From Pedobacter psychrophilus (GTDB lineage: Bacteria > Bacteroidota > Bacteroidia > Sphingobacteriales > Sphingobacteriaceae), in assembly GCF_001652725.1 (NCBI RefSeq), contig NZ_LWHJ01000027.1, forward strand, positions 186,001 to 250,000: a DNA stretch of 64,000 nt, given 5' to 3'. Below are positions 1 to 64,000 of this stretch, in pieces. Numbering within the stretch: the stretch's first letter is position 1; each line of letters begins with the position of its first letter. The notes under the pieces are model-generated. The model searched no databases, was not told the origin of the DNA, and worked only from the letters and a program-made list of their open reading frames with translations. The translations under genes and the position numbers were made by a program.

Positions 1-1358
1 GTAGTATTTTGGGAAATTTGAACGATGAGCTTTATGCTATTACTCAGTTAAAAATTAATCCTACTACTGGAAAACCTTATGAATATATAGCTGATGCAAA
101 TGGTGTACAGATTAAGAAACCAAAATATTCTTATATAGAGGATTTAGTGGCAAGTGGTAAAATAACTTTTTTAAATGATTTAAAAGGGTCAGTGGGATTA
201 GATGGAAAAGGTGAAGATTTCGGTTTTGGAGGTTTAGCTGCTGTTGGAAATTCTAGAAATGATTATAAAGTTTATCTAAGATATGTTTCTCCAAGTTCAT
301 CTTTGGCAAGCTTTAGAATCGGAAGAGGATCTTACATCAATAAAATTAATGGCAGAACCTTTGGGACTGATTTTGACAATGAGGTTGATTTTATTAACAA
401 TAGTATTTTTGATGATAATGCACAAACTATTGCGGTTGGTGGTAAAAGAGCAGATGGAACCTCTTTTGACGTAACTGTAAACAAAACTAAATACACCAGT
501 AGCCCAATTTACAAGGACACTATTTTAACCGTTGGCACTAAAAAAGTTGGATATTTATCTTACGCCAGATTTTCTAGTTCTGATAATTCTCAAGCTGTTT
601 TAAACACTGCGTTTTCAAAATTTGCAGCTCAAGGCATAGAAAATTTGATAATAGATTTAAGATATAACGGGGGCGGTTTTGTCAGTACAGCACAACAAAT
701 GATTAATCTTATTGCACCAAATAGTATAAATGGAAAAACAATGTTTTCATTAACCTACAACACTACTATGCAACAAGGTAAAGCTACAATTCTTAAAAAT
801 CAACCTAACAGAGATCAGGCCGGTAATATTACATCAGGTACGCAATTTCAAGATGACTATTCCTTAGCTGGAAATACCGTTAAGATTGAAAAATCCGGAT
901 CATTAAATAATGTAAGTAAGGTAATATTTATCACAACTGGCAGCACAGCTTCTGCAAGTGAGTTAGTGATCAATAGTTTAAAACCTTACCTAGATGTGAA
1001 GACAGTTGGAGCTACCTCTTATGGAAAACCGGTTGGTTTTTTCCCAATAAGAATAGCAAAATTTGATGTTTATATGTCTTCTTTTTTCAGCACAAACTCT
1101 GCTGGACAAGGCAATTATTTTGCTGGCTTCACACCTGATTCCCCAAAAACAGATGATGTTTCAAAAGATTTTGGTGACGTTAGCGAATTAAATTTAGCAT
1201 CAGCTTTGGCTTATATAAATACAGGTGTTTTTACAAACTCTGCTAATAATACCATTACTGTAAATTCTGTGAAGACTCAAGCAAGTCAATTAATGATAAA
1301 AAGCATCGGTCAACCTAATTCATTTACAGGAATGATTGATGATTTGCATAAAAAATAG
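1..1358 (+). CDS. S41 family peptidase, 5' end missing (window edge)
   Basis: This is the C-terminal 450 or so residues of a carboxyl-terminal-processing-type serine protease. The frame stays open to the left edge with no convincing start, so the N-terminus lies outside the window. A PDZ-like stretch (VYLRYVSPSSSLASF) comes first, followed by the S41 core: a LIIDLRYNGGG strand-loop, the catalytic-Ser segment STASASELVINS and the catalytic-Lys segment SYGKPVG. Such proteins in Bacteroidota are usually exported or anchored lipoproteins, but the anchor would be in the missing part. The physiological substrate is unknown. The gene converges with the ABC gene downstream. The family call is firm; the role is not. 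Confidence 0.93.
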   Translation, partial: SILGNLNDELYAITQLKINPTTGKPYEYIADANGVQIKKPKYSYIEDLVASGKITFLNDLKGSVGLDGKGEDFGFGGLAAVGNSRNDYKVYLRYVSPSSSLASFRIGRGSYINKINGRTFGTDFDNEVDFINNSIFDDNAQTIAVGGKRADGTSFDVTVNKTKYTSSPIYKDTILTVGTKKVGYLSYARFSSSDNSQAVLNTAFSKFAAQGIENLIIDLRYNGGGFVSTAQQMINLIAPNSINGKTMFSLTYNTTMQQGKATILKNQPNRDQAGNITSGTQFQDDYSLAGNTVKIEKSGSLNNVSKVIFITTGSTASASELVINSLKPYLDVKTVGATSYGKPVGFFPIRIAKFDVYMSSFFSTNSAGQGNYFAGFTPDSPKTDDVSKDFGDVSELNLASALAYINTGVFTNSANNTITVNSVKTQASQLMIKSIGQPNSFTGMIDDLHKK

Positions 1359-1374
1359 TGTAAACATTATTGTT

Positions 1375-1473
1375 ATTAGGGCGCTTTTACACGCTTTTCA
1401 CTATATCTTTTATTGCTATTTGCTAAATGGCTATAGCAATAAAAGGATGCCGTTTCAATCGTTAGCGCAAATA
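1375..1473 (+). repeat. Dispersed repeat family A, copy 1
   Basis: An intergenic unit of about 100 bp that begins near GGGCGCTTTTACACGC and ends near GGATGCCGTTTCAATCGTT followed by AGCGCAAA. Inside it, ATTGCTAT (1412-1419) and ATAGCAAT (1433-1440) form a hairpin. Copies in opposite orientation lie at about 20157-20262 and 36088-36190. It sits between two convergent genes and may end transcription of both, which is inference. It carries no reading frame. Confidence 0.75.
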
Positions 1474-1499
1474 AGGGTTCATTTCAATTAAAGGTATTG

Positions 1500-3224
1500 C
1501 TAATAAATCCCTTTTGGGATAGCATTTATCAGTTTTTGAGTGTAAGCTTTTTTAGGATGATGATAAATATCTTCTGGATAACCAATTTCTTCAATTTGTC
1601 CATTATTCATTACCATCATTCTATCAGAAACATGCTTTACAACTGCCATATCATGAGAAATGAAAATATAGGTTAGCTTAAATTCTTGTTGTAAATCTTT
1701 TAAAAGATTGATGACTTGAGCTTGAACAGAAACATCTAATGCAGAAACACATTCATCGCAAATAATTAGTTTAGGTTTTAATGCCAATGCTCTTGCAATT
1801 ACAATTCTTTGTCGTTGCCCGCCAGAAAACTCATGAGGATAACGGTTAAATTGCTGGGCTGTTAATCCAACTTTTTCCATCAAATTAATAATGTAGTCTT
1901 TCCTCTCTTGATAATTAGTTAAGATTTTGTGAACTACTAAAGGCTCAATTAAAGCTTCTCCAATTGTTTTTACTGGATTAAGCGAAGAATATGGATCCTG
2001 AAAAATAATTTGAATATCCTTTCTTAACGGACGCATTTCTTTTTCATTCAAATTAGAAATATCAACTTCATTGAATATGATTTTTCCACTTGTAGGCTCA
2101 ATCAATTTTAAAATCGTTCTGCTTAAAGTAGTTTTTCCGCATCCACTTTCTCCAACTAAACCAAAAGTTTCTCCGGTAAAAACTTCAAAACTTACATCAT
2201 TTACGGCTTTTGTAAAATTATCGGCTTTGCCAAAAAATGATTGATTTTTTGGAAACCATGTGTTCAAATTTTCAACTTTTAATATTCTTGGTTGCAGATA
2301 AAGCAGTTTTCTTTTTTGAGAAATTTCACCATCATCAACTTTTAATTGTTGTTGTAAGTCTTCAATTGTTATTGCATTAGTAGTAAACTGGCCATTTTTC
2401 TCTGATGTAAAATCTGAAATGGTTGGTAATTTTTTAAGCTGCAACCTTGGATTTGGTCTGCAAGCCAGTAAACCTTTAGTATAAGGATGTTGTGGATTAA
2501 GGAAAATATCTTTTGCAGTTCCTTGCTCCACAATTTGTCCTTTGTTCATCACTAAAATTTTATCTGCAATTTCACCTATTACGCCTAAATCATGAGAGAT
2601 AAAAATCATACTCATATTTCTTTCTAACCTGATGCGTTTTAATAATTCTATAATGTTTTTTTGAACAGTTACATCTAAAGCTGTGGTTGGCTCATCGGCG
2701 ATTAAAATTTGAGGATTACAAGCCAAAGCCATGGCAATCATTACCCTTTGTTTTTGCCCGCCTGAAATTTGATGGGGATATTCATCGAAAACTTCTTGCG
2801 GCTCTGGTAATTTTACCTCCTCAAAAAGCTGGATAGTTTTTTCTTTTGCTTGTTTTTTATTTATTTTTAAATGGAGGATGATGCTTTCTGTTATTTGCTT
2901 TCCACATTTCATTAAAGGATTTAATGAGGTCATGGGTTCCTGGAAAATCATGGCAATTTTGTTTCCTCTATATTGCTGCATTTCCTTTTCAGGAATCTCT
3001 AATAGATTTTTATCATCAAATAATATTTCGCCAGTAATTTTAGCGTTGGCTTCCAGTAACCTCATAATGGCTAAAGAAGTTACAGATTTCCCAGAACCTG
3101 ATTCGCCAACCAAACCTATAATCTCACCTTTATTAAGTTGCAATGAGATATGATCTATAGCTTTAAATTGGCTTTCTTCTGATTTAAAAGAAATTTCTAA
3201 ATTGTTGATTGTTAATTGAGCCAT
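1500..3224 (-). CDS. Fused dual-ATPase ABC transporter protein (peptide/nickel type)
   Basis: The protein has 574 residues and two complete ABC ATPase domains in tandem, as in YejF or GsiA-type oligopeptide importers. Domain 1 has Walker A GESGSGKS (residues 40-47) and signature SGGQKQR. Domain 2 has Walker A GESGCGKT (about 355) and signature SGGQRQR. Both have Walker B ending in DE (ADEPTTALD, CDECVSALD). Each domain is followed by the short oligopeptide-type C-terminal extension (HPYTKGLLACRPNP). It would power uptake of peptides or similar solutes from the cytoplasmic side, but no permease or binding protein is encoded nearby. The start codon overlaps the stop of the upstream exonuclease gene by one base (TAATG), which suggests translational coupling. 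Confidence 0.95.
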   Translation of the reverse strand: MAQLTINNLEISFKSEESQFKAIDHISLQLNKGEIIGLVGESGSGKSVTSLAIMRLLEANAKITGEILFDDKNLLEIPEKEMQQYRGNKIAMIFQEPMTSLNPLMKCGKQITESIILHLKINKKQAKEKTIQLFEEVKLPEPQEVFDEYPHQISGGQKQRVMIAMALACNPQILIADEPTTALDVTVQKNIIELLKRIRLERNMSMIFISHDLGVIGEIADKILVMNKGQIVEQGTAKDIFLNPQHPYTKGLLACRPNPRLQLKKLPTISDFTSEKNGQFTTNAITIEDLQQQLKVDDGEISQKRKLLYLQPRILKVENLNTWFPKNQSFFGKADNFTKAVNDVSFEVFTGETFGLVGESGCGKTTLSRTILKLIEPTSGKIIFNEVDISNLNEKEMRPLRKDIQIIFQDPYSSLNPVKTIGEALIEPLVVHKILTNYQERKDYIINLMEKVGLTAQQFNRYPHEFSGGQRQRIVIARALALKPKLIICDECVSALDVSVQAQVINLLKDLQQEFKLTYIFISHDMAVVKHVSDRMMVMNNGQIEEIGYPEDIYHHPKKAYTQKLINAIPKGIY

Positions 3225-3928
3225 TAATCTACAAAGGTAACATCATCATCGGTGGTAAATGGCAAACCTTTAAAACGCTGAATTAGCCGAGCGGTTGTAA
3301 TTACATCTTTCTGGCAGTAAGTTTTTATGCGCTCTAAGTCATTTTCAATCCAATAAACCTCACCAACCATACTTCCATCAATATCATCTTTTGGTGTTGG
3401 AATATTAAAAATTGCAGCTAGTAAATTTAATGATGTATAGTTTTTATAATCGCCAAACTTCCACAGTTCCATTGTATCTAAATGATTAATCTCCCAAGGC
3501 TTTTTACCTACAATATTTAATTGAGCCGGAATCTCTAAACCGCTAATCAACATTCTTCGGCATAAATAAGGAAAATCAAATTCTTTTCCGTTATGTGCGC
3601 ACATAATCAAGTTTGATGGTTGGGTGCTTAACAGTTGATTAAATTCTATTAATAGATCAGTCTCATTATGGCTATAAAATGATTTAATCCGTAGCTTTTT
3701 ATCATTCACAAAAATACCTACAGAAATACAGATTATTTTTCCAAATTCTGCCCAAATGCCTGCTCTTCCATAAAACTCTTCAGCCGTTTCTTGATTTTTG
3801 CGTTGATAAGTAGTTTTTAAATCCCAAAGTTTCTGAAGATGGGAGGGAAGCTCATCAAAATATCTGTATTGAGGAACAGTTTCAATGTCTAAAACTAAAA
3901 CACTCTGTAAGTCTAATTGAGATAACAT
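3224..3928 (-). CDS. PolB-like 3'-5' exonuclease (DnaQ fold)
   Basis: A 234-residue stand-alone exonuclease of the predicted 3'-5' exonuclease family related to the DNA polymerase B proofreading domain. The three DEDD motifs are visible: ExoI VLDIETVPQ (Asp14, Glu16), ExoII CAHNGKEFDFPYL, and ExoIII YCQKDVITTARL. These would bind the two catalytic metal ions. It is presumably a cytoplasmic DNA repair or nucleic-acid processing enzyme; the substrate cannot be told from sequence. It shares a TAATG junction with the dual ABC ATPase downstream, and the two are probably co-transcribed although no functional link is obvious. The family call is confident. Confidence 0.92.
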   Translation of the reverse strand: MLSQLDLQSVLVLDIETVPQYRYFDELPSHLQKLWDLKTTYQRKNQETAEEFYGRAGIWAEFGKIICISVGIFVNDKKLRIKSFYSHNETDLLIEFNQLLSTQPSNLIMCAHNGKEFDFPYLCRRMLISGLEIPAQLNIVGKKPWEINHLDTMELWKFGDYKNYTSLNLLAAIFNIPTPKDDIDGSMVGEVYWIENDLERIKTYCQKDVITTARLIQRFKGLPFTTDDDVTFVD

Positions 3929-4148
3929 AATGTTAAATTAAATAAAAATTTTATAATCACCTGTATTTGATGACGTAACCATGAAAGAACCCTAAAGAAA
4001 TATAAAAATAATGTTACAGTGTTTAATTAAGATAACAATCCATATTTAATTATGTTGAACTTATAATGCAACTAATGAAATTGGTTATTTATTAATTTTA
4101 TAACAAAACTATGGCAGTTTTTTTAAAAGTATTAAAATTTAAAAGATT

Positions 4149-4156
4149 TATGTTTG
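4149..4156 (+). promoter_or_regulatory. Bacteroidota -7 box for efflux operon
   Basis: TATGTTTG matches the Bacteroidota sigma -7 consensus TAnnTTTG. It lies about 56 bp before the TolC-like gene in a gene-free 280-bp region. No good -33 TTTG is seen at the usual spacing, only a T-rich run, so the call is moderate. Confidence 0.55.
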
Positions 4157-4162
4157 CAATCT

Positions 4163-4176
4163 CACCAAATTTGGTG
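4163..4176. promoter_or_regulatory. Perfect palindrome, candidate operator of efflux operon
   Basis: CACCAAATTTGGTG is a perfect 14-bp palindrome starting seven bases after the -7 box, so it covers the predicted transcription start. That is a typical place for a repressor site. No regulator gene is adjacent. Which protein binds it is unknown. Confidence 0.5.
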
Positions 4177-4211
4177 CAATTTTTATTAAAGAAATTAAGT
4201 TTTTTAGATAT

Positions 4212-5552
4212 ATGAACAATTACATAGGCAAGCTAACGATAAAGTTGTCTTTTATTATTCTTGGCTTAATAATTCCATTTTTTAGTTGGTCACAAACTAT
4301 TGTTAAAGATAGTTTATTGCAAAAAGTAACATTAAATGATGCGATTCAATATGCGTTAAATAGTCAGCCTACAATTCAACAAGCATATTTAGATGAAAAA
4401 ATTACAGAATCTACAATCAAGACAAAATTGGCAGATTGGTATCCTCAAATAAATTTTAATTATAATTTACAGCATAATTTTTTAGTTCAAACTTCAATAA
4501 TTGGTGGTAATCCTGTACAATTAGGAGTTGATAACACTTCTAGCGCACAATTTACAGCTTCGCAAAACATCTTTAATAGAGATGCTTTGTTAGCTTTAAA
4601 TACAAAAGGAGATGTTCTTTTACAATCAAAACAAAACACGGTAAATAACAAAATAAATTTAGTTGTTAATGTTTCAAAAGCATTTTATAATGTTTTGTCA
4701 ACCTTACAACAAATTAAGATTTCCAATTCAAATATCATCAGGTTAGAAAGGAGTTTAAGTGATGCATTTAATCAGTACGAAGCTGGCATCACAGATAAAA
4801 TCGATTATAAAAGAGCAACAATTACCTTAAACAATACCAAAGCAAATCAAAAAAGCAATGAAGTTTTATTGAAGGCGAGAATAGAATTTTTAAAATCTTT
4901 GATGAACTATCCTGAAAAGGAAAAATTAAATGTTGTTTACGATAGTTTGCAATTAGAAAATGAGGTTTTTATTGATACCACGCAAAATTTAAACGTTAAT
5001 AATAGAATAGAATTTGCACAATTACAAACTCAAAAAAGACTACTTAATGCTAATTTAAGTTATAACAAATGGAGTTTCTTACCTTCAATAGCAGCAAACG
5101 GGGCGTACAATTTTAATTATCAAAACAATAATTTCGGCGATTTATACAATCGTAACTTTCCCAATTCTTACGCTGGTATCACTTTAGGTTTGCCAATTTT
5201 TCAAGGAGGTAAAAGGAGAGAAAACATTAACATTGCCCAATATTGGTTAAGACGTAATGAACTTGATTTAGAAGTTTTTAAAAATGATGTAAATTCAGAA
5301 TATCAACAAGCTTTATCAACCTACCAAAGTAATTTTGCTAATTATTTGGCTCTTAAAGAGAACATGAGTTTAGCAAAAGAGGTTTATGATGTAGTTAATT
5401 TACAATATAGATCTGGCATTAAAACTTATTTAGAAGTAATTGTTTCTGAAACAGATTTACGCACTTCACAAATCAACTATTTTAATGCGGTTTATCAACT
5501 ATTAATCAGCAAGGTTGATGTTGAAAAAGCATTAGGACAAATTAAATATTAA
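4212..5552 (+). CDS. TolC family outer-membrane efflux protein
   Basis: The protein has 446 residues with an N-terminal signal peptide (hydrophobic LSFIILGLIIPFFSWS, cleavage likely near SWSQ). Two outer-membrane-efflux repeats follow, rich in the long polar helices that form the periplasmic tunnel (for example LNDAIQYALNSQPTIQQAYL). The C-terminal half ends in a typical QYRSGIKTYLEVIVSETDL helix. Length fits the family. It is the first gene of a three-gene operon with a periplasmic adaptor (20 bp downstream) and an RND pump, forming a tripartite exporter across both membranes. A palindrome overlaps its predicted transcription start. Confidence 0.95.
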   Translation: MNNYIGKLTIKLSFIILGLIIPFFSWSQTIVKDSLLQKVTLNDAIQYALNSQPTIQQAYLDEKITESTIKTKLADWYPQINFNYNLQHNFLVQTSIIGGNPVQLGVDNTSSAQFTASQNIFNRDALLALNTKGDVLLQSKQNTVNNKINLVVNVSKAFYNVLSTLQQIKISNSNIIRLERSLSDAFNQYEAGITDKIDYKRATITLNNTKANQKSNEVLLKARIEFLKSLMNYPEKEKLNVVYDSLQLENEVFIDTTQNLNVNNRIEFAQLQTQKRLLNANLSYNKWSFLPSIAANGAYNFNYQNNNFGDLYNRNFPNSYAGITLGLPIFQGGKRRENINIAQYWLRRNELDLEVFKNDVNSEYQQALSTYQSNFANYLALKENMSLAKEVYDVVNLQYRSGIKTYLEVIVSETDLRTSQINYFNAVYQLLISKVDVEKALGQIKY

Positions 5553-5572
5553 AATATTAATCAATAACGTAT

Positions 5573-6718
5573 ATGTTATCCAAAAAATCAATAACTCTTT
5601 TAGCTTCAACACTTTTGTTTTTTTTGTTTTCCTGTGGAAACAAAAATGATAAATCCGCAGCCCCAGTACCAGCTACGCAAGTAACTGTAGAAAGCGTTAA
5701 GTTTATAAATGCAGCCTATTTTGATGAATATCCTGGAACTGTTGTAGCTTTAAATCAAATAGAATTACGTCCGCAAGTAAGTGGAAATATCACTGGGGTT
5801 TATTTTAAAGATGGCGATAAGGTTTCTAAAGGTCAGTTATTATACAGTATTGATAATCAGCTATACCAAGCAAATTATCAACAAGCAGTAGCTGGTTTGC
5901 AAGTACAAAAAGCCAATTTAAATAAGGCACAAAAAGATGCCGACCGCTACCATGAGTTAGATAAGAAAGATGCAATAGCAAAACAATTGGTTGATAATGC
6001 AGATGCGGCTTTGCAAGTTGCTAAAGAACAAGTTTCTGCAGGTAAGGCAAACATTAATGCGGTGCAAACCAATGTGAAGTATACTAAGGTTTATGCTCCT
6101 TTTGATGGGATTATTGGTATTTCTCAAGTTAAAGTTGGTACTGCAGTTGCAACAGGACAAACCATTTTAAATACCATTTCCACAGTTGGAGAATTAGCGG
6201 TTGATTTTAATATTGATCAAAAAGAAATTTATCGTTTTAACAAGTTGTTAAACGACAAACAGAATCTAAGCGACTCTACTTTCACACTGGCATTTGGTGA
6301 AGATGTTTATCCAAGTCCCGGTAAACTTTCTTTGTTAGATAGAGCTGTTAATCCTCAAACAGGAACTATAAAAGCTAGACTTATTTTTCAAAACAATAAA
6401 AATATGCTAATTGCTGGGATGAATGGTACTGTTAGGGTTAAAAATAACGGAGGTTCAAAATCTATTTTAGTTCCTTACAAAGCCGTAACAGAGCAATTGG
6501 GAGAGTTTTTTGTTTACGTTCCTGGCGATAGTAGCAAAGTTTCTCAACGCAAAGTGCTTTTAGGGAAAACCATTGATAAAAATGTAATTGTAAAAGACGG
6601 TTTAAAAGAGGATGATAAAATTGTAGTGGAGGGCGTTCAAAATTTAAGAGAAGGTTCAGTTATTACTACCGAAGCTCCAAAACCTCAAGATCCAAATCAA
6701 AAACCAGCAGGTAAGTAA
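5573..6718 (+). CDS. RND efflux periplasmic adaptor (membrane fusion protein)
   Basis: A 381-residue membrane fusion protein. The N-terminus carries a lipoprotein signal (FLFSC, Cys21), so it is probably anchored to the inner membrane. The order of parts is typical: the first half of the lipoyl domain (EYPGTVVALNQIELRPQVSG), an alpha hairpin (residues about 100-160), the second half (VYAPFDGIIGISQVKVGTAV), then beta-barrel and membrane-proximal domains. It bridges the TolC-like protein and the AcrB-like pump encoded on either side. Substrates cannot be inferred. The C-terminal tail is Pro-rich (EAPKPQDPNQKP). Confidence 0.95.
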   Translation: MLSKKSITLLASTLLFFLFSCGNKNDKSAAPVPATQVTVESVKFINAAYFDEYPGTVVALNQIELRPQVSGNITGVYFKDGDKVSKGQLLYSIDNQLYQANYQQAVAGLQVQKANLNKAQKDADRYHELDKKDAIAKQLVDNADAALQVAKEQVSAGKANINAVQTNVKYTKVYAPFDGIIGISQVKVGTAVATGQTILNTISTVGELAVDFNIDQKEIYRFNKLLNDKQNLSDSTFTLAFGEDVYPSPGKLSLLDRAVNPQTGTIKARLIFQNNKNMLIAGMNGTVRVKNNGGSKSILVPYKAVTEQLGEFFVYVPGDSSKVSQRKVLLGKTIDKNVIVKDGLKEDDKIVVEGVQNLREGSVITTEAPKPQDPNQKPAGK

Positions 6719-6778
6719 TTTATTATCAGCTAAGTATTTCATTATAATATCGCATTGGCGAATAATTAAAATAGATAA

Positions 6779-9700
6779 ATGATATCAGATGTATTTATAA
6801 AAAGACCGGTAACTGCAATAGTTATTTCTGTTGTGATTGTATTGGTTGGGTTAATTTCTATGCTCAATTTGCCCATTGCGCAATATCCTGATATAACGCC
6901 TCCTTCCGTTTCCATTACAGGAAATTTTACTGGTGCCGATGCTCAAACTGTTGAACAAACCACTACTACAGCAATTGAAACTCAGGTAAATGGTACTCCA
7001 GGAATGACTTATATGTCGAGTAATTCTACCTCAAGCGGTCAAAGTTCTATTAATGTAAATTTTGAATTAGGTACAGATATTAATAACGCAGCAGTTGAAA
7101 TACAAAATAGAGTTAGAGTTGCAGAACCAAGATTACCAGATGCTGTAAAAAATTTAGGATTAACAGTTGCCAAAAAAAATCCGAGTATCATGGTTGCATT
7201 GGCATTTTACTCGCCAAAAGGCACTCATGATGCTACATTTGTTGGTAATTATGCCAATTTATATGTTAAGGATGCGCTCCAAAGAGTAAAAGGAGTTGGA
7301 GATATTGTTTCTAGGGCAGATGAATTTAGCATGAGGGTTTGGCTAAATCCAGAGAAATTGGCCAACTTAAATTTAACCACAACCGATATTTTAAATTCTT
7401 TAAGAGAGCAAAATTTACAAGTCGCAGCAGGAACCATCGGGGGAAACCCACAACCTAACACCCAAACTTTTGAATATAGCGTTTTAACAAATAGTAGGTT
7501 AAACAAACCCGAGCAGTTTGAAAACATCATTGTAAGAACAGTTCCTTCTGATGGGACCGTGGTTTACTTAAAGGATGTTGCAAGAGTAGAGTTGGGTAAA
7601 TTTGATTACGGGTCTAATGCTTTTGTTAACGGTAAGCCAGCAGCATTTGTTTTAATTTATCAAGCACCGGGGGCAAATGCACTTGATACTTATAAAGGAT
7701 TAAATGAAGCTTTATTGAAGTTAAAAAAATCTTTTCCAAAAGATATTGATTATGTAATGCCATTAGAAACGGTTTCCGTTGTAAAAGTTTCTATGAACGA
7801 AGTTGTTCACACTTTGTTAGAAGCATTGGTTTTAGTGGTTATTGTGGTTTTCTTGTTTTTGCAAAACTGGAGAGCAACATTAATTCCTGTTTTAGCTATT
7901 CCAGTATCGTTAATCGGAACATTTATCTTTTTTATTCCATTCGGTTTTACCATCAATACACTTACTTTATTTGCCTTTGTATTAGCAATAGGTATTGTGG
8001 TTGATGATGCAATTGTTGTGGTAGAGGCGGTTCAGCATTATATTGATCATAATAAATTATCTCCTAAAGAAGCAACTCAACGGGCGATGAAAGATATATC
8101 AGGACCAGTTATAGCCATTGCATTAATTTTAGCTGCGGTTTTTGTTCCTGTGGGATTTTTACCCGGAATCGTTGGTCGTTTATACCAACAGTTTGCAATC
8201 ACCATTGCAGTTTCTGTAATTATTTCTGCCTTTGTAGCTTTATCTCTAACTCCCGCTTTATGCGTAATTATGCTAAAGCCATCTAAAGGTAAGGATGATG
8301 AAAAAAATTGGTTAGATAAATTTTTTATCTGGTTTAATAAAGGCTTTGATAGATTTAATAGATCATATACAAAAGGAGTTGCATCATGGATTAGAGCTAC
8401 CCCAAAAGTATTGATCATGATGGTCTGTTTATTTGTTGCCCTGTTTTTCTTATTCAAAAATAAACCATCTGGCTTTGTACCGCAAGAAGATGAAGGTAGA
8501 TTATATGTTACTTATGAGATGCAGGAAGCTGCATCAACTACCAGAAGTAAAAGCATGTTGGTAGAAATCCAAAAGAGATTAAAGCAAATACCTGGAGTTA
8601 AAACAGTTGGTGGTTTGGCTGGATTAAACATCATCAGTTTCTCTAATAAATCTAACGCCGGTACAATCTTCGTTTTATTAGACCCTTGGGAAGATAGAAC
8701 AAGCAAGGAATTACAGCTGACAAATATTATGGCAGAAATTCAGAAGAAAACTGCGGATATTAAGGAAGCGAGAGTTTTAGCAATTGGGCCACCAGCTATT
8801 CCGGGTTTAGGTGCAACTGCAGGTTTTACTTTCGAGTTGCAGCAAACTACCAGTGCAGATGATATCAAAAAATTTGATGCAGTAGCCAAAAAGTTTTTAG
8901 CAGCCGTAAACAAAAGACCAGAAATAGGAAAAGCCTATACGTTTTTTAGCACCAATACGCCTAGTTATCAAATTAATGTTGATAAGGAAAAGGTTAAAAA
9001 ATTAGGAGTTCCTTTAAATGATGTTTATAGCACTTTATCAACTTTGCTAGGAAGTTCTTATGTGAATGATTTTAATTTATATGGCAGAAACTTTAGGGTT
9101 GTAGCTCAGGCTGATAGCACTTATCGTTCTTCAATTGATGAATTAATGAAATATTATGTAAGAAATAGCAGAGGTGAGATGATACCAATTGGTTCTTTAG
9201 TTACAACAAATGTGATTGAAAGTCCATCTTTAATTTCTCATTATAATATCTATCGTTCTATTGAAATTAACGGATCACCTGCTGCAGGTGTTAGTAGTGG
9301 TGATGCTATTAAAGCTTTACAAGAAGTAGCAGCAACAGAATTGCCAGAAGGTTATGGTTATGAATTTTCTGGCTTAAGCCGAGAAGAAGTTTCGGCCGGA
9401 AGTAGTTCTACTTTGATTTTCGGTTTATCTTTAGTGTTTGTATTCTTGTTTTTAGCAGCGCTTTATGAAAGCTGGTCCATCCCATTTTCGGTATTATTTG
9501 CCGTACCAATTGGTGCTTTTGGTTCGATCTTGATATTAACTTTTATCCCAAGTATTAGCAATAACATTTATGCTCAAATTGGTTTAATCACCTTAATAGG
9601 TTTGGCTGCAAAGAATGCGATTTTAATTGTAGAATTTGCCAAAGAACGCGTTGATAAAGGAGTAAATATTTTAACAGCAACACTTCAAGCAGTAGATTTA

Positions 9701-9952
9701 AGATTAAGACCAATCATCATGACTTCTTTAGCATTTATTTTAGGAGTATTACCTTTAGTTTTTGCGAGTGGTGCCGCAGCAGAATCAAGAAGAACTATTG
9801 GATTTACGGTTTTTGGTGGGATGTTAGCAGCAACCTCTTTAGCGATATTTGTAGTGCCAGTTTTGTTTGTTTTGATTACCAAAATAGCTTACGGTAAAAA
9901 GCTTAAAAAATTAGAAACTGATGCAGAAAAAAGAGATAGGTTGTTTTCTTAA
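6779..9952 (+). CDS. HAE1-type RND multidrug efflux permease (AcrB-like)
   Basis: The protein has 1057 residues, the normal length for AcrB/MexB-type pumps. It starts with the conserved MISDVFIKRPVTAIVISVVI, has two large periplasmic loops, and has two groups of six transmembrane helices. The proton-relay aspartates are present in TM4 (GIVVDDAIVVVEAV). The second half repeats the pattern (LIGLAAKNAILIVEFAKE). It uses proton influx to expel hydrophobic or amphiphilic compounds through the TolC-like channel. A strong terminator follows, so it is the last gene of the operon. Confidence 0.96.
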   Translation: MISDVFIKRPVTAIVISVVIVLVGLISMLNLPIAQYPDITPPSVSITGNFTGADAQTVEQTTTTAIETQVNGTPGMTYMSSNSTSSGQSSINVNFELGTDINNAAVEIQNRVRVAEPRLPDAVKNLGLTVAKKNPSIMVALAFYSPKGTHDATFVGNYANLYVKDALQRVKGVGDIVSRADEFSMRVWLNPEKLANLNLTTTDILNSLREQNLQVAAGTIGGNPQPNTQTFEYSVLTNSRLNKPEQFENIIVRTVPSDGTVVYLKDVARVELGKFDYGSNAFVNGKPAAFVLIYQAPGANALDTYKGLNEALLKLKKSFPKDIDYVMPLETVSVVKVSMNEVVHTLLEALVLVVIVVFLFLQNWRATLIPVLAIPVSLIGTFIFFIPFGFTINTLTLFAFVLAIGIVVDDAIVVVEAVQHYIDHNKLSPKEATQRAMKDISGPVIAIALILAAVFVPVGFLPGIVGRLYQQFAITIAVSVIISAFVALSLTPALCVIMLKPSKGKDDEKNWLDKFFIWFNKGFDRFNRSYTKGVASWIRATPKVLIMMVCLFVALFFLFKNKPSGFVPQEDEGRLYVTYEMQEAASTTRSKSMLVEIQKRLKQIPGVKTVGGLAGLNIISFSNKSNAGTIFVLLDPWEDRTSKELQLTNIMAEIQKKTADIKEARVLAIGPPAIPGLGATAGFTFELQQTTSADDIKKFDAVAKKFLAAVNKRPEIGKAYTFFSTNTPSYQINVDKEKVKKLGVPLNDVYSTLSTLLGSSYVNDFNLYGRNFRVVAQADSTYRSSIDELMKYYVRNSRGEMIPIGSLVTTNVIESPSLISHYNIYRSIEINGSPAAGVSSGDAIKALQEVAATELPEGYGYEFSGLSREEVSAGSSSTLIFGLSLVFVFLFLAALYESWSIPFSVLFAVPIGAFGSILILTFIPSISNNIYAQIGLITLIGLAAKNAILIVEFAKERVDKGVNILTATLQAVDLRLRPIIMTSLAFILGVLPLVFASGAAAESRRTIGFTVFGGMLAATSLAIFVVPVLFVLITKIAYGKKLKKLETDAEKRDRLFS

Positions 9953-9972
9953 CTAGGTTATTAAATTATTAT

Positions 9973-10004
9973 AAAGCCCTTTAAATAAATGTTTAAAGGG
10001 CTTT
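9973..10004 (+). terminator. Rho-independent terminator after RND pump
   Basis: A 13-bp perfect stem, AAAGCCCTTTAAA and TTTAAAGGGCTTT, with a six-base loop, followed by TTC. It ends the efflux operon and is symmetric enough to work in both directions. Confidence 0.9.
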
Positions 10005-10015
10005 TTCTATCAAAC

Positions 10016-10040
10016 AAAAAGCCGATAATTTCTTATCGGC
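10016..10040 (-). terminator. Rho-independent terminator after hom
   Basis: Read on the minus strand, GCCGATAA-GAAA-TTATCGGC forms an 8-bp stem with a tetraloop and is followed by TTTTTG. It lies 31 bases past the hom stop codon. Together with the terminator of the RND operon it insulates two convergent units. Confidence 0.88.
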
Positions 10041-10071
10041 GTCTTAAACAAAAATTAATCAAAAAAAATCT

Positions 10072-11265
10072 TTAGGCTTTATAGTTTCCTGTATCCGCTA
10101 TAAAAGCGCCATCATTTAAAATTAAATCTTTTGCTGCTGCAATATCAGCTAGTTTAATATCACCAATTACATAATGATAATCTTTTGATGAAAAGCTTTC
10201 AATAATGTCTATAAAAGGCAATTTATTTACGAAACCTTCTTCGTTAAACCTTAAATAAACTTGTAGAATTTCCTCATTATTAAACTGAACTTTTTTCTCT
10301 ATTAACGTTTTTTTATACTCGTATCTGTAATCATATCGCAAGGCAGAAACATCAGAAAAGACAGCTGCACCTGTTGGATGTCCGCCTGCACCCTTCCCAA
10401 AAAAGAATTGCTGATCGGCAAAGGCAGCTTGAACGCTAACGCCATTATATTCGTTTTCTACGTTGAAAAGAAAATCTTCTTTTTTAACTAATTTTGGTAA
10501 AACATAAATGCTTACTTCGCTATCATTTTGTTTTTTCGCCACAGGAACAAGCTTTATCTTCTGACCTTTTTCCCTAGCATATTGCAAATCACTCAGCTGT
10601 AAATTTTGAATACCAATATTCATGATTTTAGCTGGATCAATAAATAATCCATAAGCATGAGCTGCAGCAATGGCAACCTTATATTTAGCATCATAACCAC
10701 CAACATCTAAAGTTGGGTCGGTTTCTGCAAAGCCTAAATCCTGTGCCTCTTTTAAAGCATCATTATAGGATTGATTCTCATTAAATACCTTAGAGAGAAT
10801 AAAGTTAGAAGAACCGTTAAAAATCCCACTAACCGCATAAAGCAATTCATTATCGTAATATTCCTCTAAATTTCTGATAATTGGAATACTTCCACAAACC
10901 GCACCTTCATATAATAAAGAAGTTCCGTGTTCTTTTTGGAAAGCAACCAACTCATCTAAATGCTCGGCAATCATTTTTTTATTTGCCGAAACCACATTTT
11001 TACCATTTTGCAAAGCATAAGAAACAATCTCGTATGCGGCATCAGCATCATTAATCAATTCAATAATGGTATTGATTTCAGGGTCTTTTAAAATCTCCCA
11101 CTTATCTGTAGTGAAAAGATTGTCTGGTAAAGTCCTTTTTTTAGCTGGATCTTTTATGGCGATTTTCTTGAATTCCAGGTTTAAGTTTCTACTCAAAGAA
11201 ATATCGTATAAACCTTGCCCTACAACTCCAAATCCAAACAGACCTATATTTAATTTTTTACTCAT
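10072..11265 (-). CDS. hom: Homoserine dehydrogenase
   Basis: A 397-residue NAD(P)-dependent homoserine dehydrogenase reducing aspartate semialdehyde to homoserine, the branch point to threonine and methionine. The Rossmann motif GLFGFGVVGQGLY is at the N-terminus. The catalytic domain shows SANKKMIAEHL, YEGAVCGSIPIIRNLEEYY and the GFAETDPTLDVGGYDAKYK segment. No ACT domain or fused aspartate kinase is present; a separate aspartate kinase is encoded at 52536-53795. About 285 bp upstream is a SAM-I riboswitch with its own promoter, so this gene should be repressed when SAM is plentiful. A terminator follows the stop. Confidence 0.97.
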   Translation of the reverse strand: MSKKLNIGLFGFGVVGQGLYDISLSRNLNLEFKKIAIKDPAKKRTLPDNLFTTDKWEILKDPEINTIIELINDADAAYEIVSYALQNGKNVVSANKKMIAEHLDELVAFQKEHGTSLLYEGAVCGSIPIIRNLEEYYDNELLYAVSGIFNGSSNFILSKVFNENQSYNDALKEAQDLGFAETDPTLDVGGYDAKYKVAIAAAHAYGLFIDPAKIMNIGIQNLQLSDLQYAREKGQKIKLVPVAKKQNDSEVSIYVLPKLVKKEDFLFNVENEYNGVSVQAAFADQQFFFGKGAGGHPTGAAVFSDVSALRYDYRYEYKKTLIEKKVQFNNEEILQVYLRFNEEGFVNKLPFIDIIESFSSKDYHYVIGDIKLADIAAAKDLILNDGAFIADTGNYKA

Positions 11266-11549
11266 TTCGTGTTATTTTTATTTCTACTTTTTATATTGAT
11301 TAGAGTATCAAATGCTAAAATTTCTAATTTAATTGCTTTATTAACATTTTAATATTTTAATTTTTTATGATGTTTGATTTGATTTTTATAATTAATTGGA
11401 AGGATGCTTTTCGAAAGCGATACAATTAATTTACAGTTTAACTCATGAAGTAACACATACAAATAGTAGAACTAAATGATGCAAATACCAAATTAATCTC
11501 TTTTGAGATTGATAAAAGGTTTACTGTTGAATTGTTTGTTTCCATGTCT

Positions 11550-11660
11550 TTTAAATTTATAGCTCCCAAATGGGCTAGGAATTGGCACCTTCTCTTTTAT
11601 GCTAAGGGTTGCCAGTGGATCTGTGAGCCTAATCTCTCGCCACTTCTGTATAAATCAAGA
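11550..11660 (-). ncRNA. SAM-I (S-box) riboswitch upstream of hom
   Basis: On the minus strand the S-box core is clear: CACTGGCAACCC, then AAGGTGCCAATTCC, the most conserved parts of the SAM-I aptamer. P1 pairs GATTTATA (11649-11656) with TATAAATT (11554-11561). GTGG and CCAC close P2, and CCCATTTGGG forms the P4 hairpin. SAM binding normally turns expression off. The only gene it can directly serve is hom. The upstream promoter at 11712-11743 supports an independent transcript. Confidence 0.93.
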
Positions 11661-11711
11661 CCTGTTTTTAATTGAGGAATTGATTTTTGGTATCTCAACC
11701 AAATGATATTT

Positions 11712-11743
11712 CAAATATAAGGTAGAAATCAGTTGATTTCCAA
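11712..11743 (-). promoter_or_regulatory. Promoter of riboswitch-hom transcript
   Basis: On the minus strand TTG (11741-11743) is followed after 21 bases by TATATTTG (11712-11719), matching the Bacteroidota -33/-7 pattern. The predicted start near 11705 lies about 45 bases before riboswitch P1. Confidence 0.7.
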
Positions 11744-11802
11744 ATTATATTTTGTTTTATTTTTTAAATTTATAATTATTTAGAAAATGAAGTACGTTCC
11801 TG

Positions 11803-12663
11803 TTACTCATCAATAGGCTTTATGTATGCCCAATCTCTAATAGATTCAAATTTCTTAAAACTTTCTATTGCAGATGGGTGAGATATTAATGATTTTACAG
11901 AAACTTCGGGTATTAAATCATCAGCTATTCCATTCCTTATAAATATGAAATTATAACCCAATTCATTACCTCCTACTAAACGATAACCTTTCTTTTTGCC
12001 TAATTTTTGCATTGCTGTTGGTGATGCACCATGATAGACAGGATGTTTTCCTGGATATGAATAATTAGCGTCATAAGGAACTATAATATCATTATAACCA
12101 AATTCTATATGTGTCTCTATAATTACCACTTTTGGATTTATAATAGATAAAGCATTCCAAATCCAGTAATCGTTACCATCAATATCTATCGACAAAAAAT
12201 CAATATCTTTTTTAAAGCCTGCATTTTCTATAGTTTCATTGATATTTTCTGCTGTAACTTTTGAAAGCACAAATTTTGGAGGATGAGCAAATGGAGTTGG
12301 ATATTTTTTAAAGAAATTAATTCCTCTTTTAATGCTATTTTTATTACCATCTATAAATAATCCATGCCAACCAAAATTAAAAATAAGATTTGCTGCATTG
12401 CTGTTTACACCATCATCAGAACCAATTTCTATAAAAGTTTTATTTCCCATGCCAATAGTGGAAAATATAAAAAGTAATTTACCATCTTCTTCTTGATGCG
12501 AAAATACTCTAAAACCTGTATCAATTATTGATGGAACATCTTTCTGTTTAACCTTATCTTGATAATAATGAAATAACTGACGTTGACTTATCTGAACATT
12601 TGGATTAAATCTGTTTCTAATTTTTAGAATTAAAAATTTATCTTTTAAAATCTTTTTTATCAT
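11803..12663 (-). CDS. FkbM-like SAM-dependent methyltransferase
   Basis: A 286-residue protein with a class I methyltransferase core. The SAM-binding motif TFIEIGSDDGVNSNA is at residues 76-90, an acidic strand end follows at GLFIDGN, and DFLSIDIDGNDYWIW resembles the FkbM-type post-motif region. FkbM-like enzymes methylate sugars or other small molecules, and several sit in polysaccharide clusters; the acceptor here is unknown. The N-terminal 60 residues are basic and do not look like a signal peptide. It lies 23 bp after the trans-sulfuration enzyme gene and is probably co-transcribed with it, although there is no clear metabolic link. Confidence 0.82.
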   Translation of the reverse strand: MIKKILKDKFLILKIRNRFNPNVQISQRQLFHYYQDKVKQKDVPSIIDTGFRVFSHQEEDGKLLFIFSTIGMGNKTFIEIGSDDGVNSNAANLIFNFGWHGLFIDGNKNSIKRGINFFKKYPTPFAHPPKFVLSKVTAENINETIENAGFKKDIDFLSIDIDGNDYWIWNALSIINPKVVIIETHIEFGYNDIIVPYDANYSYPGKHPVYHGASPTAMQKLGKKKGYRLVGGNELGYNFIFIRNGIADDLIPEVSVKSLISHPSAIESFKKFESIRDWAYIKPIDE

Positions 12664-12686
12664 CTTATAAAATTTATAAATGTTAA

Positions 12687-13799
12687 CTACAAAACACTTT
12701 CCAAATCACTAATCAAATCATCAATATGCTCTAAACCAACCGAAACTCTTAATAAATTCTTGGGTGTTTTGGTATCTGGTCCTTCAACGGAATAACGATG
12801 TTCTATTAAACTTTCGACTCCACCTAAACTGGTTGCTTGGGTAAAAATTTTAAGATTATTAACTATTTCTTTTGCTTTATCTTCACCACCTTTTACCAAA
12901 AAAGATAACATTCCTCCATAAGAAAGCATTTGTTTACTTGCTAAATCATGTTGTGGATGTGATTTTAATCCTGGATAAAAAACAGCTTCTACGGATTCAT
13001 GCGCTTCTAAAAAATCGGCTAAAGCCTGAGCATTTGCAACATGACCACGCATACGATAAGGCAAAGTTTTGATTCCTCTAGTCACTAAATAACAATCAAA
13101 AGGAGAGGGAACAGCACCTCCATAACCTTGTACAATTTTTATCTTTTCCCAAAATGAATCTTTTTCTTTAGTTACTAAAATTCCACCCGTAACATCAGAA
13201 TGACCATTTAGGTATTTTGTTGTGGAGTGCATCACAATATCAGCTCCTAAACTTATAGGTTGCTGACACATTGGCGAGGCAAATGTATTATCAACTGCAA
13301 AAATTAATTGATGTTCTTTTGCGATGTGTGCAATTGCTTCAATATCACAAAGTTTTAAAAGAGGATTTGAAGGCGTTTCCGCCCAAATTAATTTAGTTTC
13401 TCTTTTTATAGTATTAAAAATTAGTTCAATATCGGTTAAATCAATAAAATCAAAAGTTAAAATTCCTTTAAACATCAATTTCAATTGATTTCTTAAACCG
13501 TGATACATATCATCCGGACCAATAATATGGCTTCCAGGTTCTAAAGCTTGGAAAACTGACATTCCAGCTGCATTACCTGTTGCAAAAGCACAAGCATCAG
13601 CTCCATTTTCTAAAGCAGTAACTACATTTTCTAAAGATTTACGGTTAGGATTATCTGAACGAGAATATATATAACCACCTGGATAATCACCATTTTCACC
13701 TCTTTCAAAAGTAGAGGATAAAGTAATTGGTTGTATGGCAGCTTTAGTATCTGAATCTATTTTATTACCAGCGTGGATAGCTTTAGTTTCGATATTCAT
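12687..13799 (-). CDS. Cystathionine gamma-synthase/lyase family PLP enzyme
   Basis: A 370-residue Cys/Met metabolism PLP-dependent enzyme. The PLP lysine is in HSTTKYLNGHSDVTGG (Lys195). Other family marks are YIYSRSDNPNRKSLE, FATGNAAGM and WAETPSNPLLKL. The C-terminal SLGGVESLIEHR is typical of gamma-synthase, gamma-lyase and O-acetylhomoserine enzymes, which cannot be separated reliably by eye. It probably joins homoserine ester and cysteine to cystathionine or splits cystathionine. The SAM riboswitch lies downstream of it, not upstream, so it is not the riboswitch's target. A TAAGTTTG box precedes it. Confidence 0.9.
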   Translation of the reverse strand: MNIETKAIHAGNKIDSDTKAAIQPITLSSTFERGENGDYPGGYIYSRSDNPNRKSLENVVTALENGADACAFATGNAAGMSVFQALEPGSHIIGPDDMYHGLRNQLKLMFKGILTFDFIDLTDIELIFNTIKRETKLIWAETPSNPLLKLCDIEAIAHIAKEHQLIFAVDNTFASPMCQQPISLGADIVMHSTTKYLNGHSDVTGGILVTKEKDSFWEKIKIVQGYGGAVPSPFDCYLVTRGIKTLPYRMRGHVANAQALADFLEAHESVEAVFYPGLKSHPQHDLASKQMLSYGGMLSFLVKGGEDKAKEIVNNLKIFTQATSLGGVESLIEHRYSVEGPDTKTPKNLLRVSVGLEHIDDLISDLESVL

Positions 13800-13825
13800 A
13801 TTTGAAATTATTATTAATAATGATT

Positions 13826-13833
13826 CAAACTTA
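13826..13833 (-). promoter_or_regulatory. -7 box for PLP enzyme gene
   Basis: On the minus strand TAAGTTTG fits TAnnTTTG and lies 26 bases before the start codon at 13799. No convincing -33 box at the right distance was seen. Confidence 0.5.
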
Positions 13834-13909
13834 ATAAAAGCAATCTTGTTTTACATTCATATCACGTAATAAAAAGCTATTTTTATTATTTTGCACAATA
13901 TTCAAGAAT

Positions 13910-15103
13910 ATGAATTCAGAACATCAGTTAGAAACAATTCTTCAAGATAAAAATCTCCTAGAAAACCATCGAATAATTGCCCAAAAAGTTAAGGATAATC
14001 AAAGGATTTCTTTTGATGAAGGGGTTTATCTTTTTGAAAAATGCGATTTACCATTTGTAGGAGTTCTTGCAAATTATATCCGCGAAAAGCGGCATGGAAA
14101 TAATACATATTTCAATAGAAATTTCCATATAGAACCTACAAATCTTTGTGTTTACGATTGTAAATTTTGCTCTTATTCTGTTTTGATTAAAGAGCGTTCT
14201 GAAGGTTGGGAATATACAATGGAAGATATGCTCAATATCGTAAAAAAATATGATAATGAGCCAGTTACCGAAGCACATATTGTTGGTGGGGTTTTGCCTC
14301 AATATGATATGGCTTTTTATCAGAAATTGTTTTCTGAAATTAAAAAACACCGTCCTGATTTACATGTAAAAGCTTTGACACCAGTAGAATATCACTATAT
14401 ATTTAAAAAAGCTAAAGTAGATTACGCAACTGGAATGAAGTTGATGAAAGAATCTGGATTAGAATCAATGCCAGGTGGTGGTGCAGAAATCTTTCATCCA
14501 GAAATCAGGGAGCAAATAGCAAAAGATAAGTGCAACGCTGATCAGTGGTTGCAAATACATGAAGAATGGCATAAATTAGGAATGCGTTCTAATGCAACTA
14601 TGCTTTACGGACATATTGAGCAATTTTGGCATCGTGTTGACCATTTGGAAAGACTTAGAGATTTGCAAGATAAAACTGGCGGTTTTCAAACTTTTATCCC
14701 ATTAAAATTCAGGAATCAAGATAATCAAATGTCTAATGTGCCAGAATCTACGGTAGTAGAAGATCTGCGTAATTATGCCATCTCTAGAATTTACCTTGAT
14801 AATTTTGATCATATCAAAGCTTATTGGGCTATGATAAGTAGAAGTACAGCACAACTTTCTTTAAATTTTGGTGTAGATGACATTGATGGTACTTTAGATG
14901 ATACCACAAAAATTTACTCCATGGCTGGTGCCGAGGAAAAACACCCTGCGATGAGTACAAAAGATCTTGTAAAATTGATTAAGGAAGTCGGTAAAAAACC
15001 AATTGAAAGAGATACTCTTTATAATGTAGTGACCGATTATGAAAATGTAGTTTTTGAAGATGAGGTAAAACCTAAATATTATGCTTTACCCGTTTTAAAT
15101 TAA
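13910..15103 (+). CDS. mqnE: Aminofutalosine synthase (radical SAM)
   Basis: A 397-residue radical SAM enzyme of the futalosine menaquinone pathway. The [4Fe-4S] cysteines are in NLCVYDCKFCSYS (Cys80, Cys84, Cys87). The segment AHIVGGVLPQYD and the motif NATMLYGHIE are typical of MqnE. It joins the MqnA product with SAM to make aminofutalosine. It is the first gene of a tight operon with a histidine phosphatase (4-bp gap) and mqnA (overlapping), which strongly supports the assignment over the related MqnC. Confidence 0.95.
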   Translation: MNSEHQLETILQDKNLLENHRIIAQKVKDNQRISFDEGVYLFEKCDLPFVGVLANYIREKRHGNNTYFNRNFHIEPTNLCVYDCKFCSYSVLIKERSEGWEYTMEDMLNIVKKYDNEPVTEAHIVGGVLPQYDMAFYQKLFSEIKKHRPDLHVKALTPVEYHYIFKKAKVDYATGMKLMKESGLESMPGGGAEIFHPEIREQIAKDKCNADQWLQIHEEWHKLGMRSNATMLYGHIEQFWHRVDHLERLRDLQDKTGGFQTFIPLKFRNQDNQMSNVPESTVVEDLRNYAISRIYLDNFDHIKAYWAMISRSTAQLSLNFGVDDIDGTLDDTTKIYSMAGAEEKHPAMSTKDLVKLIKEVGKKPIERDTLYNVVTDYENVVFEDEVKPKYYALPVLN

Positions 15104-15107
15104 TTTA

Positions 15108-15734
15108 ATGAGCCAAATAAAAAAGACACTTTATATTATTCGCCATGGCGAAACTGATTTTAACAAAAATGGGATTGTACAAGGTAGGGGAGTTAATTCA
15201 CAATTAAATGCTACAGGAATCGCACAAGGAGAAGCTTTTTATGAAATGTATAAAGATGTTCCTTTTGATAAGCTTTACGTTTCTAAACTTGTGCGTACCG
15301 GACAAACTGTTTCAAAATTCATCGAAAAAGGTTTGCCTGTTGAGCGGTTTTCTGGTTTAGATGAGTTAGCCTGGGGTAAATATGAAGGGCAAAAAAGTAC
15401 GCCAGAACTTCGCGAAGATTTTAAAAAATTGATTCAAAATTGGGCTCAAGGTAATTATGATGTGAAGACAGAAGGTGGGGAAAGTCCTAATGAAGTTTTT
15501 ACTCGTCAGACTAAGGCCATGGAAGAAATCATGAGCCATAAGGATGAGAAGGTTATTTTGATTTGTATGCATGGAAGAGCAATGAGGCTCTTACTTTGTC
15601 AATTAATGAATCAATCTTTAGATAAAATGGATAATTATCCACATCAAAACACTTCACTTTATGTTTTAGATTATGATGGTCAAGACTTTCATATCCAAAC
15701 ATTTAATAGTTTAGCGCACCTAAAAAATTTATGA
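15108..15734 (+). CDS. Histidine phosphatase family protein
   Basis: A 208-residue member of the phosphoglycerate-mutase-like histidine phosphatase superfamily. The phosphohistidine motif IIRHGETDFN (His13) is near the N-terminus; the second catalytic His is in ILICMHGRAMR. The region VSKLVRTGQTVSKF and acidic LDELAWGKYEG complete the pocket. It resembles CobC/GpmB-type phosphatases rather than true glycolytic mutases. It sits between mqnE and mqnA, overlapping mqnA by four bases (ATGA). This implies co-expression with menaquinone synthesis, but a catalytic role in that pathway is not established. Confidence 0.92.
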   Translation: MSQIKKTLYIIRHGETDFNKNGIVQGRGVNSQLNATGIAQGEAFYEMYKDVPFDKLYVSKLVRTGQTVSKFIEKGLPVERFSGLDELAWGKYEGQKSTPELREDFKKLIQNWAQGNYDVKTEGGESPNEVFTRQTKAMEEIMSHKDEKVILICMHGRAMRLLLCQLMNQSLDKMDNYPHQNTSLYVLDYDGQDFHIQTFNSLAHLKNL

Positions 15735-16471
15735 TTAAAATATCAGCGGTAAGCTACACCAATACCATTCCTTTTATTTACGGTTTACAACATCATCCTA
15801 TAAAAAAAGAAATTGATTTAAGTTTAGATGTACCCAGTTTATGTGCCGAAAAACTGATTGAAAACAAAGTTGATATTGGTTTAATTCCCGTAGCTGCAAT
15901 TTTAGATTTACCAGAACACCATATTATTTCTGATTATTGCATTGGAGCAAATGGAGCTGTTAACTCTGTTTTTATTTTTAGTAATTGCCCTATTGAAGAT
16001 GTTCAATATTTGCAATTAGATCCTCAATCTAGGTCTTCAAATAATTTAGCTTTGGTTTTATTAAAAAACTATTGGAAAGTAAAACCAGAATTGGTATCCA
16101 AAGCTAAAGAATACGGAAGATCTTCACATCCAAAAACCGCTTTTGTTCAAATTGGTGATCGTACTTTTGGGAAAATTAACCAACATTCTTTTGTTTATGA
16201 TTTAGCTGCAGAATGGAAAAGTTTTACAGGATTAGAATTTGTTTTTGCAGCTTGGGTAAGCAATAAAAAACTAGAAGATTCTTTTATAGATAAATTAAAT
16301 GCAGCTTTAAAGTTAGGATTAGATAGCCGATTAAAGATTTTCGAAAATATGGAAATGCGAAAAGATTTTGATTTGGTTGATTACCTAATGCATAAAATAG
16401 ATTATCGTTTAACAGATAATAAAAAAGAGGCGTTGGCACTTTTTCATAAATACATGAGAGAATTAGCATAA
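15731..16471 (+). CDS. mqnA: Chorismate dehydratase (futalosine pathway)
   Basis: A 246-residue MqnA-like protein with a periplasmic-binding-protein fold used as an enzyme. It converts chorismate to 3-enolpyruvylbenzoate, the first committed step of futalosine menaquinone synthesis. The N-terminus ISAVSYTNTIPFIYGL, the DVPSLCAEKLIENKVDIGLIP stretch and SRSSNNLALVLL are family marks. It overlaps the phosphatase gene by four bases and belongs with mqnE. There is no signal peptide, consistent with a cytoplasmic enzyme. Confidence 0.94.
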   Translation: MIKISAVSYTNTIPFIYGLQHHPIKKEIDLSLDVPSLCAEKLIENKVDIGLIPVAAILDLPEHHIISDYCIGANGAVNSVFIFSNCPIEDVQYLQLDPQSRSSNNLALVLLKNYWKVKPELVSKAKEYGRSSHPKTAFVQIGDRTFGKINQHSFVYDLAAEWKSFTGLEFVFAAWVSNKKLEDSFIDKLNAALKLGLDSRLKIFENMEMRKDFDLVDYLMHKIDYRLTDNKKEALALFHKYMRELA

Positions 16472-16511
16472 TAGCTATTTTTATAGTTCTTATAAATTAC
16501 CTTAAAATTAT

Positions 16512-16961
16512 TTATATAACAACCTTAACTGTATCTCTACTGCAATCAATCAGGTTTTTTTCAATCTCTTTCACATCAAAAATTCCTTGTTTGTTTCCAA
16601 AAGAATTGGTGATGTAGGTAAGTATCTTAGCTAAATCAATGGATGCTAAATGTTTTTCGGCAGGCATTTTACCATCATATTGTTTCCCATTGATGGTTAT
16701 CGTATTAGAAAGCCCATAAACAATATAACAAGCCAACATTTTACGGTTAGTTTTTAAATAAGTAGTATCGCTTAAGGGAGGGATTAAACTAGCTAAACCA
16801 TTGCCATCGTCCATGTGGCAACTTTGGCAATGGTCTTTATACATTTGTAAACCATCAGAATAATAACGTTGATATTTTATACTATCCTCGTTTACACAAG
16901 CACTAAAAAATACAGTAAAAGTGATGGCTAAAAACGAAATTAAAATGATGATTTTTCTCAT
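16512..16961 (-). CDS. Mono-heme c-type cytochrome lipoprotein
   Basis: A 149-residue exported cytochrome c. The lipobox FFSAC puts the lipid on Cys22. The heme is attached at CQSCH (Cys45, Cys48, His49), and Met99 in GKMPAEKHL is the likely second axial ligand. The domain size fits a small class I cytochrome. It is the last gene of the minus-strand cluster with SCO, di-heme peroxidase and MbnP-like genes and starts one base after the SCO gene. It probably carries electrons in the periplasm for this cluster, for example to or from the peroxidase, which is inference. Confidence 0.92.
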   Translation of the reverse strand: MRKIIILISFLAITFTVFFSACVNEDSIKYQRYYSDGLQMYKDHCQSCHMDDGNGLASLIPPLSDTTYLKTNRKMLACYIVYGLSNTITINGKQYDGKMPAEKHLASIDLAKILTYITNSFGNKQGIFDVKEIEKNLIDCSRDTVKVVI

Positions 16962-16962
16962 G

Positions 16963-17610
16963 CTATTTTTTATGATATTCGGTTAATAGAATATCCATAT
17001 CTTTACTCATTTGTGCCACCTGATTTTTATCCGTTCCGTCGTAAGCACCTCTAATGCGTTTATCTTTATCAACTAACAAAAAATATCCAGAATGTTCGTA
17101 CCCGCCTGGGATGCTATCATTTTGTTTTGAATAAGACATATAACCATCTTTAGCTAACAAATAAACAGAATCTTTACTTCCTAATAAAAAGCTCCATTGT
17201 GTACCTTTAACTCCTAGTTTGTCGGCGTATTTTTTCAAAACAGGAATGGTATCATGTTTTGGGTCTATTGTATGCGAAAGAAATCTTACTTCTTGATTGT
17301 CTTTAAATTTCTCATAAACGGTTAGTAAATTTTTGCTCATGATAGGGCAAATAGATGGGCAGGAGGTAAAAAAGAAATCAGCAACGTAAATGCTATTTTT
17401 TAAAGAATCATTATTAATGATTGCACTATCCTGATTCATAAAACTAAAAGCGGGAATAGTCTGATAAACAGTATCTATAACAGTTTTGCCATTAACAATT
17501 TTTTCCACTGGTTCTCTGCTACCTAATATGGGCAATTGTTTTGGAGCTGAATTACAGGCAAATAAAAATAGTGAACCAGTAAATAAAACTAATAATGAGG
17601 GAATTTTCAT
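16963..17610 (-). CDS. SCO1/SenC-type copper chaperone lipoprotein
   Basis: A 215-residue thioredoxin-fold protein of the SCO family, which delivers copper to or reduces thiols in cytochrome oxidase CuA sites. The copper ligands are complete: FTSCPSICPIM (Cys84, Cys88) and His173 in YEHSGYF. A lipoprotein signal (FLFAC, Cys19) anchors it. It lies between the small lipoprotein gene (2-bp gap) and the cytochrome gene (1-bp gap). Together with the MbnP-like and MauG-like genes it is the main reason to see copper handling in this cluster. Confidence 0.94.
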   Translation of the reverse strand: MKIPSLLVLFTGSLFLFACNSAPKQLPILGSREPVEKIVNGKTVIDTVYQTIPAFSFMNQDSAIINNDSLKNSIYVADFFFTSCPSICPIMSKNLLTVYEKFKDNQEVRFLSHTIDPKHDTIPVLKKYADKLGVKGTQWSFLLGSKDSVYLLAKDGYMSYSKQNDSIPGGYEHSGYFLLVDKDKRIRGAYDGTDKNQVAQMSKDMDILLTEYHKK

Positions 17611-17612
17611 AA

Positions 17613-18068
17613 TTATTTCAATTTAGAAATTAAACTGTTACTGTTAGAAAGAGATTTGTTAAACATTGTTTTAACAGAATCTATTTTTATTTTTTGACTT
17701 TCTAAATATTGAGCAATTTCTTTGGAAGATTTGCCAGTATAATCTGGGTTAAAACCATTCATCCATTTCATCATGGCATCATCAGCATTAGTAAGCGCTA
17801 ATTTTTGATCAGCGATTTCTGCTTTTAATTGGGCTGTATCTAAAGAGTTATTTGCTTTTTTTAAACTATCTAAATTTGATGATAATTTAGTAAGCATCAT
17901 TCTTTTATCGGTTAATTTACCCATATCCATCATTAAAGAATCATGTACAGCCATTACTTCGGTTTGTAATTTTTTCTGCTCTGCTTTTTGATCCTTGCAG
18001 CTTGAAAAACCAATAATGGTAATTCCTAAAATGATGGTAATGCTATTTTTTATATTAATTAATGGCAT
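17613..18068 (-). CDS. Small helical lipoprotein of unknown function
   Basis: A 151-residue protein with a lipoprotein signal (GFSSC, Cys24) and then almost entirely charged amphipathic helix. Heptad-like leucines (KLTDKRMMLTKLSSNLDSLKK) suggest a coiled coil. It contains a run of Met residues (LMMDMGKLTDKRMMLTKL, DDAMMKWMNGF) that might matter for metal contact, although this is speculative. It overlaps the preceding outer-membrane protein gene by 14 bp; no other start leaves the signal intact. The family is not recognised. Its position inside the copper-like operon suggests a structural or chaperone role. Confidence 0.8.
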   Translation of the reverse strand: MPLINIKNSITIILGITIIGFSSCKDQKAEQKKLQTEVMAVHDSLMMDMGKLTDKRMMLTKLSSNLDSLKKANNSLDTAQLKAEIADQKLALTNADDAMMKWMNGFNPDYTGKSSKEIAQYLESQKIKIDSVKTMFNKSLSNSNSLISKLK

Positions 18069-19032
18069 AATAAAGTTGTTTTAAATTGTAAGTAATTCCT
18101 AAAGTTAAACGTCCGCTGCTGCGGGGATGATCTGTTTGAGCTGACCAAGCATTTGTTTGAAAACTGGTATTGATGCCGATATTTTTTACAAATATATCTA
18201 ATCCTGCGCCAGCCATTAAATTATTTGTCTCATGTTCTCCTGTTAGTTTACCTTGATATTTTTCTCCTTTGGTAAATTCATAACTAGTTTGCACAGAGGG
18301 GATGATTTTTATGTTTTTATCGATGTCAATCTTTCTAAAAACGCTAAGAAAAGAGGTGGTGCTATTTGCGATTGATTCTTGATCAGAATTTCTACCATTA
18401 AATTTATAAGTGCTGTTGATACTTGCCCCCCAATTTTTTATCCCAATAATATAATTAGCGTAAACAAAACCATCTATACTTCCTGTGCCGGGCTGAAAAG
18501 GATTAGAATAAGTTAAACCCTGATCACTTTTAACAAGATTATTTGCAGTTGGTATTTTGATTCCTGCACCGGTTATTAATCTCTGATTGATGGTTTTTTG
18601 ATCCAGTTTTCTAAGTAAATGATAACCTGCATATAAAGTTATATCGCCTAAACCAGAAATAGTAGAAGTTTGATTATTGTATTTTTCACTATTATTGAGA
18701 TAGGGAATTATCGCATTTATTTCTAAACGTTTTTGTATAAAATAGCGACCACGTATCTCGGTTGTTCTATAAATTTCATAATCGCCAAGCAACCCATTAT
18801 GATTTCCGAGTGGATTATTTGTTTGATTGGCTTGAGGGAAAAACGAACTTTCATCTGGAAAAAACTGTTGATCTTGACCAAAATACCCGTTGTATGAGCG
18901 ATATCTATAAAAAACACCTAAACTGCTCACATTATCATAAGGAGTAATTCCCATAAAACAACCACAAATATCGCAGGCAAATGTGGAACTACCGCAGAGC
19001 ATTAAAAAAATGATTAATATTTTATTCTTCAC
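18055..19032 (-). CDS. Outer-membrane beta-barrel protein with Cys-rich mature N-terminus
   Basis: A 325-residue exported protein. The signal peptide is likely cleaved at TFA/C, so the mature protein would begin CDICGCFMG, with three cysteines in the first six residues. The rest alternates aromatic and polar residues in amphipathic strands typical of a barrel (EIRGRYFIQKRLEINAIIPYL, GLGDITLYAGYHL) and ends with RLTLGITYNLKQLYYAIN. It resembles putative outer-membrane transporters of the phenol/MetA-degradation type. The cysteine cluster could bind Cu(I). It overlaps the peroxidase gene by 11 bp. The exact function is unknown. Confidence 0.82.
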   Translation of the reverse strand: MKNKILIIFLMLCGSSTFACDICGCFMGITPYDNVSSLGVFYRYRSYNGYFGQDQQFFPDESSFFPQANQTNNPLGNHNGLLGDYEIYRTTEIRGRYFIQKRLEINAIIPYLNNSEKYNNQTSTISGLGDITLYAGYHLLRKLDQKTINQRLITGAGIKIPTANNLVKSDQGLTYSNPFQPGTGSIDGFVYANYIIGIKNWGASINSTYKFNGRNSDQESIANSTTSFLSVFRKIDIDKNIKIIPSVQTSYEFTKGEKYQGKLTGEHETNNLMAGAGLDIFVKNIGINTSFQTNAWSAQTDHPRSSGRLTLGITYNLKQLYYAIN

Positions 19033-20035
19033 TGTATTTTGGATTTTTAAGAAATGTAAGATCCGTCAAAGTTTTTAAAAATGCAATGATATCCGCCTTA
19101 TAGGTATCTGTTAAAGCTAAATCTTGTTTTAAAAGTGGATCTAAATTTTTGTTAGGTTTAATATTATTTTGATAGTGATCCAAAACTTGTTCTAAAGTTT
19201 TAAAACGACCATCATGCATATAAGGGCGACTGACCTCTACATTTCTAAGCGTCGGAACTTTGAATTTACCATCATCTGATGCTAAACTTGTGATCGTTGA
19301 TCTACCTAAATCTAAAGATGTGATGTCTAAACCATTATTTCTAAAACTGTTATCAGAAAACAAAGGTTCTTTATGACAACTCGCACATTTTGCGGAAAAT
19401 AATTGATAACCCCTTAGCTCTTGATCTGTAAATTGAGCTGTTTTAGCTTTTACTTGGTCATATTTGCTATCAGCAGAAATCATCATGCCTTGAAATTGCG
19501 CCAAGGCCCTAAACATTTTTTGAGAAGTAATCTCGTCGCTATCAAATGCTTTTTGAAATGCCTGTTGATATTCTGGTTTTGATTTAAGATAAACTAAAAT
19601 TTTATTCAAATCGTTGGCCATTTCGCAAGGATCTGTCATTGCGTTTAAAGGAGCCAGCTCTAAATTGGTCACTCCACCATCTAAAAAGAAATTGTCTTTA
19701 AATGTTAAATTAAATAAAACAGGTGCATTTCTTTTGCCAAAGCAATTATCAACTCCATGGCTAGTAGCATGATCTAAGTTTCCAAAACCTGCAAATTGTT
19801 GGTGACAATCGCCACAAGAAACTGTACCATCTTTAGATAGTCCTTGATCATAGAAAAGCATTCTGCCCAAATCAAAACCTTTTTGTGTAGGTTGATTATT
19901 TGTAAATTGATAAACAGGTTGCGGAAATCCAGCAGGAATTTCTATCGATAAAAATTTATTTAAATCCTTATCCTTTGCACAAGAAATCAAGAAAATGATA
20001 CAACCTACAATTAGAAATGTGGTTATTTTTTTCAT
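19022..20035 (-). CDS. Di-heme cytochrome c peroxidase, MauG/MbnH-like
   Basis: A 337-residue lipoprotein (FLISC, Cys19) with two heme c sites, CGDCH (Cys74, Cys77, His78) and CASCH (Cys217, Cys220, His221), as in bacterial cytochrome c peroxidases and MauG. Other marks are RMLFYDQGLSKDGTVSC, RNAPVLFNLTFKDNFFLDG and VPTLRNVEVSRPYMHDGR. Family members reduce peroxide or oxidise tryptophans of partner proteins. Here an MbnP-like gene lies upstream on the same strand. In methanotrophs MbnH, a MauG relative, forms kynurenine in MbnP, so that role is plausible. A 231-bp repeat-filled gap separates the two genes. Confidence 0.93.
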   Translation of the reverse strand: MKKITTFLIVGCIIFLISCAKDKDLNKFLSIEIPAGFPQPVYQFTNNQPTQKGFDLGRMLFYDQGLSKDGTVSCGDCHQQFAGFGNLDHATSHGVDNCFGKRNAPVLFNLTFKDNFFLDGGVTNLELAPLNAMTDPCEMANDLNKILVYLKSKPEYQQAFQKAFDSDEITSQKMFRALAQFQGMMISADSKYDQVKAKTAQFTDQELRGYQLFSAKCASCHKEPLFSDNSFRNNGLDITSLDLGRSTITSLASDDGKFKVPTLRNVEVSRPYMHDGRFKTLEQVLDHYQNNIKPNKNLDPLLKQDLALTDTYKADIIAFLKTLTDLTFLKNPKYSEE

Positions 20036-20051
20036 TTGGATATTTTTAAGT

Positions 20052-20152
20052 TTCCGTCATGTTGATTCGCTAGCTAGCGAAGAAAGCATCTCACAAATAG
20101 GTTTTCAGTTAGAATGTCAACCTTATTAGTGAGATGTCTCCTGTCGTGGAAA
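20052..20152. repeat. Dispersed repeat family B, copy 1
   Basis: An intergenic inverted-repeat unit starting near GTCATGTTGATTCGC and containing GCATCTCAC and, further on, GTGAGATGTCTC. It includes the perfect 16-bp palindrome TTCGCTAGCTAGCGAA (20066-20081). Similar units lie at 28163-28263 and 51239-51339. It directly abuts a family A repeat. Confidence 0.7.
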
Positions 20153-20156
20153 TGAA

Positions 20157-20262
20157 TTTTTTTTTTGCGTTAGGGATTGAAATGGAAATCCCTGCCTGCG
20201 GCAGGCAGGCTTTTTGTTTTTACAAAAAGATTGAAATAAAAAGCCCGCCCGAACGCCCAAAT
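20157..20262 (-). repeat. Dispersed repeat family A, copy 2
   Basis: Opposite orientation to copy 1. It begins with TTTTGCGTTAGGGATTGAAA and ends with CCGAACGCCCAAATAAA. Its centre carries the hairpin CCTGCCTGC/GCAGGCAGG (20191-20209) and CTTTTTG/CAAAAAG. It lies between the MbnP-like gene and the peroxidase gene, downstream of the former, and may act as a partial terminator or mRNA-end hairpin. Confidence 0.7.
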
Positions 20263-20266
20263 AAAA

Positions 20267-21025
20267 TTAATTATGAATATGATCTAAACTAAACATCCCT
20301 TGTGCATAATTATCGGCAATAATTAAGGCAGGTAAACCGCCATGCATAGAATTGTAGGTTGCAAAAGAAATATTTTGTTTACCATTGAACATAGCAGCAA
20401 CATCTGCTTTGAAATGAATAATTGGTGATTTATCTGTTCTAATCCTCAAAATATTTGGATCAATATTAAAAGATACTTTTCTGATGGCATTAACTGTTGC
20501 CGAAGCACCGCCAATGTGGAAAATAAGATTATGATTTGCTGCTGTAGATGTTGGGGAAGTACCTTCCATTTTTACAAATACATACCCCGAATTCCAAGAC
20601 CAAAACATTGCTTTTTCTGGTGCTAAGACGCCTGTTTGTGCACCCGCAAAATTTCTTGCGGAATCTACCCCAATAGTATAGCTTATTTTTGTATAATCAC
20701 CAGCTGGCAGGTTGCTAAGGCTTGGTTTAAGAGTGCTAGCATCTGATTGGTCTATTAGAAAATAGCTTTCCGGAACATTGTATATGCTTCCATCTGCTTT
20801 TAATAGCTGAATGTTGGATACGTAATATTTAAACATATCAACTTTATATGATTCTCCTTTTGTGTTGGTATAATTCTGTGTGGTTAAAACTAAAGGTTGG
20901 TTACCAACAACGTTTTCAAATTCGAAATTTAAAGTTCCTGAACCCGTAATTTCTCCAGCGTCTTCTTTTTTACAAGACATAAATGCAACGGCAGCAATAG
21001 CCACCATCAATAATAATTTTTTCAT
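20267..21025 (-). CDS. MbnP-like copper-associated lipoprotein
   Basis: A 252-residue lipoprotein (FMSC, Cys18) that looks like the MbnP family. The recognisable order is TLNFEFENVVGNQPLVL, YKVDMFKYYVSNIQLL, YTKISYTIGVDSARN, then MFWSWNSGYVFVKMEGTS, and a late FHIGG. In methanotrophs MbnP binds copper after a tryptophan is converted to kynurenine by MbnH. Trp142 and Trp144 here lie in the conserved WSW segment and are the obvious candidates, which is inference. The gene follows a small Cys protein gene (63-bp gap) and precedes a MauG/MbnH-like peroxidase gene. Confidence 0.88.
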   Translation of the reverse strand: MKKLLLMVAIAAVAFMSCKKEDAGEITGSGTLNFEFENVVGNQPLVLTTQNYTNTKGESYKVDMFKYYVSNIQLLKADGSIYNVPESYFLIDQSDASTLKPSLSNLPAGDYTKISYTIGVDSARNFAGAQTGVLAPEKAMFWSWNSGYVFVKMEGTSPTSTAANHNLIFHIGGASATVNAIRKVSFNIDPNILRIRTDKSPIIHFKADVAAMFNGKQNISFATYNSMHGGLPALIIADNYAQGMFSLDHIHN

Positions 21026-21088
21026 TTTATTTTTATGATTTGATTTTAAAACTTTAAGAATTCAGCTAAAATTATAGCTGTTAAATAA

Positions 21089-21466
21089 TTAAGAATCAAA
21101 CGTAGGGGGAGGATGATAAAAAGAGGAGCTTTTTATATAAGAATAGTTATTTTGATAAACGCTGTTTTCTGTAACCGAGTTTAAATTAAAGAACTTAATG
21201 TGGAAAGTAGTAATCAGCATGATTTGCTGGGTAAGGTCTTTTTGGGTTTTACGTTCTTGAGATTGTTGTTGTTTTTCGGCTTCGGCAATTTTACGAGTCA
21301 AAAAACATTTCCCGTTACATTGCATTTCGGGCTTATCCTTATTGATACACAGATTTTTAGCAATGTAATCTTTATTTAGCTCGTAACCTGCAAAGTAAAA
21401 CAGCCTAGTAAAACTAGATAGACTGATAAGAAGAATGAGTAAAATGCAGGAAACCTTTTTTATCAT
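21089..21466 (-). CDS. Small membrane-anchored Cys protein, first gene of copper-like cluster
   Basis: A 125-residue protein starting at the ATG at 21466 (MIKKVSC). It has an N-terminal hydrophobic segment (ILLILLISLSSF) and then the cysteines NLC-x9-CNGKC (Cys40, Cys50, Cys54), a basic/Gln-rich helix (EAEKQQQSQERK), and a C-terminal tail YHPPPTFDS. The CxxxC and lone histidines suggest metal or thiol chemistry, but the family is not assigned to a function. A good -33/-7 promoter abuts the start codon, so the mRNA may be nearly leaderless. It heads the cluster ending at 16512. Confidence 0.78.
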   Translation of the reverse strand: MIKKVSCILLILLISLSSFTRLFYFAGYELNKDYIAKNLCINKDKPEMQCNGKCFLTRKIAEAEKQQQSQERKTQKDLTQQIMLITTFHIKFFNLNSVTENSVYQNNYSYIKSSSFYHPPPTFDS

Positions 21467-21472
21467 TTGCTG

Positions 21473-21503
21473 CAAATGTAAGTGCTAATGTTTATACTCA
21501 CAA
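21473..21503 (-). promoter_or_regulatory. Promoter of copper-like cluster
   Basis: On the minus strand TTG (21501-21503), a 20-base spacer, and TACATTTG (21473-21480) match the Bacteroidota promoter. The -7 box ends six bases before the ATG at 21466, leaving almost no 5' UTR. Confidence 0.72.
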
Positions 21504-21512
21504 TTTTATTGG

Positions 21513-21971
21513 TTAATTATCAGCGTTTTTTATGACCCAAAGAAAATAATCTGTTGCTGGTAAATTCTCTCTGTCACTTTTAAGTAACTGTACAATTTGT
21601 CCTCTATGATAAGTATTGTGATTTATTAAATGGGTTAAAATATTATTTAATGCTAGTTGGAATGTTTTCCCCTTTGTATTTTGGTAATGAATTAACTTTT
21701 CCAAATCCTCTTCTTTTATTTCGTTCAAAAATTTTATCCAATCTTGATGGTTTTTGTCCATCATATCTTTCAATTGACTTTTAGTTTCCCATAATTCAAT
21801 TTTTTCAAACTTATTAATGCATCGGTTTAACCAGATTTTTTGTGCACTTAATAAATGAGAAAAAAGATTTTCGATTTTAGGATTAAGGATTGGTTTTTCG
21901 TCAATACTTTGTTGAATGAGGCAATTTGCCCAATAATCGTAATTAAATAAGTCGATAAAGTGAGATTTCAT
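21513..21971 (-). CDS. DinB family protein
   Basis: A 152-residue DinB-like four-helix-bundle protein. It begins LFNYDYWANCLI and has the histidine set typical of the family (NLFSHLLSAQKIWLNR, HLINHNTYHRGQIVQLL), which in relatives binds one metal ion. Many members are thiol-dependent S-transferases using a low-molecular-weight thiol; others have no known role. It is followed after 41 bp by the copper-like cluster promoter and starts one base after the toxin gene, so it may be transcribed with the toxin-antitoxin pair by read-through. Confidence 0.88.
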   Translation of the reverse strand: MKSHFIDLFNYDYWANCLIQQSIDEKPILNPKIENLFSHLLSAQKIWLNRCINKFEKIELWETKSQLKDMMDKNHQDWIKFLNEIKEEDLEKLIHYQNTKGKTFQLALNNILTHLINHNTYHRGQIVQLLKSDRENLPATDYFLWVIKNADN

Positions 21972-21972
21972 T

Positions 21973-22275
21973 CTACGTAAATATTTTATCTGGATTTTGA
22001 CGATTATCGAACAAAGAAATAATAAAAATTTTCTCTAAACTAGAGATAAAGAAAATGGAAGTTTGTTTAGATATTACACATTTTCGAATTGGTTTTGTTT
22101 GAGAGACGATAGGAAATTGTTCTGAAGATGTTGTAATTCTATCAATTGAATCATTTATCTTGGATATAACTTCTTTAGTAAGAATTAGACCCCAATTATT
22201 TAACAAATAGTCAATTAAGTTAGTATATTCTAAATTTGCTCTTGAAGACCAAACAACAGATTTTTTATCTGCCAT
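21973..22275 (-). CDS. RelE/ParE family toxin
   Basis: A 100-residue ParE-type toxin beginning MADKKSVVWSSRANLEYTNLIDYLLNNWG. The core WSSRAnLeytnLIDYL, a central ISKINDSIDRITTSSEQFP helix and IRKCVISKQTSIFFISS beta region fit the RelE/ParE fold. The ATG at 22275 is preferred over an earlier in-frame ATG at 22293. With it the gene overlaps the antitoxin by 11 bp. Family members poison gyrase or cleave mRNA; the target here is not known. It closely follows its antitoxin gene. Confidence 0.88.
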   Translation of the reverse strand: MADKKSVVWSSRANLEYTNLIDYLLNNWGLILTKEVISKINDSIDRITTSSEQFPIVSQTKPIRKCVISKQTSIFFISSLEKIFIISLFDNRQNPDKIFT

Positions 22276-22507
22276 TATTTTTAAAGTTGTCAAGTTTTAA
22301 ATTAATTCCTTTCATGACATCTTCATAAGTAAGAATTCTTCCTTCTTCTATATCTAAAATACCTGATTTTATACCTTCAATTTCTTTATCATTTAAATTA
22401 CCCCATTCGTTATCCAAAACTTTAAAGTTCAAACCTAATCTTTTAAATAGAGCCTTTAAAGCCGGAAGGTCTTTTTCTTTATCAATTTCTACTGTTAAGG
22501 TTGTCAT
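22265..22507 (-). CDS. Antitoxin of ParE-type module
   Basis: An 80-residue protein starting at ATG 22507 (MTTLTVEIDK). It is small and acidic, has an N-terminal TLTVEIDKEKDLPALKALFKRL half, and a C-terminal helical tail (GRILTYEDVMKGINLKLDNF) of the kind that wraps ParE-like toxins. An in-frame TTG two codons earlier is less likely to be used. TAAATTTG lies directly upstream and could be the -7 box. The downstream toxin overlaps by 11 bp. Together they form a chromosomal type II toxin-antitoxin pair. Confidence 0.85.
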   Translation of the reverse strand: MTTLTVEIDKEKDLPALKALFKRLGLNFKVLDNEWGNLNDKEIEGIKSGILDIEEGRILTYEDVMKGINLKLDNFKNNGR

Positions 22508-22564
22508 GATCAAATTTAAATAAATATTTTAAGAAGATAATTGATATTTGATTGAAAAATAATA

Positions 22565-22611
22565 AGGAATTAAGAAGATTTAAGTTTCGACCTAATCTCT
22601 TCTTAACTCCT
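22565..22611 (-). terminator. Terminator after phosphohexomutase gene
   Basis: On the minus strand AGGAGTTAAGAAGA pairs with TCTTCTTAATTCCT (one mismatch) and is followed by TATTATTTTT. It lies just past the phosphohexomutase stop and before the antitoxin gene. Confidence 0.7.
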
Positions 22612-22632
22612 GAATAGTTAAAATTTTAAACA

Positions 22633-24369
22633 CTAAACATCCAAATCCTTCATTATTTCATCTACCTTGCTTTCTAACTCTGCATTTACTTTATCAAATT
22701 CTTCTTTATTAGCTAAAGGTGCATTTACACTGCAATAAAACTTGATTTTTGGCTCTGTACCACTTGGACGAGCAGATACGATACAACCATCCTCAGTTAT
22801 AAACTGCAAAACATCTGATTTTGGAAAATCTAAAGTCGTTGTAGATTTAGAATCTAAATCTGTTTCTTTTTGCAAAGTATAATCTTTTAAAGTCACAACT
22901 TTAAAACCTCCAAGGCTTTTTGGAGGATTTTCTCTAAACCTATCCATCATTGCTACAATTTCTTCTGCACCAGCTTTTCCCTTTTTAGTGATTGAAACCA
23001 ATTTTTCTTTATAGAAACCATATTTCACATACATATCAATCATGGCATCGTAAAGACTTGATCCTTTATCTTTATAAAAAGCAGTCATTTCTGCAATAAA
23101 GGCTGCCGAAACTACCGCATCTTTATCACGTACAAACTCACCAACTAAATATCCATAACTTTCTTCTCCGCCTGCAATAAAAGTTTCTTTTCCCAGCTTT
23201 TCTTCCATTACTTGTCCAATAAATTTGAAGCCAGTAAGAGTATTATAACATTTTACATTTTTACTTTTAGCTATTTTATCAATTAAATAAGTAGTAACAA
23301 TGGTCTTTATAACATATTCTTTACCAGTAAGTTTACCTTCCTTTTCCCAAGCTTCTAACATATAGTTGATAAGCAAAGAACCTGTTTGGTTTCCATTAAG
23401 TAATTCAAACTCGCCTTTGTGGTTTTTAACTGCTATTCCTACTCGGTCGGCATCAGGGTCTGTAGCCAAAACTAAATCTGCATCGGTTTCTTTTGCTTTT
23501 TTCAGCGCAAGCGTTAAAGCTTCTTTTTCTTCTGGATTTGGATAAACAACGGTTGGGAAATTTCCATCCGGTGTAGTTTGTTCATCTACCAAAATCACGT
23601 TCTCAAAACCAAACATTTTTAGCGCTTTTGGCACTAATGTAATTCCTGTCCCGTGAATTGGTGAGTAAACTATCTTTAAATCTTTTTGACGTTTTATGGC
23701 TTCCGGTGAAACCGAAAGTGAGGTGATTTTTTGTAAATAATCATTATCAATTTCTTCGCCCAGGTATGAAATGTTTTCTGGTTTCCCTTCAAATTTAATA
23801 TCGTCAACTGAAGAAATTTTACTGACTTCATCCATTACGTCCTTATCATCAGGAGCAACAAATTGTCCACCATCCGCTCCATAAGCTTTGTAACCGTTGT
23901 ATTCTTTTGGATTATGAGAAGCTGTTAGCATCACTCCACTTTTACAACTCAATTCACGCACTGCAAATGAAAGTTCAGGAGTAGGGCGTAACTCTTTGAA
24001 AAAATAAACATGAATATCATTAGCAGAAAAAACATCGGCTGTAACTTTTCCTAATACATCAGAATTATTTCTGCTATCGTGTGCGATAGCAACTTTTATT
24101 TTTTCGTTGGGATATTTTTTCAGCAAAAAATTCGCAAGACCTTGTGTTGCGGCACCAATTGTATATTTGTTAACACGGTTAGAACCTGCGCCCATAATCC
24201 CTCTTAAACCACCAGTTCCAAACTCTAAATCTTTATAAAAAGCATCGGTTAATTCTGTTAAATTTTTATCATCAACTAGTTTTTGGATTTCGGCTTTAGT
24301 AGCGTTATCATAATTTCCAGTTAACCAGCTATTTATTTTATCTTGGATGGATTGATCTAATTCTTGCAT
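22633..24369 (-). CDS. Phosphoglucomutase/phosphomannomutase (alpha-D-phosphohexomutase)
   Basis: The protein has 578 residues and four domains of the alpha-D-phosphohexomutase superfamily, the long PgcA-like type common in Bacteroidota. The phosphoserine loop is MLTASHNPKEYNGYK, the metal loop ATDPDADRVGIA, the sugar-binding loop GGEESYGYL and the C-terminal phosphate-binding loop SARPSGTEPKIKFY. It interconverts glucose-1- and 6-phosphates, and perhaps mannose phosphates, feeding cell-wall and polysaccharide precursors. All key residues are intact. A TAACTTTG box lies about 25 bases upstream and a terminator follows. Confidence 0.95.
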   Translation of the reverse strand: MQELDQSIQDKINSWLTGNYDNATKAEIQKLVDDKNLTELTDAFYKDLEFGTGGLRGIMGAGSNRVNKYTIGAATQGLANFLLKKYPNEKIKVAIAHDSRNNSDVLGKVTADVFSANDIHVYFFKELRPTPELSFAVRELSCKSGVMLTASHNPKEYNGYKAYGADGGQFVAPDDKDVMDEVSKISSVDDIKFEGKPENISYLGEEIDNDYLQKITSLSVSPEAIKRQKDLKIVYSPIHGTGITLVPKALKMFGFENVILVDEQTTPDGNFPTVVYPNPEEKEALTLALKKAKETDADLVLATDPDADRVGIAVKNHKGEFELLNGNQTGSLLINYMLEAWEKEGKLTGKEYVIKTIVTTYLIDKIAKSKNVKCYNTLTGFKFIGQVMEEKLGKETFIAGGEESYGYLVGEFVRDKDAVVSAAFIAEMTAFYKDKGSSLYDAMIDMYVKYGFYKEKLVSITKKGKAGAEEIVAMMDRFRENPPKSLGGFKVVTLKDYTLQKETDLDSKSTTTLDFPKSDVLQFITEDGCIVSARPSGTEPKIKFYCSVNAPLANKEEFDKVNAELESKVDEIMKDLDV

Positions 24370-24392
24370 ATTTTTAGGATAATTGTTTAATT

Positions 24393-24400
24393 CAAAGTTA
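24393..24400 (-). promoter_or_regulatory. -7 box for phosphohexomutase gene
   Basis: TAACTTTG on the minus strand fits TAnnTTTG and ends 23 bases before the start codon. No clear -33 TTTG is seen. Confidence 0.5.
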
Positions 24401-24465
24401 GTACTTATACATAACTACAGAAATAAAAAGCATAATTGATTTATTTTTTAAATTAGATATAATAT

Positions 24466-24473
24466 TACTTTTG
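24466..24473 (+). promoter_or_regulatory. -7 box for EEP membrane protein gene
   Basis: TACTTTTG fits TAnnTTTG and lies 20 bp before the ATG at 24493. Confidence 0.55.
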
Positions 24474-24492
24474 ATGCAATAATTAAATATTT

Positions 24493-25539
24493 ATGTTTTT
24501 TGTGCTACAGTTTTTATCCTACCTAAGTGTCCTATTTGTATTTTTGCCGATGGTGAAAAGTGATTTTTGGATTTTTCGTTCACTAGAATACTCCCGTTTC
24601 CAAAATTTTATAGTTTCTATAATCATCATATTTCTTTGGGTTATCAGTTACTTTTATTTTCATGAAATAGATTATACTGCTTTAATTCTTAATATCATAT
24701 GTTTAATATATTTATGTATAAAAATAATTCCCTACACTATCTTTTTTAAAAAGGAAGTAAAAAGTATAAAATCTATAAATCCAGATAGAGAAATAAAGTT
24801 TGTAAATGCAAATGTACTGCAACATAATACTCAGTATGAGAGATTAAAAGTTCAATTGAAACAATATAATCCAGATGTAATTCTACTTTTAGAAACAGAC
24901 CAAAAATGGAAGTTACAAATGGAATATCTAAAAAAAGATTATCCGTTTTTTATTGAAGTACCTAAAGAAAATACTTATGGAATGCTATTTTATAGTAAGT
25001 TAAAGATTAAAGAAGAGCAAATCCATTATTTAGTTAAAGATGAAATTCCTTCTATAAGCTGCAAACTTTTTTTAGTTGATAATTACGAAATTAAACTTTG
25101 GGGATTGCATCCTGAACCGCCAGTACCAGGCGAAAATTTGTATTCTACTGCTAAAGATAAAGAATTAGCAAAAGTAGCTTTAGATGTAAAAGATAATGGA
25201 TTAGCAAATATTGTAATGGGCGATTTAAATGATGTTGCCTGGAGTGATACCACATCATTATTTACAAAAACCAGTGGTTTATTGGATGTGAGAAAGGGAA
25301 GGGGATTTTATAGCACTTTTTCTGCTCATCATTGGTTTATTAAGTTTCCGTTAGATTATATTTTTTGTTCGCCTCATTTTGGGTTTATCAAAATGAAAAG
25401 ACTGAAATTTAATGGTTCTGATCATTATCCAATTTTTACTCATTTAGTTTACATGCCAAGTTTAAAAACACAACAGAAAAGAGAAATTGATACTGAAAAT
25501 GTAAAGGAAGCTGTAGAGAAAGCAAACCAGGAAGTATAA
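24493..25539 (+). CDS. Membrane-anchored endonuclease/exonuclease/phosphatase family protein
   Basis: A 348-residue protein with three N-terminal transmembrane helices (FVLQFLSYLSVLFVFLPM; FIVSIIIIFLWVISYFYF; ALILNIICLIYLCIKIIPY) followed by an EEP domain. Catalytic marks are present: FVNANVLQHN, DVILLLETD, the histidine in LWGLHPEPP, MGDLNDVAWS and the terminal SDHYPIF. In Bacteroidota this type is a common uncharacterised protein; the EEP domain faces the periplasm or cytoplasm depending on topology. The substrate could be a nucleic acid, a phosphoinositide-like lipid or another phosphodiester. Confidence 0.9.
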   Translation: MFFVLQFLSYLSVLFVFLPMVKSDFWIFRSLEYSRFQNFIVSIIIIFLWVISYFYFHEIDYTALILNIICLIYLCIKIIPYTIFFKKEVKSIKSINPDREIKFVNANVLQHNTQYERLKVQLKQYNPDVILLLETDQKWKLQMEYLKKDYPFFIEVPKENTYGMLFYSKLKIKEEQIHYLVKDEIPSISCKLFLVDNYEIKLWGLHPEPPVPGENLYSTAKDKELAKVALDVKDNGLANIVMGDLNDVAWSDTTSLFTKTSGLLDVRKGRGFYSTFSAHHWFIKFPLDYIFCSPHFGFIKMKRLKFNGSDHYPIFTHLVYMPSLKTQQKREIDTENVKEAVEKANQEV

Positions 25540-25634
25540 AACTTCCAGAATAACTTAAAATCCTTTATCCTAAAAATTTATAATATAAGACTGAGCATAT
25601 ATTTTCTCATCTTGTAAACATTAAACTCATTTTA

Positions 25635-26168
25635 ATGAAAAGATCATTTTTAATCATTTTCTTTCTAATTGGCATTTTGAGTTTAGCTAATGCTCAAAAC
25701 CAGAATATCGATTATTTTATTGTAAAGGAAAATCTCTTAAAAAATGAAAAGTTAGCCATAATAGCTACTGATTCTTTAGAAATCCCACTGGAGAGAATTA
25801 ATGGAGTTTTTAATTTTTCTGTTAATGGTTTTAAACAAGAATTAAACTTTCACGATGGAGTCGCAGTTTGTCCGCTGCAAATTGAAAAATCGGCTTTTGT
25901 ATTTTTTAAACATTTAAACGATAGCGGCAGCCATTCCAACCTATACTTCATTTACAAAAAAAACAATGATTTAAATCCAATTAAAATTAGTTGGTATTTA
26001 TTGCTTGCAGTGCCTTTAGGTTTGGTCTTGATAGGTTATATGTTTAGAAAACTAATAGGTTTTGTAATTTTCATCTTGTTAATTCTAGGATATTTTTATT
26101 ACAGTAAAGGTTTGTCAATCCCCACGTTTTTCGAGTCGGTTTTTGATGGGGTAAAAAATATATTTTAG
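25635..26168 (+). CDS. Exported protein with C-terminal membrane segments, function unknown
   Basis: A 177-residue protein with a signal peptide (FLIIFFLIGILSLANAQ), a soluble beta-rich domain of about 95 residues (EIPLERINGVFNFSVNGFKQELNF) and two closely spaced transmembrane helices near the C-terminus (WYLLLAVPLGLVLIGYMF and IGFVIFILLILGYFYY). The family is not recognised. It abuts the convergent corA gene end to end. It looks like a small inner-membrane-tethered periplasmic protein. Confidence 0.75.
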   Translation: MKRSFLIIFFLIGILSLANAQNQNIDYFIVKENLLKNEKLAIIATDSLEIPLERINGVFNFSVNGFKQELNFHDGVAVCPLQIEKSAFVFFKHLNDSGSHSNLYFIYKKNNDLNPIKISWYLLLAVPLGLVLIGYMFRKLIGFVIFILLILGYFYYSKGLSIPTFFESVFDGVKNIF

Positions 26169-27122
26169 CTATAGCCAATTTTTCTTCTTAAAATAAACCA
26201 GGGTTCCTAAAGAAGATAAAATCATCAATAAAATCGCAATTAAATAACCATATCTCCATTCTAACTCTGGCATTTCTCTAAAATTCATCCCGTAAATACT
26301 TGCAATTAATGTTGGAGGCATAAAAGCCACGGTAGCTACTGTAAAAATTTTTATAATCCTATTTTGATCTATATTTATTAAACCTAAAAAAGTATCCTGC
26401 AAATACTCTAGCCTTTCAAAAGCAAATTTATTATGTTCTAAAAGTGAGCTGATATCTTTTATCATGATTTTTAAAACACTCATATATTTAGGAGGAAAAA
26501 CCGATGATTTTATTAAAGAAGATAATAACCTTTGTTTATCAATGATGTTTTCACGTAACATCATGTTGTCATTTTGAAGAGAAGAAATCTTTAATAAATC
26601 ATCTTCATCTACTCGCTCCTTTGTTGTTCTTAAACTCTTATTTAACTCTGCAATTTCTTTAGCAATGTTTTCAATTAAATCTGCATCCTGATCAATACAG
26701 GTTTCTAAAATGGTAGATAGTATTTGATATCCATTTATGTATAAAGTTGGATTGGCTTTTATTTTTTTAACAGCTTCTTCAAAAGTTTTTAAGTCAGCGT
26801 CCCGGTATGAGAACATAATTCCTTTTTCTAAAATGATAGAAACAGGATAATAGTCAAATGTATTTTCTTTAACGGATAAAAAGTTAGAATTAATGATGAT
26901 CTCATTATCCATTTCGCTAAAGCGTGATGAACTTTCAATCTCTTGCGATTCTTCTTCAGATGAATATTTTATATCAAAATAACTTTCTATAGTTGATTTT
27001 TCCTCAACGGTAGGATTTTGTAAATCAATCCAAACCATGTCCTCAATAGGTATTTCTTTCAAAATCTCTACATCAGATTCTTTGGCTAATCGGGTATTTT
27101 TCTTGTAATAAATTCTCAGCAT
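26169..27122 (-). CDS. corA: CorA family magnesium/cobalt transporter
   Basis: A 317-residue CorA/Mrs2-type channel. A long cytoplasmic helical region (residues about 150-255) is followed by two transmembrane helices; the first ends in the selectivity signature YGMNF (SIYGMNFREMPELEW), and the protein ends with the basic YFKKKNWL. It forms a homopentameric Mg2+ channel in the inner membrane. It is divergent from the radical SAM gene with only 37 bp between them and converges on the unknown exported protein gene. Confidence 0.94.
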   Translation of the reverse strand: MLRIYYKKNTRLAKESDVEILKEIPIEDMVWIDLQNPTVEEKSTIESYFDIKYSSEEESQEIESSSRFSEMDNEIIINSNFLSVKENTFDYYPVSIILEKGIMFSYRDADLKTFEEAVKKIKANPTLYINGYQILSTILETCIDQDADLIENIAKEIAELNKSLRTTKERVDEDDLLKISSLQNDNMMLRENIIDKQRLLSSLIKSSVFPPKYMSVLKIMIKDISSLLEHNKFAFERLEYLQDTFLGLINIDQNRIIKIFTVATVAFMPPTLIASIYGMNFREMPELEWRYGYLIAILLMILSSLGTLVYFKKKNWL

Positions 27123-27154
27123 CTCACCTCAATTTTAGATTGATTATCAATTCG

Positions 27155-27162
27155 TATCTTTG
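27155..27162 (+). promoter_or_regulatory. -7 box for radical SAM gene
   Basis: TATCTTTG matches TAnnTTTG, with TTG at 27140-27142 upstream. It overlaps the first possible TTG start at 27160, so translation must begin further downstream. Confidence 0.55.
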
Positions 27163-27180
27163 CAAAAATATCATTTGACA

Positions 27181-28137
27181 TTGGAAAAAGCATTAGCCTT
27201 CGGCGAAAAGAATTATAATTATTATAGTGCCTACTTAAAAAACAAGTATAAAGTTAAAAGAGTATACAAAGTTATTGTAGATGGCGGCTTTACTTGCCCA
27301 AATCGTGATGGCTCTAAAGGCTATGGCGGCTGCACATATTGTAATGTAGATTCTTTTACACCAACTTCACGCACCATGAATTCTATGAAAGAACAAATAG
27401 AATTTGGGATGGAAAGGGCTTGGAAACATTACAAAGCAGAAAAATTCATTATCTATTTTCAACCAAATACCAATACTTATGCGCCAGCTCATTATTTAAA
27501 AATGATGTATGATGAAGCTTTAAGTGTTGATATGACTAATGTTGTTGGCTTATCTGTGGGCACCAGACCAGATTGTATTGATGCAGAAAAAATAGCTTTA
27601 TTAGAAAGTTATACGGATAGGGTAGATGTAGATTTAGAAATGGGCATGGAATCTATTTATAACCAAACGCTTTCTCAAATCAATAGAGGTTGTTCTCATG
27701 ATGAATTTGTTGATGTAATGGGTTTGTTAACAAATTCTAAACTAGATATTTGTGTACATACAATTTTTGGTTTGCCCGGAGAAACAAAAGAAATGATGTT
27801 GGCTTACGCCGATGAAATTAACCGTTTTCCTCAAATCAGCTTTGTAAAATTTCATCATTTACACATTGTAGAAGGTTCTATAATGGGCGTTAAATATAAA
27901 AAAGAACCTTTCAAATTGTTCTCTTTACAAGAATACGCCGATTTTCTTTGCGAGCTTTTACCTTTAGTTCGGCCTGATGTAGTTATTCAACGTCTTTTTG
28001 GAATTTCTGATTTAGAAATGCTAATCGCACCAAAATGGGGTTTAAGAAAATCTGAAATACAAACTTTTATAGATAATGAAATTGAAAGAAAAGGTATTGT
28101 GCAAGGGAGTTTATATAAAAGTTTATTAGTTCATTAG
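27181..28137 (+). CDS. TIGR01212 family radical SAM protein (YhcC-like)
   Basis: A radical SAM protein of about 318 residues. The cluster ligands are in FTCPNRDGSKGYGGCTYCNV, with the wide first spacing typical of the TIGR01212/YhcC group. Later marks are VGLSVGTRPDCI, LEMGMESIYNQTL and HTIFGLPGETKEM. No ATG is available in the N-terminal region. TTG codons at 27160, 27175 and 27181 are possible; the first overlaps the -7 box, so 27181 (or 27175) is chosen and homologs likewise begin near LEKALAFGEKNYN. The reaction is unknown; an RNA- or protein-modifying role is often assumed. Confidence 0.88.
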   Translation: MEKALAFGEKNYNYYSAYLKNKYKVKRVYKVIVDGGFTCPNRDGSKGYGGCTYCNVDSFTPTSRTMNSMKEQIEFGMERAWKHYKAEKFIIYFQPNTNTYAPAHYLKMMYDEALSVDMTNVVGLSVGTRPDCIDAEKIALLESYTDRVDVDLEMGMESIYNQTLSQINRGCSHDEFVDVMGLLTNSKLDICVHTIFGLPGETKEMMLAYADEINRFPQISFVKFHHLHIVEGSIMGVKYKKEPFKLFSLQEYADFLCELLPLVRPDVVIQRLFGISDLEMLIAPKWGLRKSEIQTFIDNEIERKGIVQGSLYKSLLVH

Positions 28138-28500
28138 TTTCAAAAGGCAATTTCATTAAATTACGGCATTTCATCACCTCGAGGAACGAGAGGTCGCACA
28201 AGCAAAGTCTGGATTAAGCTATTGCCACCTAATTGTGAAGTATCTCTTAACGTCAACATAACGTAAAGCATATTATTGAAAATGCGCAAATTGATAGTTC
28301 TGCCATTGAAGTAGCGTAAATTAATTTAGAACTGGATTTTTTGAGAATTGAATTTATCATTTTGTGTTAAACTAAATTTTTCTATTCCTATACATCAAAA
28401 AAAATATTCCACCACGATTAAAAATCAGTAAAAACACTTACATAAAAAAAATGTATTAATCGCAAATTTGTATAGCAGTTTACCACAAACTATACAAATC
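28138..28500. other. Gene-free region with repeat B copy and leader of secreted protein
   Basis: This 363-bp stretch contains a family B repeat (28163-28263) and AT-rich sequence. A TTG-started extension from 28468 is unlikely because a normal signal peptide begins at the ATG at 28501. Nothing else is recognised. Confidence 0.6.
28163..28263. repeat. Dispersed repeat family B, copy 2
   Basis: The unit carries GAGGAACGAGAGGTCGC, AGTCTGGATTAAGC and AATTGTGAAGTATCTCTTAA. These elements match the pattern of widespread Bacteroidota intergenic repeats in which GAGGAACGAGA-like and GTGAG.ATCTC parts are arranged as an inverted repeat. No reading frame. Confidence 0.6.
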
Positions 28501-30279
28501 ATGAAAAAAATTGCATTTATTTTAATCGCTGTATTTCATTTAGGTTTTGCTTTTGCACAAGAAAAGGAACCTGATAAAGAAAAGAAAAAGTTTAAACTTA
28601 AAATGCCCGAATTAAGAATTGGCGAAAAACTAGGAAATTTAGCAGGCAATTTAATGACGGGTAAGGCCAAAGAATTAAATGTTGCAATTGCAAAATTTAA
28701 TATCGTTTCTGGAATATATCCGCCAGAAATTAAAACATCAGAATCAAAATATTATCCAGATGGAACAATAGAAGGAGATTATATGGTTTCTGTAACTTTT
28801 TTTAAAGCTGAGGGATTAGGATTATTAGAAATTGATGGTACTGTAACTTGTGATGGTAAAGAGATGAAGTACGTAGGCTTAGGCTCTTATCTTACTTCTT
28901 TTCCATATGCTTTTACTACACCAAAAACTATAAATATTAAAACTGTTTCTGGTGATGAAGCAAACTTTGCTTTAAAACCAATAAATCATGTAGAGATCGT
29001 TTCTGTTAATGGAGATAAATCATTACCGATTTTAGATTTAGCAGAAGATATAAAGTTAACCTACAAAAATCCGCCAGGTTCCGCGGGCTCCAAAATCAGA
29101 GTTTCATTAATAACAGATGTAGTAGGAGCTAGAGCATTAAACCACTTTGCTAGTTTTGATGCTGGTAAAGATGGAGAAGTTACAGTCACTATTCCAAAAG
29201 AGTCATTAAGTAATCCAGAAATTTCTGGAAGTGTAAAAGGTGTAGGTAATTTTAATAAAGGTGAAAATTTTTTGATTATTGAACGAGAGTTCAAAACAGA
29301 AAGAGATAAATTAGATTCTTCTCAAAAATTAGGAAAATTAAAAACTGCAGAAATCACAGCGGTGTCTTATGCATCTATACCTGTCGTTGTTAAAGGTAAA
29401 CAAGAAGAGAGCGTATATGCATCAATTAAAGTAAGTGAAAAATTCACAAACGGAATTGGTTATAGTTTTTATAAGCCAAATGCAAATAACGGCATTCCTT
29501 TTTCAAGTGGGTCAAAATTTGGATTAACATCGTTTACCTTACAAGGCAGTACTTACAAGAAAGACGTTTCAACATCTGAGAAAGAAGGCTATGAATCTAA
29601 TGCAAGATATGGATACGTTAAAACCAGAACAATAACAACCACAACAACAACCTATCAATTCCCACAGCTAACAAATACTCAATGGCAAACGGTGATGGAT
29701 AGGGTTTATAATGGATTAGTTAAATTCATGAAAGCAGAATATAAGATAGATTTTGTGCCAGTCGAAAAAATGACTAGTAATCCAAATTATGCTACTTTAT
29801 TTCCAGCAGCTTCTAGTAATACATCTAGCTTTATAAATACAAATTACAAAGGTACTCAACGTACCACTCCTAAATCTATAGGTGAAATTGTAGGAAGTAT
29901 TAGTGAAAACTACACTACAGACAATATTATGGGAAATTTAATGAAAGAAACCGATGTGGATGGATTAGTAAATATGCATCTTAGTTTTCAAGTTGCTGGT
30001 AATAGTGAGGGAAAGGTAATTTTGATTCCATCACTTTCAATAAATATTATAGGGAGAGATGAAACCAATAATAATAAGCAAGGAACTTATGCTGGCGGTT
30101 ATATTGTTAAAACAACTGGCAATTCTTTTAATGGTGATTTGGTTAAGACAAACCCAAATGCTTTGGCACAAGCTTGTTCTACAGATGAAATGATAGCAGG
30201 TTTAATAGAAGGAATTAAAAATCTTCGTTCTAAAGAGATAGCATTGGGATACGATAAAATTTGGAATATTGGTAAGTAA
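28501..30279 (+). CDS. Large secreted protein of unknown function
   Basis: A 592-residue protein starting at ATG 28501 with a clear signal peptide (MKKIAFILIAVFHLGFAFAQ). A Lys-rich linker (KEPDKEKKKFKLKMPEL) follows, then mixed alpha/beta segments. A Thr run (RTITTTTTTYQF) lies about two-thirds along. The C-terminal third (MKETDVDGLVNMHLSFQV, GKVILIPSLSINIIGRDE) looks like a separate beta-rich domain. No catalytic motif and no T9SS C-terminal domain were recognised. It is a single-gene unit between gaps. It is probably periplasmic or surface exposed; the family is not recognised. Confidence 0.8.
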   Translation: MKKIAFILIAVFHLGFAFAQEKEPDKEKKKFKLKMPELRIGEKLGNLAGNLMTGKAKELNVAIAKFNIVSGIYPPEIKTSESKYYPDGTIEGDYMVSVTFFKAEGLGLLEIDGTVTCDGKEMKYVGLGSYLTSFPYAFTTPKTINIKTVSGDEANFALKPINHVEIVSVNGDKSLPILDLAEDIKLTYKNPPGSAGSKIRVSLITDVVGARALNHFASFDAGKDGEVTVTIPKESLSNPEISGSVKGVGNFNKGENFLIIEREFKTERDKLDSSQKLGKLKTAEITAVSYASIPVVVKGKQEESVYASIKVSEKFTNGIGYSFYKPNANNGIPFSSGSKFGLTSFTLQGSTYKKDVSTSEKEGYESNARYGYVKTRTITTTTTTYQFPQLTNTQWQTVMDRVYNGLVKFMKAEYKIDFVPVEKMTSNPNYATLFPAASSNTSSFINTNYKGTQRTTPKSIGEIVGSISENYTTDNIMGNLMKETDVDGLVNMHLSFQVAGNSEGKVILIPSLSINIIGRDETNNNKQGTYAGGYIVKTTGNSFNGDLVKTNPNALAQACSTDEMIAGLIEGIKNLRSKEIALGYDKIWNIGK

Positions 30280-30408
30280 TTTATGGTTAAATTTTTTTTA
30301 GTCAGAATTATTTAAGGAGAATCTAATCAATCTATAGTAGAAAAAGTTCATTGGTAAATCACTAATGAACTATAATATAAATTAAGACTATCGAACTAAT
30401 AATCTGAC

Positions 30409-30879
30409 TTATTTATAAACGCCAAACATTTCATCCACAGCTTTTACCCTGTAATCAAAAATTTCCTGGGTTTGTTTTGCAACGATAATTGAATTTGCTA
30501 ATTGGCCAATAATCCCAAACGGAATTCCATATGTTAATTTATCAGTCATTAAAACACCTCCATCAATTTCTTCAAAATGGTGTTCGTGGTGCCAAAATTT
30601 AAAAGGACCAAAACGCTGTTCATCAATAAAATATTTTCTGTCCTTAACGGTAGTTATCTCGGTCATCCAATCCATCTTAATCCCTAATAAAGGTGAAACT
30701 TTATAGGTAATGATCATTCCTTCATACATTTTTGTTTGTGCTGTATAATCTGAAGTCACCACAAACGACATACTTTTTGGGGTAATCTTAGATAAATTTA
30801 ATGGTGAAGAGAAAAAATCCCAGGCTTTTTCTAAAGAGATAGGAATTTTTTGGGTGTAGTGTAAAGTGTAGGTTTTCAT
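30409..30879 (-). CDS. SRPBCC family ligand-binding protein
   Basis: A 156-residue START/SRPBCC-fold protein beginning at ATG 30879 (MKTYTLHYTQKIPISLEKAWDFFSSP). The GTG two codons earlier is less likely. The pattern LSKITPKSMSF, PFKFWHHEHHFEEIDGGVLMTDKLTYG and a long C-terminal helix resembles the domain found next to SulA/YfcH-like epimerases. It could bind a hydrophobic ligand. It shares the HEHHF motif and layout with the protein at 61016-61492, so the two may be paralogs. It is transcribed alone, downstream of cbpA/cbpM. Confidence 0.88.
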   Translation of the reverse strand: MKTYTLHYTQKIPISLEKAWDFFSSPLNLSKITPKSMSFVVTSDYTAQTKMYEGMIITYKVSPLLGIKMDWMTEITTVKDRKYFIDEQRFGPFKFWHHEHHFEEIDGGVLMTDKLTYGIPFGIIGQLANSIIVAKQTQEIFDYRVKAVDEMFGVYK

Positions 30880-30953
30880 ATTCACTTAACATTAGAAAGA
30901 TACTATTGTTTAAAACATCATTCAATTCATTGACGTTTGTAAAAATGCTTTTT

Positions 30954-31250
30954 TTATTCATGCTCATAAATTCTTAATCTACTTTTCAAAGTTTTCATTT
31001 CCTTCTGCATATCTTCAAATCTGTTTAGAAGATGAAAAATAGTATCAATGCCAGCGGCGTTAATGTTTAAATCCTGATGTAAACGAAGCATTTTTTCTAA
31101 AGGTGAAATCAAGTCTTCATGTATAAATGGAGCCTCTTCAATTTGGATAATTTTTATCAATCCATTATCATCTAAATCTTGAATCAAAGACATTTCTACT
31201 TTATAATAGGTGCACAAAGTAGCTACTGGGATAAAGTTTTCTTTTGTCAT
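30954..31250 (-). CDS. cbpM: Chaperone modulator CbpM
   Basis: A 98-residue small MerR-related helical protein of the CbpM type, which binds the J-domain of CbpA and inhibits its co-chaperone and DNA-binding functions. The order FIPVATLCTYYKVEMSLIQDLDDNGLI, HEDLISPLEKMLRLHQDLNINAAGIDTI and a C-terminal coiled-coil (MQKEMKTLKSRLRIYEHE) fits. The gene overlaps the DnaJ-like gene by four bases, as in the E. coli cbpA-cbpM pair, and this context makes the call strong. Confidence 0.9.
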   Translation of the reverse strand: MTKENFIPVATLCTYYKVEMSLIQDLDDNGLIKIIQIEEAPFIHEDLISPLEKMLRLHQDLNINAAGIDTIFHLLNRFEDMQKEMKTLKSRLRIYEHE

Positions 31251-32158
31251 GATGTTCTAAGTTTAGAAAGTTGTACAAATAAATCTTTTTCTTGATCAGT
31301 TAAATCTTTTGGTAATACGATTTGATAGGTAAGATATAAATCGCCAAACTCATCATCTTTTTTATAGACTGGAAATCCTTTTCCTTTTAATTTGACTTTT
31401 ACTCCGTTTTGTGTTTCTGGCGCAACCTTCAATTTAACTTGTCCACTCATAGTGTCAATTGTTATATCGCCACCTAATAATGCGGTATATAAATCAATAT
31501 CTATTGTTTTGTAAAGGTTTTTACCGTCTCTTACAAACAAAGTATCATTTGTAATATTAAACTTGATGTTTAAATCACCTTTGGGGCCACCATTCACGCC
31601 ATCAGCACCGTAACCTTTTATTTTTATTTCTTGACCATCTGTAACTCCAGCTGGTATCGTAAGCCTGATGTTTTTTCTATTTACAGTTAAGGTACGTTTG
31701 TCGGTTTTGTAAACTTCAGAAAGGTTTAATTTTAATTCTGCGTTAAAATCCTGACCTCTAAATTTCGATTGATTACCTCTTCTACCACCGCCACCAAACA
31801 TAGAACCGAAGAAATCAGAAAAATCTGAATCTTCATTTCCGCCACCTTGATAGCTTTGCCCAAACGGATTCTGTTGTTGGTTTCTACTTCCACCGTAGTT
31901 TTGTTGTCTACTTTGTTGATCATATTGATCTGCATGTTTCCAATCTTTACCGTACTTATCATATTTCTTTCGATTTTCTGGATTGCTTAAAACTTCATTA
32001 GCCTCGTTAACCTCTTTAAACTTAACTTCAGCTTGCTTATCATTTGGGTTTACATCTGGATGAAACTTGCGAGCCATTTTACGATAAGCCTTTTTAATAT
32101 CTGCTTCGGTAGCTGATTTATCGATTCCTAAAATTTTATAATAGTCTATGAATTCCAT
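31247..32158 (-). CDS. cbpA: DnaJ-type co-chaperone CbpA
   Basis: A 303-residue J-protein without the zinc-finger domain. It has a J-domain (YKILGIDKSATEADIKKAYRK) with HPD at residues 33-35, a Gly/Gln/Asn-rich linker (about 85-130), and two beta-sandwich substrate-binding domains (LTIPAGVTDGQEIKIKGYG, LKGKGFPVYKK). This layout is that of CbpA/DnaJ class II, not canonical DnaJ. It stimulates DnaK ATPase. It is cotranscribed with its modulator cbpM, which overlaps by four bases. The 230-bp upstream region holds the likely promoter. Confidence 0.93.
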   Translation of the reverse strand: MEFIDYYKILGIDKSATEADIKKAYRKMARKFHPDVNPNDKQAEVKFKEVNEANEVLSNPENRKKYDKYGKDWKHADQYDQQSRQQNYGGSRNQQQNPFGQSYQGGGNEDSDFSDFFGSMFGGGGRRGNQSKFRGQDFNAELKLNLSEVYKTDKRTLTVNRKNIRLTIPAGVTDGQEIKIKGYGADGVNGGPKGDLNIKFNITNDTLFVRDGKNLYKTIDIDLYTALLGGDITIDTMSGQVKLKVAPETQNGVKVKLKGKGFPVYKKDDEFGDLYLTYQIVLPKDLTDQEKDLFVQLSKLRTS

Positions 32159-32354
32159 TTATTTGTGAAGAGTTAATTTGAAATGGTTCGATCTTATAAT
32201 CAAGCCATTATTATACCAATAAGTTGTATGATTATTAATTAGTTGATAAAAAAAATAGCTTGTTAGTTAGTTAAAATCAAAATAATAATAATTCATTTTA
32301 AAAATCCGACCGTTGACGGATATATCTTTTTTTGGAATCACTTTTGCCCAAACT

Positions 32355-32379
32355 AAAAAAGGATGAAACTTCCATCCTT
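32355..32379 (-). terminator. Terminator after kdsB
   Basis: On the minus strand AAGGATG-GAAGTTT-CATCCTT forms a 7-bp stem followed by a T-run. It ends just downstream of the kdsB stop and stops read-through toward cbpA. Confidence 0.8.
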
Positions 32380-32391
32380 AAATCAAAAAAA

Positions 32392-33132
32392 TTACTTTCT
32401 CAAACTTTCTAAAACCTTCGCTACATCTTCAGGAACATCAATAGCTAAGCTTTCGTTTTTAGTAATTGCAACTTTAATTTTATAACCATTTTCAATCCAA
32501 CGCAATTGTTCTAACTGCTCAGAAAGTTCTAGATTTCCTAATTTTAATTTTGAGACAATACCTAAAGTGGTGGTTCTATAGCCATAAATACCAATATGCT
32601 TATAAAAAACATGAGTATTTAAAAATTCTTCTGCTGCTACGTTTTTGATAAAAGGAATTACCTGACGACTAAAATAAATAGCTTCAGAATTTTTATTGAT
32701 AATTACTTTTGGGGTATTCTGATTAAATAGTTCTTTATTAGATTCGATTTTCTTTACCAAAGTTGCCAACTCGGTAGAAATATCGTTAAAACAATTGGCC
32801 AAAAGGTTAATTTGCTTCGGATCAATTAGAGGTTCATCGCCTTGTATATTAATAATGGCATCAAAACCAATCATTTTTTTACAAACCTCAGCGCAACGGT
32901 CGGTGCCACTTCTGTGGTTTGGGGAAGTCATGATTACATTTCCCTTAAATGCTTTTACGGCATTATAAATTCGTTCATCATCTGTAGCTACTACAACATC
33001 TGCTAAAGAAGAAGCTTTTTTTGCTTGCTCGTAAACCCTTTGTACCATGCTTTTTCCAGCAAGATCAATTAAGGGTTTGCCAGGAAAGCGGGTAGAATCA
33101 TATCTTGCAGGGATAATTCCCAGTATTTTCAT
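32392..33132 (-). CDS. kdsB: 3-deoxy-manno-octulosonate cytidylyltransferase
   Basis: A 246-residue CMP-Kdo synthetase. It starts MKILGIIPARYDSTRFPGKPL, the nucleotide-binding signature of KdsB, and has VVVATDDERIYNAV, TSPNHRSGTDRCAEV and IINIQGDEPLIDP. It activates Kdo with CTP for lipopolysaccharide inner-core assembly in the cytoplasm, as expected for a Gram-negative with outer membrane. It follows a deoxynucleoside kinase gene with a 9-bp gap and is ended by a terminator. Confidence 0.96.
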   Translation of the reverse strand: MKILGIIPARYDSTRFPGKPLIDLAGKSMVQRVYEQAKKASSLADVVVATDDERIYNAVKAFKGNVIMTSPNHRSGTDRCAEVCKKMIGFDAIINIQGDEPLIDPKQINLLANCFNDISTELATLVKKIESNKELFNQNTPKVIINKNSEAIYFSRQVIPFIKNVAAEEFLNTHVFYKHIGIYGYRTTTLGIVSKLKLGNLELSEQLEQLRWIENGYKIKVAITKNESLAIDVPEDVAKVLESLRK

Positions 33133-33141
33133 TCTTTTATT

Positions 33142-33756
33142 TTAAAACAATCCGTTTATTTCTCTTTCGATACTATCGATAACAAAACCTAAATCTTCAG
33201 GATTATTGGCGAAATCTAATTTGTCCTTATCTAAAATTAGCAGCTTTCCTTCCTTATATCCTTTAATCCATTTGGTATATTTTTCGTTTAATTTTTGGAG
33301 GTAATCAATCCTGATTCCGGCTTCATATTCTCTACCTCTGCGTTGGATATTCTCTACCAAAGTAGGAACGGATGCCTTTAAATAAATCAGTAAGTGTGGT
33401 GGATTGATATAAGAAGTGATATTTTCAAAAATTGCTCTGTAGTTATCGTGGTCACGGGTGGTCATCAATCCCATTTCATGAAGATTTTCTGCAAAAATAT
33501 GTGCATCTTCATAAATTGTACGATCTTGGATAATGTCTTTTTCACCGCTTTGTATTTCTCTTATTTGCTGAAAGCGACTGTTTAAAAAATAAATTTGGAG
33601 ATTAAAGCTCCATCTTTTCATATCGCTGTAAAAATCTTCTAAATAAGGATTTTGGTCAACAGATTCATACATGGCTTCCCATCCATAATTCTTAGCTAAT
33701 AATTCGGTAAGTGTTGTTTTTCCGGCTCCTATATTTCCTACAATTGCTATATGCAT
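33142..33756 (-). CDS. Deoxynucleoside kinase
   Basis: A 204-residue P-loop kinase of the dCK/dGK type. Walker A is GNIGAGKTT (residues 7-15). Also seen are YESVDQNPYLEDFY, the DRTIYEDAHIFAENL region with the ERS-like catalytic DRT, and the lid RRGREYEAGI. It phosphorylates deoxynucleosides for salvage; the base preference cannot be read off. It is common in Bacteroidota. It is adjacent to kdsB (9-bp gap), which seems to reflect shared transcription rather than pathway. Confidence 0.93.
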   Translation of the reverse strand: MHIAIVGNIGAGKTTLTELLAKNYGWEAMYESVDQNPYLEDFYSDMKRWSFNLQIYFLNSRFQQIREIQSGEKDIIQDRTIYEDAHIFAENLHEMGLMTTRDHDNYRAIFENITSYINPPHLLIYLKASVPTLVENIQRRGREYEAGIRIDYLQKLNEKYTKWIKGYKEGKLLILDKDKLDFANNPEDLGFVIDSIEREINGLF

Positions 33757-33835
33757 AATCTTTAAAAGTAATAAGTAATGAGTATAAAGTTTTTAAGGGT
33801 AAAATAAAAACTTTGTGATTTTTTAAATCTAATTA

Positions 33836-34831
33836 TTAAAAAGATTTAAAGCCAATTATTTCTCTAACTTCTTTAATTGTTTTTGATGCGCTCTCCCTCG
33901 CTTTTATTGCGCCGTGTTTTGCTACCTGTCTTAACAATTTACTATCCTTTGATATATCCTCTATCTTTTCTCTAATAGGTTGTGTGGCAATAATCATATC
34001 CTCTGCCAAAGCTTTCTTAAAATCGCCATATCTAATTTGGCATTTATTGTAAAGCTCATCAAAATGTATTAATGTATCTGTAGAAGAAACAACTTTCATC
34101 AAATCAAATAGATTTTGAATTTCTTGAGGTTTGGTTTGATTGTCTTTAGTGGGTCCAGCATCAGTAACTGCTCTCATTACTTTTTTTCTGATGATTTCAG
34201 GCGAATCGGATAGGTAAACGGCGTTCATCTCACCTTCAGATTTTCCCATTTTACCTTTACCATCCAAACCAGGAATTTTAATCAATTCGTTAGCATAATT
34301 AAACGCAAAAGGTTCTTTAAAATAATCGGTTTTATATAGATGATTAAAACGATTGCCAAATGTACGGCTCATCTCTAAGTGTTGCTCTTGATCTTTCCCA
34401 ACGGGCACTTTTGTAGCTTGATGGATTAAAATATCCGCAGCCATTAATACTGGGTAAGTTAATAAACCTGCATTCACATTATCAGGGTTCGACCTGATTT
34501 TATCTTTAAAAGATGCGCTACGTTCTAATTCGCCAACGTAGGCATTCATATTCATATATAAATAAAGTTCTGCAATTTCTGGTACATCAGATTGAATGTA
34601 TAATGTGGTTTTTTCTGGGTCTAAACCCGCTGCCAAATACTCTACTAAAACCTGTTTGATGTTTCCATGTAAATCTTGAGGAGTTGGATGCGTAGTTAAT
34701 GAATGATAATCTGCTATAAAAAAAAAGCAGTTGTATTCATTTTGCATTTTTACAAAATTGCTTACTGCCCCATAGTAATTTCCTAAGTGTAATTTTCCGG
34801 TACTCCTAATTCCGCTAACAACAGTTTCCAT
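33836..34831 (-). CDS. trpS: Tryptophan--tRNA ligase
   Basis: A 331-residue class I tryptophanyl-tRNA synthetase. The start chosen is ATG 34831 (METVVSGIRSTGKLHLGNYYGA), the normal TrpRS N-terminus; a longer reading to 34918 has no signs of use. The HIGH-like motif is TGKLHLGNY and the KMSKS-like motif is KMGKSEG. The anticodon-binding helical region ends at EVREIIGFKSF. It charges tRNA-Trp with tryptophan. It is divergent from the acyltransferase gene, with 41 bp between the two starts. Confidence 0.97.
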   Translation of the reverse strand: METVVSGIRSTGKLHLGNYYGAVSNFVKMQNEYNCFFFIADYHSLTTHPTPQDLHGNIKQVLVEYLAAGLDPEKTTLYIQSDVPEIAELYLYMNMNAYVGELERSASFKDKIRSNPDNVNAGLLTYPVLMAADILIHQATKVPVGKDQEQHLEMSRTFGNRFNHLYKTDYFKEPFAFNYANELIKIPGLDGKGKMGKSEGEMNAVYLSDSPEIIRKKVMRAVTDAGPTKDNQTKPQEIQNLFDLMKVVSSTDTLIHFDELYNKCQIRYGDFKKALAEDMIIATQPIREKIEDISKDSKLLRQVAKHGAIKARESASKTIKEVREIIGFKSF

Positions 34832-34857
34832 AATGTGGCGAAAGTACAGAAAATTTC

Positions 34858-34865
34858 TATTTTTG
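34858..34865 (+). promoter_or_regulatory. Possible -7 box of acyltransferase gene
   Basis: TATTTTTG fits TAnnTTTG and ends seven bases before the ATG at 34873. No clear -33 box, and the leader would be almost absent, so the call is weak. Confidence 0.35.
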
Positions 34866-34872
34866 ATTGAAG

Positions 34873-35610
34873 ATGAAAGCAATTTTAAGGCAAGGTTTAA
34901 GATATTGGCATTTTGCAATGGTGGGACTGATTTATGTTTTAACCTATCCTTTTGTATATTATTTTTCTAGAAAACCAAGCAGATATCCAATTCTTAATAA
35001 AATAAGGAAAATATATACTTTATTTCCTTCTACTTTAAGTGGTTTCTTTTACAAAATAGAATATGAAGAGCCAATTGATTGGAATAAGACTTATATATTT
35101 TGTCCTAATCATTCTTCAAATTTGGATGTTTACAGCATGAGCATTGCCCTAAAAAATAATTTCTTTTTTTTAGGAAAGGAAGAATTATTGAATAATGCTG
35201 CAACTAAACTGTTTTTTAAAACGATTGATATTCCATTAAATAGAGATAGTAATATTTCTGCTTTTAGGGCATTCAAAAAAACTTCTGAAAGAATTAAACT
35301 GGGAATGTCGCCGGTTATCTTCCCTGAAGGAAAGATAGGAGTAGAGTATCCGCCTATTTTACACGAGTTTAAAAATGGTCCTTTTAGATTAGCAATTGAA
35401 CATCAAATTCCAATTATACCAGTAACTATTAAAAATAATTGGAGATTATGGTGGGATGATGGAATTAAATATGGATGCAAACCAGGAGTTTCGCATATTT
35501 GTATTCATAAGCCAATAGAAACTACTGGAATGGATGTAAAAGATGATGAGGTTTTGAAAAAATTGGTTTACGATATAATAAATTCTAAAATTGATTATTA
35601 TTTTATATAA
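34873..35610 (+). CDS. 1-acyl-sn-glycerol-3-phosphate acyltransferase (PlsC-like)
   Basis: A 245-residue membrane-associated acyltransferase. The catalytic HX4D motif is NHSSNLD (His80, Asp85). Further motifs are PLNRDS, the acyl-acceptor motif VIFPEGKIG (148-156) and a late IPIIPVTIKN. One hydrophobic helix lies near the N-terminus (AMVGLIYVLTYPFVYYF). It transfers an acyl chain to lysophosphatidate to form phosphatidate. ATG 34873 is preferred to the TTG at 34867. It reads away from trpS. Confidence 0.93.
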   Translation: MKAILRQGLRYWHFAMVGLIYVLTYPFVYYFSRKPSRYPILNKIRKIYTLFPSTLSGFFYKIEYEEPIDWNKTYIFCPNHSSNLDVYSMSIALKNNFFFLGKEELLNNAATKLFFKTIDIPLNRDSNISAFRAFKKTSERIKLGMSPVIFPEGKIGVEYPPILHEFKNGPFRLAIEHQIPIIPVTIKNNWRLWWDDGIKYGCKPGVSHICIHKPIETTGMDVKDDEVLKKLVYDIINSKIDYYFI

Positions 35611-35722
35611 TTAACTAGTTAGATTTTGGTTACTTTGTCGGTTTTTTTTACGATTTTAAATTGTTTATCCTTTTAAAACAGTAAAGCTTTAAACTTTTTA
35701 CTTAATACTTTAAACTTTAAAA

Positions 35723-36013
35723 ATGCATATTGATAAAGAAACGGTTGATAAGATTGCCCATTTGGCTCGTTTAGAATTAACAGAAACAGAAAAAGAACGT
35801 TCTATTGCAGAATTAAGTGAGATTTTAACATTTATGGCAAAGTTGAATGAATTAGATACTGAAGGAGTTGAACCTTTAATTTACATGAACGATGCAGTAA
35901 ATGTTTTACGTAAAGATGAAGTTATACAAGAAATGACTAGAGAAGAAGCTTTATCAAATGCGCCTTTAAAATCTGAAGAATATTTTAAGGTTTCTAAGGT
36001 GATACAGAAATAA
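35723..36013 (+). CDS. gatC: Asp-tRNA(Asn)/Glu-tRNA(Gln) amidotransferase subunit C
   Basis: A 96-residue GatC protein. It begins MHIDKETVDKIAHLARLELTE, the classic GatC N-terminus. The middle FMAKLNELDTEGVEPLIYMNDAVNVLRKDEV and the terminal YFKVSKVIQK complete it. GatC stabilises the GatA amidase with GatB for transamidation of misacylated tRNAs. It is not next to gatA or gatB here. Short AAACTTT-type repeats flank it on both sides. Confidence 0.95.
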   Translation: MHIDKETVDKIAHLARLELTETEKERSIAELSEILTFMAKLNELDTEGVEPLIYMNDAVNVLRKDEVIQEMTREEALSNAPLKSEEYFKVSKVIQK

Positions 36014-36327
36014 GCTTTAAGAAAAGTAAAAAGTTCAAAGTAAAAATTCAAAAAATTTTGTAAAATAAATTCAAATTTTTTTTTTGATTTTTTTGCGTTA
36101 ACGATAGAAACGGCATCCTTTTTTTGCTTCTTTCCATTACGCAAATGCAAAAAAAGATATAGTGTATAGCGTGTAAAAACGCCCAAATAAATATCGCTTT
36201 TCAAAAAATATTTAAATTTATTCTAAAAACTAAAATTATGTTTCTCAAATGATACAGACAATTTCTGACAGAAACATAAAATATTGTAACAAAACACTCC
36301 AACTATTGTCTTACAAATAAAAAAAAG
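36014..36327. other. Gene-free region holding repeat A copy 3
   Basis: This 314-bp AT-rich region begins with AAGTAAAAAGTTCAAAGTAA-type sequence, then a family A repeat (36088-36190) and an AT-rich leader for the ABC ATPase gene. No gene, RNA gene or strong promoter was recognised. Confidence 0.6.
36088..36190 (-). repeat. Dispersed repeat family A, copy 3
   Basis: In reverse orientation to copy 1. It contains TTTGCGTTAACGATAGAAAC, GGCATCCTTTTTTTGC, a central TTTTTGC/GCAAAAA hairpin, ATATAGTGTATAGCGTG, and ends AACGCCCAAATAAA. The order of parts matches copy 1 closely, so this is the best-conserved pair. Confidence 0.75.
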
Positions 36328-37050
36328 ATGCAACCACTAATTACCATTAATGATTTAGGAAGAAAATATGTGATAGGTGCAGAAACCATTCATGCCTTAA
36401 AATCTGTTTCGCTAACTATAAATAAAGGAGAATTTGTTGCATTAATGGGACCTTCTGGTTCTGGTAAATCTACTTTAATGAACCTTTTAGGTTGTTTGGA
36501 TACGCCAACAAAAGGAGAATATATATTAAACGGAATAAATGTTAGTCAAATGACGGATAGTGAATTGGCAACAGTGAGAAACAAAGAAATTGGATTCGTA
36601 TTTCAAACCTTTAACTTATTGCCAAGATCATCTGCACAAGATAATGTGGCTTTACCGTTGATTTATGCAGGAATAAAGAAAAAGGATAGAGATATAAGAT
36701 CTATTCAGGCTTTAGAAAATGTAGGTCTTGGTAATAGGGTTCACCACAAACCAAACGAACTTTCTGGTGGACAACGACAAAGAGTTGCAGTTGCAAGAGC
36801 TTTAATCAATAACCCATCTATTATTTTAGCCGATGAGCCTACAGGAAACTTGGATACAAAAACTTCCATTGAAATTATGGGGTTAATTGAAGAAATACAT
36901 TCTAAAGGAAATACGATTATTATTGTTACCCATGAAGAGGACATTGCTCAACATGCCCATAGAATTGTGAGAATGCGTGATGGATTGATTGAAGAAGATT
37001 ACCTGAATAAAGATATTAAAACGGTTTCTTCTAAGTTGGCTGCCATGTAA
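36328..37050 (+). CDS. ABC transporter ATPase, LolD/MacB type
   Basis: A 240-residue ATPase. Walker A is GPSGSGKST (residues about 44-52), the Q-loop is [18 protein letters not shown], the signature [15 protein letters not shown] and Walker [12 protein letters not shown]. The NLLPR/NLD pattern is typical of the LolCDE and MacB family, which move lipoproteins or substrates in the envelope. No permease gene is adjacent, so the specific partner is unknown. A short 23-bp tandem repeat follows the stop. Confidence 0.93.
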
Positions 37051-37057
37051 ATTTATT

Positions 37058-37135
37058 TGATTTCATAGATTGGTTTTTCGTGATTTCACAGATTGGTTTT
37101 TTGTGATTTCACAGATTAAAGGATTTCACAGATTT
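37058..37135. repeat. Tandem 23-bp repeat
   Basis: Four imperfect units of GATTTCACAGATT with a TGGTTTTTT spacer. The first two full 23-bp units are 37058-37080 and 37081-37103; two shorter units follow. It lies between the ABC ATPase and the adenosyltransferase genes. Confidence 0.8.
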
Positions 37136-37163
37136 TTTCTTGATTGCTTACATTAAATTATAG

Positions 37164-37712
37164 ATGAAAATATATACCAAAACTGGAGATAAAGGTCAGA
37201 CTTCTTTAATTGGAGGGACAAGAGTTCCTAAATATGCATTAAGAATTGAGGCTTATGGAACTGTAGATGAATTGAATTCTTACATTGGATTAATTAAAGA
37301 TCAGGAGATTCCGGATAGTGACAAATTAATCTTAAAGGAAATTCAGGATCGTTTGTTTACCATAGGTTCTGTTTTGGCAACAGATAAAGAAAATTCTAGA
37401 ATTAAAATACCCGATTTACATGATGAGGATGTTATGCTTTTAGAGAAAGAGATGGATAAAATGAATGAGTTTTTGCCTCCTCTTAAGCATTTTGTATTGC
37501 CAGGTGGAAACCAAATTGCTTCGTTTTGCCATATTGCAAGGTGTGTTTGTAGAAGAGCAGAACGAAATACAGTACATTTAATGGAAGAAAGTCCGATGGA
37601 TGAAAATGTAGTTATTTATTTAAACCGACTTTCTGATTATCTTTTTACCTTAAGCAGGAAAGTAATTCTAATTAATAAAAACGAGGAAAATAAATGGATT
37701 CCAAGGGTTTAA
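37164..37712 (+). CDS. Cob(I)alamin adenosyltransferase, PduO type
   Basis: A 182-residue PduO-type ATP:corrinoid adenosyltransferase. It starts KIYTKTGDKGQTSLIGGTRVPK, the ATP-binding N-terminus, and has VDELNSYIGLI, FVLPGGNQIASFCHIARCVCRRAER (the trimer-interface Arg motif) and IYLNRLSDYLFTLSR. It makes adenosylcobalamin from cobalamin. No other cobalamin gene or riboswitch is seen nearby, so it may serve coenzyme salvage. Confidence 0.95.
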   Translation: MKIYTKTGDKGQTSLIGGTRVPKYALRIEAYGTVDELNSYIGLIKDQEIPDSDKLILKEIQDRLFTIGSVLATDKENSRIKIPDLHDEDVMLLEKEMDKMNEFLPPLKHFVLPGGNQIASFCHIARCVCRRAERNTVHLMEESPMDENVVIYLNRLSDYLFTLSRKVILINKNEENKWIPRV

Positions 37713-37751
37713 ATTGTTGAAAACTTTATTAGTAAAGTTTAAATATTAATA

Positions 37752-37759
37752 TACTTTTG
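37752..37759 (+). promoter_or_regulatory. -7 box for DUF2795 gene
   Basis: TACTTTTG fits TAnnTTTG and lies 29 bp before the ATG at 37789. Confidence 0.55.
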
Positions 37760-37788
37760 CAAAATATAAAAATTAAAGTTCTAAGATT

Positions 37789-38010
37789 ATGTATTGGACG
37801 TTAGAATTGGCATCTCATTTAGAAGATGCTCCTTGGCCAGCTACCAAAGATGAATTGATTGATTACGGAATTCGCTCTGGCGCTCCTGTTGAAGTTATAG
37901 AAAACTTACAAGCGTTAGAAGATGATGGCGAGCCATATGAAAATATAGAGGAGATTTGGCCAGATTATCCTACTAAGGATGACTTCTTCTTTAATGAAGA
38001 TGAATATTAA
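37789..38010 (+). CDS. DUF2795-type small protein
   Basis: A 73-residue acidic protein (MYWTLELASHLEDAPWPATKDELIDYGIRSGAPVEVIENL). The LEDAPWPATKDELIDYGIRSGAP stretch is the DUF2795 core of small Bacteroidota proteins; it is followed by DDGEPYENIEEIWPDYPTKDDFFF. The role is not known. It has a promoter box upstream and a rho-independent terminator directly downstream, so it is probably a single-gene transcript and strongly expressed. Confidence 0.88.
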   Translation: MYWTLELASHLEDAPWPATKDELIDYGIRSGAPVEVIENLQALEDDGEPYENIEEIWPDYPTKDDFFFNEDEY

Positions 38011-38042
38011 AAAAAGACCCGAATTTATATCGGGTCTTTTTT
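38011..38042 (+). terminator. Terminator after DUF2795 gene
   Basis: AAGACCCGA-ATTTATA-TCGGGTCTT forms a 9-bp stem followed by TTTTTT, starting just after the stop codon. Confidence 0.92.
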
Positions 38043-38187
38043 TTGTCTAATTTAATATACAATATAAAAAAACAAAAGGTTGCTTAAATCATAGTTTAAG
38101 GATGTTTTTTAAATAAAAATTATTTTTGGTGTAGTTTTAGATTAAGCAATATCAAATAATTGTTAAATCTTAAAAAATACAAACATC

Positions 38188-38337
38188 ATGGGAAATTTAC
38201 TTTATCTAATTGCAGTAATCTTAATTATAGTCTGGATTTTTGGCGCATTCGTATCACCATTCGGTGGAGGTTTGATCCACATCCTTTTAGTAATTGCTAT
38301 TATAGCAGTATTGTTAAGAGTGATAAGAGGGGCGTAA
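38188..38337 (+). CDS. Lmo0937-type small membrane protein
   Basis: A 49-residue protein, too short for many gene finders. It starts at ATG 38188 (MGNLLYLIAVILIIVWIF) and ends VLLRVIRGA. Two hydrophobic segments are joined by GAFVSPFGGGLIHI. This matches the family of small membrane proteins called lmo0937-like, found widely in bacteria, sometimes stress-induced; the function is unknown. A terminator follows. Other frames overlapping it give no protein-like sequence. Confidence 0.85.
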   Translation: MGNLLYLIAVILIIVWIFGAFVSPFGGGLIHILLVIAIIAVLLRVIRGA

Positions 38338-38358
38338 GCTCTTTTTAATATCTATTAG

Positions 38359-38392
38359 ATCCCATGGTTTATAACAATCATGGGATTTTTTG
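38359..38392 (+). terminator. Terminator after small membrane protein gene
   Basis: ATCCCATG (38359-38366) and CATGGGAT (38379-38386) form a perfect 8-bp stem, followed by a T-run. It separates this gene from the convergent recB. Confidence 0.85.
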
Positions 38393-38394
38393 TT

Positions 38395-41300
38395 TTATGC
38401 AAATTCACCTTCCAACAGCAATCCCATTTTAGCAATCGTTTTCCATTCTGGTTTGTGTGTAAAAATCCCTGTTTCAGCGTTTGATCTCATTCCTCTTAAA
38501 AATAAATAGATTACGCCACCAAAATCTTTATCATAATAAAAATTGGACTGTCTGCTTTTAATATATTTTTTAGCAGCCATGGTATAAATTAAATATTGAA
38601 GATGATAATTATTTTGGTTCATGGCCTCATTTAATTTTTCTGAGGTGTAATCTTCTAAACTATCTCCCAAATAATTAGATTTCCAATCTAAAACATAAAA
38701 TTTATTCTCGTGTTCAAAAAATAAATCAATTTTACCATTCATCATTCCTTCCAATTCGCTATAAATCCTAACATCAATTTCTTGGTTTTCTATGGCTAAA
38801 GCCGATAAATTTTGCGGTTGAAAATTTTGGACATTAAAATCGAACTCAAATTCGTTAATGCATTTATAAGGATTTACGTTTGATAAAGAAAATGTTTTTC
38901 CATCAATTGAGATTGGTGCATTTAAAATATTTTGAAGCATTTGATAAAGCATAGGTCCATAAACCTCATGTTGATTTGGTAAAAATCTATCAATGGCGTT
39001 TTTAATTTCTATGCTCCATCGGCTTTCATCGTTAAAGGAAATATTCTCCAAAATATAATGGAGCATGTTTCCAGTTTTAGCTCCTTTTCTTAAAGTTGAG
39101 AAAATAAAGTTATCATAATCATTTTCAGCTTCCTGAGTTTTTGGTTTTATTTGTGAGGGATGTTCAGCTCGAAGCATAGTATAGCTCATTCTTCGCCAAT
39201 TTTCTTCGCTTAAGCTAAAGTTTACCTCAGGAATTTGTGTATGTTTTTTAGACTTGTTATTTGAGGAATATTTATATTCTTCATCCAATTTTATATTGTT
39301 ACCGATTTCAATTAATTCATTTGGATTAAGTTTAATAGCATTTAAAAAAGTGGAAAGAGAAGAGTGGTTATAGAAACTTGCATCGTTTTTATAAATAAAA
39401 CATTTATAAACAGCTCTTGTAATAGCTACATAAATTAATCTTCGGTTTTCTTGCTCATTTTGTTTTTTCCATTCTAATAATTGCTCTTCGTTTAACTGCG
39501 CTTTCTCTGCAGAAAGATAATTGCCAGTTATTGCATCTCTAAAACTCGAGTTTTCAATGTGTTTTCCGTCATCAACTAAATCTAAATATGGTGCAAAAAC
39601 GATTTTATATTCTAATCCTTTACTAGAATGTATAGTGATTATTTTTATTGCGTCTTCATCACTTTCTATTCGTTGTTGATATTCATCGCCCTCGGTTTCC
39701 ATTCCTTCAATGCCTCTTTTTAACCAACTTATCAGCTCTAAATGATTAAGGTTTTTTCTGCTCTGATTTTTATGGAGCAACTCTATCAGTTGGTACAGAT
39801 TGGTAATTATACGCTCTCCATCGGTATTATTTTTTAAATTATTGATGATGTTAAAGTCTGTAATCCATTCGTTTATAGCTGTATAAATTCCGTTTTTATC
39901 CCAAGTTTCTTTATATTTTTTAAACTGCTCTACAATCAACTCATCATTAAAATGAAGGATTTGTTCTTCTTTAAAACCTGTAAATGGAGATAATAATGCT
40001 TTATTAATTGCCGAAATGCTAATGTTTAAAAATGCCTGCATCAAGTAAAGCACATAATTTGCTTCCTCCGATTGTAAAACCCGAGCATCATCAATAGTAA
40101 TGGAAGGAATTCCATATTTTGACAATGCCTGTTTAATTTTTTGACCTTGCTTTTTGGTACGAATCAATATGCCAATATCCTGAGGCTTAACTTTTTCAGA
40201 TTTACCATTTACATCAATCAGATATTTAGAATCTTTGTTAAGTAAATCAATAATTTGTGCAACCACTAGCATGTTTAGGTCATCTCCATTACTAGCTTGG
40301 GTAATACTGATTGGTACTGCAACTTCATCATGAAATAGCAGATTCCCTTTGCTATTATTTGAAGGAGAATTTACTGGAAGATAATCTATTGAGTTAGGTT
40401 CTCCTTTAAAATGAAAAGTGTCAAAATCTTCAGTTGGTTTAAAAAACACATTCATGGCGTTGATAAAACTTTCTGAAGAGCGATAGTTTTGATTCATTCC
40501 GTAAAGTTCATTAACGGAGTTTTTAGCCTTGAAATAAGTGAAAATATCGGCTTTACGCCAGGCATAGATAGATTGTTTGGGATCGCCTATGTAAAAAAGT
40601 GTACAATTATCGGCGAAAGCCTTGTCAAAAATTTCATATTGTAGTTTGTCTGTGTCCTGAAATTCATCAATAAATACGGCTTGATATTTCTCTTGCAAAC
40701 GTTTTATCAGCTTTTCGCTATTTTCTTTATGTAAAGCTTTATGCAGTTTTGTAATTAAGTCATCGTAATTGATTTGATTGTACCTGGTTTTATAAAAATT
40801 GATACCGTTGCCAATTTCCTGGATTGAATGACAATATAAATCGTTGATTAAATTTGAAATGATCTCTTTTTGTTGTTCCTCAAACGAAACTAATTCCTCA
40901 ATTTTTTCTAAAATTTCTGGATAAACTTTTTGAACGTAAGCGGCAGATTTTTTGGCAGTTATTTGTTGAATAAAGTTTTCAGTATTATTTAAAAATGGGA
41001 GCAAACCTTTTCTTGCATAACTGTTTTTTTCTGACGCTTCTTTTAATTCATCAACATGATTTGAAACATAAATTATTAATTCATCATAAGTGAATTGATA
41101 ATTCAATTGTGTTTGGTTAATGAGTTCTAAATAAGATTGATACTGATCTTCACTTAAACAGGAATTAGATTTGCCTTCATCAAAAAAGAGATATTTTTTA
41201 CCCGATAAATGTTCTTTTACAATGCTTGAAATCTTAGCTCTTGAAAAGCCATTTTGAATCAGTAAAGCAAGTAAATCTAAAGGAATATTAGTGATATATT

Positions 41301-41796
41301 TCCTCCAAAATTTATTGACTTCATCTGTCATTATGTTTTGCGCATCAGGCAATAAATCGACACCAAAAAGTTGTTGGGTTTCAAAAGCAAATTGATTTAA
41401 TGTTTGCTGACAAAAGCTGTGAATAGTTAAAATTGAGGTTTCATCTAAAAAAAGAATAGCTCTTTCCAAAGATTTTAAAACTTCACTTGAATCAGCTTTT
41501 TTAACTATTTCGGTAATGGTTTTATCAGAGATTTCCTCGCCTTTGGCAACCTTATTTGCCAATCTCATAAATTTCCTAACACGTTCTTCTAATTCGGCAA
41601 CGGCAGCTTTAGTAAAAGTAACCATCAAAATATTTTGGATAGGTATTTTTTGTTCAATAACCATCCTTAAAACTAAAATAGCAATCGAATAAGTTTTACC
41701 GGTTCCTGCACTTGCTTCAATTAAATTGCTTCCTTTTAATGCAACTTTACTTGCATCAAAATCTTTAAATTGTCTTGTAAATAAGTTCTCAGGCAT
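38395..41796 (-). CDS. recB: Exodeoxyribonuclease V, beta subunit (UvrD-like helicase/nuclease)
   Basis: A 1133-residue RecB-type protein. Helicase motif I GTGKT (residues 31-35, in IEASAGTGKTYSIAILV), motif II VFIDEFQDTDKLQYEIF, IGDPKQSIYAWR and ITIHSSKGLEYKIVF show a UvrD/SF1 helicase. The C-terminal nuclease motif DWKSN (VLDWKSNYLG) is present. It moves on DNA 3'-5' and cuts it during double-strand-break repair. It overlaps recC by 8 bp. recC and recD upstream complete the RecBCD complex. Confidence 0.95.
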   Translation of the reverse strand: MPENLFTRQFKDFDASKVALKGSNLIEASAGTGKTYSIAILVLRMVIEQKIPIQNILMVTFTKAAVAELEERVRKFMRLANKVAKGEEISDKTITEIVKKADSSEVLKSLERAILFLDETSILTIHSFCQQTLNQFAFETQQLFGVDLLPDAQNIMTDEVNKFWRKYITNIPLDLLALLIQNGFSRAKISSIVKEHLSGKKYLFFDEGKSNSCLSEDQYQSYLELINQTQLNYQFTYDELIIYVSNHVDELKEASEKNSYARKGLLPFLNNTENFIQQITAKKSAAYVQKVYPEILEKIEELVSFEEQQKEIISNLINDLYCHSIQEIGNGINFYKTRYNQINYDDLITKLHKALHKENSEKLIKRLQEKYQAVFIDEFQDTDKLQYEIFDKAFADNCTLFYIGDPKQSIYAWRKADIFTYFKAKNSVNELYGMNQNYRSSESFINAMNVFFKPTEDFDTFHFKGEPNSIDYLPVNSPSNNSKGNLLFHDEVAVPISITQASNGDDLNMLVVAQIIDLLNKDSKYLIDVNGKSEKVKPQDIGILIRTKKQGQKIKQALSKYGIPSITIDDARVLQSEEANYVLYLMQAFLNISISAINKALLSPFTGFKEEQILHFNDELIVEQFKKYKETWDKNGIYTAINEWITDFNIINNLKNNTDGERIITNLYQLIELLHKNQSRKNLNHLELISWLKRGIEGMETEGDEYQQRIESDEDAIKIITIHSSKGLEYKIVFAPYLDLVDDGKHIENSSFRDAITGNYLSAEKAQLNEEQLLEWKKQNEQENRRLIYVAITRAVYKCFIYKNDASFYNHSSLSTFLNAIKLNPNELIEIGNNIKLDEEYKYSSNNKSKKHTQIPEVNFSLSEENWRRMSYTMLRAEHPSQIKPKTQEAENDYDNFIFSTLRKGAKTGNMLHYILENISFNDESRWSIEIKNAIDRFLPNQHEVYGPMLYQMLQNILNAPISIDGKTFSLSNVNPYKCINEFEFDFNVQNFQPQNLSALAIENQEIDVRIYSELEGMMNGKIDLFFEHENKFYVLDWKSNYLGDSLEDYTSEKLNEAMNQNNYHLQYLIYTMAAKKYIKSRQSNFYYDKDFGGVIYLFLRGMRSNAETGIFTHKPEWKTIAKMGLLLEGEFA

Positions 41797-44700
41797 AATA
41801 ATCGGGTAAAAGTGAAACTATGGGAGAAAGTAAAATCTCGTTATTCTTCACAAATTCTTGATAAATTTCATTCGTTTCATCATAAGGAAAGCTATCAAAA
41901 TAACCATCGTTATATTTATTCATGATGTATTTATCCGTTGATGGAAATAAATAGCTATTCAATTTATCATTAACCGCTTTCTTAAATTTTTGATAATTAT
42001 AATTGTATGGAATGTCTTTTATTTTAACCTCAAAACTTGGGTAAAAGCATAAAATATCATTTAAACCTCGATGATAAAGCTTAAACATTTCATTTAATTT
42101 TTCTTTGGCTTCCGCCGAGTTAAGTTGCTGACTTTTATAAGCTTTCTCGTTATTTGCACTAATAAAATAGAGGCTGAGATTCAAGCCAGAAGCTTGGGCA
42201 GCTAAATAAATAATGTAAGCTTCTAGTAAACCTTTATTTTCTTTTTTAGACCAGGAAATGAATATCAATTTATCGCCATAAACTCCAGAAATATTGCCGG
42301 ATAAAATGCTTCCGTTCCTTAATTCTACATTTATAGGCAAAGATTTTTCATCTTCGTTATTTATAGTTTGGTTTAATAATTCTCTAACAATTCTCACCTT
42401 CTCATCTAAATCTTTGATTACTAAATCCGCCATATTTTTCAATGGCAAACCTCCGGTTTTTAAAAGTCTGTTTTTTAAAATTGGCAAATCATCGGCTTTA
42501 GCCAGTAATAAATTTTGCTTTAAATTCCATTGCTGCAAACTGTCTAATTCAAAAGCCTCGGTATCTCCTAAAAGTAAATCTTCATCCTCATAATAAATAT
42601 TTAAAACCTTTTGATAATAAGCTTTAAATGGGTTTTTAAAGAAATTAATAAATGAATTTATGTTTATTTCTGTCAGTTCTAAGTCCTTAGTTTTTGCTTG
42701 TTTTTGGAAGAAATCATAATCTTTTAACGGCACATGAATTAGATAATTTAACCTGTTTAGTTCATTATTTTTATCGCTAAAATTGTGTAAAGGATGCTTA
42801 ATAATCATCTGGCTGGCTAAATCATCATTCTCGTATTTATTTTGAAGATAATCTAACAATTCATCAATTAAAGCAGAAGGTGGAATGCTGGTATTGTCTT
42901 TATCATTTTGACCAATATAACTGAGGTAAAGTTTTTCTTGTGCCGATAAAATGGTCTCTAAAAACAAGTGTTTATCATTGTCTTTTACATTTCTATCCCC
43001 CAATTTTGGATGCTGTTTTATGAGATCAAAATCTACAGGATGCTCTTTACGGGGGAATTTATCGTAATTTAAACCCAACAAAGCCACCACTTTAAACGGG
43101 ATACTTCGCATTGGGATTAAAGAACAAAAAGTGATTCCGCCACCCGCAAAAGACCCAGTTTTTGTACTTGCTGAAAGCGATTGCAATAAGTTATAGTTAA
43201 ATAACTGAAAACTTAGCGGCTCGATTAACAGCTCATTTAAAGAATTATACTTTTCTAATTGTTTAATAAGCAGGTTATAATCTTCATCCACATTATCAAC
43301 GGTATCAAAAATGAGGTTAGTCAAGATATTTTCTACATATTTTACCCAATCCGTTAGATTTCTGTTTCTTTCTCTTTGTTGGATGGAAGCAATCAAAACC
43401 TCCGCAAAATGTACAAAACGAATGATTTCTTCTGCGGCTGAGCCTTCCACCATATCTAAAGGAAAAAGAGTATGGTTTTCGGTTTCATATTCTTCGCTTC
43501 CGCTGATGCAAATCCCAAAAATGATACGTTCTAAACCATATTTCCAGCTTACATAAACACTCTCATCTTCTAAACTTCCTTCAATCCCAAAACGGATATT
43601 AGCTTGATTTACTATTTTTCTGATCAGCGTTAAATCAGTAATTCCAAACCTTTTACGGATGTATCCAAAATCTAACAATTGCAGAACATTTTCTGCAGTT
43701 AAATTGTGGCTATTCAATTCCATCAAACCAATTAGAGCAGCAACGATGGTATCATTTGATGTAAAACTTTCATCGGCTATGCTAAAATTAAATTTATAAG
43801 GCGCATTTTTAAAAACCGCTTTGATGTAAGACGCATAAGTATCAATATCACTCACCATCACCACAATATCCCTCGGCGAAAGCTTTTTATCTCCTTTATC
43901 AACCAAAGAAACCAAATAATTATAAAGTGCTTCCACCTCTCTGGCTGGCGTAAAACAAGAGTTAATGCTGATAGAACCATCATTAATTAATGCTTCATTT
44001 AATGGTTTTCTATCCTGATCATCTAAATTTTCATAGATCTCATTTTGAATGATATGCAGTAAAGATTTGTTTTCAAATATTTGATTTTCAATTACTTCAT
44101 AAGCATTTAACATTTCCTCATTTTTAAATAATAAGAAAAAAGTACTTTGTATAACCTTTCCCCAATTGGTTAATAAAGTGTTTCCTTCGCTTTGATAATA
44201 ATCTTCATCCTGATATTTATCCTGCAAACGAATCGCCCTTTTTTTACTGATATCCTCTATCCAATATTGCTCTGGAGCGGGATTTAGCAAATAATAAAAA
44301 AAGTTAATATGCTGTCCAAGTACATGAAAAAGTTGGATATGAAAATCCGTTAAAACTGAAAGTCCGAATAAATAAATATCAGGCATTTTTTGGGTTAAAC
44401 GATTTACATTTTGAGGCGTTTTTAGCGCTTCTAAAATATAATCGCTCATGTAGGTTTTATCAGGGAATTTCTTTTCAGCGAGTTCTTTGGCTTTTATCCA
44501 AATATATTTTTGCCATTCATCAAAACCAATATCTGCAACAGTAGATTGATTCCAAAGCTTTATCATTTCTGGTCGGTAAATCTGATATTGGTCAAATAAA
44601 TCGGCTATTTTTTGCGCTAGGGCAAGCCTTTTTAAATCTTTATCTAAATTCTCTTCATCATAATATTGAGAGATATTTTTAAATTTATTGATAAAAGATT

Positions 44701-44998
44701 CTTCTCCTAAAATCTTAAAAATCAACCAACTTTGATTTTCCGGCGATAAAGGCTGTAAATATTCCCCACCTAAAATATGGTAAATCTGCGCAACTAAATC
44801 GTTTGGTTTTAAGAAACGATAATTTGCCGCAATCTTTAAATGGTTTGCCAATTGTAGCTTCAACCAATTATTCATTCCCTCGGTTTGAGTTATGAAATTG
44901 TAAGGCTGAAAAATTCCTGTTTTCTTAGATTTTAAATCTTCACAAAATTGTAAAGCTAATTGTGCTAATGAATTGGAAACCTTTAAACTAACTGACAT
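41789..44998 (-). CDS. recC: Exodeoxyribonuclease V, gamma subunit
   Basis: A 1069-residue RecC, related to SF1 helicases but lacking intact ATPase motifs. Marks are QTEGMNNWLKLQLA near the N-terminus, DIYLFGLSVLTDFHIQLFHVL, SINSCFTPAREVEALYNYLV and GGGITFCSLIPMRSIPFKVVALLGLNYDKFPRKE. In RecBCD this subunit splits the duplex and recognises Chi; the Chi of this species is unknown. It overlaps recB by 8 bp and follows recD with a 153-bp gap containing TGAG-rich repeats. Confidence 0.94.
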   Translation of the reverse strand: MSVSLKVSNSLAQLALQFCEDLKSKKTGIFQPYNFITQTEGMNNWLKLQLANHLKIAANYRFLKPNDLVAQIYHILGGEYLQPLSPENQSWLIFKILGEESFINKFKNISQYYDEENLDKDLKRLALAQKIADLFDQYQIYRPEMIKLWNQSTVADIGFDEWQKYIWIKAKELAEKKFPDKTYMSDYILEALKTPQNVNRLTQKMPDIYLFGLSVLTDFHIQLFHVLGQHINFFYYLLNPAPEQYWIEDISKKRAIRLQDKYQDEDYYQSEGNTLLTNWGKVIQSTFFLLFKNEEMLNAYEVIENQIFENKSLLHIIQNEIYENLDDQDRKPLNEALINDGSISINSCFTPAREVEALYNYLVSLVDKGDKKLSPRDIVVMVSDIDTYASYIKAVFKNAPYKFNFSIADESFTSNDTIVAALIGLMELNSHNLTAENVLQLLDFGYIRKRFGITDLTLIRKIVNQANIRFGIEGSLEDESVYVSWKYGLERIIFGICISGSEEYETENHTLFPLDMVEGSAAEEIIRFVHFAEVLIASIQQRERNRNLTDWVKYVENILTNLIFDTVDNVDEDYNLLIKQLEKYNSLNELLIEPLSFQLFNYNLLQSLSASTKTGSFAGGGITFCSLIPMRSIPFKVVALLGLNYDKFPRKEHPVDFDLIKQHPKLGDRNVKDNDKHLFLETILSAQEKLYLSYIGQNDKDNTSIPPSALIDELLDYLQNKYENDDLASQMIIKHPLHNFSDKNNELNRLNYLIHVPLKDYDFFQKQAKTKDLELTEININSFINFFKNPFKAYYQKVLNIYYEDEDLLLGDTEAFELDSLQQWNLKQNLLLAKADDLPILKNRLLKTGGLPLKNMADLVIKDLDEKVRIVRELLNQTINNEDEKSLPINVELRNGSILSGNISGVYGDKLIFISWSKKENKGLLEAYIIYLAAQASGLNLSLYFISANNEKAYKSQQLNSAEAKEKLNEMFKLYHRGLNDILCFYPSFEVKIKDIPYNYNYQKFKKAVNDKLNSYLFPSTDKYIMNKYNDGYFDSFPYDETNEIYQEFVKNNEILLSPIVSLLPDYYA

Positions 44999-45004
44999 TT
45001 TTGT

Positions 45005-45165
45005 TTTAGTATTGAGTATTATTTATTGAGTATTGAGTAATTAGATTTGAGATAATAGAATTAGAATAGAGTTATAAGAACTTGTAATATTTTTTATTTT
45101 AAGTTGGATTAAAATTCAATCGATAAATCTCATATCTCAATTCTCACATCTCTATTCTAAGAGAA
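45005..45165. repeat. TGAG-rich imperfect inverted repeat between recD and recC
   Basis: TATTGAGTATTGAGTA and TTAGAATAGAG (from 45060) lie on the left, and CTCATATCTCAATTCTCAC plus CTCTATTCTAA (45151-45161) on the right. The right part overlaps the end of recD and supplies its stop codon. Such TGAGAT-type mosaics are seen between genes in this phylum. Confidence 0.6.
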
Positions 45166-46924
45166 ACCTTTGATTAATTCCAGAAGCTCTTTCTACTTTT
45201 GCTTCCGCCGATTTTAATAAGTTAGCTTCTAAAGCTTGTAAAATTACATTCTGCTTTGCCCTCGTTAAACCTGTATATAATAATTCACGGGTTAAAATAT
45301 CGATGTTTTCTGCCTTCGGTAAAACCATCAAGACATTGGTAAATTCAGAACCTTGGCTCTTATGGATAGTCATTGCAAAAACAGTTTCAACTTGTGACAG
45401 CAATCCCGGGAAAACTGAAACCAACTTACCTTCCGAATTCTCAAAAAAGGCTTTTAAAACTTTATGATCATCTTCTCTGATAATGCCTATATCTCCATTA
45501 AAAAGTCCTAACGCATAATTATTTTTTGTAATCATAATAGGCCGATGAAGGTAAAATTCTAAGCCTTTATTGATGAGTTTTTTTTCTGAAAGATAACTTT
45601 CAATATGTTTGTTGATCATATAAACGCCTTGTTCTCCTTCTCTAACGGCACATAAAACCTTTAAATTATTCAATTTTTTTAATGCTTTTTTTATATCCGT
45701 TTCATCAATATAATCTTGATAACCTTTTACAAATTCGTGAAATAGTTTTATATCATAATTCGTATCAATAGTTACTTGTCCGTTTTCTTTTTTATCGATA
45801 AATTCTTTAATAGTTTTTTGGTTATTATTGATAATGGCCTTACTAAAAACACCAATTTCTTCTTCGCCTTTAAAACGATAGCTATGCTTTAATTCAACAA
45901 TATGTTGGAATAAAGGATGTGAAATATCCTGAGAATCAATATTTGTGGAAATTTGAGCTGATTCATCATCAATTAAACTATTTATTAACTGGGTTCTTTC
46001 TTCGTCAAAAATGTTTAATTGATTTTGGGCTAAACATAAATCTCCAAATAAACTGCCTGCTTCTACTGAAGCCAATTGGTCTTTATCGCCTAGTAAAATC
46101 AGTTTTGTTTGATTGCCAACCGCATCTAATAATTTAGAAAATAAAGCCACATCAATCATAGAAGATTCATCAACGATTAAAACGTCAACTAAAAGCGGAT
46201 TTTCTCGGTTGTGTTTAAAATAAGGCGAATCTGGAACATAACCCAATAAACGATGAATAGTTGCGGGTTTTAGAAGCTCAAATTTTGATTTTATATCTTC
46301 ATCTACTTTTAAATCAGCCTGTTTTAAAGATTCGGCCATTCTTGCAGCTGCTTTACCAGTTGGTGCTGCTAAAGCAACTTTTAAATCGGGATTTATTTGA
46401 AACATGATCGCCAAAATTTTAGCTACCGTAGTTGTCTTTCCTGTTCCTGGTCCGCCAGTAATTATCGTAAAATTATTTATAAAACTGTTAACAGCCGCTA
46501 CTAATTGCCAATTGATAATATTTGGAGTGGATGGAAATAAGTTTTTTATAAAATCTTTGTTTTCTTTTAATCGATTTAGCTGATTTAACTCTTCAGTATT
46601 ATTTTTAAATTTCAAAATTCGAGTTAAGATTTTGCTTTCGTAATTGAAATATCGTTGTAAATACAACCTATTTTGATGTAGAATAAAAGGTTGTTTTTCA
46701 TCGCCTTTAAGGCTAACCATTTTTTCTTTTTTAAGCTGCTCAATATTTAAATTATTTATTTTAAAGTAAGAAGAGATGTCTTCTTTTTCTGTTGATAATT
46801 CATTTAAATTTAAGCAGATATGCCCTTGAGAAAGCTTTTTAGAAACTAAATATGCATAAGGTTGTAGGTTTTGGCTTTTGAAAAAAGACGCAAATTGTAA
46901 ATGGACATCATTAAAAGTTTGCAT
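45152..46924 (-). CDS. recD: Exodeoxyribonuclease V, alpha subunit
   Basis: A 590-residue RecD-like SF1 helicase of 5'-3' polarity. Walker A is in IITGGPGTGKTTTVAKIL (about 155-172), motif II DVLIVDESSMIDVALF, and the C-terminal FAMTIHKSQGSEFTNVLMVLP and LLYTGLTRAKQNVIL. Its order on the minus strand is recD, recC, recB, giving a complete RecBCD enzyme, in contrast to the AddAB seen in many other bacteria. The last codons and stop overlap an intergenic repeat. Confidence 0.95.
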   Translation of the reverse strand: MQTFNDVHLQFASFFKSQNLQPYAYLVSKKLSQGHICLNLNELSTEKEDISSYFKINNLNIEQLKKEKMVSLKGDEKQPFILHQNRLYLQRYFNYESKILTRILKFKNNTEELNQLNRLKENKDFIKNLFPSTPNIINWQLVAAVNSFINNFTIITGGPGTGKTTTVAKILAIMFQINPDLKVALAAPTGKAAARMAESLKQADLKVDEDIKSKFELLKPATIHRLLGYVPDSPYFKHNRENPLLVDVLIVDESSMIDVALFSKLLDAVGNQTKLILLGDKDQLASVEAGSLFGDLCLAQNQLNIFDEERTQLINSLIDDESAQISTNIDSQDISHPLFQHIVELKHSYRFKGEEEIGVFSKAIINNNQKTIKEFIDKKENGQVTIDTNYDIKLFHEFVKGYQDYIDETDIKKALKKLNNLKVLCAVREGEQGVYMINKHIESYLSEKKLINKGLEFYLHRPIMITKNNYALGLFNGDIGIIREDDHKVLKAFFENSEGKLVSVFPGLLSQVETVFAMTIHKSQGSEFTNVLMVLPKAENIDILTRELLYTGLTRAKQNVILQALEANLLKSAEAKVERASGINQRFLLE

Positions 46925-47074
46925 AAATGTTTCTAAATTTTAGAATAGAAATGCAATATAACTATTAGTGTTTTGTTAGCAATCCATTTTAAATAATTAC
47001 TATAAAATATTGATTTTTAGGTTTAGTATTTATTAAAATAAATAAACTATTTTAGTGCTAACCTAATAGAAATA

Positions 47075-47533
47075 ATGAAGCCTTTAGCTATTTTACTTTC
47101 TACCTTTTTTATTTTTTGCAGCATTTCATATTTGATTTTTGATCAGGTTTCACTTGCTTTTTGTGGGAGATTTTCATTTTCATTAATGCTAATTTTCACA
47201 GCTATTATACATTATGTGCACACAGATGGATTAGAGCTAACCATGCCTGATAATTTTAGCGATAAATACAAAAGAATTATCGTTTTAGCTTCAGGAGATT
47301 TAGAAATTGCTTTTGCAGCCGGACTGTTAATTGATGAAATATCAAAAAATGTGTCCATTATCGTAATGTTATATCTTTTAGCAATAATTCCCTCTAATAT
47401 AATTGGTGCGATAAAAAAAGTGAGTGTAGAAAGAGAAAATTTTACTGGAAGAGGATTAAGTTATTTATGGATAAGAATGCCGTTACAAGTTTTTTTAATG
47501 GCATGGATATATTATTTTGGTGCATTTTTATAG
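47075..47533 (+). CDS. DoxX-like small membrane protein
   Basis: A 152-residue protein with four hydrophobic segments (LAILLSTFFIFCSISYLI; SFSLMLIFTAIIHYVH; IVLASGDLEIAFAAGLLI; SIIVMLYLLAIIPSNIIGAI and a C-terminal one). The layout with a membrane-embedded MP-DNFSDKYK loop is like DoxX-related proteins of Bacteroidota. Function unknown. The assignment to DoxX is by general pattern only. It is separated by 50 bp from a small acidic protein gene. Confidence 0.65.
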   Translation: MKPLAILLSTFFIFCSISYLIFDQVSLAFCGRFSFSLMLIFTAIIHYVHTDGLELTMPDNFSDKYKRIIVLASGDLEIAFAAGLLIDEISKNVSIIVMLYLLAIIPSNIIGAIKKVSVERENFTGRGLSYLWIRMPLQVFLMAWIYYFGAFL

Positions 47534-47583
47534 TCGTTTATAAAGGCACAATTTCTGCATAGTGATATAAAAAATCTATCATT

Positions 47584-47802
47584 ATGGAAAATCAACAATC
47601 AAAACAAGAGGAATTAAAAGATGAAAATCAAGATTCTATTGCTGCCGAGCGAGAAGAAAAACACACAGAACATCCAGAAAAAGATGTTATTTCTATAAAA
47701 GATGTAATTGATAAACATCCTTCTTCTTCAAACACCCATTCTTTACCTTTAGATGAGCAACAATACGACTCTGAAATAAAATCAAATGATGAGAATGATT
47801 AA
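47584..47802 (+). CDS. Small acidic, low-complexity protein
   Basis: A 72-residue, highly charged protein (ENQQSKQEELKDENQDS, EREEKHTEHPEKD) without hydrophobic segments, probably disordered. It is preceded by its own ATG and overlaps the peptidase gene by 17 bp. Function unknown; because of the short length it could be a false gene, but codon use is protein-like and the overlap suggests coupling. Confidence 0.5.
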   Translation: MENQQSKQEELKDENQDSIAAEREEKHTEHPEKDVISIKDVIDKHPSSSNTHSLPLDEQQYDSEIKSNDEND

Positions 47803-49030
47803 ATTGGTAAACTATTTTGCGGCTTTATGTATTTTAATTGGATTCTTTTCTTGCAAAACAATCTTTAAGTCTTCGCCATATCAAGGCTACATTAATTCTT
47901 TAGTTAATGTAGGTTTAGATACAACAGCAATGGGAAAAATTTGGATAAATAATGGTTTAGAGGTCTTATCAAATCCAAATCAAAATTTAAAATTTCCTTT
48001 TAAAGAAGAAATATTTTTTAAACAGAATATTCCTTCTGCTACTGCTTATCAAATTAATTATAAACAAAGTACTAAGCTTAAATTCACAATAAATTCTAAA
48101 TCAAAAAGTGGTGTTTTTTTAGACTTATTTAATGATGTAAGTTCAAGAAAAGCAATGATTAGTGAATTTATTAGTGACACTACATTTTATTATCAATCAG
48201 ATAATGATGAGGTGTTAACGCTTCGTTTGCAACCTAAATTGCTGGTAAACTTATATACAATTTTAGAAGTTGCAGAATTACCAAAACTTGCTTTCCCCGT
48301 AAAAAATGGAGAAAATAAAGATATCAAAAGCTTTTGGGGTAACTCAAGAGATGGAGGTGAAAGAAACCATGAAGGCGTTGATATTTTTAATAAAAGAAAC
48401 ACACCTGTCTTGGCTGTTGCCGATGGAACGATTTCACGAGTACAAATCACAACTTTAGGTGGCAAAGTAGTGTGGCAAAAGCTTGGCTTAGGCGGACCTT
48501 CTATTTATTATGCTCATCTGGATAGCCAACTTGTAAACATCGGACAATCTGTAAATAAGGGAGATGTTGTAGGTTTTATTGGGAATACTGGCAATGCCAA
48601 AACTACATCGCCCCATTTGCATTTTGGCATTTATACCAACGGCGGTGCGATAGATCCTTTAAACTATATCTACAAAAGAGATAGCATAGTTGGAAAAGTT
48701 AAATCTGATGTTAAATATTTAGGAGAGGAGTTGATGTTAGCAGATAATGATTCTGTTATTCCTGTAAATATTTTATCGGTTTCAACTGAAAGCATCACCT
48801 TTGGAAATGGTGATGGAATATTAAAATATCAAAATAGTTTAAAGGGTCTTAATCCTAAAATCAACAAAAAAACAAACATAGTTGATAGTTTGATTTTGGA
48901 AGCTCCTGAAAATACAGCAATCCCAACAGCAAAGTTTAATAAAAAATTGGCGTATAAAGTTTTAGGCTACAGCGGAGATTTTCTTTATATCTCTCAAGAA
49001 GATAAAAAAGGTTGGATAAAGGCTATTTAA
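47786..49030 (+). CDS. M23 family metallopeptidase (LytM domain), lipoprotein
   Basis: A 414-residue lipoprotein (IGFFSC) with a LytM zinc-peptidase domain. Zinc ligands are in the RNHEGVDIFNK motif (HxxxD) and in HLHFGIY; a further conserved region is LGGPSIYYAHLDSQLVNIGQSVNKGDVVGFIGNTGN. The N-terminal 140 residues are a separate domain, and the C-terminal part (PTAKFNKKLAYKVLGYSGDFLYIS) looks SH3-like. It would cut peptidoglycan cross-links or activate amidases at the envelope. Its stop overlaps the convergent cmk gene by 8 bp. Confidence 0.92.
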   Translation: MMRMIKLVNYFAALCILIGFFSCKTIFKSSPYQGYINSLVNVGLDTTAMGKIWINNGLEVLSNPNQNLKFPFKEEIFFKQNIPSATAYQINYKQSTKLKFTINSKSKSGVFLDLFNDVSSRKAMISEFISDTTFYYQSDNDEVLTLRLQPKLLVNLYTILEVAELPKLAFPVKNGENKDIKSFWGNSRDGGERNHEGVDIFNKRNTPVLAVADGTISRVQITTLGGKVVWQKLGLGGPSIYYAHLDSQLVNIGQSVNKGDVVGFIGNTGNAKTTSPHLHFGIYTNGGAIDPLNYIYKRDSIVGKVKSDVKYLGEELMLADNDSVIPVNILSVSTESITFGNGDGILKYQNSLKGLNPKINKKTNIVDSLILEAPENTAIPTAKFNKKLAYKVLGYSGDFLYISQEDKKGWIKAI

Positions 49031-49697
49031 GAAAAGGCATTATTTTTTCTAAGGCAAAATTCAACTGTTCCTCTTCTGTTAAATTTGTATTATCTAAGAT
49101 AATTGCATCATCAGCTCTTACTAAAGGACTTTCTTGTCTGGTTGTATCTTGAAAATCCCTGTGTGCAATATTTTCAAAAATCTCTTCTAAACTTACATTT
49201 TCCCCTTTAGCAGATAATTCATTAAAACGTCTTTCTGCTCTAATTTTTGGATCGGCAGTCATAAAAAACTTAACATGAGCATCAGGAAAAACAGTAGTTC
49301 CAATATCCCTACCGTCCATAATGATATTTTTAGACTTACCCATTTTTTGTTGCTCTTTCACCATTTGTTGCCTTACTTCTTTGATTGCCGAAATAGGACT
49401 CACATTTTCAGAAACTGGCATTTGACGTATTTCTTCACTTACTTCTTCGCCATTTAATAAAATATGAGATTGATAATCTCTGGAATGGAAATTCAAGTCT
49501 ATGTGCTCTAAAGCATCAATTATTAAATCGTGATTTTTTAAATCAGTTTCATTTCTTAAAAAATACAGGGTAACCGCTCGATACATGGCGCCACTATCCA
49601 CATAAATAAATTGTAGTTTTTTTGCTAAAGCTTTAGCCAAAGTGCTTTTTCCACAAGATGAATAACCATCTATAGCCACTACAATATTTTTATTCAT
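49023..49697 (-). CDS. cmk: (d)CMP kinase
   Basis: A 224-residue cytidylate kinase. Walker A GYSSCGKST begins at residue 11; CMP-binding residues lie in YVDSGAMYRAVTLYFL and MDGRDIGTTVFPDAHVKFF. It phosphorylates CMP and dCMP to the diphosphates. It is next to porQ with a 43-bp gap, a neighbourhood common in Bacteroidota. Its end overlaps the convergent M23 peptidase gene. Confidence 0.96.
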   Translation of the reverse strand: MNKNIVVAIDGYSSCGKSTLAKALAKKLQFIYVDSGAMYRAVTLYFLRNETDLKNHDLIIDALEHIDLNFHSRDYQSHILLNGEEVSEEIRQMPVSENVSPISAIKEVRQQMVKEQQKMGKSKNIIMDGRDIGTTVFPDAHVKFFMTADPKIRAERRFNELSAKGENVSLEEIFENIAHRDFQDTTRQESPLVRADDAIILDNTNLTEEEQLNFALEKIMPFLK

Positions 49698-49740
49698 GTT
49701 TACAAAGTTAAAATTGTATGAAAAATAAAGGTATAAATCC

Positions 49741-50781
49741 TCAATTTTTATTTTTAAAAATGGATGGATTTAAAAGCAATGAAAAATAGTTATTACTTCC
49801 TGCTGCATTCAAAGAAGAATGAGCATAAGCAAAACTGAATTTTTTTAGTTTTAATGATAATCCGAAAGACAAACCCGCCAAACCTCCAGTACCTACAATT
49901 CCTAATTCTTTACTTTTTTGGAAATTATAAGCAGCTTGCAAATTAAAAGATTGCGATAATAACAATTCTGTTCCTAAAATAATATGCCGACTAAATTTAT
50001 CTGCAAAACTACTTTTATTGATAATAGGTTGCCCGGTAATCAAATCAATTTCTTGACTAGCATTATTTGTCTGATAAGTAAGATTAAAGTTTTGTAGATT
50101 ATCATAAGTTAAATGAAACCGAAATGGAGCATATCTTAACTTTTTTGATAAAGCTATAGAAATTTCAAAAGGCAGATTTTCCTTTACATCATTAAAAGGT
50201 TTTAATTGATAACCTATGTTTTTAAAAATCAACCCTGTGGTGATATTTTTAGCTGTATCTACATATGAAATAGCAATATCTGCGGCTAAAGCTATGGAGT
50301 TATAACTTTCATAATTACCATAAATTACTTTAGCATTTGCTCCGTAAAAAACTTTGTTTTTATAGTTTCTTCCAAAACCAATGTTGAGCAAATAATCGGC
50401 AGCATTAAAAGTATTTCCTGTTAATTCTCCAGTAGCATTTGCTTCTTCAAAATTACCATAATTGATATACATTAAACCCAAACTTAAAGCCTCGTCTTTG
50501 ATTTTAAGTCCATATTGTAAAGAACCGAAGTTGATATCACTAATATAATTGCTGTAGTTTAAGGCAATTGTACCTATATGTTCTTTAGAAATTAAAGATG
50601 GATTTTTAAAAGTTTCTGTAAACTCTAACTCGTTAGCTAAAGGAAAAGCGCCACCTAAAGCGGCAACTTTTGCAGAGTTTGGCAAATTCAGAAATCTAAA
50701 AACACCACTACCACCAGTTTGTGCTGTAGCAACATCAACCAAGAAAAAAGTTAAAATAACTAGAATAATGTTTTTAAGCAT
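49741..50781 (-). CDS. porQ: Type IX secretion system protein PorQ
   Basis: A 346-residue outer-membrane beta-barrel of the PorQ family. The signal peptide is MLKNIILVILTFFLVDVATAQ; it continues GGSGVFRFLNLPNSAKVAALGGAF, a strong PorQ mark, and NPSLISKEHIGTIALNYSNY. PorQ works with PorU, PorV and PorZ in the cell-surface attachment complex of the T9SS. It is transcribed upstream of cmk and divergently from arfB with only 24 bp between the two starts. No other T9SS gene was recognised in the window. Confidence 0.93.
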   Translation of the reverse strand: MLKNIILVILTFFLVDVATAQTGGSGVFRFLNLPNSAKVAALGGAFPLANELEFTETFKNPSLISKEHIGTIALNYSNYISDINFGSLQYGLKIKDEALSLGLMYINYGNFEEANATGELTGNTFNAADYLLNIGFGRNYKNKVFYGANAKVIYGNYESYNSIALAADIAISYVDTAKNITTGLIFKNIGYQLKPFNDVKENLPFEISIALSKKLRYAPFRFHLTYDNLQNFNLTYQTNNASQEIDLITGQPIINKSSFADKFSRHIILGTELLLSQSFNLQAAYNFQKSKELGIVGTGGLAGLSFGLSLKLKKFSFAYAHSSLNAAGSNNYFSLLLNPSIFKNKN

Positions 50782-50805
50782 TTCATCGCTAATTTAGCTT
50801 TAATT

Positions 50806-51213
50806 ATGAAAATCATAACAGAAGAATTAGAAAAGGAGTTTAAATTTAAAACTTCTAGAAGTGGTGGCAAAGGCGGACAAAATGTAAATAAAGTGGAAAC
50901 AAAAGTTGAATTGAATTGGGATTTCCAAAATTCTATAATATTCTCTGAGGAACAAAAACTTTTAATCGCAGAAAAACTTAAGAATAGAATTAATAAAGAG
51001 AACACCTTCCAATTATTTTCTGAGGAAGAAAGAACCCAATTAAGAAATAAAGAATTGGCTGTAAAAAGAGCCATTCATATGATCAAAAATAGTTTGATTG
51101 TAGAAAAGCCCAGAAAACCAACTAAACCTAATAAAGCTGCAATTGCAAAAAGATTGGATCAAAAACGACAACAAGCTTTAAAGAAAATTAATAGGGGTGG
51201 AGGATTTGATTAG
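50806..51213 (+). CDS. arfB: Alternative ribosome-rescue peptidyl-tRNA hydrolase ArfB
   Basis: A 135-residue RF1-like hydrolase. The catalytic GGQ lies at residues 23-25 (SRSGGKGGQNVNKVETKVEL). The basic C-terminal tail (PRKPTKPNKAAIAKRLDQKRQQALKK) enters the mRNA channel of stalled ribosomes. It frees the nascent chain on ribosomes that have run off mRNA ends. It lacks the codon-recognition domains of RF1/RF2, as expected. It is divergent from porQ, with a 24-bp gap. Confidence 0.95.
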   Translation: MKIITEELEKEFKFKTSRSGGKGGQNVNKVETKVELNWDFQNSIIFSEEQKLLIAEKLKNRINKENTFQLFSEEERTQLRNKELAVKRAIHMIKNSLIVEKPRKPTKPNKAAIAKRLDQKRQQALKKINRGGGFD

Positions 51214-51238
51214 TTTTGAAGTATAAGTTCTTCATTTT

Positions 51239-51339
51239 GTATGATAATGAAACATCTCACTTGCAAAGTTGTCATTTCATAAGTACAATTTTTTGTTGGA
51301 CAACTATATGTGAGATGTCTCGTTCCTCGACATGACGCG
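51239..51339. repeat. Dispersed repeat family B, copy 3
   Basis: The unit contains AACATCTCACTTGCAAAGTT on one side and TATGTGAGATGTCTCG, TTCCTCGACATGACG on the other. The GAGATGT/ACATCTC parts form an inverted repeat. It lies between arfB and a convergent methyltransferase gene. Confidence 0.65.
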
Positions 51340-51361
51340 GTTTCTTACATGTATTATTTAA

Positions 51362-52543
51362 CTAAACTTTCTTAGCCCAAATTACTTGTTTCTGTTCTTT
51401 AAAATCGGTGATGAAAAACAAGAAATCTTCGCCGCCATCTTTAATTTTAAATTGCTTCTTAATTTCTTCGGGCTTTAAATCGAAATTTCTGGTAACCACA
51501 TTTGCTTTTTTTGTGGCTTTAGCCGAAGAAAAATTATTGAACGGGATTTGCTGAATAACCTGAAAAGTTTTACCAGGGAAATTTTTTGTTATCTCTTGTG
51601 AAGTGTACAAATGGGTATTCGGATTCAGTTTTTTAACATCAAATTTTTGAGTTAAAGATTTGAAGAAACCACCTTTTAAAATAGCCGCATCTGGTTCGTA
51701 AAGATATTTTTGAATAGCAAAACTTTGATTTTGAATACTTTTTTCTTCGCTATAATTAAATTGAAAAATATTTTCTTGATGCTGATTGATTAAGGCACAA
51801 ATAATTTTGGTTTCTGAAATTTCTTTATTTTCTAATACAAATATTAACTCTTTACATTCACCATTTAAGCTAATGATATGCACTTCACTTACTCTTTTTA
51901 ATTCTTTTAAAGCTGCCGAAATATCTAACATCGGTGCAGCTTTAATAATCACTTTGTCTGCCTTTTTTAAATATAAAACTTGATTTTCAACTACGTTTGG
52001 TTCGCAATCTTTTAACATAAAAACCCGCTGACTATTTTGTCTGCGAGATGGATCAACATAAATGTTTGCAACTTTATGCGTTTTTTCTATAAATTTTTGG
52101 CTATCGCCGATGACAAATTTAACATTAGATTTTCCTAAAACTTTTGCATTTTGAGCAACAATTGCTGAAAGGTTGGCGTCTATTTCACAATGAAAAACGT
52201 TTTTAGCCTTATCGGCGAAAGCCATATCATCTACACCAAAACCACCTGTTAAATCAATTAAATCTCCATTATTGATTAATTTTGTTTTATAAGTAGCAGT
52301 AATTTCTGAAGAGGATTGTTCTAAATTAACTTTTGGTGGAAATAAAATACCATCTGTTTTAAACCATGTGGGCAGCTTTTTTTCTATCCTATTTTTACCA
52401 TCAATTTGTATCGCAATTTCTTGAATACTAATATTTAGCAAAGGCGAACCTTTTAAAATGATTTTGGTTAAATCAGTCTTCAGATTTTTTTGGATAAAAT
52501 CCTGAACCTTTGGGTTAAGTAATTCTGGATTAAAATCACTCAT
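51362..52543 (-). CDS. Class I methyltransferase with THUMP-like C-terminal domain
   Basis: A 393-residue protein. A SAM-binding core DLIDLTGGFGVDDMAFADKA occurs at about residues 95-115, with CEIDANLSAIVAQNAK, GDSQKFI and VYVDPSRRQ as later motifs. The C-terminal part (FPGKTFQVIQQIPFNNFSSAKATKKANVVTRNF) is like the THUMP-like domain in this Bacteroidota family. It is probably an RNA methyltransferase; the site is unknown. It overlaps the aspartate kinase gene by 8 bp. Confidence 0.85.
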   Translation of the reverse strand: MSDFNPELLNPKVQDFIQKNLKTDLTKIILKGSPLLNISIQEIAIQIDGKNRIEKKLPTWFKTDGILFPPKVNLEQSSSEITATYKTKLINNGDLIDLTGGFGVDDMAFADKAKNVFHCEIDANLSAIVAQNAKVLGKSNVKFVIGDSQKFIEKTHKVANIYVDPSRRQNSQRVFMLKDCEPNVVENQVLYLKKADKVIIKAAPMLDISAALKELKRVSEVHIISLNGECKELIFVLENKEISETKIICALINQHQENIFQFNYSEEKSIQNQSFAIQKYLYEPDAAILKGGFFKSLTQKFDVKKLNPNTHLYTSQEITKNFPGKTFQVIQQIPFNNFSSAKATKKANVVTRNFDLKPEEIKKQFKIKDGGEDFLFFITDFKEQKQVIWAKKV

Positions 52544-53795
52544 CTTTTAAAACAAATTGAGCGGTATTTCTACTGCGTTGTTCTAAGTAAACATCGCCGT
52601 TTATATATTTTTGAATGCTTTTTTCATCTGCGTGGCGAATGGTAATCAGCTTTAAATTAGCGTTAAACTTAAATGAAAAATCGTTCTCCATTAACTTTTT
52701 AAAGGCTTCAAATTTATCCTCTCTAAAATCAAAACTCGCTGAAAAGCTTAAAGCAGAAATCTGCAAAGTATTCACTTTTATATTAACATCGGCGAAAGCC
52801 TTGAAAATATCTCTTAAATGATTTTCTGTGATAAAAGATAAATCTCGGGTATTTAAAGTCACCAAAACTTGGTTTTTCTTTACAATAATAATAGGAATAG
52901 AGATTTGAACCTGAGCTTCTTTAATAACTGTTCCTTTTTCTTTTGGAGATAAAAAGGGCTTTACATATAATGGAATACGCTTATTTTGAAGTGGTTTTAT
53001 GGTTTTTGGATGAATTACTGTTGCCCCATAATAAGTCATTTCTATGGCTTCCTGGTATGAAAGTTCATCAAACTTTACGCAATCTTCAAATAGTTTTGGG
53101 TCTGCGTTTAAAATACCAGGAACGTCTTTCCAAACGGTAACATCTGTAGCATTTAAACAGGAAGCAAAAATTGCAGCCGTAAAATCAGAACCTTCTCTGC
53201 CTAAAGTGGTAGTGAAATTTTCTGACGTATTGCCAATAAATCCTTGTGTTATGGCAACCTGATTTTCTAATATTTTAGGGATATTTTTAAGAATTAAATC
53301 TTCTGTTTTCACCCAATCTATTTTTGCTTCGCGATAAGTATTATTGGTTTGTATGTAAGACCGAGCATCTAGCCATTGCGTTTTTATACCAATAAAGTTT
53401 AAATAATGGCTCACAATTCGGGTAGCCACAATTTCTCCCATAGAAACAATTTGATCGTAAATAAAATCAAATGGATCAACTGGTTCATCCTCAATAATCC
53501 AATCTATTTCTACAAAAGTGTTGGCAATCTCATCAAAAACAGGATGCTTGTCATCATTAAAAAGTTGATGAAGAATAGCAAAATGATAATTTTTTACTTC
53601 CTCAAAAATTTCATGAGTATCTTCTAATTGATTAAAATAGCTATTTGTAAGTTTTTCTAAGGCATTAGTGGTTTTGCCCATCGCAGAAATAACTATCAAC
53701 AAATTATTTTGAGGAACCATTTTAACAATTGCTGCTAAATTTTTTATTCCTTCTGCATCTTTAACCGAAGCACCACCAAATTTATAGACTTGCAT
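52536..53795 (-). CDS. lysC: Aspartate kinase
   Basis: A 419-residue monofunctional aspartokinase. The start is ATG 53795 (MQVYKFGGASVKDAEGIKN), the normal N-terminus; an earlier in-frame Met at 53834 would overlap the GNAT gene. Further motifs are TTLGREGSDFTAAIFA and YYGATVIHPKTIKP. The C-terminal ACT-type region (SFITENHLRDIFKAFADVNIKVNTLQIS) should give allosteric control. It makes aspartyl phosphate for lysine, threonine and methionine. It is encoded 41 kb from hom, so the two activities are on separate proteins. Confidence 0.94.
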   Translation of the reverse strand: MQVYKFGGASVKDAEGIKNLAAIVKMVPQNNLLIVISAMGKTTNALEKLTNSYFNQLEDTHEIFEEVKNYHFAILHQLFNDDKHPVFDEIANTFVEIDWIIEDEPVDPFDFIYDQIVSMGEIVATRIVSHYLNFIGIKTQWLDARSYIQTNNTYREAKIDWVKTEDLILKNIPKILENQVAITQGFIGNTSENFTTTLGREGSDFTAAIFASCLNATDVTVWKDVPGILNADPKLFEDCVKFDELSYQEAIEMTYYGATVIHPKTIKPLQNKRIPLYVKPFLSPKEKGTVIKEAQVQISIPIIIVKKNQVLVTLNTRDLSFITENHLRDIFKAFADVNIKVNTLQISALSFSASFDFREDKFEAFKKLMENDFSFKFNANLKLITIRHADEKSIQKYINGDVYLEQRSRNTAQFVLKDE

Positions 53796-53796
53796 T

Positions 53797-54264
53797 TTAG
53801 AAATGTTGTATTTGTTCTTTTGATAAAGATGCATTTATCCATCCATCTTCTAAACCAGAATTGTATTTATTGTAAAAATTAATTGCCGGTTGGTTCCAAT
53901 CTAAAACTTGCCAAACCATACCGGAGTAATTTTTTTCTTTAGCTTCCTGAATTGTTTTTTCAAATAATAATTTGCCAATTCCTTGTCCACGCATTTTTTC
54001 GGTGACAATAAAATCTTCTAAATATAAGCGACAGCCTTTCCATGTAGAATAACGAATATAAAATAAAGAAAACCCCTCAATATATCCATCAACTTCGGCT
54101 ACAAAAGCTTTCCAAACTGGTTTTTCTCCGAAGCCTGCATCTTCAAACTCTGTTAAACTAACGGTGACTTCTTGTGGAGCTTTCTCATATAAAGCTAACT
54201 CGTGAATTAACTCTAAAATCCGACTACAATCTTCTTTTAAAGCATATCTAATATCAATTTTCAT
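53797..54264 (-). CDS. GNAT family N-acetyltransferase
   Basis: A 155-residue GNAT protein. It begins MKIDIRYALKEDCSRILELIHELALYEKAPQEV and carries the acetyl-CoA site VTEKMRGQGIGKLLFEKTIQEA (motif R/Q-x-x-G-x-G/A). The C-terminal QVLDWNQPAINFYNKYNS is typical of the thialysine/spermidine acetyltransferase-like group, though the substrate is unknown. It overlaps the YggS-type gene by one base at its start and lies directly upstream of aspartate kinase, so the three probably form an operon. Confidence 0.93.
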   Translation of the reverse strand: MKIDIRYALKEDCSRILELIHELALYEKAPQEVTVSLTEFEDAGFGEKPVWKAFVAEVDGYIEGFSLFYIRYSTWKGCRLYLEDFIVTEKMRGQGIGKLLFEKTIQEAKEKNYSGMVWQVLDWNQPAINFYNKYNSGLEDGWINASLSKEQIQHF

Positions 54265-54959
54265 TAATTATCTTCGTTTTGAAAATGCTTTATTACACGT
54301 TCTCCAAAAATATCGCTCCCAATTCTTACTAAAGTACTGCCTTGATCAATTGCAATTTTATAATCAGCACTCATGCCCATTGAAAGTTCTTTAAAAGAAT
54401 CTTGATTTTTAAAATAACTGATTTTTATCCCATCAAATAAAGTTTTAAGCTCGTAAAATTCTTCTTTAATCTGTTTATCGTTTTCTATGTTGGTAGCAAT
54501 TCCCATCAAACCAACAATCCTGATGTTTTCTAATTCGGTAAATTCCTGAGATTCTAGTAATTCAATAACTTCATCAAAGCCTAAACCATATTTCGTTTCT
54601 TCATCGGCAATGTAAATCTGTAGCAAACAATCAATAATACGGTTGTTTTTTTGAGCTTGTTTATTAATCTCTTGCAACAATTTCATGCTATCTACAGAAT
54701 GTATTATTGAAATAAAAGGAGCAATATATTTTACCTTATTGGTTTGCAAATGGCCAATTAAATGCCACTCAATATCTTTTGGTAATTTTTCATATTTATC
54801 TGCCAATTCCTGAACTTGGTTTTCGCCAAAAATTCTTTGTCCAGCATTATAAGCTTCTTGTAAATCTTCTATTGGCTTGGTTTTAGAGACTGCTACCAAT
54901 TTTACACTTACGCTTTCTATCTCTGCTTTTAATGTTTTTAAATTATCTGTAATGCTCAT
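54264..54959 (-). CDS. YggS family PLP-binding protein
   Basis: A 231-residue alanine-racemase-like fold protein of the YggS/YBL036C group. PLP is held by Lys26 in KLVAVSKTKPIEDL; other marks are FGENQVQELADKYEKLP, WHLIGHLQTNKVKYI and GLMGIATNIEN. The late SMGMSADYKIAIDQGSTLVRIGSDIFGER is diagnostic. It maintains PLP homeostasis and has no known catalytic activity. It is the first gene of a minus-strand group with the GNAT protein and aspartate kinase. Confidence 0.95.
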   Translation of the reverse strand: MSITDNLKTLKAEIESVSVKLVAVSKTKPIEDLQEAYNAGQRIFGENQVQELADKYEKLPKDIEWHLIGHLQTNKVKYIAPFISIIHSVDSMKLLQEINKQAQKNNRIIDCLLQIYIADEETKYGLGFDEVIELLESQEFTELENIRIVGLMGIATNIENDKQIKEEFYELKTLFDGIKISYFKNQDSFKELSMGMSADYKIAIDQGSTLVRIGSDIFGERVIKHFQNEDN

Positions 54960-55072
54960 TTATGCGTAATTTTAGCTGATTATTTTACAAAAATAAGAAT
55001 GATTTATCTGAACAAGAATCTTAAACAAAATACCTTAGGTTTTAATTACAAATAAATCGTATAATACTGATT

Positions 55073-55471
55073 ATGAATAAATTATTAATGATAGTTTGTG
55101 CATTCTTTTTGCTGTCTTGTAATAGGGACGATGCCCCAAAAGGAATTATTAATAAAGACCAAATGGTAAACGTTTTGTTTGATATGGGTATTACTGATGC
55201 TTATTTGAACCAAATTTATAAGCCAGATTCCCTACAACGTCAGGCTCATACAAGGTATAATTACATATTCAAAAAAAACAATATTGATTCTGCTAAGTTT
55301 ACCAAGAGCCTTAAATATTACAGTTTAAGAGCTACAGAATTAGATGAGATTTTTAATAAGGTCACCGATAGTTTAAACCGATTAGAAAAAGCAGACAGCA
55401 TTAAAGCGGTAAAAAAAGTTATAAAATTTAAGAGAAAAAGAAAAATAAAAAATGATTTACCCGCAAAATAG
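55073..55471 (+). CDS. DUF4296 lipoprotein
   Basis: A 132-residue lipoprotein (FFLLSC) of a Bacteroidota-specific type. After the Cys it has NRDDAPKGIINKDQMVNVLFDMGITDAYLNQI, RHTRYNYIFKKNNIDSAKFTKSLKYYSLR and a basic tail with KFKRKRKIK. The DUF4296 domain is usually found in a gene upstream of mutS2 or near the dihydroorotase gene. Function is unknown. It overlaps mutS2 by 20 bp. Confidence 0.88.
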   Translation: MNKLLMIVCAFFLLSCNRDDAPKGIINKDQMVNVLFDMGITDAYLNQIYKPDSLQRQAHTRYNYIFKKNNIDSAKFTKSLKYYSLRATELDEIFNKVTDSLNRLEKADSIKAVKKVIKFKRKRKIKNDLPAK

Positions 55472-57815
55472 CTTACAAAAACTGGGTTTTGATGATATAA
55501 AAGATTCGATCAAGAATTTTTGTATCAGTGAAATGGGACGTGGAATGGTTGATAAAATGCAGTTTATGAGCAATTATGACCAAATCAATAAATTTTTACG
55601 ACAAACTAACGAGTTTAAAAATATCATAGAAAACGACCAACCTCTACCTATCCAAAGTTTTTTTGACATCAAAAGATTAGCAGAAAAAGCAAGGATAGAA
55701 GGAACTTTTTTAAGTGAGGATGAGGTTTTTCAAATTTATAGTTCTTTGCAAACTGTTTTTGCTGTAATCAAGTATTTTGCTGATAGGGAAGGGCAATATC
55801 CAAATTTAGAGGCACTTTTCGAACATTTACCCATCGAAAAAAATATCCTTAAACATATTGAAGCGGTTATTGATGTTAAAGGAAAAATTAAACCCAATGC
55901 TTCTCGTTTACTTTCTAATATTACAGCTGCCATCAGCAAAGCAGAACAAGAAGCGAGAAAAAAAATTGATCAAATTTATAAAAATGCCCAACTAAATAAT
56001 TGGGTAGCCGATGGGAGTTTAACAGTTAGAGAAGGAAGGATTTGTATCCCAATTTTGGCTGAAAATAAAAGAAAATTAAAAGGTTTTGTTCATGATGAAT
56101 CTTCATCTGGCCAAACGGTATTTATAGAACCCGAAGAAGTTTTTAGTCTCAATAATAAAATAAGAGATTTAGAATTTGATAAGCGAAGGGAAATTATTAG
56201 GATTTTAACCGAGCTTACCAATCAATTAAGACCTTATGTGCCCATTTTATTATCCTACCATGGTTTTTTAACCAAGTTAGATTTTGTAAGGGCAAAGGCA
56301 CTTTTTTCTATTAAAATTGAGGCTGAAATGCCCATCTTATTAAAAGAGACTCGCTTAAAGTTGATTAATGCAAAACATCCACTTTTGATGTTAAACCATA
56401 AAGATGTTGGTAAAAGCGTGGTGCCGCTAAACGTTCATTTAGATGATAGTGTAAGGGTTTTGTTGGTTTCTGGCCCAAATGCTGGAGGAAAATCTGTGGC
56501 TATGAAAACGGTGGGTTTGTTGCAGATTATGGCGCAAGCTGGTTTGTTAATTCCTGCTGCTCCAGAATCTGAAATTGGGATTTTTAAACAGATTTTTGCA
56601 GATATTGGAGATGACCAATCCATAGAGAGTGATTTGAGTACCTACTCTGCGCATCTTTCTAAAATGAAATATTTTACCGAGCACACTTCAGGAAAGACTT
56701 TAGTTTTGATTGATGAATTTGGGACAGGAACAGATCCGCTTTTTGGAGGACCAATTGCCGAAGCAGTTTTAGAACAGATTAATCAGAAAAAGTCTTTTGG
56801 ATTAATTACAACTCATTATTCTAATTTGAAATTGTATGCCAACCATGCAGAAGGAATTGAAAATGGTTCTATGATTTTTGATAATGTAAATTTAAAGCCG
56901 ACCTATATGCTGGAAATGGGTAAACCAGGAAGCTCTTATGCGTTTGAAATTGCCCAAAAAATAGGTTTATCTCCAAAATTGATAGAACTGGCAAAAAGCA
57001 AAATCAGCGTTCAGCAACGTAAAATCGACACACTTTTAGTTGATTTAGAGCGTGATAAAAAAGAAGTTTTAGATGCAAAGATTGATTTAGACAGACAACG
57101 CAGGAAGAACAACTCGCTTTTAGCAGAAAATGAAAAACTAAAAGCTTATTATGATGAAAATAAGCGAAACCTGATTAGAGATGCAAAATTAGAAGCTCAA
57201 CAAATCATCAAAAATGCCAATAAATTAGTTGAAAACACCATATCTGAAATCAAAGAAAACAAAGCTGATAAAACGGTTACACAAAATTTAAGGGCAAATC
57301 TGCAATCAGAGCTTCAAAAAAATCAAATAAAACCTTCTGAAAAACCTAAAGCCAAAGATGAAGAAGAAATTATTGTTGGTGATTGGATTAAGATGTTGGA
57401 TACAGAAAATCTGGCTCAAGTTTTAGAAATTTCTAAAGACAATTTAATTGTTGCTTTCGGCGAGTTACGTTCTGTTGTTAAGAAAAAAAGAGTTGAAAAA
57501 GTAAGTAATAAAAGTGTTCCAAAAGCGGTGAAAACATTTGGAACTTCTTCTTACACAGATACTGCCGCTTCATTTTCTCCAGAAATAGATTTACGTGGGC
57601 AAAGGGGAGAAGAGGCTATTGCAGAATTAGAACGCTATTTTGATAGGGCGGTGATGTTCGGTTTTTCAAATTTTAAAATTATCCATGGCAAAGGCGATGG
57701 AATCTTAAGAAAACTAATTAGAAATTATTTAAAAAACTACCCACAAGTCAGTAAAATGGAAGATGAGCATGTAGATAGAGGCGGGGATGGGATTACTTAT
57801 GTTTATTTAAAATAA
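55452..57815 (+). CDS. mutS2: Endonuclease MutS2
   Basis: A 787-residue MutS2. The ATPase domain has Walker A in VSGPNAGGKSVAMKTVGL and Walker B in LVLIDEFGTGTDPLFGGP, plus TTHYSNLKLYANHAEGIENGSM. A long coiled-coil lies at about 500-620. The C-terminal Smr nuclease domain has IDLRGQRGEEAIAELERYFD and IIHGKGDGILRKLIR. It lacks the mismatch-recognition domain, as in MutS2. It prevents aberrant recombination and rescues stalled ribosomes in relatives. A strong hairpin terminator follows. Confidence 0.96.
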   Translation: MIYPQNSLQKLGFDDIKDSIKNFCISEMGRGMVDKMQFMSNYDQINKFLRQTNEFKNIIENDQPLPIQSFFDIKRLAEKARIEGTFLSEDEVFQIYSSLQTVFAVIKYFADREGQYPNLEALFEHLPIEKNILKHIEAVIDVKGKIKPNASRLLSNITAAISKAEQEARKKIDQIYKNAQLNNWVADGSLTVREGRICIPILAENKRKLKGFVHDESSSGQTVFIEPEEVFSLNNKIRDLEFDKRREIIRILTELTNQLRPYVPILLSYHGFLTKLDFVRAKALFSIKIEAEMPILLKETRLKLINAKHPLLMLNHKDVGKSVVPLNVHLDDSVRVLLVSGPNAGGKSVAMKTVGLLQIMAQAGLLIPAAPESEIGIFKQIFADIGDDQSIESDLSTYSAHLSKMKYFTEHTSGKTLVLIDEFGTGTDPLFGGPIAEAVLEQINQKKSFGLITTHYSNLKLYANHAEGIENGSMIFDNVNLKPTYMLEMGKPGSSYAFEIAQKIGLSPKLIELAKSKISVQQRKIDTLLVDLERDKKEVLDAKIDLDRQRRKNNSLLAENEKLKAYYDENKRNLIRDAKLEAQQIIKNANKLVENTISEIKENKADKTVTQNLRANLQSELQKNQIKPSEKPKAKDEEEIIVGDWIKMLDTENLAQVLEISKDNLIVAFGELRSVVKKKRVEKVSNKSVPKAVKTFGTSSYTDTAASFSPEIDLRGQRGEEAIAELERYFDRAVMFGFSNFKIIHGKGDGILRKLIRNYLKNYPQVSKMEDEHVDRGGDGITYVYLK

Positions 57816-57830
57816 AATATGTTAATGATT

Positions 57831-57863
57831 AAACTTACGAAGTTTCAAAAACTTCGTAAGTTT
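57831..57863 (+). terminator. Bidirectional terminator after mutS2
   Basis: A perfect 15-bp stem, AAACTTACGAAGTTT and AAACTTCGTAAGTTT, with a 3-base loop. It lies between the convergent mutS2 and DUF1304 genes and can serve both. Confidence 0.85.
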
Positions 57864-57896
57864 TAAAAATGATGAGTTTTAAAATAATAGATAATT

Positions 57897-58268
57897 TTAA
57901 TTTACAGCCAATACAATAAAAATGAGCGCTAAAATTGCCGGTAATGCTTGTACAATAAATATTTTTTTGCTAGCTGTTATTGCACCATAAATTCCAGCTG
58001 TAATTACACAAACCAGAAAAAATATAGCAATATTTTTAGACCATTGTGGGTCTGAGATAAAAAAAGTCCAGATTAAGCCAGCTGCTAAAAATCCGTTATA
58101 CAAACCTTGATTTGCTGCCAGTGCTTTTGTTGGTTTAAACAATTCATCGCCCAAAGTTTTAAAAGTCTTTTTGCCGATGGTTTCCCAAGCAAACATTTCA
58201 AAATACATGATATATAAATGTTCAAGCGCTACAAAGGCGATTAAAATTTGGGAGATTATTTTCAACAT
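57897..58268 (-). CDS. DUF1304 family membrane protein
   Basis: A 123-residue protein with four hydrophobic helices (IISQILIAFVALEHLYIMY; GLYNGFLAAGLIWTFF; IAIFFLVCVITAGIYGAIT; IFIVQALPAILALIFIVLAV). The conserved stretch FEMFAWETIGKKTFK and ALAANQGLYNGFLAAGL is that of DUF1304, a family of uncharacterised inner-membrane proteins. It is the last gene of a group that also holds the aldo/keto reductase gene (43-bp gap). Confidence 0.9.
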   Translation of the reverse strand: MLKIISQILIAFVALEHLYIMYFEMFAWETIGKKTFKTLGDELFKPTKALAANQGLYNGFLAAGLIWTFFISDPQWSKNIAIFFLVCVITAGIYGAITASKKIFIVQALPAILALIFIVLAVN

Positions 58269-58311
58269 TTAAGCCAGTTATTTTATGTTTTTTATTCAGC
58301 AAAAAACCACA

Positions 58312-59295
58312 TTAGCATCTTTGATGAACATCTTCTTTAATGTATTGATTATAAATTTTATTGATTGCTTCTAATTCTTCCGATTTCAAATCGCTCAATC
58401 CCTCAACCTTTAAATTACTTTCTAATTGATTTATTTTTGAAGCTCCAGGAATTACACAGGTTATTTCCGGGAATTGTAAAATCCACTTTAACGCAATTTG
58501 TGGGAGATCTGCATTTGGGAAAATCTTTTTTAATTCGTCTACCGCTGCTAAACCTTTATCATAATCTACTCCAGAAAAAGTTTCTCCTTTGTCAAAAGCT
58601 TCTCCGTTTCTATTAAAATTACGATGATCATCTTTATCAAAAGTAGTTTCTTTAGAGAATTTACCGGTTAGTAAACCACTGGCTAAAGGAACTCTGGCAA
58701 TCAAACCGATATTATTTTTCTTTGCCAAATCAAATAACAGTTCATTTGGCCTTTGCCTAAACATATTATAAATAAATTGTATGGAGCAAACATTTGGATA
58801 TTCCATTGCTTTTATGCCTTCCTCCACTTTCTCCACGCTTACGCCCAGATTTTGGATTTTTCCTTCTTCTTTTAAAGTATTAAACAATTCAAAAATTTCT
58901 GGACGATAAAAAACTTCTGTCGGTGGGCAATGTAACTGAATCAAATCTAAAGTCTCTAAACCTGTATTTTTAAGACTGTCTTCTACAAAACCTCTTAATG
59001 CTTTTATGGTATAGCTTTCATTTACATGAGGATTTAATCTTCTACCACATTTGCTGGCTACATAAATTTTTTCTGATCTTGATTTTACAACTCTACCGAC
59101 TGCTTTTTCACTTTCTCCATCTCCGTAAACATCTGCGGTATCAATAAAATTAATTCCACCGTCTATAGCTTTATTCAGGATTTCATCTGCATTTTTGTGG
59201 TCAAAAGGTTCGCCCCATTTCCCACCAACCTGCCAGGTTCCTAAACTGATTTCTGATATTTTTAAATTGCTTTTTCCTAAGGTTCTGAAATTCAT
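58312..59295 (-). CDS. Aldo/keto reductase
   Basis: A 327-residue TIM-barrel oxidoreductase. It starts MNFRTLGKSNLKISEISLGTWQVGG and contains the active-site tetrad region NFIDTADVYGDGESEKAVG (Asp, Tyr), VASKCGR (Lys) and IQLHCPP (His). The C-terminal CVIPGASKINQLESNL binds NADP. It reduces carbonyls; the natural substrate is unknown. It precedes the DUF1304 gene. Confidence 0.94.
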   Translation of the reverse strand: MNFRTLGKSNLKISEISLGTWQVGGKWGEPFDHKNADEILNKAIDGGINFIDTADVYGDGESEKAVGRVVKSRSEKIYVASKCGRRLNPHVNESYTIKALRGFVEDSLKNTGLETLDLIQLHCPPTEVFYRPEIFELFNTLKEEGKIQNLGVSVEKVEEGIKAMEYPNVCSIQFIYNMFRQRPNELLFDLAKKNNIGLIARVPLASGLLTGKFSKETTFDKDDHRNFNRNGEAFDKGETFSGVDYDKGLAAVDELKKIFPNADLPQIALKWILQFPEITCVIPGASKINQLESNLKVEGLSDLKSEELEAINKIYNQYIKEDVHQRC

Positions 59296-59382
59296 ATCGG
59301 GAATTTAAGAAAAATTGGATGTTTGTTCAAAATAAAAACCATTAATTTCTTAAAATTTGCGACTTTTAGGAATCTGCTATAA

Positions 59383-59400
59383 AAGAGTTTGCAAACTCTT
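59383..59400 (-). terminator. Palindromic terminator after RibD-C gene cluster
   Basis: AAGAGTTTGCAAACTCTT is a perfect 18-bp palindrome with T-rich sequence on both sides. It lies between the aldo/keto reductase and RibD-C genes, both on the minus strand, and would end the upstream trio. Confidence 0.65.
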
Positions 59401-59485
59401 TTTGATTATTGGATCCGGAAAGATGTTTTTCTTAACTCTCCGAACAGGTGGGACATATTAGCGATTAGTTGTTTTTTGTCAGTCA

Positions 59486-60052
59486 CTAATTTTTTGAATA
59501 ATGAAGTCCAATTACACCACTAGGAAATTGTTTGCTTTCAATGAGTGTTAAATTTGACATGTGAGTAATTCCTTTAAACATTGGAATTCCATCACCAATT
59601 ACAACTGGATTAACAAATAGCCAGAGTTCGTCAATTAGTCCTTCGTTAAATAGTGACTGTGTCGCAGTTGCACTTCCAAAAATTAGAATGTTTTTTCCAT
59701 CTTGTTGTTTCAATTTGTTAATGTTGTCTACAAGGTTGTTACTAATGATTTTTGTTTTATCGAGTTCATTTGCAATAAGTGTGGTTGATAAAATTACTTT
59801 CAAAGATTGGTTATACCAACTAGAATGCTCTATGTCGTGTTTAGTTGCATTGGCATTTTCGCCAGCTGTTGGCCAATAAGCATTCATCATTTCGTAGGTA
59901 ACCCGTCCGTAAAGTGCGGTATCAGCTTCGTCTGTAAATTTACCTACCAAATCAAACATTTCATCGTCAACATTTATCCAGTCCATTTCTCCATTTTTCC
60001 CTGCCACAAAACCATCAAGGCTTGTATGCATTGATACAATTATTTTTCTCAT
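59486..60052 (-). CDS. RibD C-terminal/dihydrofolate-reductase-like family protein
   Basis: A 188-residue DHFR-fold protein. It starts MRKIIVSMHTSLDGFVAGKNGEMDWINVDDEMF, has TALYGRVTYEMMNAYWP, and a late NILIFGSATATQSLFNEGLIDELWLFVNPVVIGDG, the pattern of the RibD C-terminal reductase family. It probably uses NADPH on an unknown small molecule. It is the third gene of a trio after an SRPBCC gene (3-bp gap) and an ArsR-type regulator. Confidence 0.93.
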   Translation of the reverse strand: MRKIIVSMHTSLDGFVAGKNGEMDWINVDDEMFDLVGKFTDEADTALYGRVTYEMMNAYWPTAGENANATKHDIEHSSWYNQSLKVILSTTLIANELDKTKIISNNLVDNINKLKQQDGKNILIFGSATATQSLFNEGLIDELWLFVNPVVIGDGIPMFKGITHMSNLTLIESKQFPSGVIGLHYSKN

Positions 60053-60055
60053 TTT

Positions 60056-60535
60056 TTATCGTTTAATAACTAAAATTTCAAGATAGCTTTCAAGTCTGTT
60101 TAAAGTTTGCTTTCCACCTTCAATAGCATTTACTTTTCTATTTAATTCGTCAATAATTGCTTTTGATTTAAATACAGACTTCATAGTTAACAATGTTTTT
60201 CCTTCCAAATCTTCAAATAAGATTGAAACAGTAAAGTTATAATCATCACTTTTTTCTCCAGTATGTTTATAGGTTAAAAAGTCAGGTTTTCTGACTTCTA
60301 AATACTCTATTTTGTTATCCCAATCTTGTCCCATTCCATGCATAATAAAATCCCAGGTTTTATTTGGTTTTACATTCATTGTCCTGGTTGTTAGCGAAAA
60401 CCCATTTGGTCCCCACCATTCTTTTATATGTTCTGGAGTTGTCCAAACTTCCCAAACTAATTCTCTTGGAGCATTAAGAATTCTCGTATGTATAATTATG
60501 TTATCCTCCTGTTTGAAGGTATTATATTGTTCCAT
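60056..60535 (-). CDS. SRPBCC (AHSA1-like) domain protein
   Basis: A 159-residue START-fold protein of the activator-of-HSP90-like group. Marks are IIIHTRILNAPRELVWEVWTTPEHIKEWWGPNGFS and GDQDWDNKIEYLEV-like LEVRKPDFLTYKHTGE. It could bind a hydrophobic ligand. It lies between an ArsR-type repressor and the RibD-C protein with gaps of 3 bp on each side, a frequent arrangement for this family, so these three are one operon. Confidence 0.92.
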   Translation of the reverse strand: MEQYNTFKQEDNIIIHTRILNAPRELVWEVWTTPEHIKEWWGPNGFSLTTRTMNVKPNKTWDFIMHGMGQDWDNKIEYLEVRKPDFLTYKHTGEKSDDYNFTVSILFEDLEGKTLLTMKSVFKSKAIIDELNRKVNAIEGGKQTLNRLESYLEILVIKR

Positions 60536-60538
60536 TTT

Positions 60539-60865
60539 TTATTTATTCTCTTTTTGAATTTTAGCTAAATAACTTTCTAATGAGTCAAACTTAGCATCCC
60601 AAAATTTTTGATATTGACTGACCCAATCAGATACTTCCTTCATTTTTTCAGGATTAAAGTGATAGTATATTTCACGCCCCTTGTGGTCTTGCTTTACAAG
60701 TTGGCATTCGGTCAATATTTGTATGTGCTTTGAAATTGTTTGTCTTGAAGAATTAAAGTTTTCAGCAATTGCTCCAGGTGTCATTGCTTGAAACGCTATT
60801 AAACTTAATATGGCTCTACGTGTTGGGTCGGCTATTGCTTGAAATATATCTCTACGTGTTTCCAT
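60539..60865 (-). CDS. ArsR family transcriptional regulator
   Basis: A 108-residue winged-helix repressor. The start chosen is ATG 60865 (METRRDIFQAIADPTRRAILSLIAFQ); a TTG 11 codons earlier is unlikely. The helix-turn-helix region GAIAENFNSSRQTISKHIQILTECQLV and the wing KQDHKGREIYYHF are clear. It has no metal-ligand cysteines, so it senses something other than metal ions or relies on protein partners. It probably controls its own operon with the SRPBCC and RibD-C genes. Inverted GCAGT motifs precede it. Confidence 0.94.
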   Translation of the reverse strand: METRRDIFQAIADPTRRAILSLIAFQAMTPGAIAENFNSSRQTISKHIQILTECQLVKQDHKGREIYYHFNPEKMKEVSDWVSQYQKFWDAKFDSLESYLAKIQKENK

Positions 60866-60869
60866 TAGT

Positions 60870-60910
60870 GCAGTTACTTGACTGCGAATATAACGCAATC
60901 ATTTAACTGC
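60870..60910. promoter_or_regulatory. Candidate operator of the ArsR trio
   Basis: GCAGTTA (60870-60876) and TAACTGC (60904-60910) form an inverted repeat around a TATATTCG-like promoter box just before the repressor gene; CAGT-6-ACTG lies inside. Suits autoregulation, but is unproven. Confidence 0.45.
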
Positions 60911-61015
60911 GCAAAATTTTTTCAACTGTTTTTTTGAAACGTCAAATTCGGTGGGGGGATGTGAGTTGGTAATGTTCGCTATCAGCCATTTTTGATCAAA
61001 TTACCAGACGTACTT

Positions 61016-61492
61016 TTATTTAGATAATACTAATTTCCAGCCGTCAGATTCTGCAAATTCTTTAATCACGTTATTTCGTTCCGCTAATAATTTTGTCATA
61101 TATTTTTCTAAAAATAACTTGTCTGCTAATTTTCCTAAAAAACCATAAGGTGATTTATAGTCGAAAATATCGGTCATTAAAGTGGTTTGGTTCAGTTTTT
61201 TAAAATGATGTTCATGTTTAAATTCTTTAAACGCTCCTTTTTGCATTTCGTCGATGAAAAAGTTCGGTCGATCAAATTCAGTAATTTTAGAAGTTAGGGT
61301 TTGGTAAAAGCCAAAATGTTTCGCTCGCCAAGTCACGCTTTCGTTCATTTCAATTAGTCCGCTGGTTTTTCCAGCAATTGCTGTTTCATTAGTTTTTTCA
61401 GTAGAAATTTTGTGTAAGTCAATACTTCGTGACAGGTCAAAAACAACTTCAAGTTCAGCTTTTATTTTTGTTTCAAGATGAATTATCGGCAT
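61016..61492 (-). CDS. SRPBCC family protein
   Basis: A 158-residue SRPBCC-fold protein (MPIIHLETKIKAELEVVFDLSRSIDLHKIS). The HEHHF motif (FKEFKHEHHFKKL) and DIFDYKSPYGFLGKLADKLFL also occur in the protein at 30409-30879, so they appear to be paralogs. It probably binds a small hydrophobic ligand. It lies upstream of the ArsR trio on the same strand but with a gap of over 100 bp, so it is likely its own transcript. Confidence 0.9.
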   Translation of the reverse strand: MPIIHLETKIKAELEVVFDLSRSIDLHKISTEKTNETAIAGKTSGLIEMNESVTWRAKHFGFYQTLTSKITEFDRPNFFIDEMQKGAFKEFKHEHHFKKLNQTTLMTDIFDYKSPYGFLGKLADKLFLEKYMTKLLAERNNVIKEFAESDGWKLVLSK

Positions 61493-61763
61493 TTCGGTTA
61501 TTTATAATTGTTAACGAGTTGCAGGTTTATACAGAAATAGCATTGCTTGCAAAATCATTGTCGCATCGTACTAAATTTAGTAAATAACTAATGAATTATT
61601 AAAAACCACCTTAGTCATATTTGCACAATTTGCTGTTGGCGGTTTCCCTTTCACCGTAGTTAATATTTTTATCAATACATTCAAATCTTTAAAAATTTTT
61701 AGTGTTTTATCATTTTTCCGCCTCATTGTGTCAGAAAACATGATGTTCAAAATGTTTACTTTA

Positions 61764-62468
61764 TTAATTCGAATCTATTAATTCATCAAAATCTTTTTTA
61801 CTTAAGCCAAGTGGTATACAATTGCTGTAAAGTAATTTTATCATTCTCTTATCTGTCTCTGAATATTTTCTGTGTTCTTTCATAAATTTATCTTCGTCTG
61901 CTTTATCATAACTTTTCAACACATACGCATTCATAGTTGTGTCATAAAATTTAGCATCTTTTAAATAGGTCTTATTATGATTGAAACCGATTGCATGCAT
62001 CATTTCATGTTGAACTGTTCGCCAGCGATAATCGCCTTTTTGAATTGGAAATATAAAAACATCAGCCTTTTTAAATGCGCTACTAAATAATCTAAATTCT
62101 GGTTTTGTATATCCATAAATATCTAACTTAGTTATCTCATAGGTAAAATCAATCGTGATATCTGCCTTTTCAACATTTTTAATTAATGTGATTTTTAAAG
62201 GTGTAATAAGAGGGGTTAATTCTGCAACAATTGCTCTAACAGTTTCAGGGTCTTCTGGTCTAATATCGTCCCCTTTAATTGCAATGGAAATATCATGGTC
62301 CCATTTCATTATTTTTTTATAATAGAAAAAACCGATGTTAGAGAACAATTTCTTGTCATCCGAAGTGAGTTTATTGACACAGTCTTTTGTTTTTACACCA
62401 ACTGGTTTGTGACACCCATGTATGATTAAAATAATTAAATAAATGCTTAGTTTAATAAAGCTATTCAT
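61764..62468 (-). CDS. Metzincin-type zinc metalloprotease lipoprotein
   Basis: A 234-residue lipoprotein (IIHGC, Cys19). The extended zinc site is HEMMHAIGFNH (His154, Glu155, His158, His164) and is followed by a Met-turn DTTMNAY (Met179), the two hallmarks of metzincins such as matrixin and archaemetzincin-like enzymes. The N-terminal domain (KADITIDFTYEITKLDIYG) gives the usual beta sheet. It is probably anchored in the envelope and acts on an unknown peptide or protein. It is transcribed alone. Confidence 0.82.
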   Translation of the reverse strand: MNSFIKLSIYLIILIIHGCHKPVGVKTKDCVNKLTSDDKKLFSNIGFFYYKKIMKWDHDISIAIKGDDIRPEDPETVRAIVAELTPLITPLKITLIKNVEKADITIDFTYEITKLDIYGYTKPEFRLFSSAFKKADVFIFPIQKGDYRWRTVQHEMMHAIGFNHNKTYLKDAKFYDTTMNAYVLKSYDKADEDKFMKEHRKYSETDKRMIKLLYSNCIPLGLSKKDFDELIDSN

Positions 62469-62850
62469 TGATGTTGTTTTTTTAAAATTATTCGTTACTT
62501 TTTAAATTAGAGCTTGCTTAGCTCTAAAAACATCTGCCTAATAATTTGTTGTCTATTAGAGGGGATAAAAAGGTGTTACAATCTTTCATTTATTTTATTA
62601 GTTCGGCATCAAATGCTTAAGAATATTAAATTATTTCAATTCGAAGTTTAGAGCTTTCATAGTAGATGTAATTTGTTTTAGGGTTACCGCTATCATAAAT
62701 ATATGTGCAATATATTCAATACATATCAATCAAAATTGTTCAATCAAAAAATTTCAAAAAACTAATCTCACAAAAAAAGCAAAACTGTTTCCAATTTTGC
62801 TTTCCACAACACAAGGTCTTAAATCTTGTGTATATTATCTTAAATCTAAC
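62469..62850. other. Gene-free region between mreB and metzincin gene
   Basis: This 382-bp AT-rich stretch has the mreB terminator (62772-62801) at its right end and a small hairpin TTAGAGCT/AGCTCTAA at 62507-62527 near the metzincin start. Apart from a possible leader for the metzincin gene, nothing else was recognised. Confidence 0.55.
62772..62801 (-). terminator. Terminator after mreB
   Basis: On the minus strand AGCAAAA pairs with TTTTGCT around a 10-base loop and is followed by a T-run. It lies about 50 bases past the mreB stop. Confidence 0.75.
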
Positions 62851-63873
62851 TTACTGCATCAAAAACTTAAAGTTTGCTATGTTTTTTAATGAGATTCCTG
62901 TGCCTCTAACAACCGCTCTTAACGGATCGTCAGCAACGTGTACTGGTAATTTAGTTTTAGAACTGATACGCTTATCTAAACCTCTTAGCAACGCACCACC
63001 GCCAGTTAAATAGATTCCTGTTTGATAAATATCAGCAGAAAGTTCTGGTGGAGTAATCTCTAAAGCTTTCAAAATCGCTTCTTCTATTTTAGAGATAGAT
63101 TTATCTAAACAATGCGCAATCTCGGTATAAGAAACGGTAATTTGTTTAGGCACACCTGTCATTAAATCACGACCCTGAACGGCGAAATCTGCTGGAGCAT
63201 CTGTCAATTCTGGCAATGCAGACCCCACTTCAATTTTAATTCTTTCTGCAGTACGGTCACCAATCATGATGTTATGTTGGCGACGGATATAATTCACAAT
63301 ATCACTATCAAAATTATCTCCGGCAACACGGATAGATTGATCGCAAACAATCCCCGAAAGGGCTATTACAGCAATTTCAGTTGTTCCACCACCTATATCA
63401 ATAATCATGTTTCCCATTGGTTCTTCCACATCAATACCAATTCCTACGGCTGCAGCCATTGGTTCGTGTATTAAATAAACCTCTTTTGCACCTGCGATTT
63501 CAGCGGAATCTCTAACGGCTCTTTTTTCCACTTCGGTAATTCCAGAAGGAATGCAGATCACCATTCTTAAAGAAGGAAAAAACCAACCTTTTCCACCGTT
63601 TATCATCTTGATCATTCCTCTGATCATGTATTCGGCAGCGTTAAAATCTGCAATTACACCGTCTTTCAGCGGACGAACAGTTTTGATATTTTCGTGGGTT
63701 TTACCTTCCATTTGCATGGCTTGGCGACCAATTGCAATCACTTTATTGGTAGTCCTGTCAAAAGCAACGATAGAAGGTTCATCTACCACCACTTTATCAT
63801 TATATATAATTAAAGTATTTGCCGTACCTAAATCTATGGCAATTTCTTGTGTAAACCAGTTAAATAAACCCAT
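62851..63873 (-). CDS. mreB: Rod shape-determining protein MreB
   Basis: A 340-residue bacterial actin. ATP-binding motifs are complete: phosphate-1 IDLGTANTLIIY, phosphate-2 MIIDIGGGTTEIAVIAL, and adenosine YLTGGGALLRGLDKRI. It forms membrane-associated filaments that guide lateral cell-wall synthesis in rod-shaped cells. In most genomes mreC, mreD and other shape genes follow; here it is followed by a terminator and an unrelated gene, so mreB is a single unit or its partners are upstream, outside the window. Confidence 0.96.
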   Translation of the reverse strand: MGLFNWFTQEIAIDLGTANTLIIYNDKVVVDEPSIVAFDRTTNKVIAIGRQAMQMEGKTHENIKTVRPLKDGVIADFNAAEYMIRGMIKMINGGKGWFFPSLRMVICIPSGITEVEKRAVRDSAEIAGAKEVYLIHEPMAAAVGIGIDVEEPMGNMIIDIGGGTTEIAVIALSGIVCDQSIRVAGDNFDSDIVNYIRRQHNIMIGDRTAERIKIEVGSALPELTDAPADFAVQGRDLMTGVPKQITVSYTEIAHCLDKSISKIEEAILKALEITPPELSADIYQTGIYLTGGGALLRGLDKRISSKTKLPVHVADDPLRAVVRGTGISLKNIANFKFLMQ

Positions 63874-64000
63874 TTGTGTGTTATTAAGGATTTTGTGTTT
63901 TGTAAAAGTATGTTCTTTATTTTAATTCTAATCAAAAATATAAACGTTTGAAAGTAATATTAATGTTTAAAATGACGGACACCTGTTGTAACCATTGAAA

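Follow-up and report, generated by a model that had tools for sequence, protein, structure and literature searches.

Two small proteins with a Cys pair and terminal prolines are the closest described relatives in logic of the first ORF in the locus reported here. With CutF of Rhodobacter capsulatus (cutFOG), copper prolongs a pause, which is opposite in sign to what we propose below (PMC9973294), and CutF-like proteins have been reported in Bacteroidota (19-40% of the published list; PMC9973294). CruR (DUF2946) of Bordetella pertussis works with Rho-dependent termination (PMC9426467), and its arrest has been demonstrated (PMC12992588); operons with DUF2946 contain MbnPH-like, SCO and PCuAC genes (PMC9426467). 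The MbnP/MbnH pair itself is conserved far outside methanobactin producers (PMC3621798). Copper uptake and its control seem, in the literature that we searched, to be little characterised for Bacteroidota, which are dominant in soil, sea and gut.

We analysed a 64,000-nt window of a Pedobacter psychrophilus contig, and all coordinates are positions in this window. As the original prediction had it, seven ORFs are present on a single strand, the minus strand, at 16512-21466, and Pfam searches were run on their products. The cluster is tightly packed, with the sole exception of a 231 bp gap between mbnP and mbnH. Downstream of the first ORF, which we call smallC, the features are:

20267-21025, minus strand: MbnP-family lipoprotein (PF20243; profile match and fold match to 7l6g)
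20060-20262, no strand assigned: copy of a repeat dispersed throughout the genome (38 matching places), here lying between mbnP and mbnH
19022-20035, minus strand: MbnH/MauG-type di-heme protein (CCP_MauG, 169 bits; two CxxCH)
18055-19032, minus strand: OMC, predicted outer-membrane beta-barrel with N-terminal CDICGC and a GTG start (AlphaFold2 model)
17613-18068, minus strand: CCL, coiled-coil lipoprotein with conserved H42, D43, M46, M99, W102 and M103
16963-17610, minus strand: SCO family lipoprotein with CPSICP and the distal His173 (PF02630, SCO1/SenC, 86.6 bits)
16512-16961, minus strand: mono-heme cytochrome c lipoprotein with CQSCH (PF00034, 29.7 bits)

The MbnP-like lipoprotein originally called at 20267-21025 is securely an MbnP by profile and by fold. 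It matches PF20243 at 200.6 bits (cut-off 27). A single-sequence search of the PDB gave no match, and a profile search matches 7l6g; in the fold search, the top six matches were chains of 7l6g, the only ones with E ≤ 0.001 (best 5e-9; next E = 0.1). W142-S-W144 (WxW; 20594-20602) is invariant in 81 sequences, and M140 and H170 are conserved. The score against the NCBIfam equivalog TIGR04052 was 56.6 bits, below its cut-off of 140, and the protein is therefore not filed as a methanotroph-type equivalog. Within the repeat that follows mbnP, Rfam Flavo-1 matched the plus strand at 20162-20254 below threshold (32.5 bits; gathering cut-off 42).

The adjacent protein had been predicted to be a MauG/MbnH-like di-heme peroxidase; in methanotrophs, MbnH oxidises a Trp of MbnP. 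The CCP_MauG match, the two heme motifs (C74GDCH, residues 74-78, and C217ASCH, 217-221) and Tyr288, which lies at the MauG axial-ligand position, aligns with the Tyr in LEEVIDIY of 6e1c and is Tyr in 70 of 79 relatives, all agree with this assignment. The case for MbnH activity in this particular copy is weakened because the inter-heme Trp position (MauG Trp93) is occupied by Leu118, while 67 of the 79 relatives have Trp. Among NCBIfam models, TIGR04039 scored best of all (199.4 bits), below its cut-off of 362.85. For OMC, the expected outer-membrane protein was recovered as a predicted barrel (pLDDT 77) whose best PDB match is the COG4313 outer-membrane channel 4rl8 (TM 0.62/0.74), and no Pfam family was found. 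For CCL, Pfam gives only a coiled coil; it accompanies SCO in many operons. Both Cys residues and His173 of SCO are invariant in 36 relatives. The neighbours co-occur widely in other genomes, as the original prediction demanded: MbnP and MbnH are adjacent in nearly all of 40 relative loci, and smallC-MbnP-MbnH-OMC is the most frequent order among MbnP-containing operons.

The new part of the locus is smallC, since MbnPH outside methanobactin producers was already known. Its features are:

21473-21503, minus strand: Bacteroidota-type promoter, with TTG (21501-21503), a 20 nt spacer and the -7 box TACATTTG (TAnnTTTG, 21473-21480)
21089-21466, minus strand: smallC, 125 aa, candidate copper-sensing arrest-peptide leader (CutF/CruR-like), from its sequence and family comparison
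21305-21349, minus strand: presumed copper-binding motif C40-x9-C50-N-G-K-C54 (C, C, G and C invariant in family alignment A1)
21104-21115, minus strand: H118-P-P-P121, arrest-like C-terminal motif 65 residues past the last Cys (family PP conservation)
21089-21101, minus strand: hairpin 5' arm GUUUGAUUcUUAA, last codons and stop of smallC (fold z -2.83; complementarity peak)
21038-21049, minus strand: hairpin 3' arm UUAAAAUCAAAU, ending 12 nt before the mbnP ATG (same fold and complementarity data)

The terminal HPPP, the promoter and the pairing of the 3' end with the mbnP start had gone unnoticed originally. smallC starts with the ATG at 21466, mbnP begins 63 nt downstream of smallC on the same strand, and the N-terminus is hydrophobic at residues ~5-23 (maximum 19-residue KD hydropathy 2.1 at residue 5). 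It belongs to no family in Pfam or NCBIfam and is a single copy in its genome. Its features resemble those of CutF-like leaders: fewer than 150 aa, C50NGKC54, P119-P121 within 15 residues of the C-terminus, and a downstream gene on the same strand. The smallC family, found by a contig profile scan that used a subset of the alignment, comprises 199 ORFs, with matches in 100 of 248 sampled Bacteroidota genomes, and its architecture is conserved at the sequence level across the phylum. CxGxC and a terminal PP are present in all 199; the PP usually lies within FHPP and mostly 2-4 residues from the stop. A profile of residues 1-66 only recovered the same 199 ORFs, 197 of which have PP within the last 12 residues, compared to 39 of 1522 control ORFs. 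The Cys-to-PP distance is 66.7 ± 2.2 residues across a poorly conserved linker, and conservation peaks sharply at (I)FHPP. Neither FHPP nor HPPP is among the characterised arrest motifs in the literature that we searched. The earlier view of the small Cys protein as a further structural component is not supported; a leader peptide acting in cis is its most probable role.

At this locus, the -7 box ends 6 nt upstream of the smallC ATG. TAnnTTTG occurs within 150 nt upstream of smallC at 127 of 198 loci (19 expected), and upstream of gene 2 it is depleted (7 of 190; 17 expected). Because the box mostly ends 4-10 nt ahead of the smallC start codon across the family, the operon mRNA is probably leaderless. 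In 146 of 199 loci, a simple automatic ORF caller placed another ORF of the same strand ahead of smallC; this gene order is too noisy to use, so the position of smallC as first gene rests on the promoter motif.

The hairpin between smallC and mbnP in the window has a fold z of -2.83 (1 of 200 shuffles), and GUUUGAUU is preserved in a close relative (L032) despite different last residues and stop frame. In 166 operons, the pairing between the smallC 3' end and the gene 2 start averaged -11.29 kcal compared to -8.60 kcal when shuffled, with z < -2 in 32%; about two thirds of the operons do not individually reach z < -2. Control gene pairs gave -10.17 compared to -10.19 kcal when shuffled, with z < -2 in 6%. 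The signal is absent from the 20 operons headed by the CCL gene (mean z 0.11). The signal is limited to approximately the last 30 nt and stop of the smallC ORF and approximately -30 to +18 of gene 2, and it holds at the cluster level (Wilcoxon p = 8e-9, 52 clusters). The two sides covary: among 525 pairs of operons with 35-50% identity, pairing with the own partner was stronger than with the exchanged one in 85%, with no signal above 65% identity. Between smallC and mbnP, Rfam recognised no known RNA. Intrinsic terminators between smallC and gene 2 are not in excess (32 of 171 vs 35 of 200), so they are not the general means of attenuation; loci L215 and L225 have perfect-looking ones.

We consider it likely that the cluster is a copper-acquisition/oxidase-supply operon under nascent-chain control, with smallC as its arrest-peptide leader. 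Transcription would begin at or beside the smallC ATG, and the hydrophobic N-terminal segment would engage the Sec/SRP export path. We infer that at low copper the ribosome would pause once the terminal Pro-Pro (HPPP) enters the catalytic centre; there it would cover the final codons of smallC together with its stop, a stretch that otherwise base-pairs with RNA immediately ahead of the mbnP start. The hairpin would thus be held open, and mbnP and the coupled downstream genes would be translated. Ample copper would bind the emerging CxGxC, end the pause, let the hairpin close and turn the operon off. The di-heme partner would probably convert Trp142 of MbnP to kynurenine, and MbnP, the barrel, SCO and cytochrome c would bind scarce copper, move it and put it to use.

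The copper/oxidase theme of the original prediction is upheld by SCO, the cytochrome c, two heme-copper oxidase genes in the genome and smallC heading copper operons elsewhere. That the MbnPH pair is independent or novel is unsupported, because it is already described far beyond methanobactin producers; the claim that methanobactin genes are missing holds for MbnB (PF05114), which alone was searched for and is absent genome-wide. A copper-type gene is present in 184 of 199 smallC operons, and the family also heads TonB receptor, PCuAC and PepSY operons. That copper instead lengthens the pause and turns the operon on for tolerance, as with CutF, is unlikely: the hairpin logic and CxxxC are shared with CutF, where copper raises downstream CutO (PMC9973294), but the downstream set comprises TonB receptors, MbnPH, SCO, PCuAC and a periplasmic-type Fe/Mn SOD and not efflux or multicopper oxidase genes, CruR ahead of a TonB receptor operon is turned off by copper (PMC9426467), and MopE/CorA-type partners are copper-repressed (PMC3621798).

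It is quite improbable that smallC itself functions in the MbnP pathway, as a metallochaperone or redox protein of the periplasm whose PP serves as a binding tail. The conserved C-x9-C-x3-C, the export-type N-terminus and the nearly constant company of copper genes would suit such a protein, but one would not expect of it a nearly unconserved linker of ~35 residues with fixed length and PP at the extreme end, a start so close behind a promoter that hardly any leader remains, or RNA pairing limited to its last codons. We give an equally small chance to plain translational coupling, in which any ribosome ending smallC frees the mbnP start independently of metal; since the hairpin arm includes the smallC stop, a ribosome that terminates there would melt it too, but this leaves unexplained why the terminal PP never varies, why there is a Cys motif and why the two lie a fixed distance apart. 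Monitoring of Sec/lipoprotein export (SecM/VemP/MifM-like) or of a non-copper metal is very improbable, since the copper set recurs and none of the identified downstream clusters is sec, yidC or secDF, even though the hydrophobic N-terminus and terminal proline motif resemble export monitors and the genome has one smallC copy.

If smallC is an arrest-peptide leader, it would flag copper-acquisition operons in Bacteroidota and give a direct route to copper TonB receptors and MbnPH systems, and it would explain why a small Cys protein that lacks a family model lies ahead of MbnPH. Nascent-chain metal sensing would gain a motif, a spacing and a leaderless, non-Shine-Dalgarno architecture absent from the literature that we searched, and the model predicts that FHPP arrests the ribosomes of Bacteroidota.

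Among known systems, Methylosinus MbnP/MbnH (7l6g, 6e1c) shares the MbnP fold, WxW and a MauG-type partner with the axial-position Tyr; it differs in that the Pedobacter genome is without MbnB, both proteins fall under the NCBIfam equivalog cut-offs, and the inter-heme Trp of MbnH is replaced by Leu. The COG4313 channel (4rl8) shares the predicted barrel fold with OMC at 12-13% identity, and the N-terminal CDICGC is peculiar to OMC. CruR resembles smallC in lying ahead of a TonB receptor/PepSY operon and in having a Cys pair and terminal PP at fixed spacing, with CXXC and RAPP 45 aa apart in CruR vs CxxxC and (F/Y)HPP 65 apart in smallC. smallC is not a DUF2946 protein: PF11162 matched nothing in the genome or in any of 24 family members, and hhalign gave a probability of 0.14 against three Bacteroidota DUF2946-like proteins. 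Proteobacterial plasmid MbnH relatives were of no use as CruR comparators. CutF is likewise a small protein, exported as smallC would be, with CxxxC, a terminal PP and an mRNA stem-loop that shields the next start. It differs in Cys-PP spacing (~45 aa vs 65), in its proline-rich end vs FHPP, in the shielded element (a Shine-Dalgarno sequence vs the start region of the next gene) and in its target, a multicopper oxidase turned on with copper vs uptake-type genes with probably the opposite sign; unlike CutF, smallC probably has a leaderless mRNA. The chance is about even that Bacteroidota possess, phylum-wide, leaderless and co-translationally exported copper gauges (CxGxC and FHPP) that combine the sign of CruR with the hairpin of CutF and ration kynurenine-copper proteins (MbnP/MbnH), copper receptors of the TonB type, factors for oxidase assembly and a superoxide dismutase that spares copper.

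The first gene of the cluster, smallC (21089-21466, minus strand), encodes a protein with a C-x9-C-x3-C motif and the C-terminal end HPPPTFDS. Of 248 Bacteroidota genomes sampled, 100 contain smallC relatives by profile search, and in the 199 family ORFs from 199 fetched loci, both the Cys motif and a Pro-Pro near the C-terminus were present in 199/199, with 2-4 residues after the terminal Pro-Pro in 163. Pro-Pro fell within the last 12 residues in 197/199 smallC ORFs compared to 39/1522 control ORFs. Since a profile on residues 1-66 alone brought back the identical 199 ORFs, 197 of them with Pro-Pro, the association is not circular. The stretch between Cys motif and tail is poorly conserved in sequence with constant length (Cys-to-PP distance 66.7 ± 2.2), and conservation returns sharply at (I)FHPP. 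FHPP is a candidate arrest motif. Copper-related RAPP/RGPP uORFs are reported missing in Bacteroidota (PMC12992588), which is consistent with another motif being used there. A distinct kind of DUF2946-like leader, with CxxC and an RGPP or RAPP tail, was seen at three loci (L260:1399-1794, L263:1369-1776 and L268:1462-1797); such leaders do occur in a few Bacteroidota-phylum genomes, at least some adjoin TonB-type or lipoprotein genes, and PMC12992588 reports none in Bacteroidota for copper-related genes.

In 127/198 loci (19 expected), the Bacteroidota -7 element TAnnTTTG occurs in the 150 nt preceding smallC; ahead of the following gene (gene 2) it occurs in 7/190 (17 expected). The element ends mostly 4-10 nt ahead of the smallC start codon, so the transcript should start at or very near the AUG. 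The elements in the window are:

21473-21480, minus strand: -7 box TACATTTG, 6 nt ahead of the smallC ATG
21089-21101, minus strand: 5′ arm GUUUGAUUcUUAA, last codons and stop of smallC
21038-21049, minus strand: 3′ arm UUAAAAUCAAAU, pairing with GUUUGAUUcUUAA, 12 nt ahead of the mbnP ATG

The final ~30 nt of smallC, stop included, are complementary to the gene-2 start region. The mean duplex energy in 166 operons was -11.29 kcal/mol versus -8.60 kcal/mol for dinucleotide-shuffled targets (z < -2 in 32%), and for 170 control pairs of genes in these loci the values were -10.17 versus -10.19 kcal/mol (z < -2 in 6%). When operons were averaged within clusters (52 clusters, 40% identity), the pairing was significant (Wilcoxon p = 8e-9). 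In sliding windows, the signal appeared only near the end of smallC (18-nt windows starting -36 to -6) and only near the start of gene 2 (-36 to 0, peak -24). Pairing with the own target was stronger than with those of other operons (-11.29 versus -8.17, permutation SD 0.16), and own exceeded swapped pairing in 85% of 525 non-independent operon pairs drawn from 99 operons (35-50% smallC identity, same gene 2); therefore, the two arms co-vary. Pairing was seen with MbnP, TonB receptor, barrel and Met/His lipoprotein as gene 2, and the signal was absent from operons headed by the coiled-coil lipoprotein CCL. The window hairpin GUUUGAUUcUUAA/UUAAAAUCAAAU has a z of -2.83 (1/200 shuffles as good). 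In a close relative (L032), both GTTTGATT and the RNA segment it pairs with are retained; after Pro-Pro the window reads PTFDS versus PTV there, and the stop frame differs too. At L215 and L225, a perfect intrinsic-terminator-like hairpin, CACCGGTATC..GATACCGGTGGTTTTTTT, lies between smallC and a TonB receptor gene, which suggests attenuation in some smallC operons.

Gene 2 encodes a TonB receptor in 63 of the 199 loci, MbnP in 60, CCL in 21, the OMC barrel in 19, a Met/His-rich lipoprotein in 16 and a signal-peptide-bearing Fe/Mn superoxide dismutase, a type that requires no copper, in 6. SCO, PCuAC, a heavy-metal-binding domain protein and PepSY_TM follow downstream in many operons; counting these and the gene-2 types, at least one copper-type family was found in 184/199. 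In some loci smallC is present twice, and each copy stands at the head of a separate gene set. The dismutase operons headed by smallC (L112, L114, L117, L115 and L146) suggest a copper-sparing replacement of Cu/Zn-SOD.

All seven ORFs of the original prediction are present on the minus strand of the window (C27:186001-250000; genome 4.0 Mb). Its MbnP assignment is certain from the Pfam profile (200.6 bits) and the fold: six chains of Methylosinus MbnP 7l6g were the sole significant matches of the model (AlphaFold2 from 21 sequences, pLDDT 84). None of 81 relatives departs from W142-x-W144. M140 and H170, conserved for the most part, fall at MAWNW and VHVG of 7l6g in the alignment. For the di-heme protein (19022-20035), MbnH is the closest NCBIfam model (199 bits, below the equivalog cut-off). 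Its Tyr288 aligns with the axial Tyr of MauG and MbnH, the residue that serves as axial ligand in MauG, and Leu118 occupies the inter-heme position, where 67/79 relatives have Trp. A second set of about 8 MbnH relatives keeps Trp, but has Phe for the axial Tyr. The expected co-occurrence of neighbours was borne out, as the MbnP and MbnH genes are adjacent in nearly all of 40 relative loci. In most relatives they directly abut or overlap, whereas in the window an interspersed repeat (20060-20262; 38 matching places genome-wide, 70-100% identity) separates them, with a sub-threshold Rfam Flavo-1 match on the plus strand. The MbnP/MbnH pair in itself is already known, and MopE/CorA-type partners are repressed by copper (PMC3621798).

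The genome has one MbnP copy and two heme-copper oxidase genes; the claimed absence of methanobactin genes holds for MbnB, none being found genome-wide. OMC, the CDICGC protein, is predicted to be a beta-barrel resembling the COG4313 channel. Pedobacter segetis is the closest named relative for this locus (smallC 84%). By eye, convergent plus-strand genes at 13910-16471 look like menaquinone genes of the futalosine pathway (MqnC/MqnE-like radical SAM, MqnA-like), which may bear on respiration, and an overlapping two-gene unit at 21973-22513 (82 and 106 aa) resembles a ParE/RelE-type toxin-antitoxin pair.

From these sequence features, we infer stalling and copper binding by smallC and a copper response of the operon. 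A ribosome paused at the terminal Pro-Pro would cover the 5′ arm and thereby free the mbnP start. Since 65 residues separate the last Cys from the P-site, compared to a ribosome tunnel of about 30 residues, the Cys motif would during the pause lie beyond the tunnel and the membrane, on the periplasmic side. An off-with-copper sign is favoured, because the genes are of acquisition type, the superoxide dismutase type needs no copper, and MopE/CorA-type partners are copper-repressed.

The proposed logic of smallC is like that of CutF of Rhodobacter capsulatus, which has a CxxxC motif, terminal prolines and a stem-loop over the cutO start (PMC9973294); that survey lists numerous CutF-like proteins from Bacteroidota, among which the smallC family may be found. 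In its probable copper sign and in its target genes, the system resembles CruR of Bordetella pertussis (PMC9426467), and the copper responses of CutF and CruR run in opposite directions (PMC9973294, PMC9426467).
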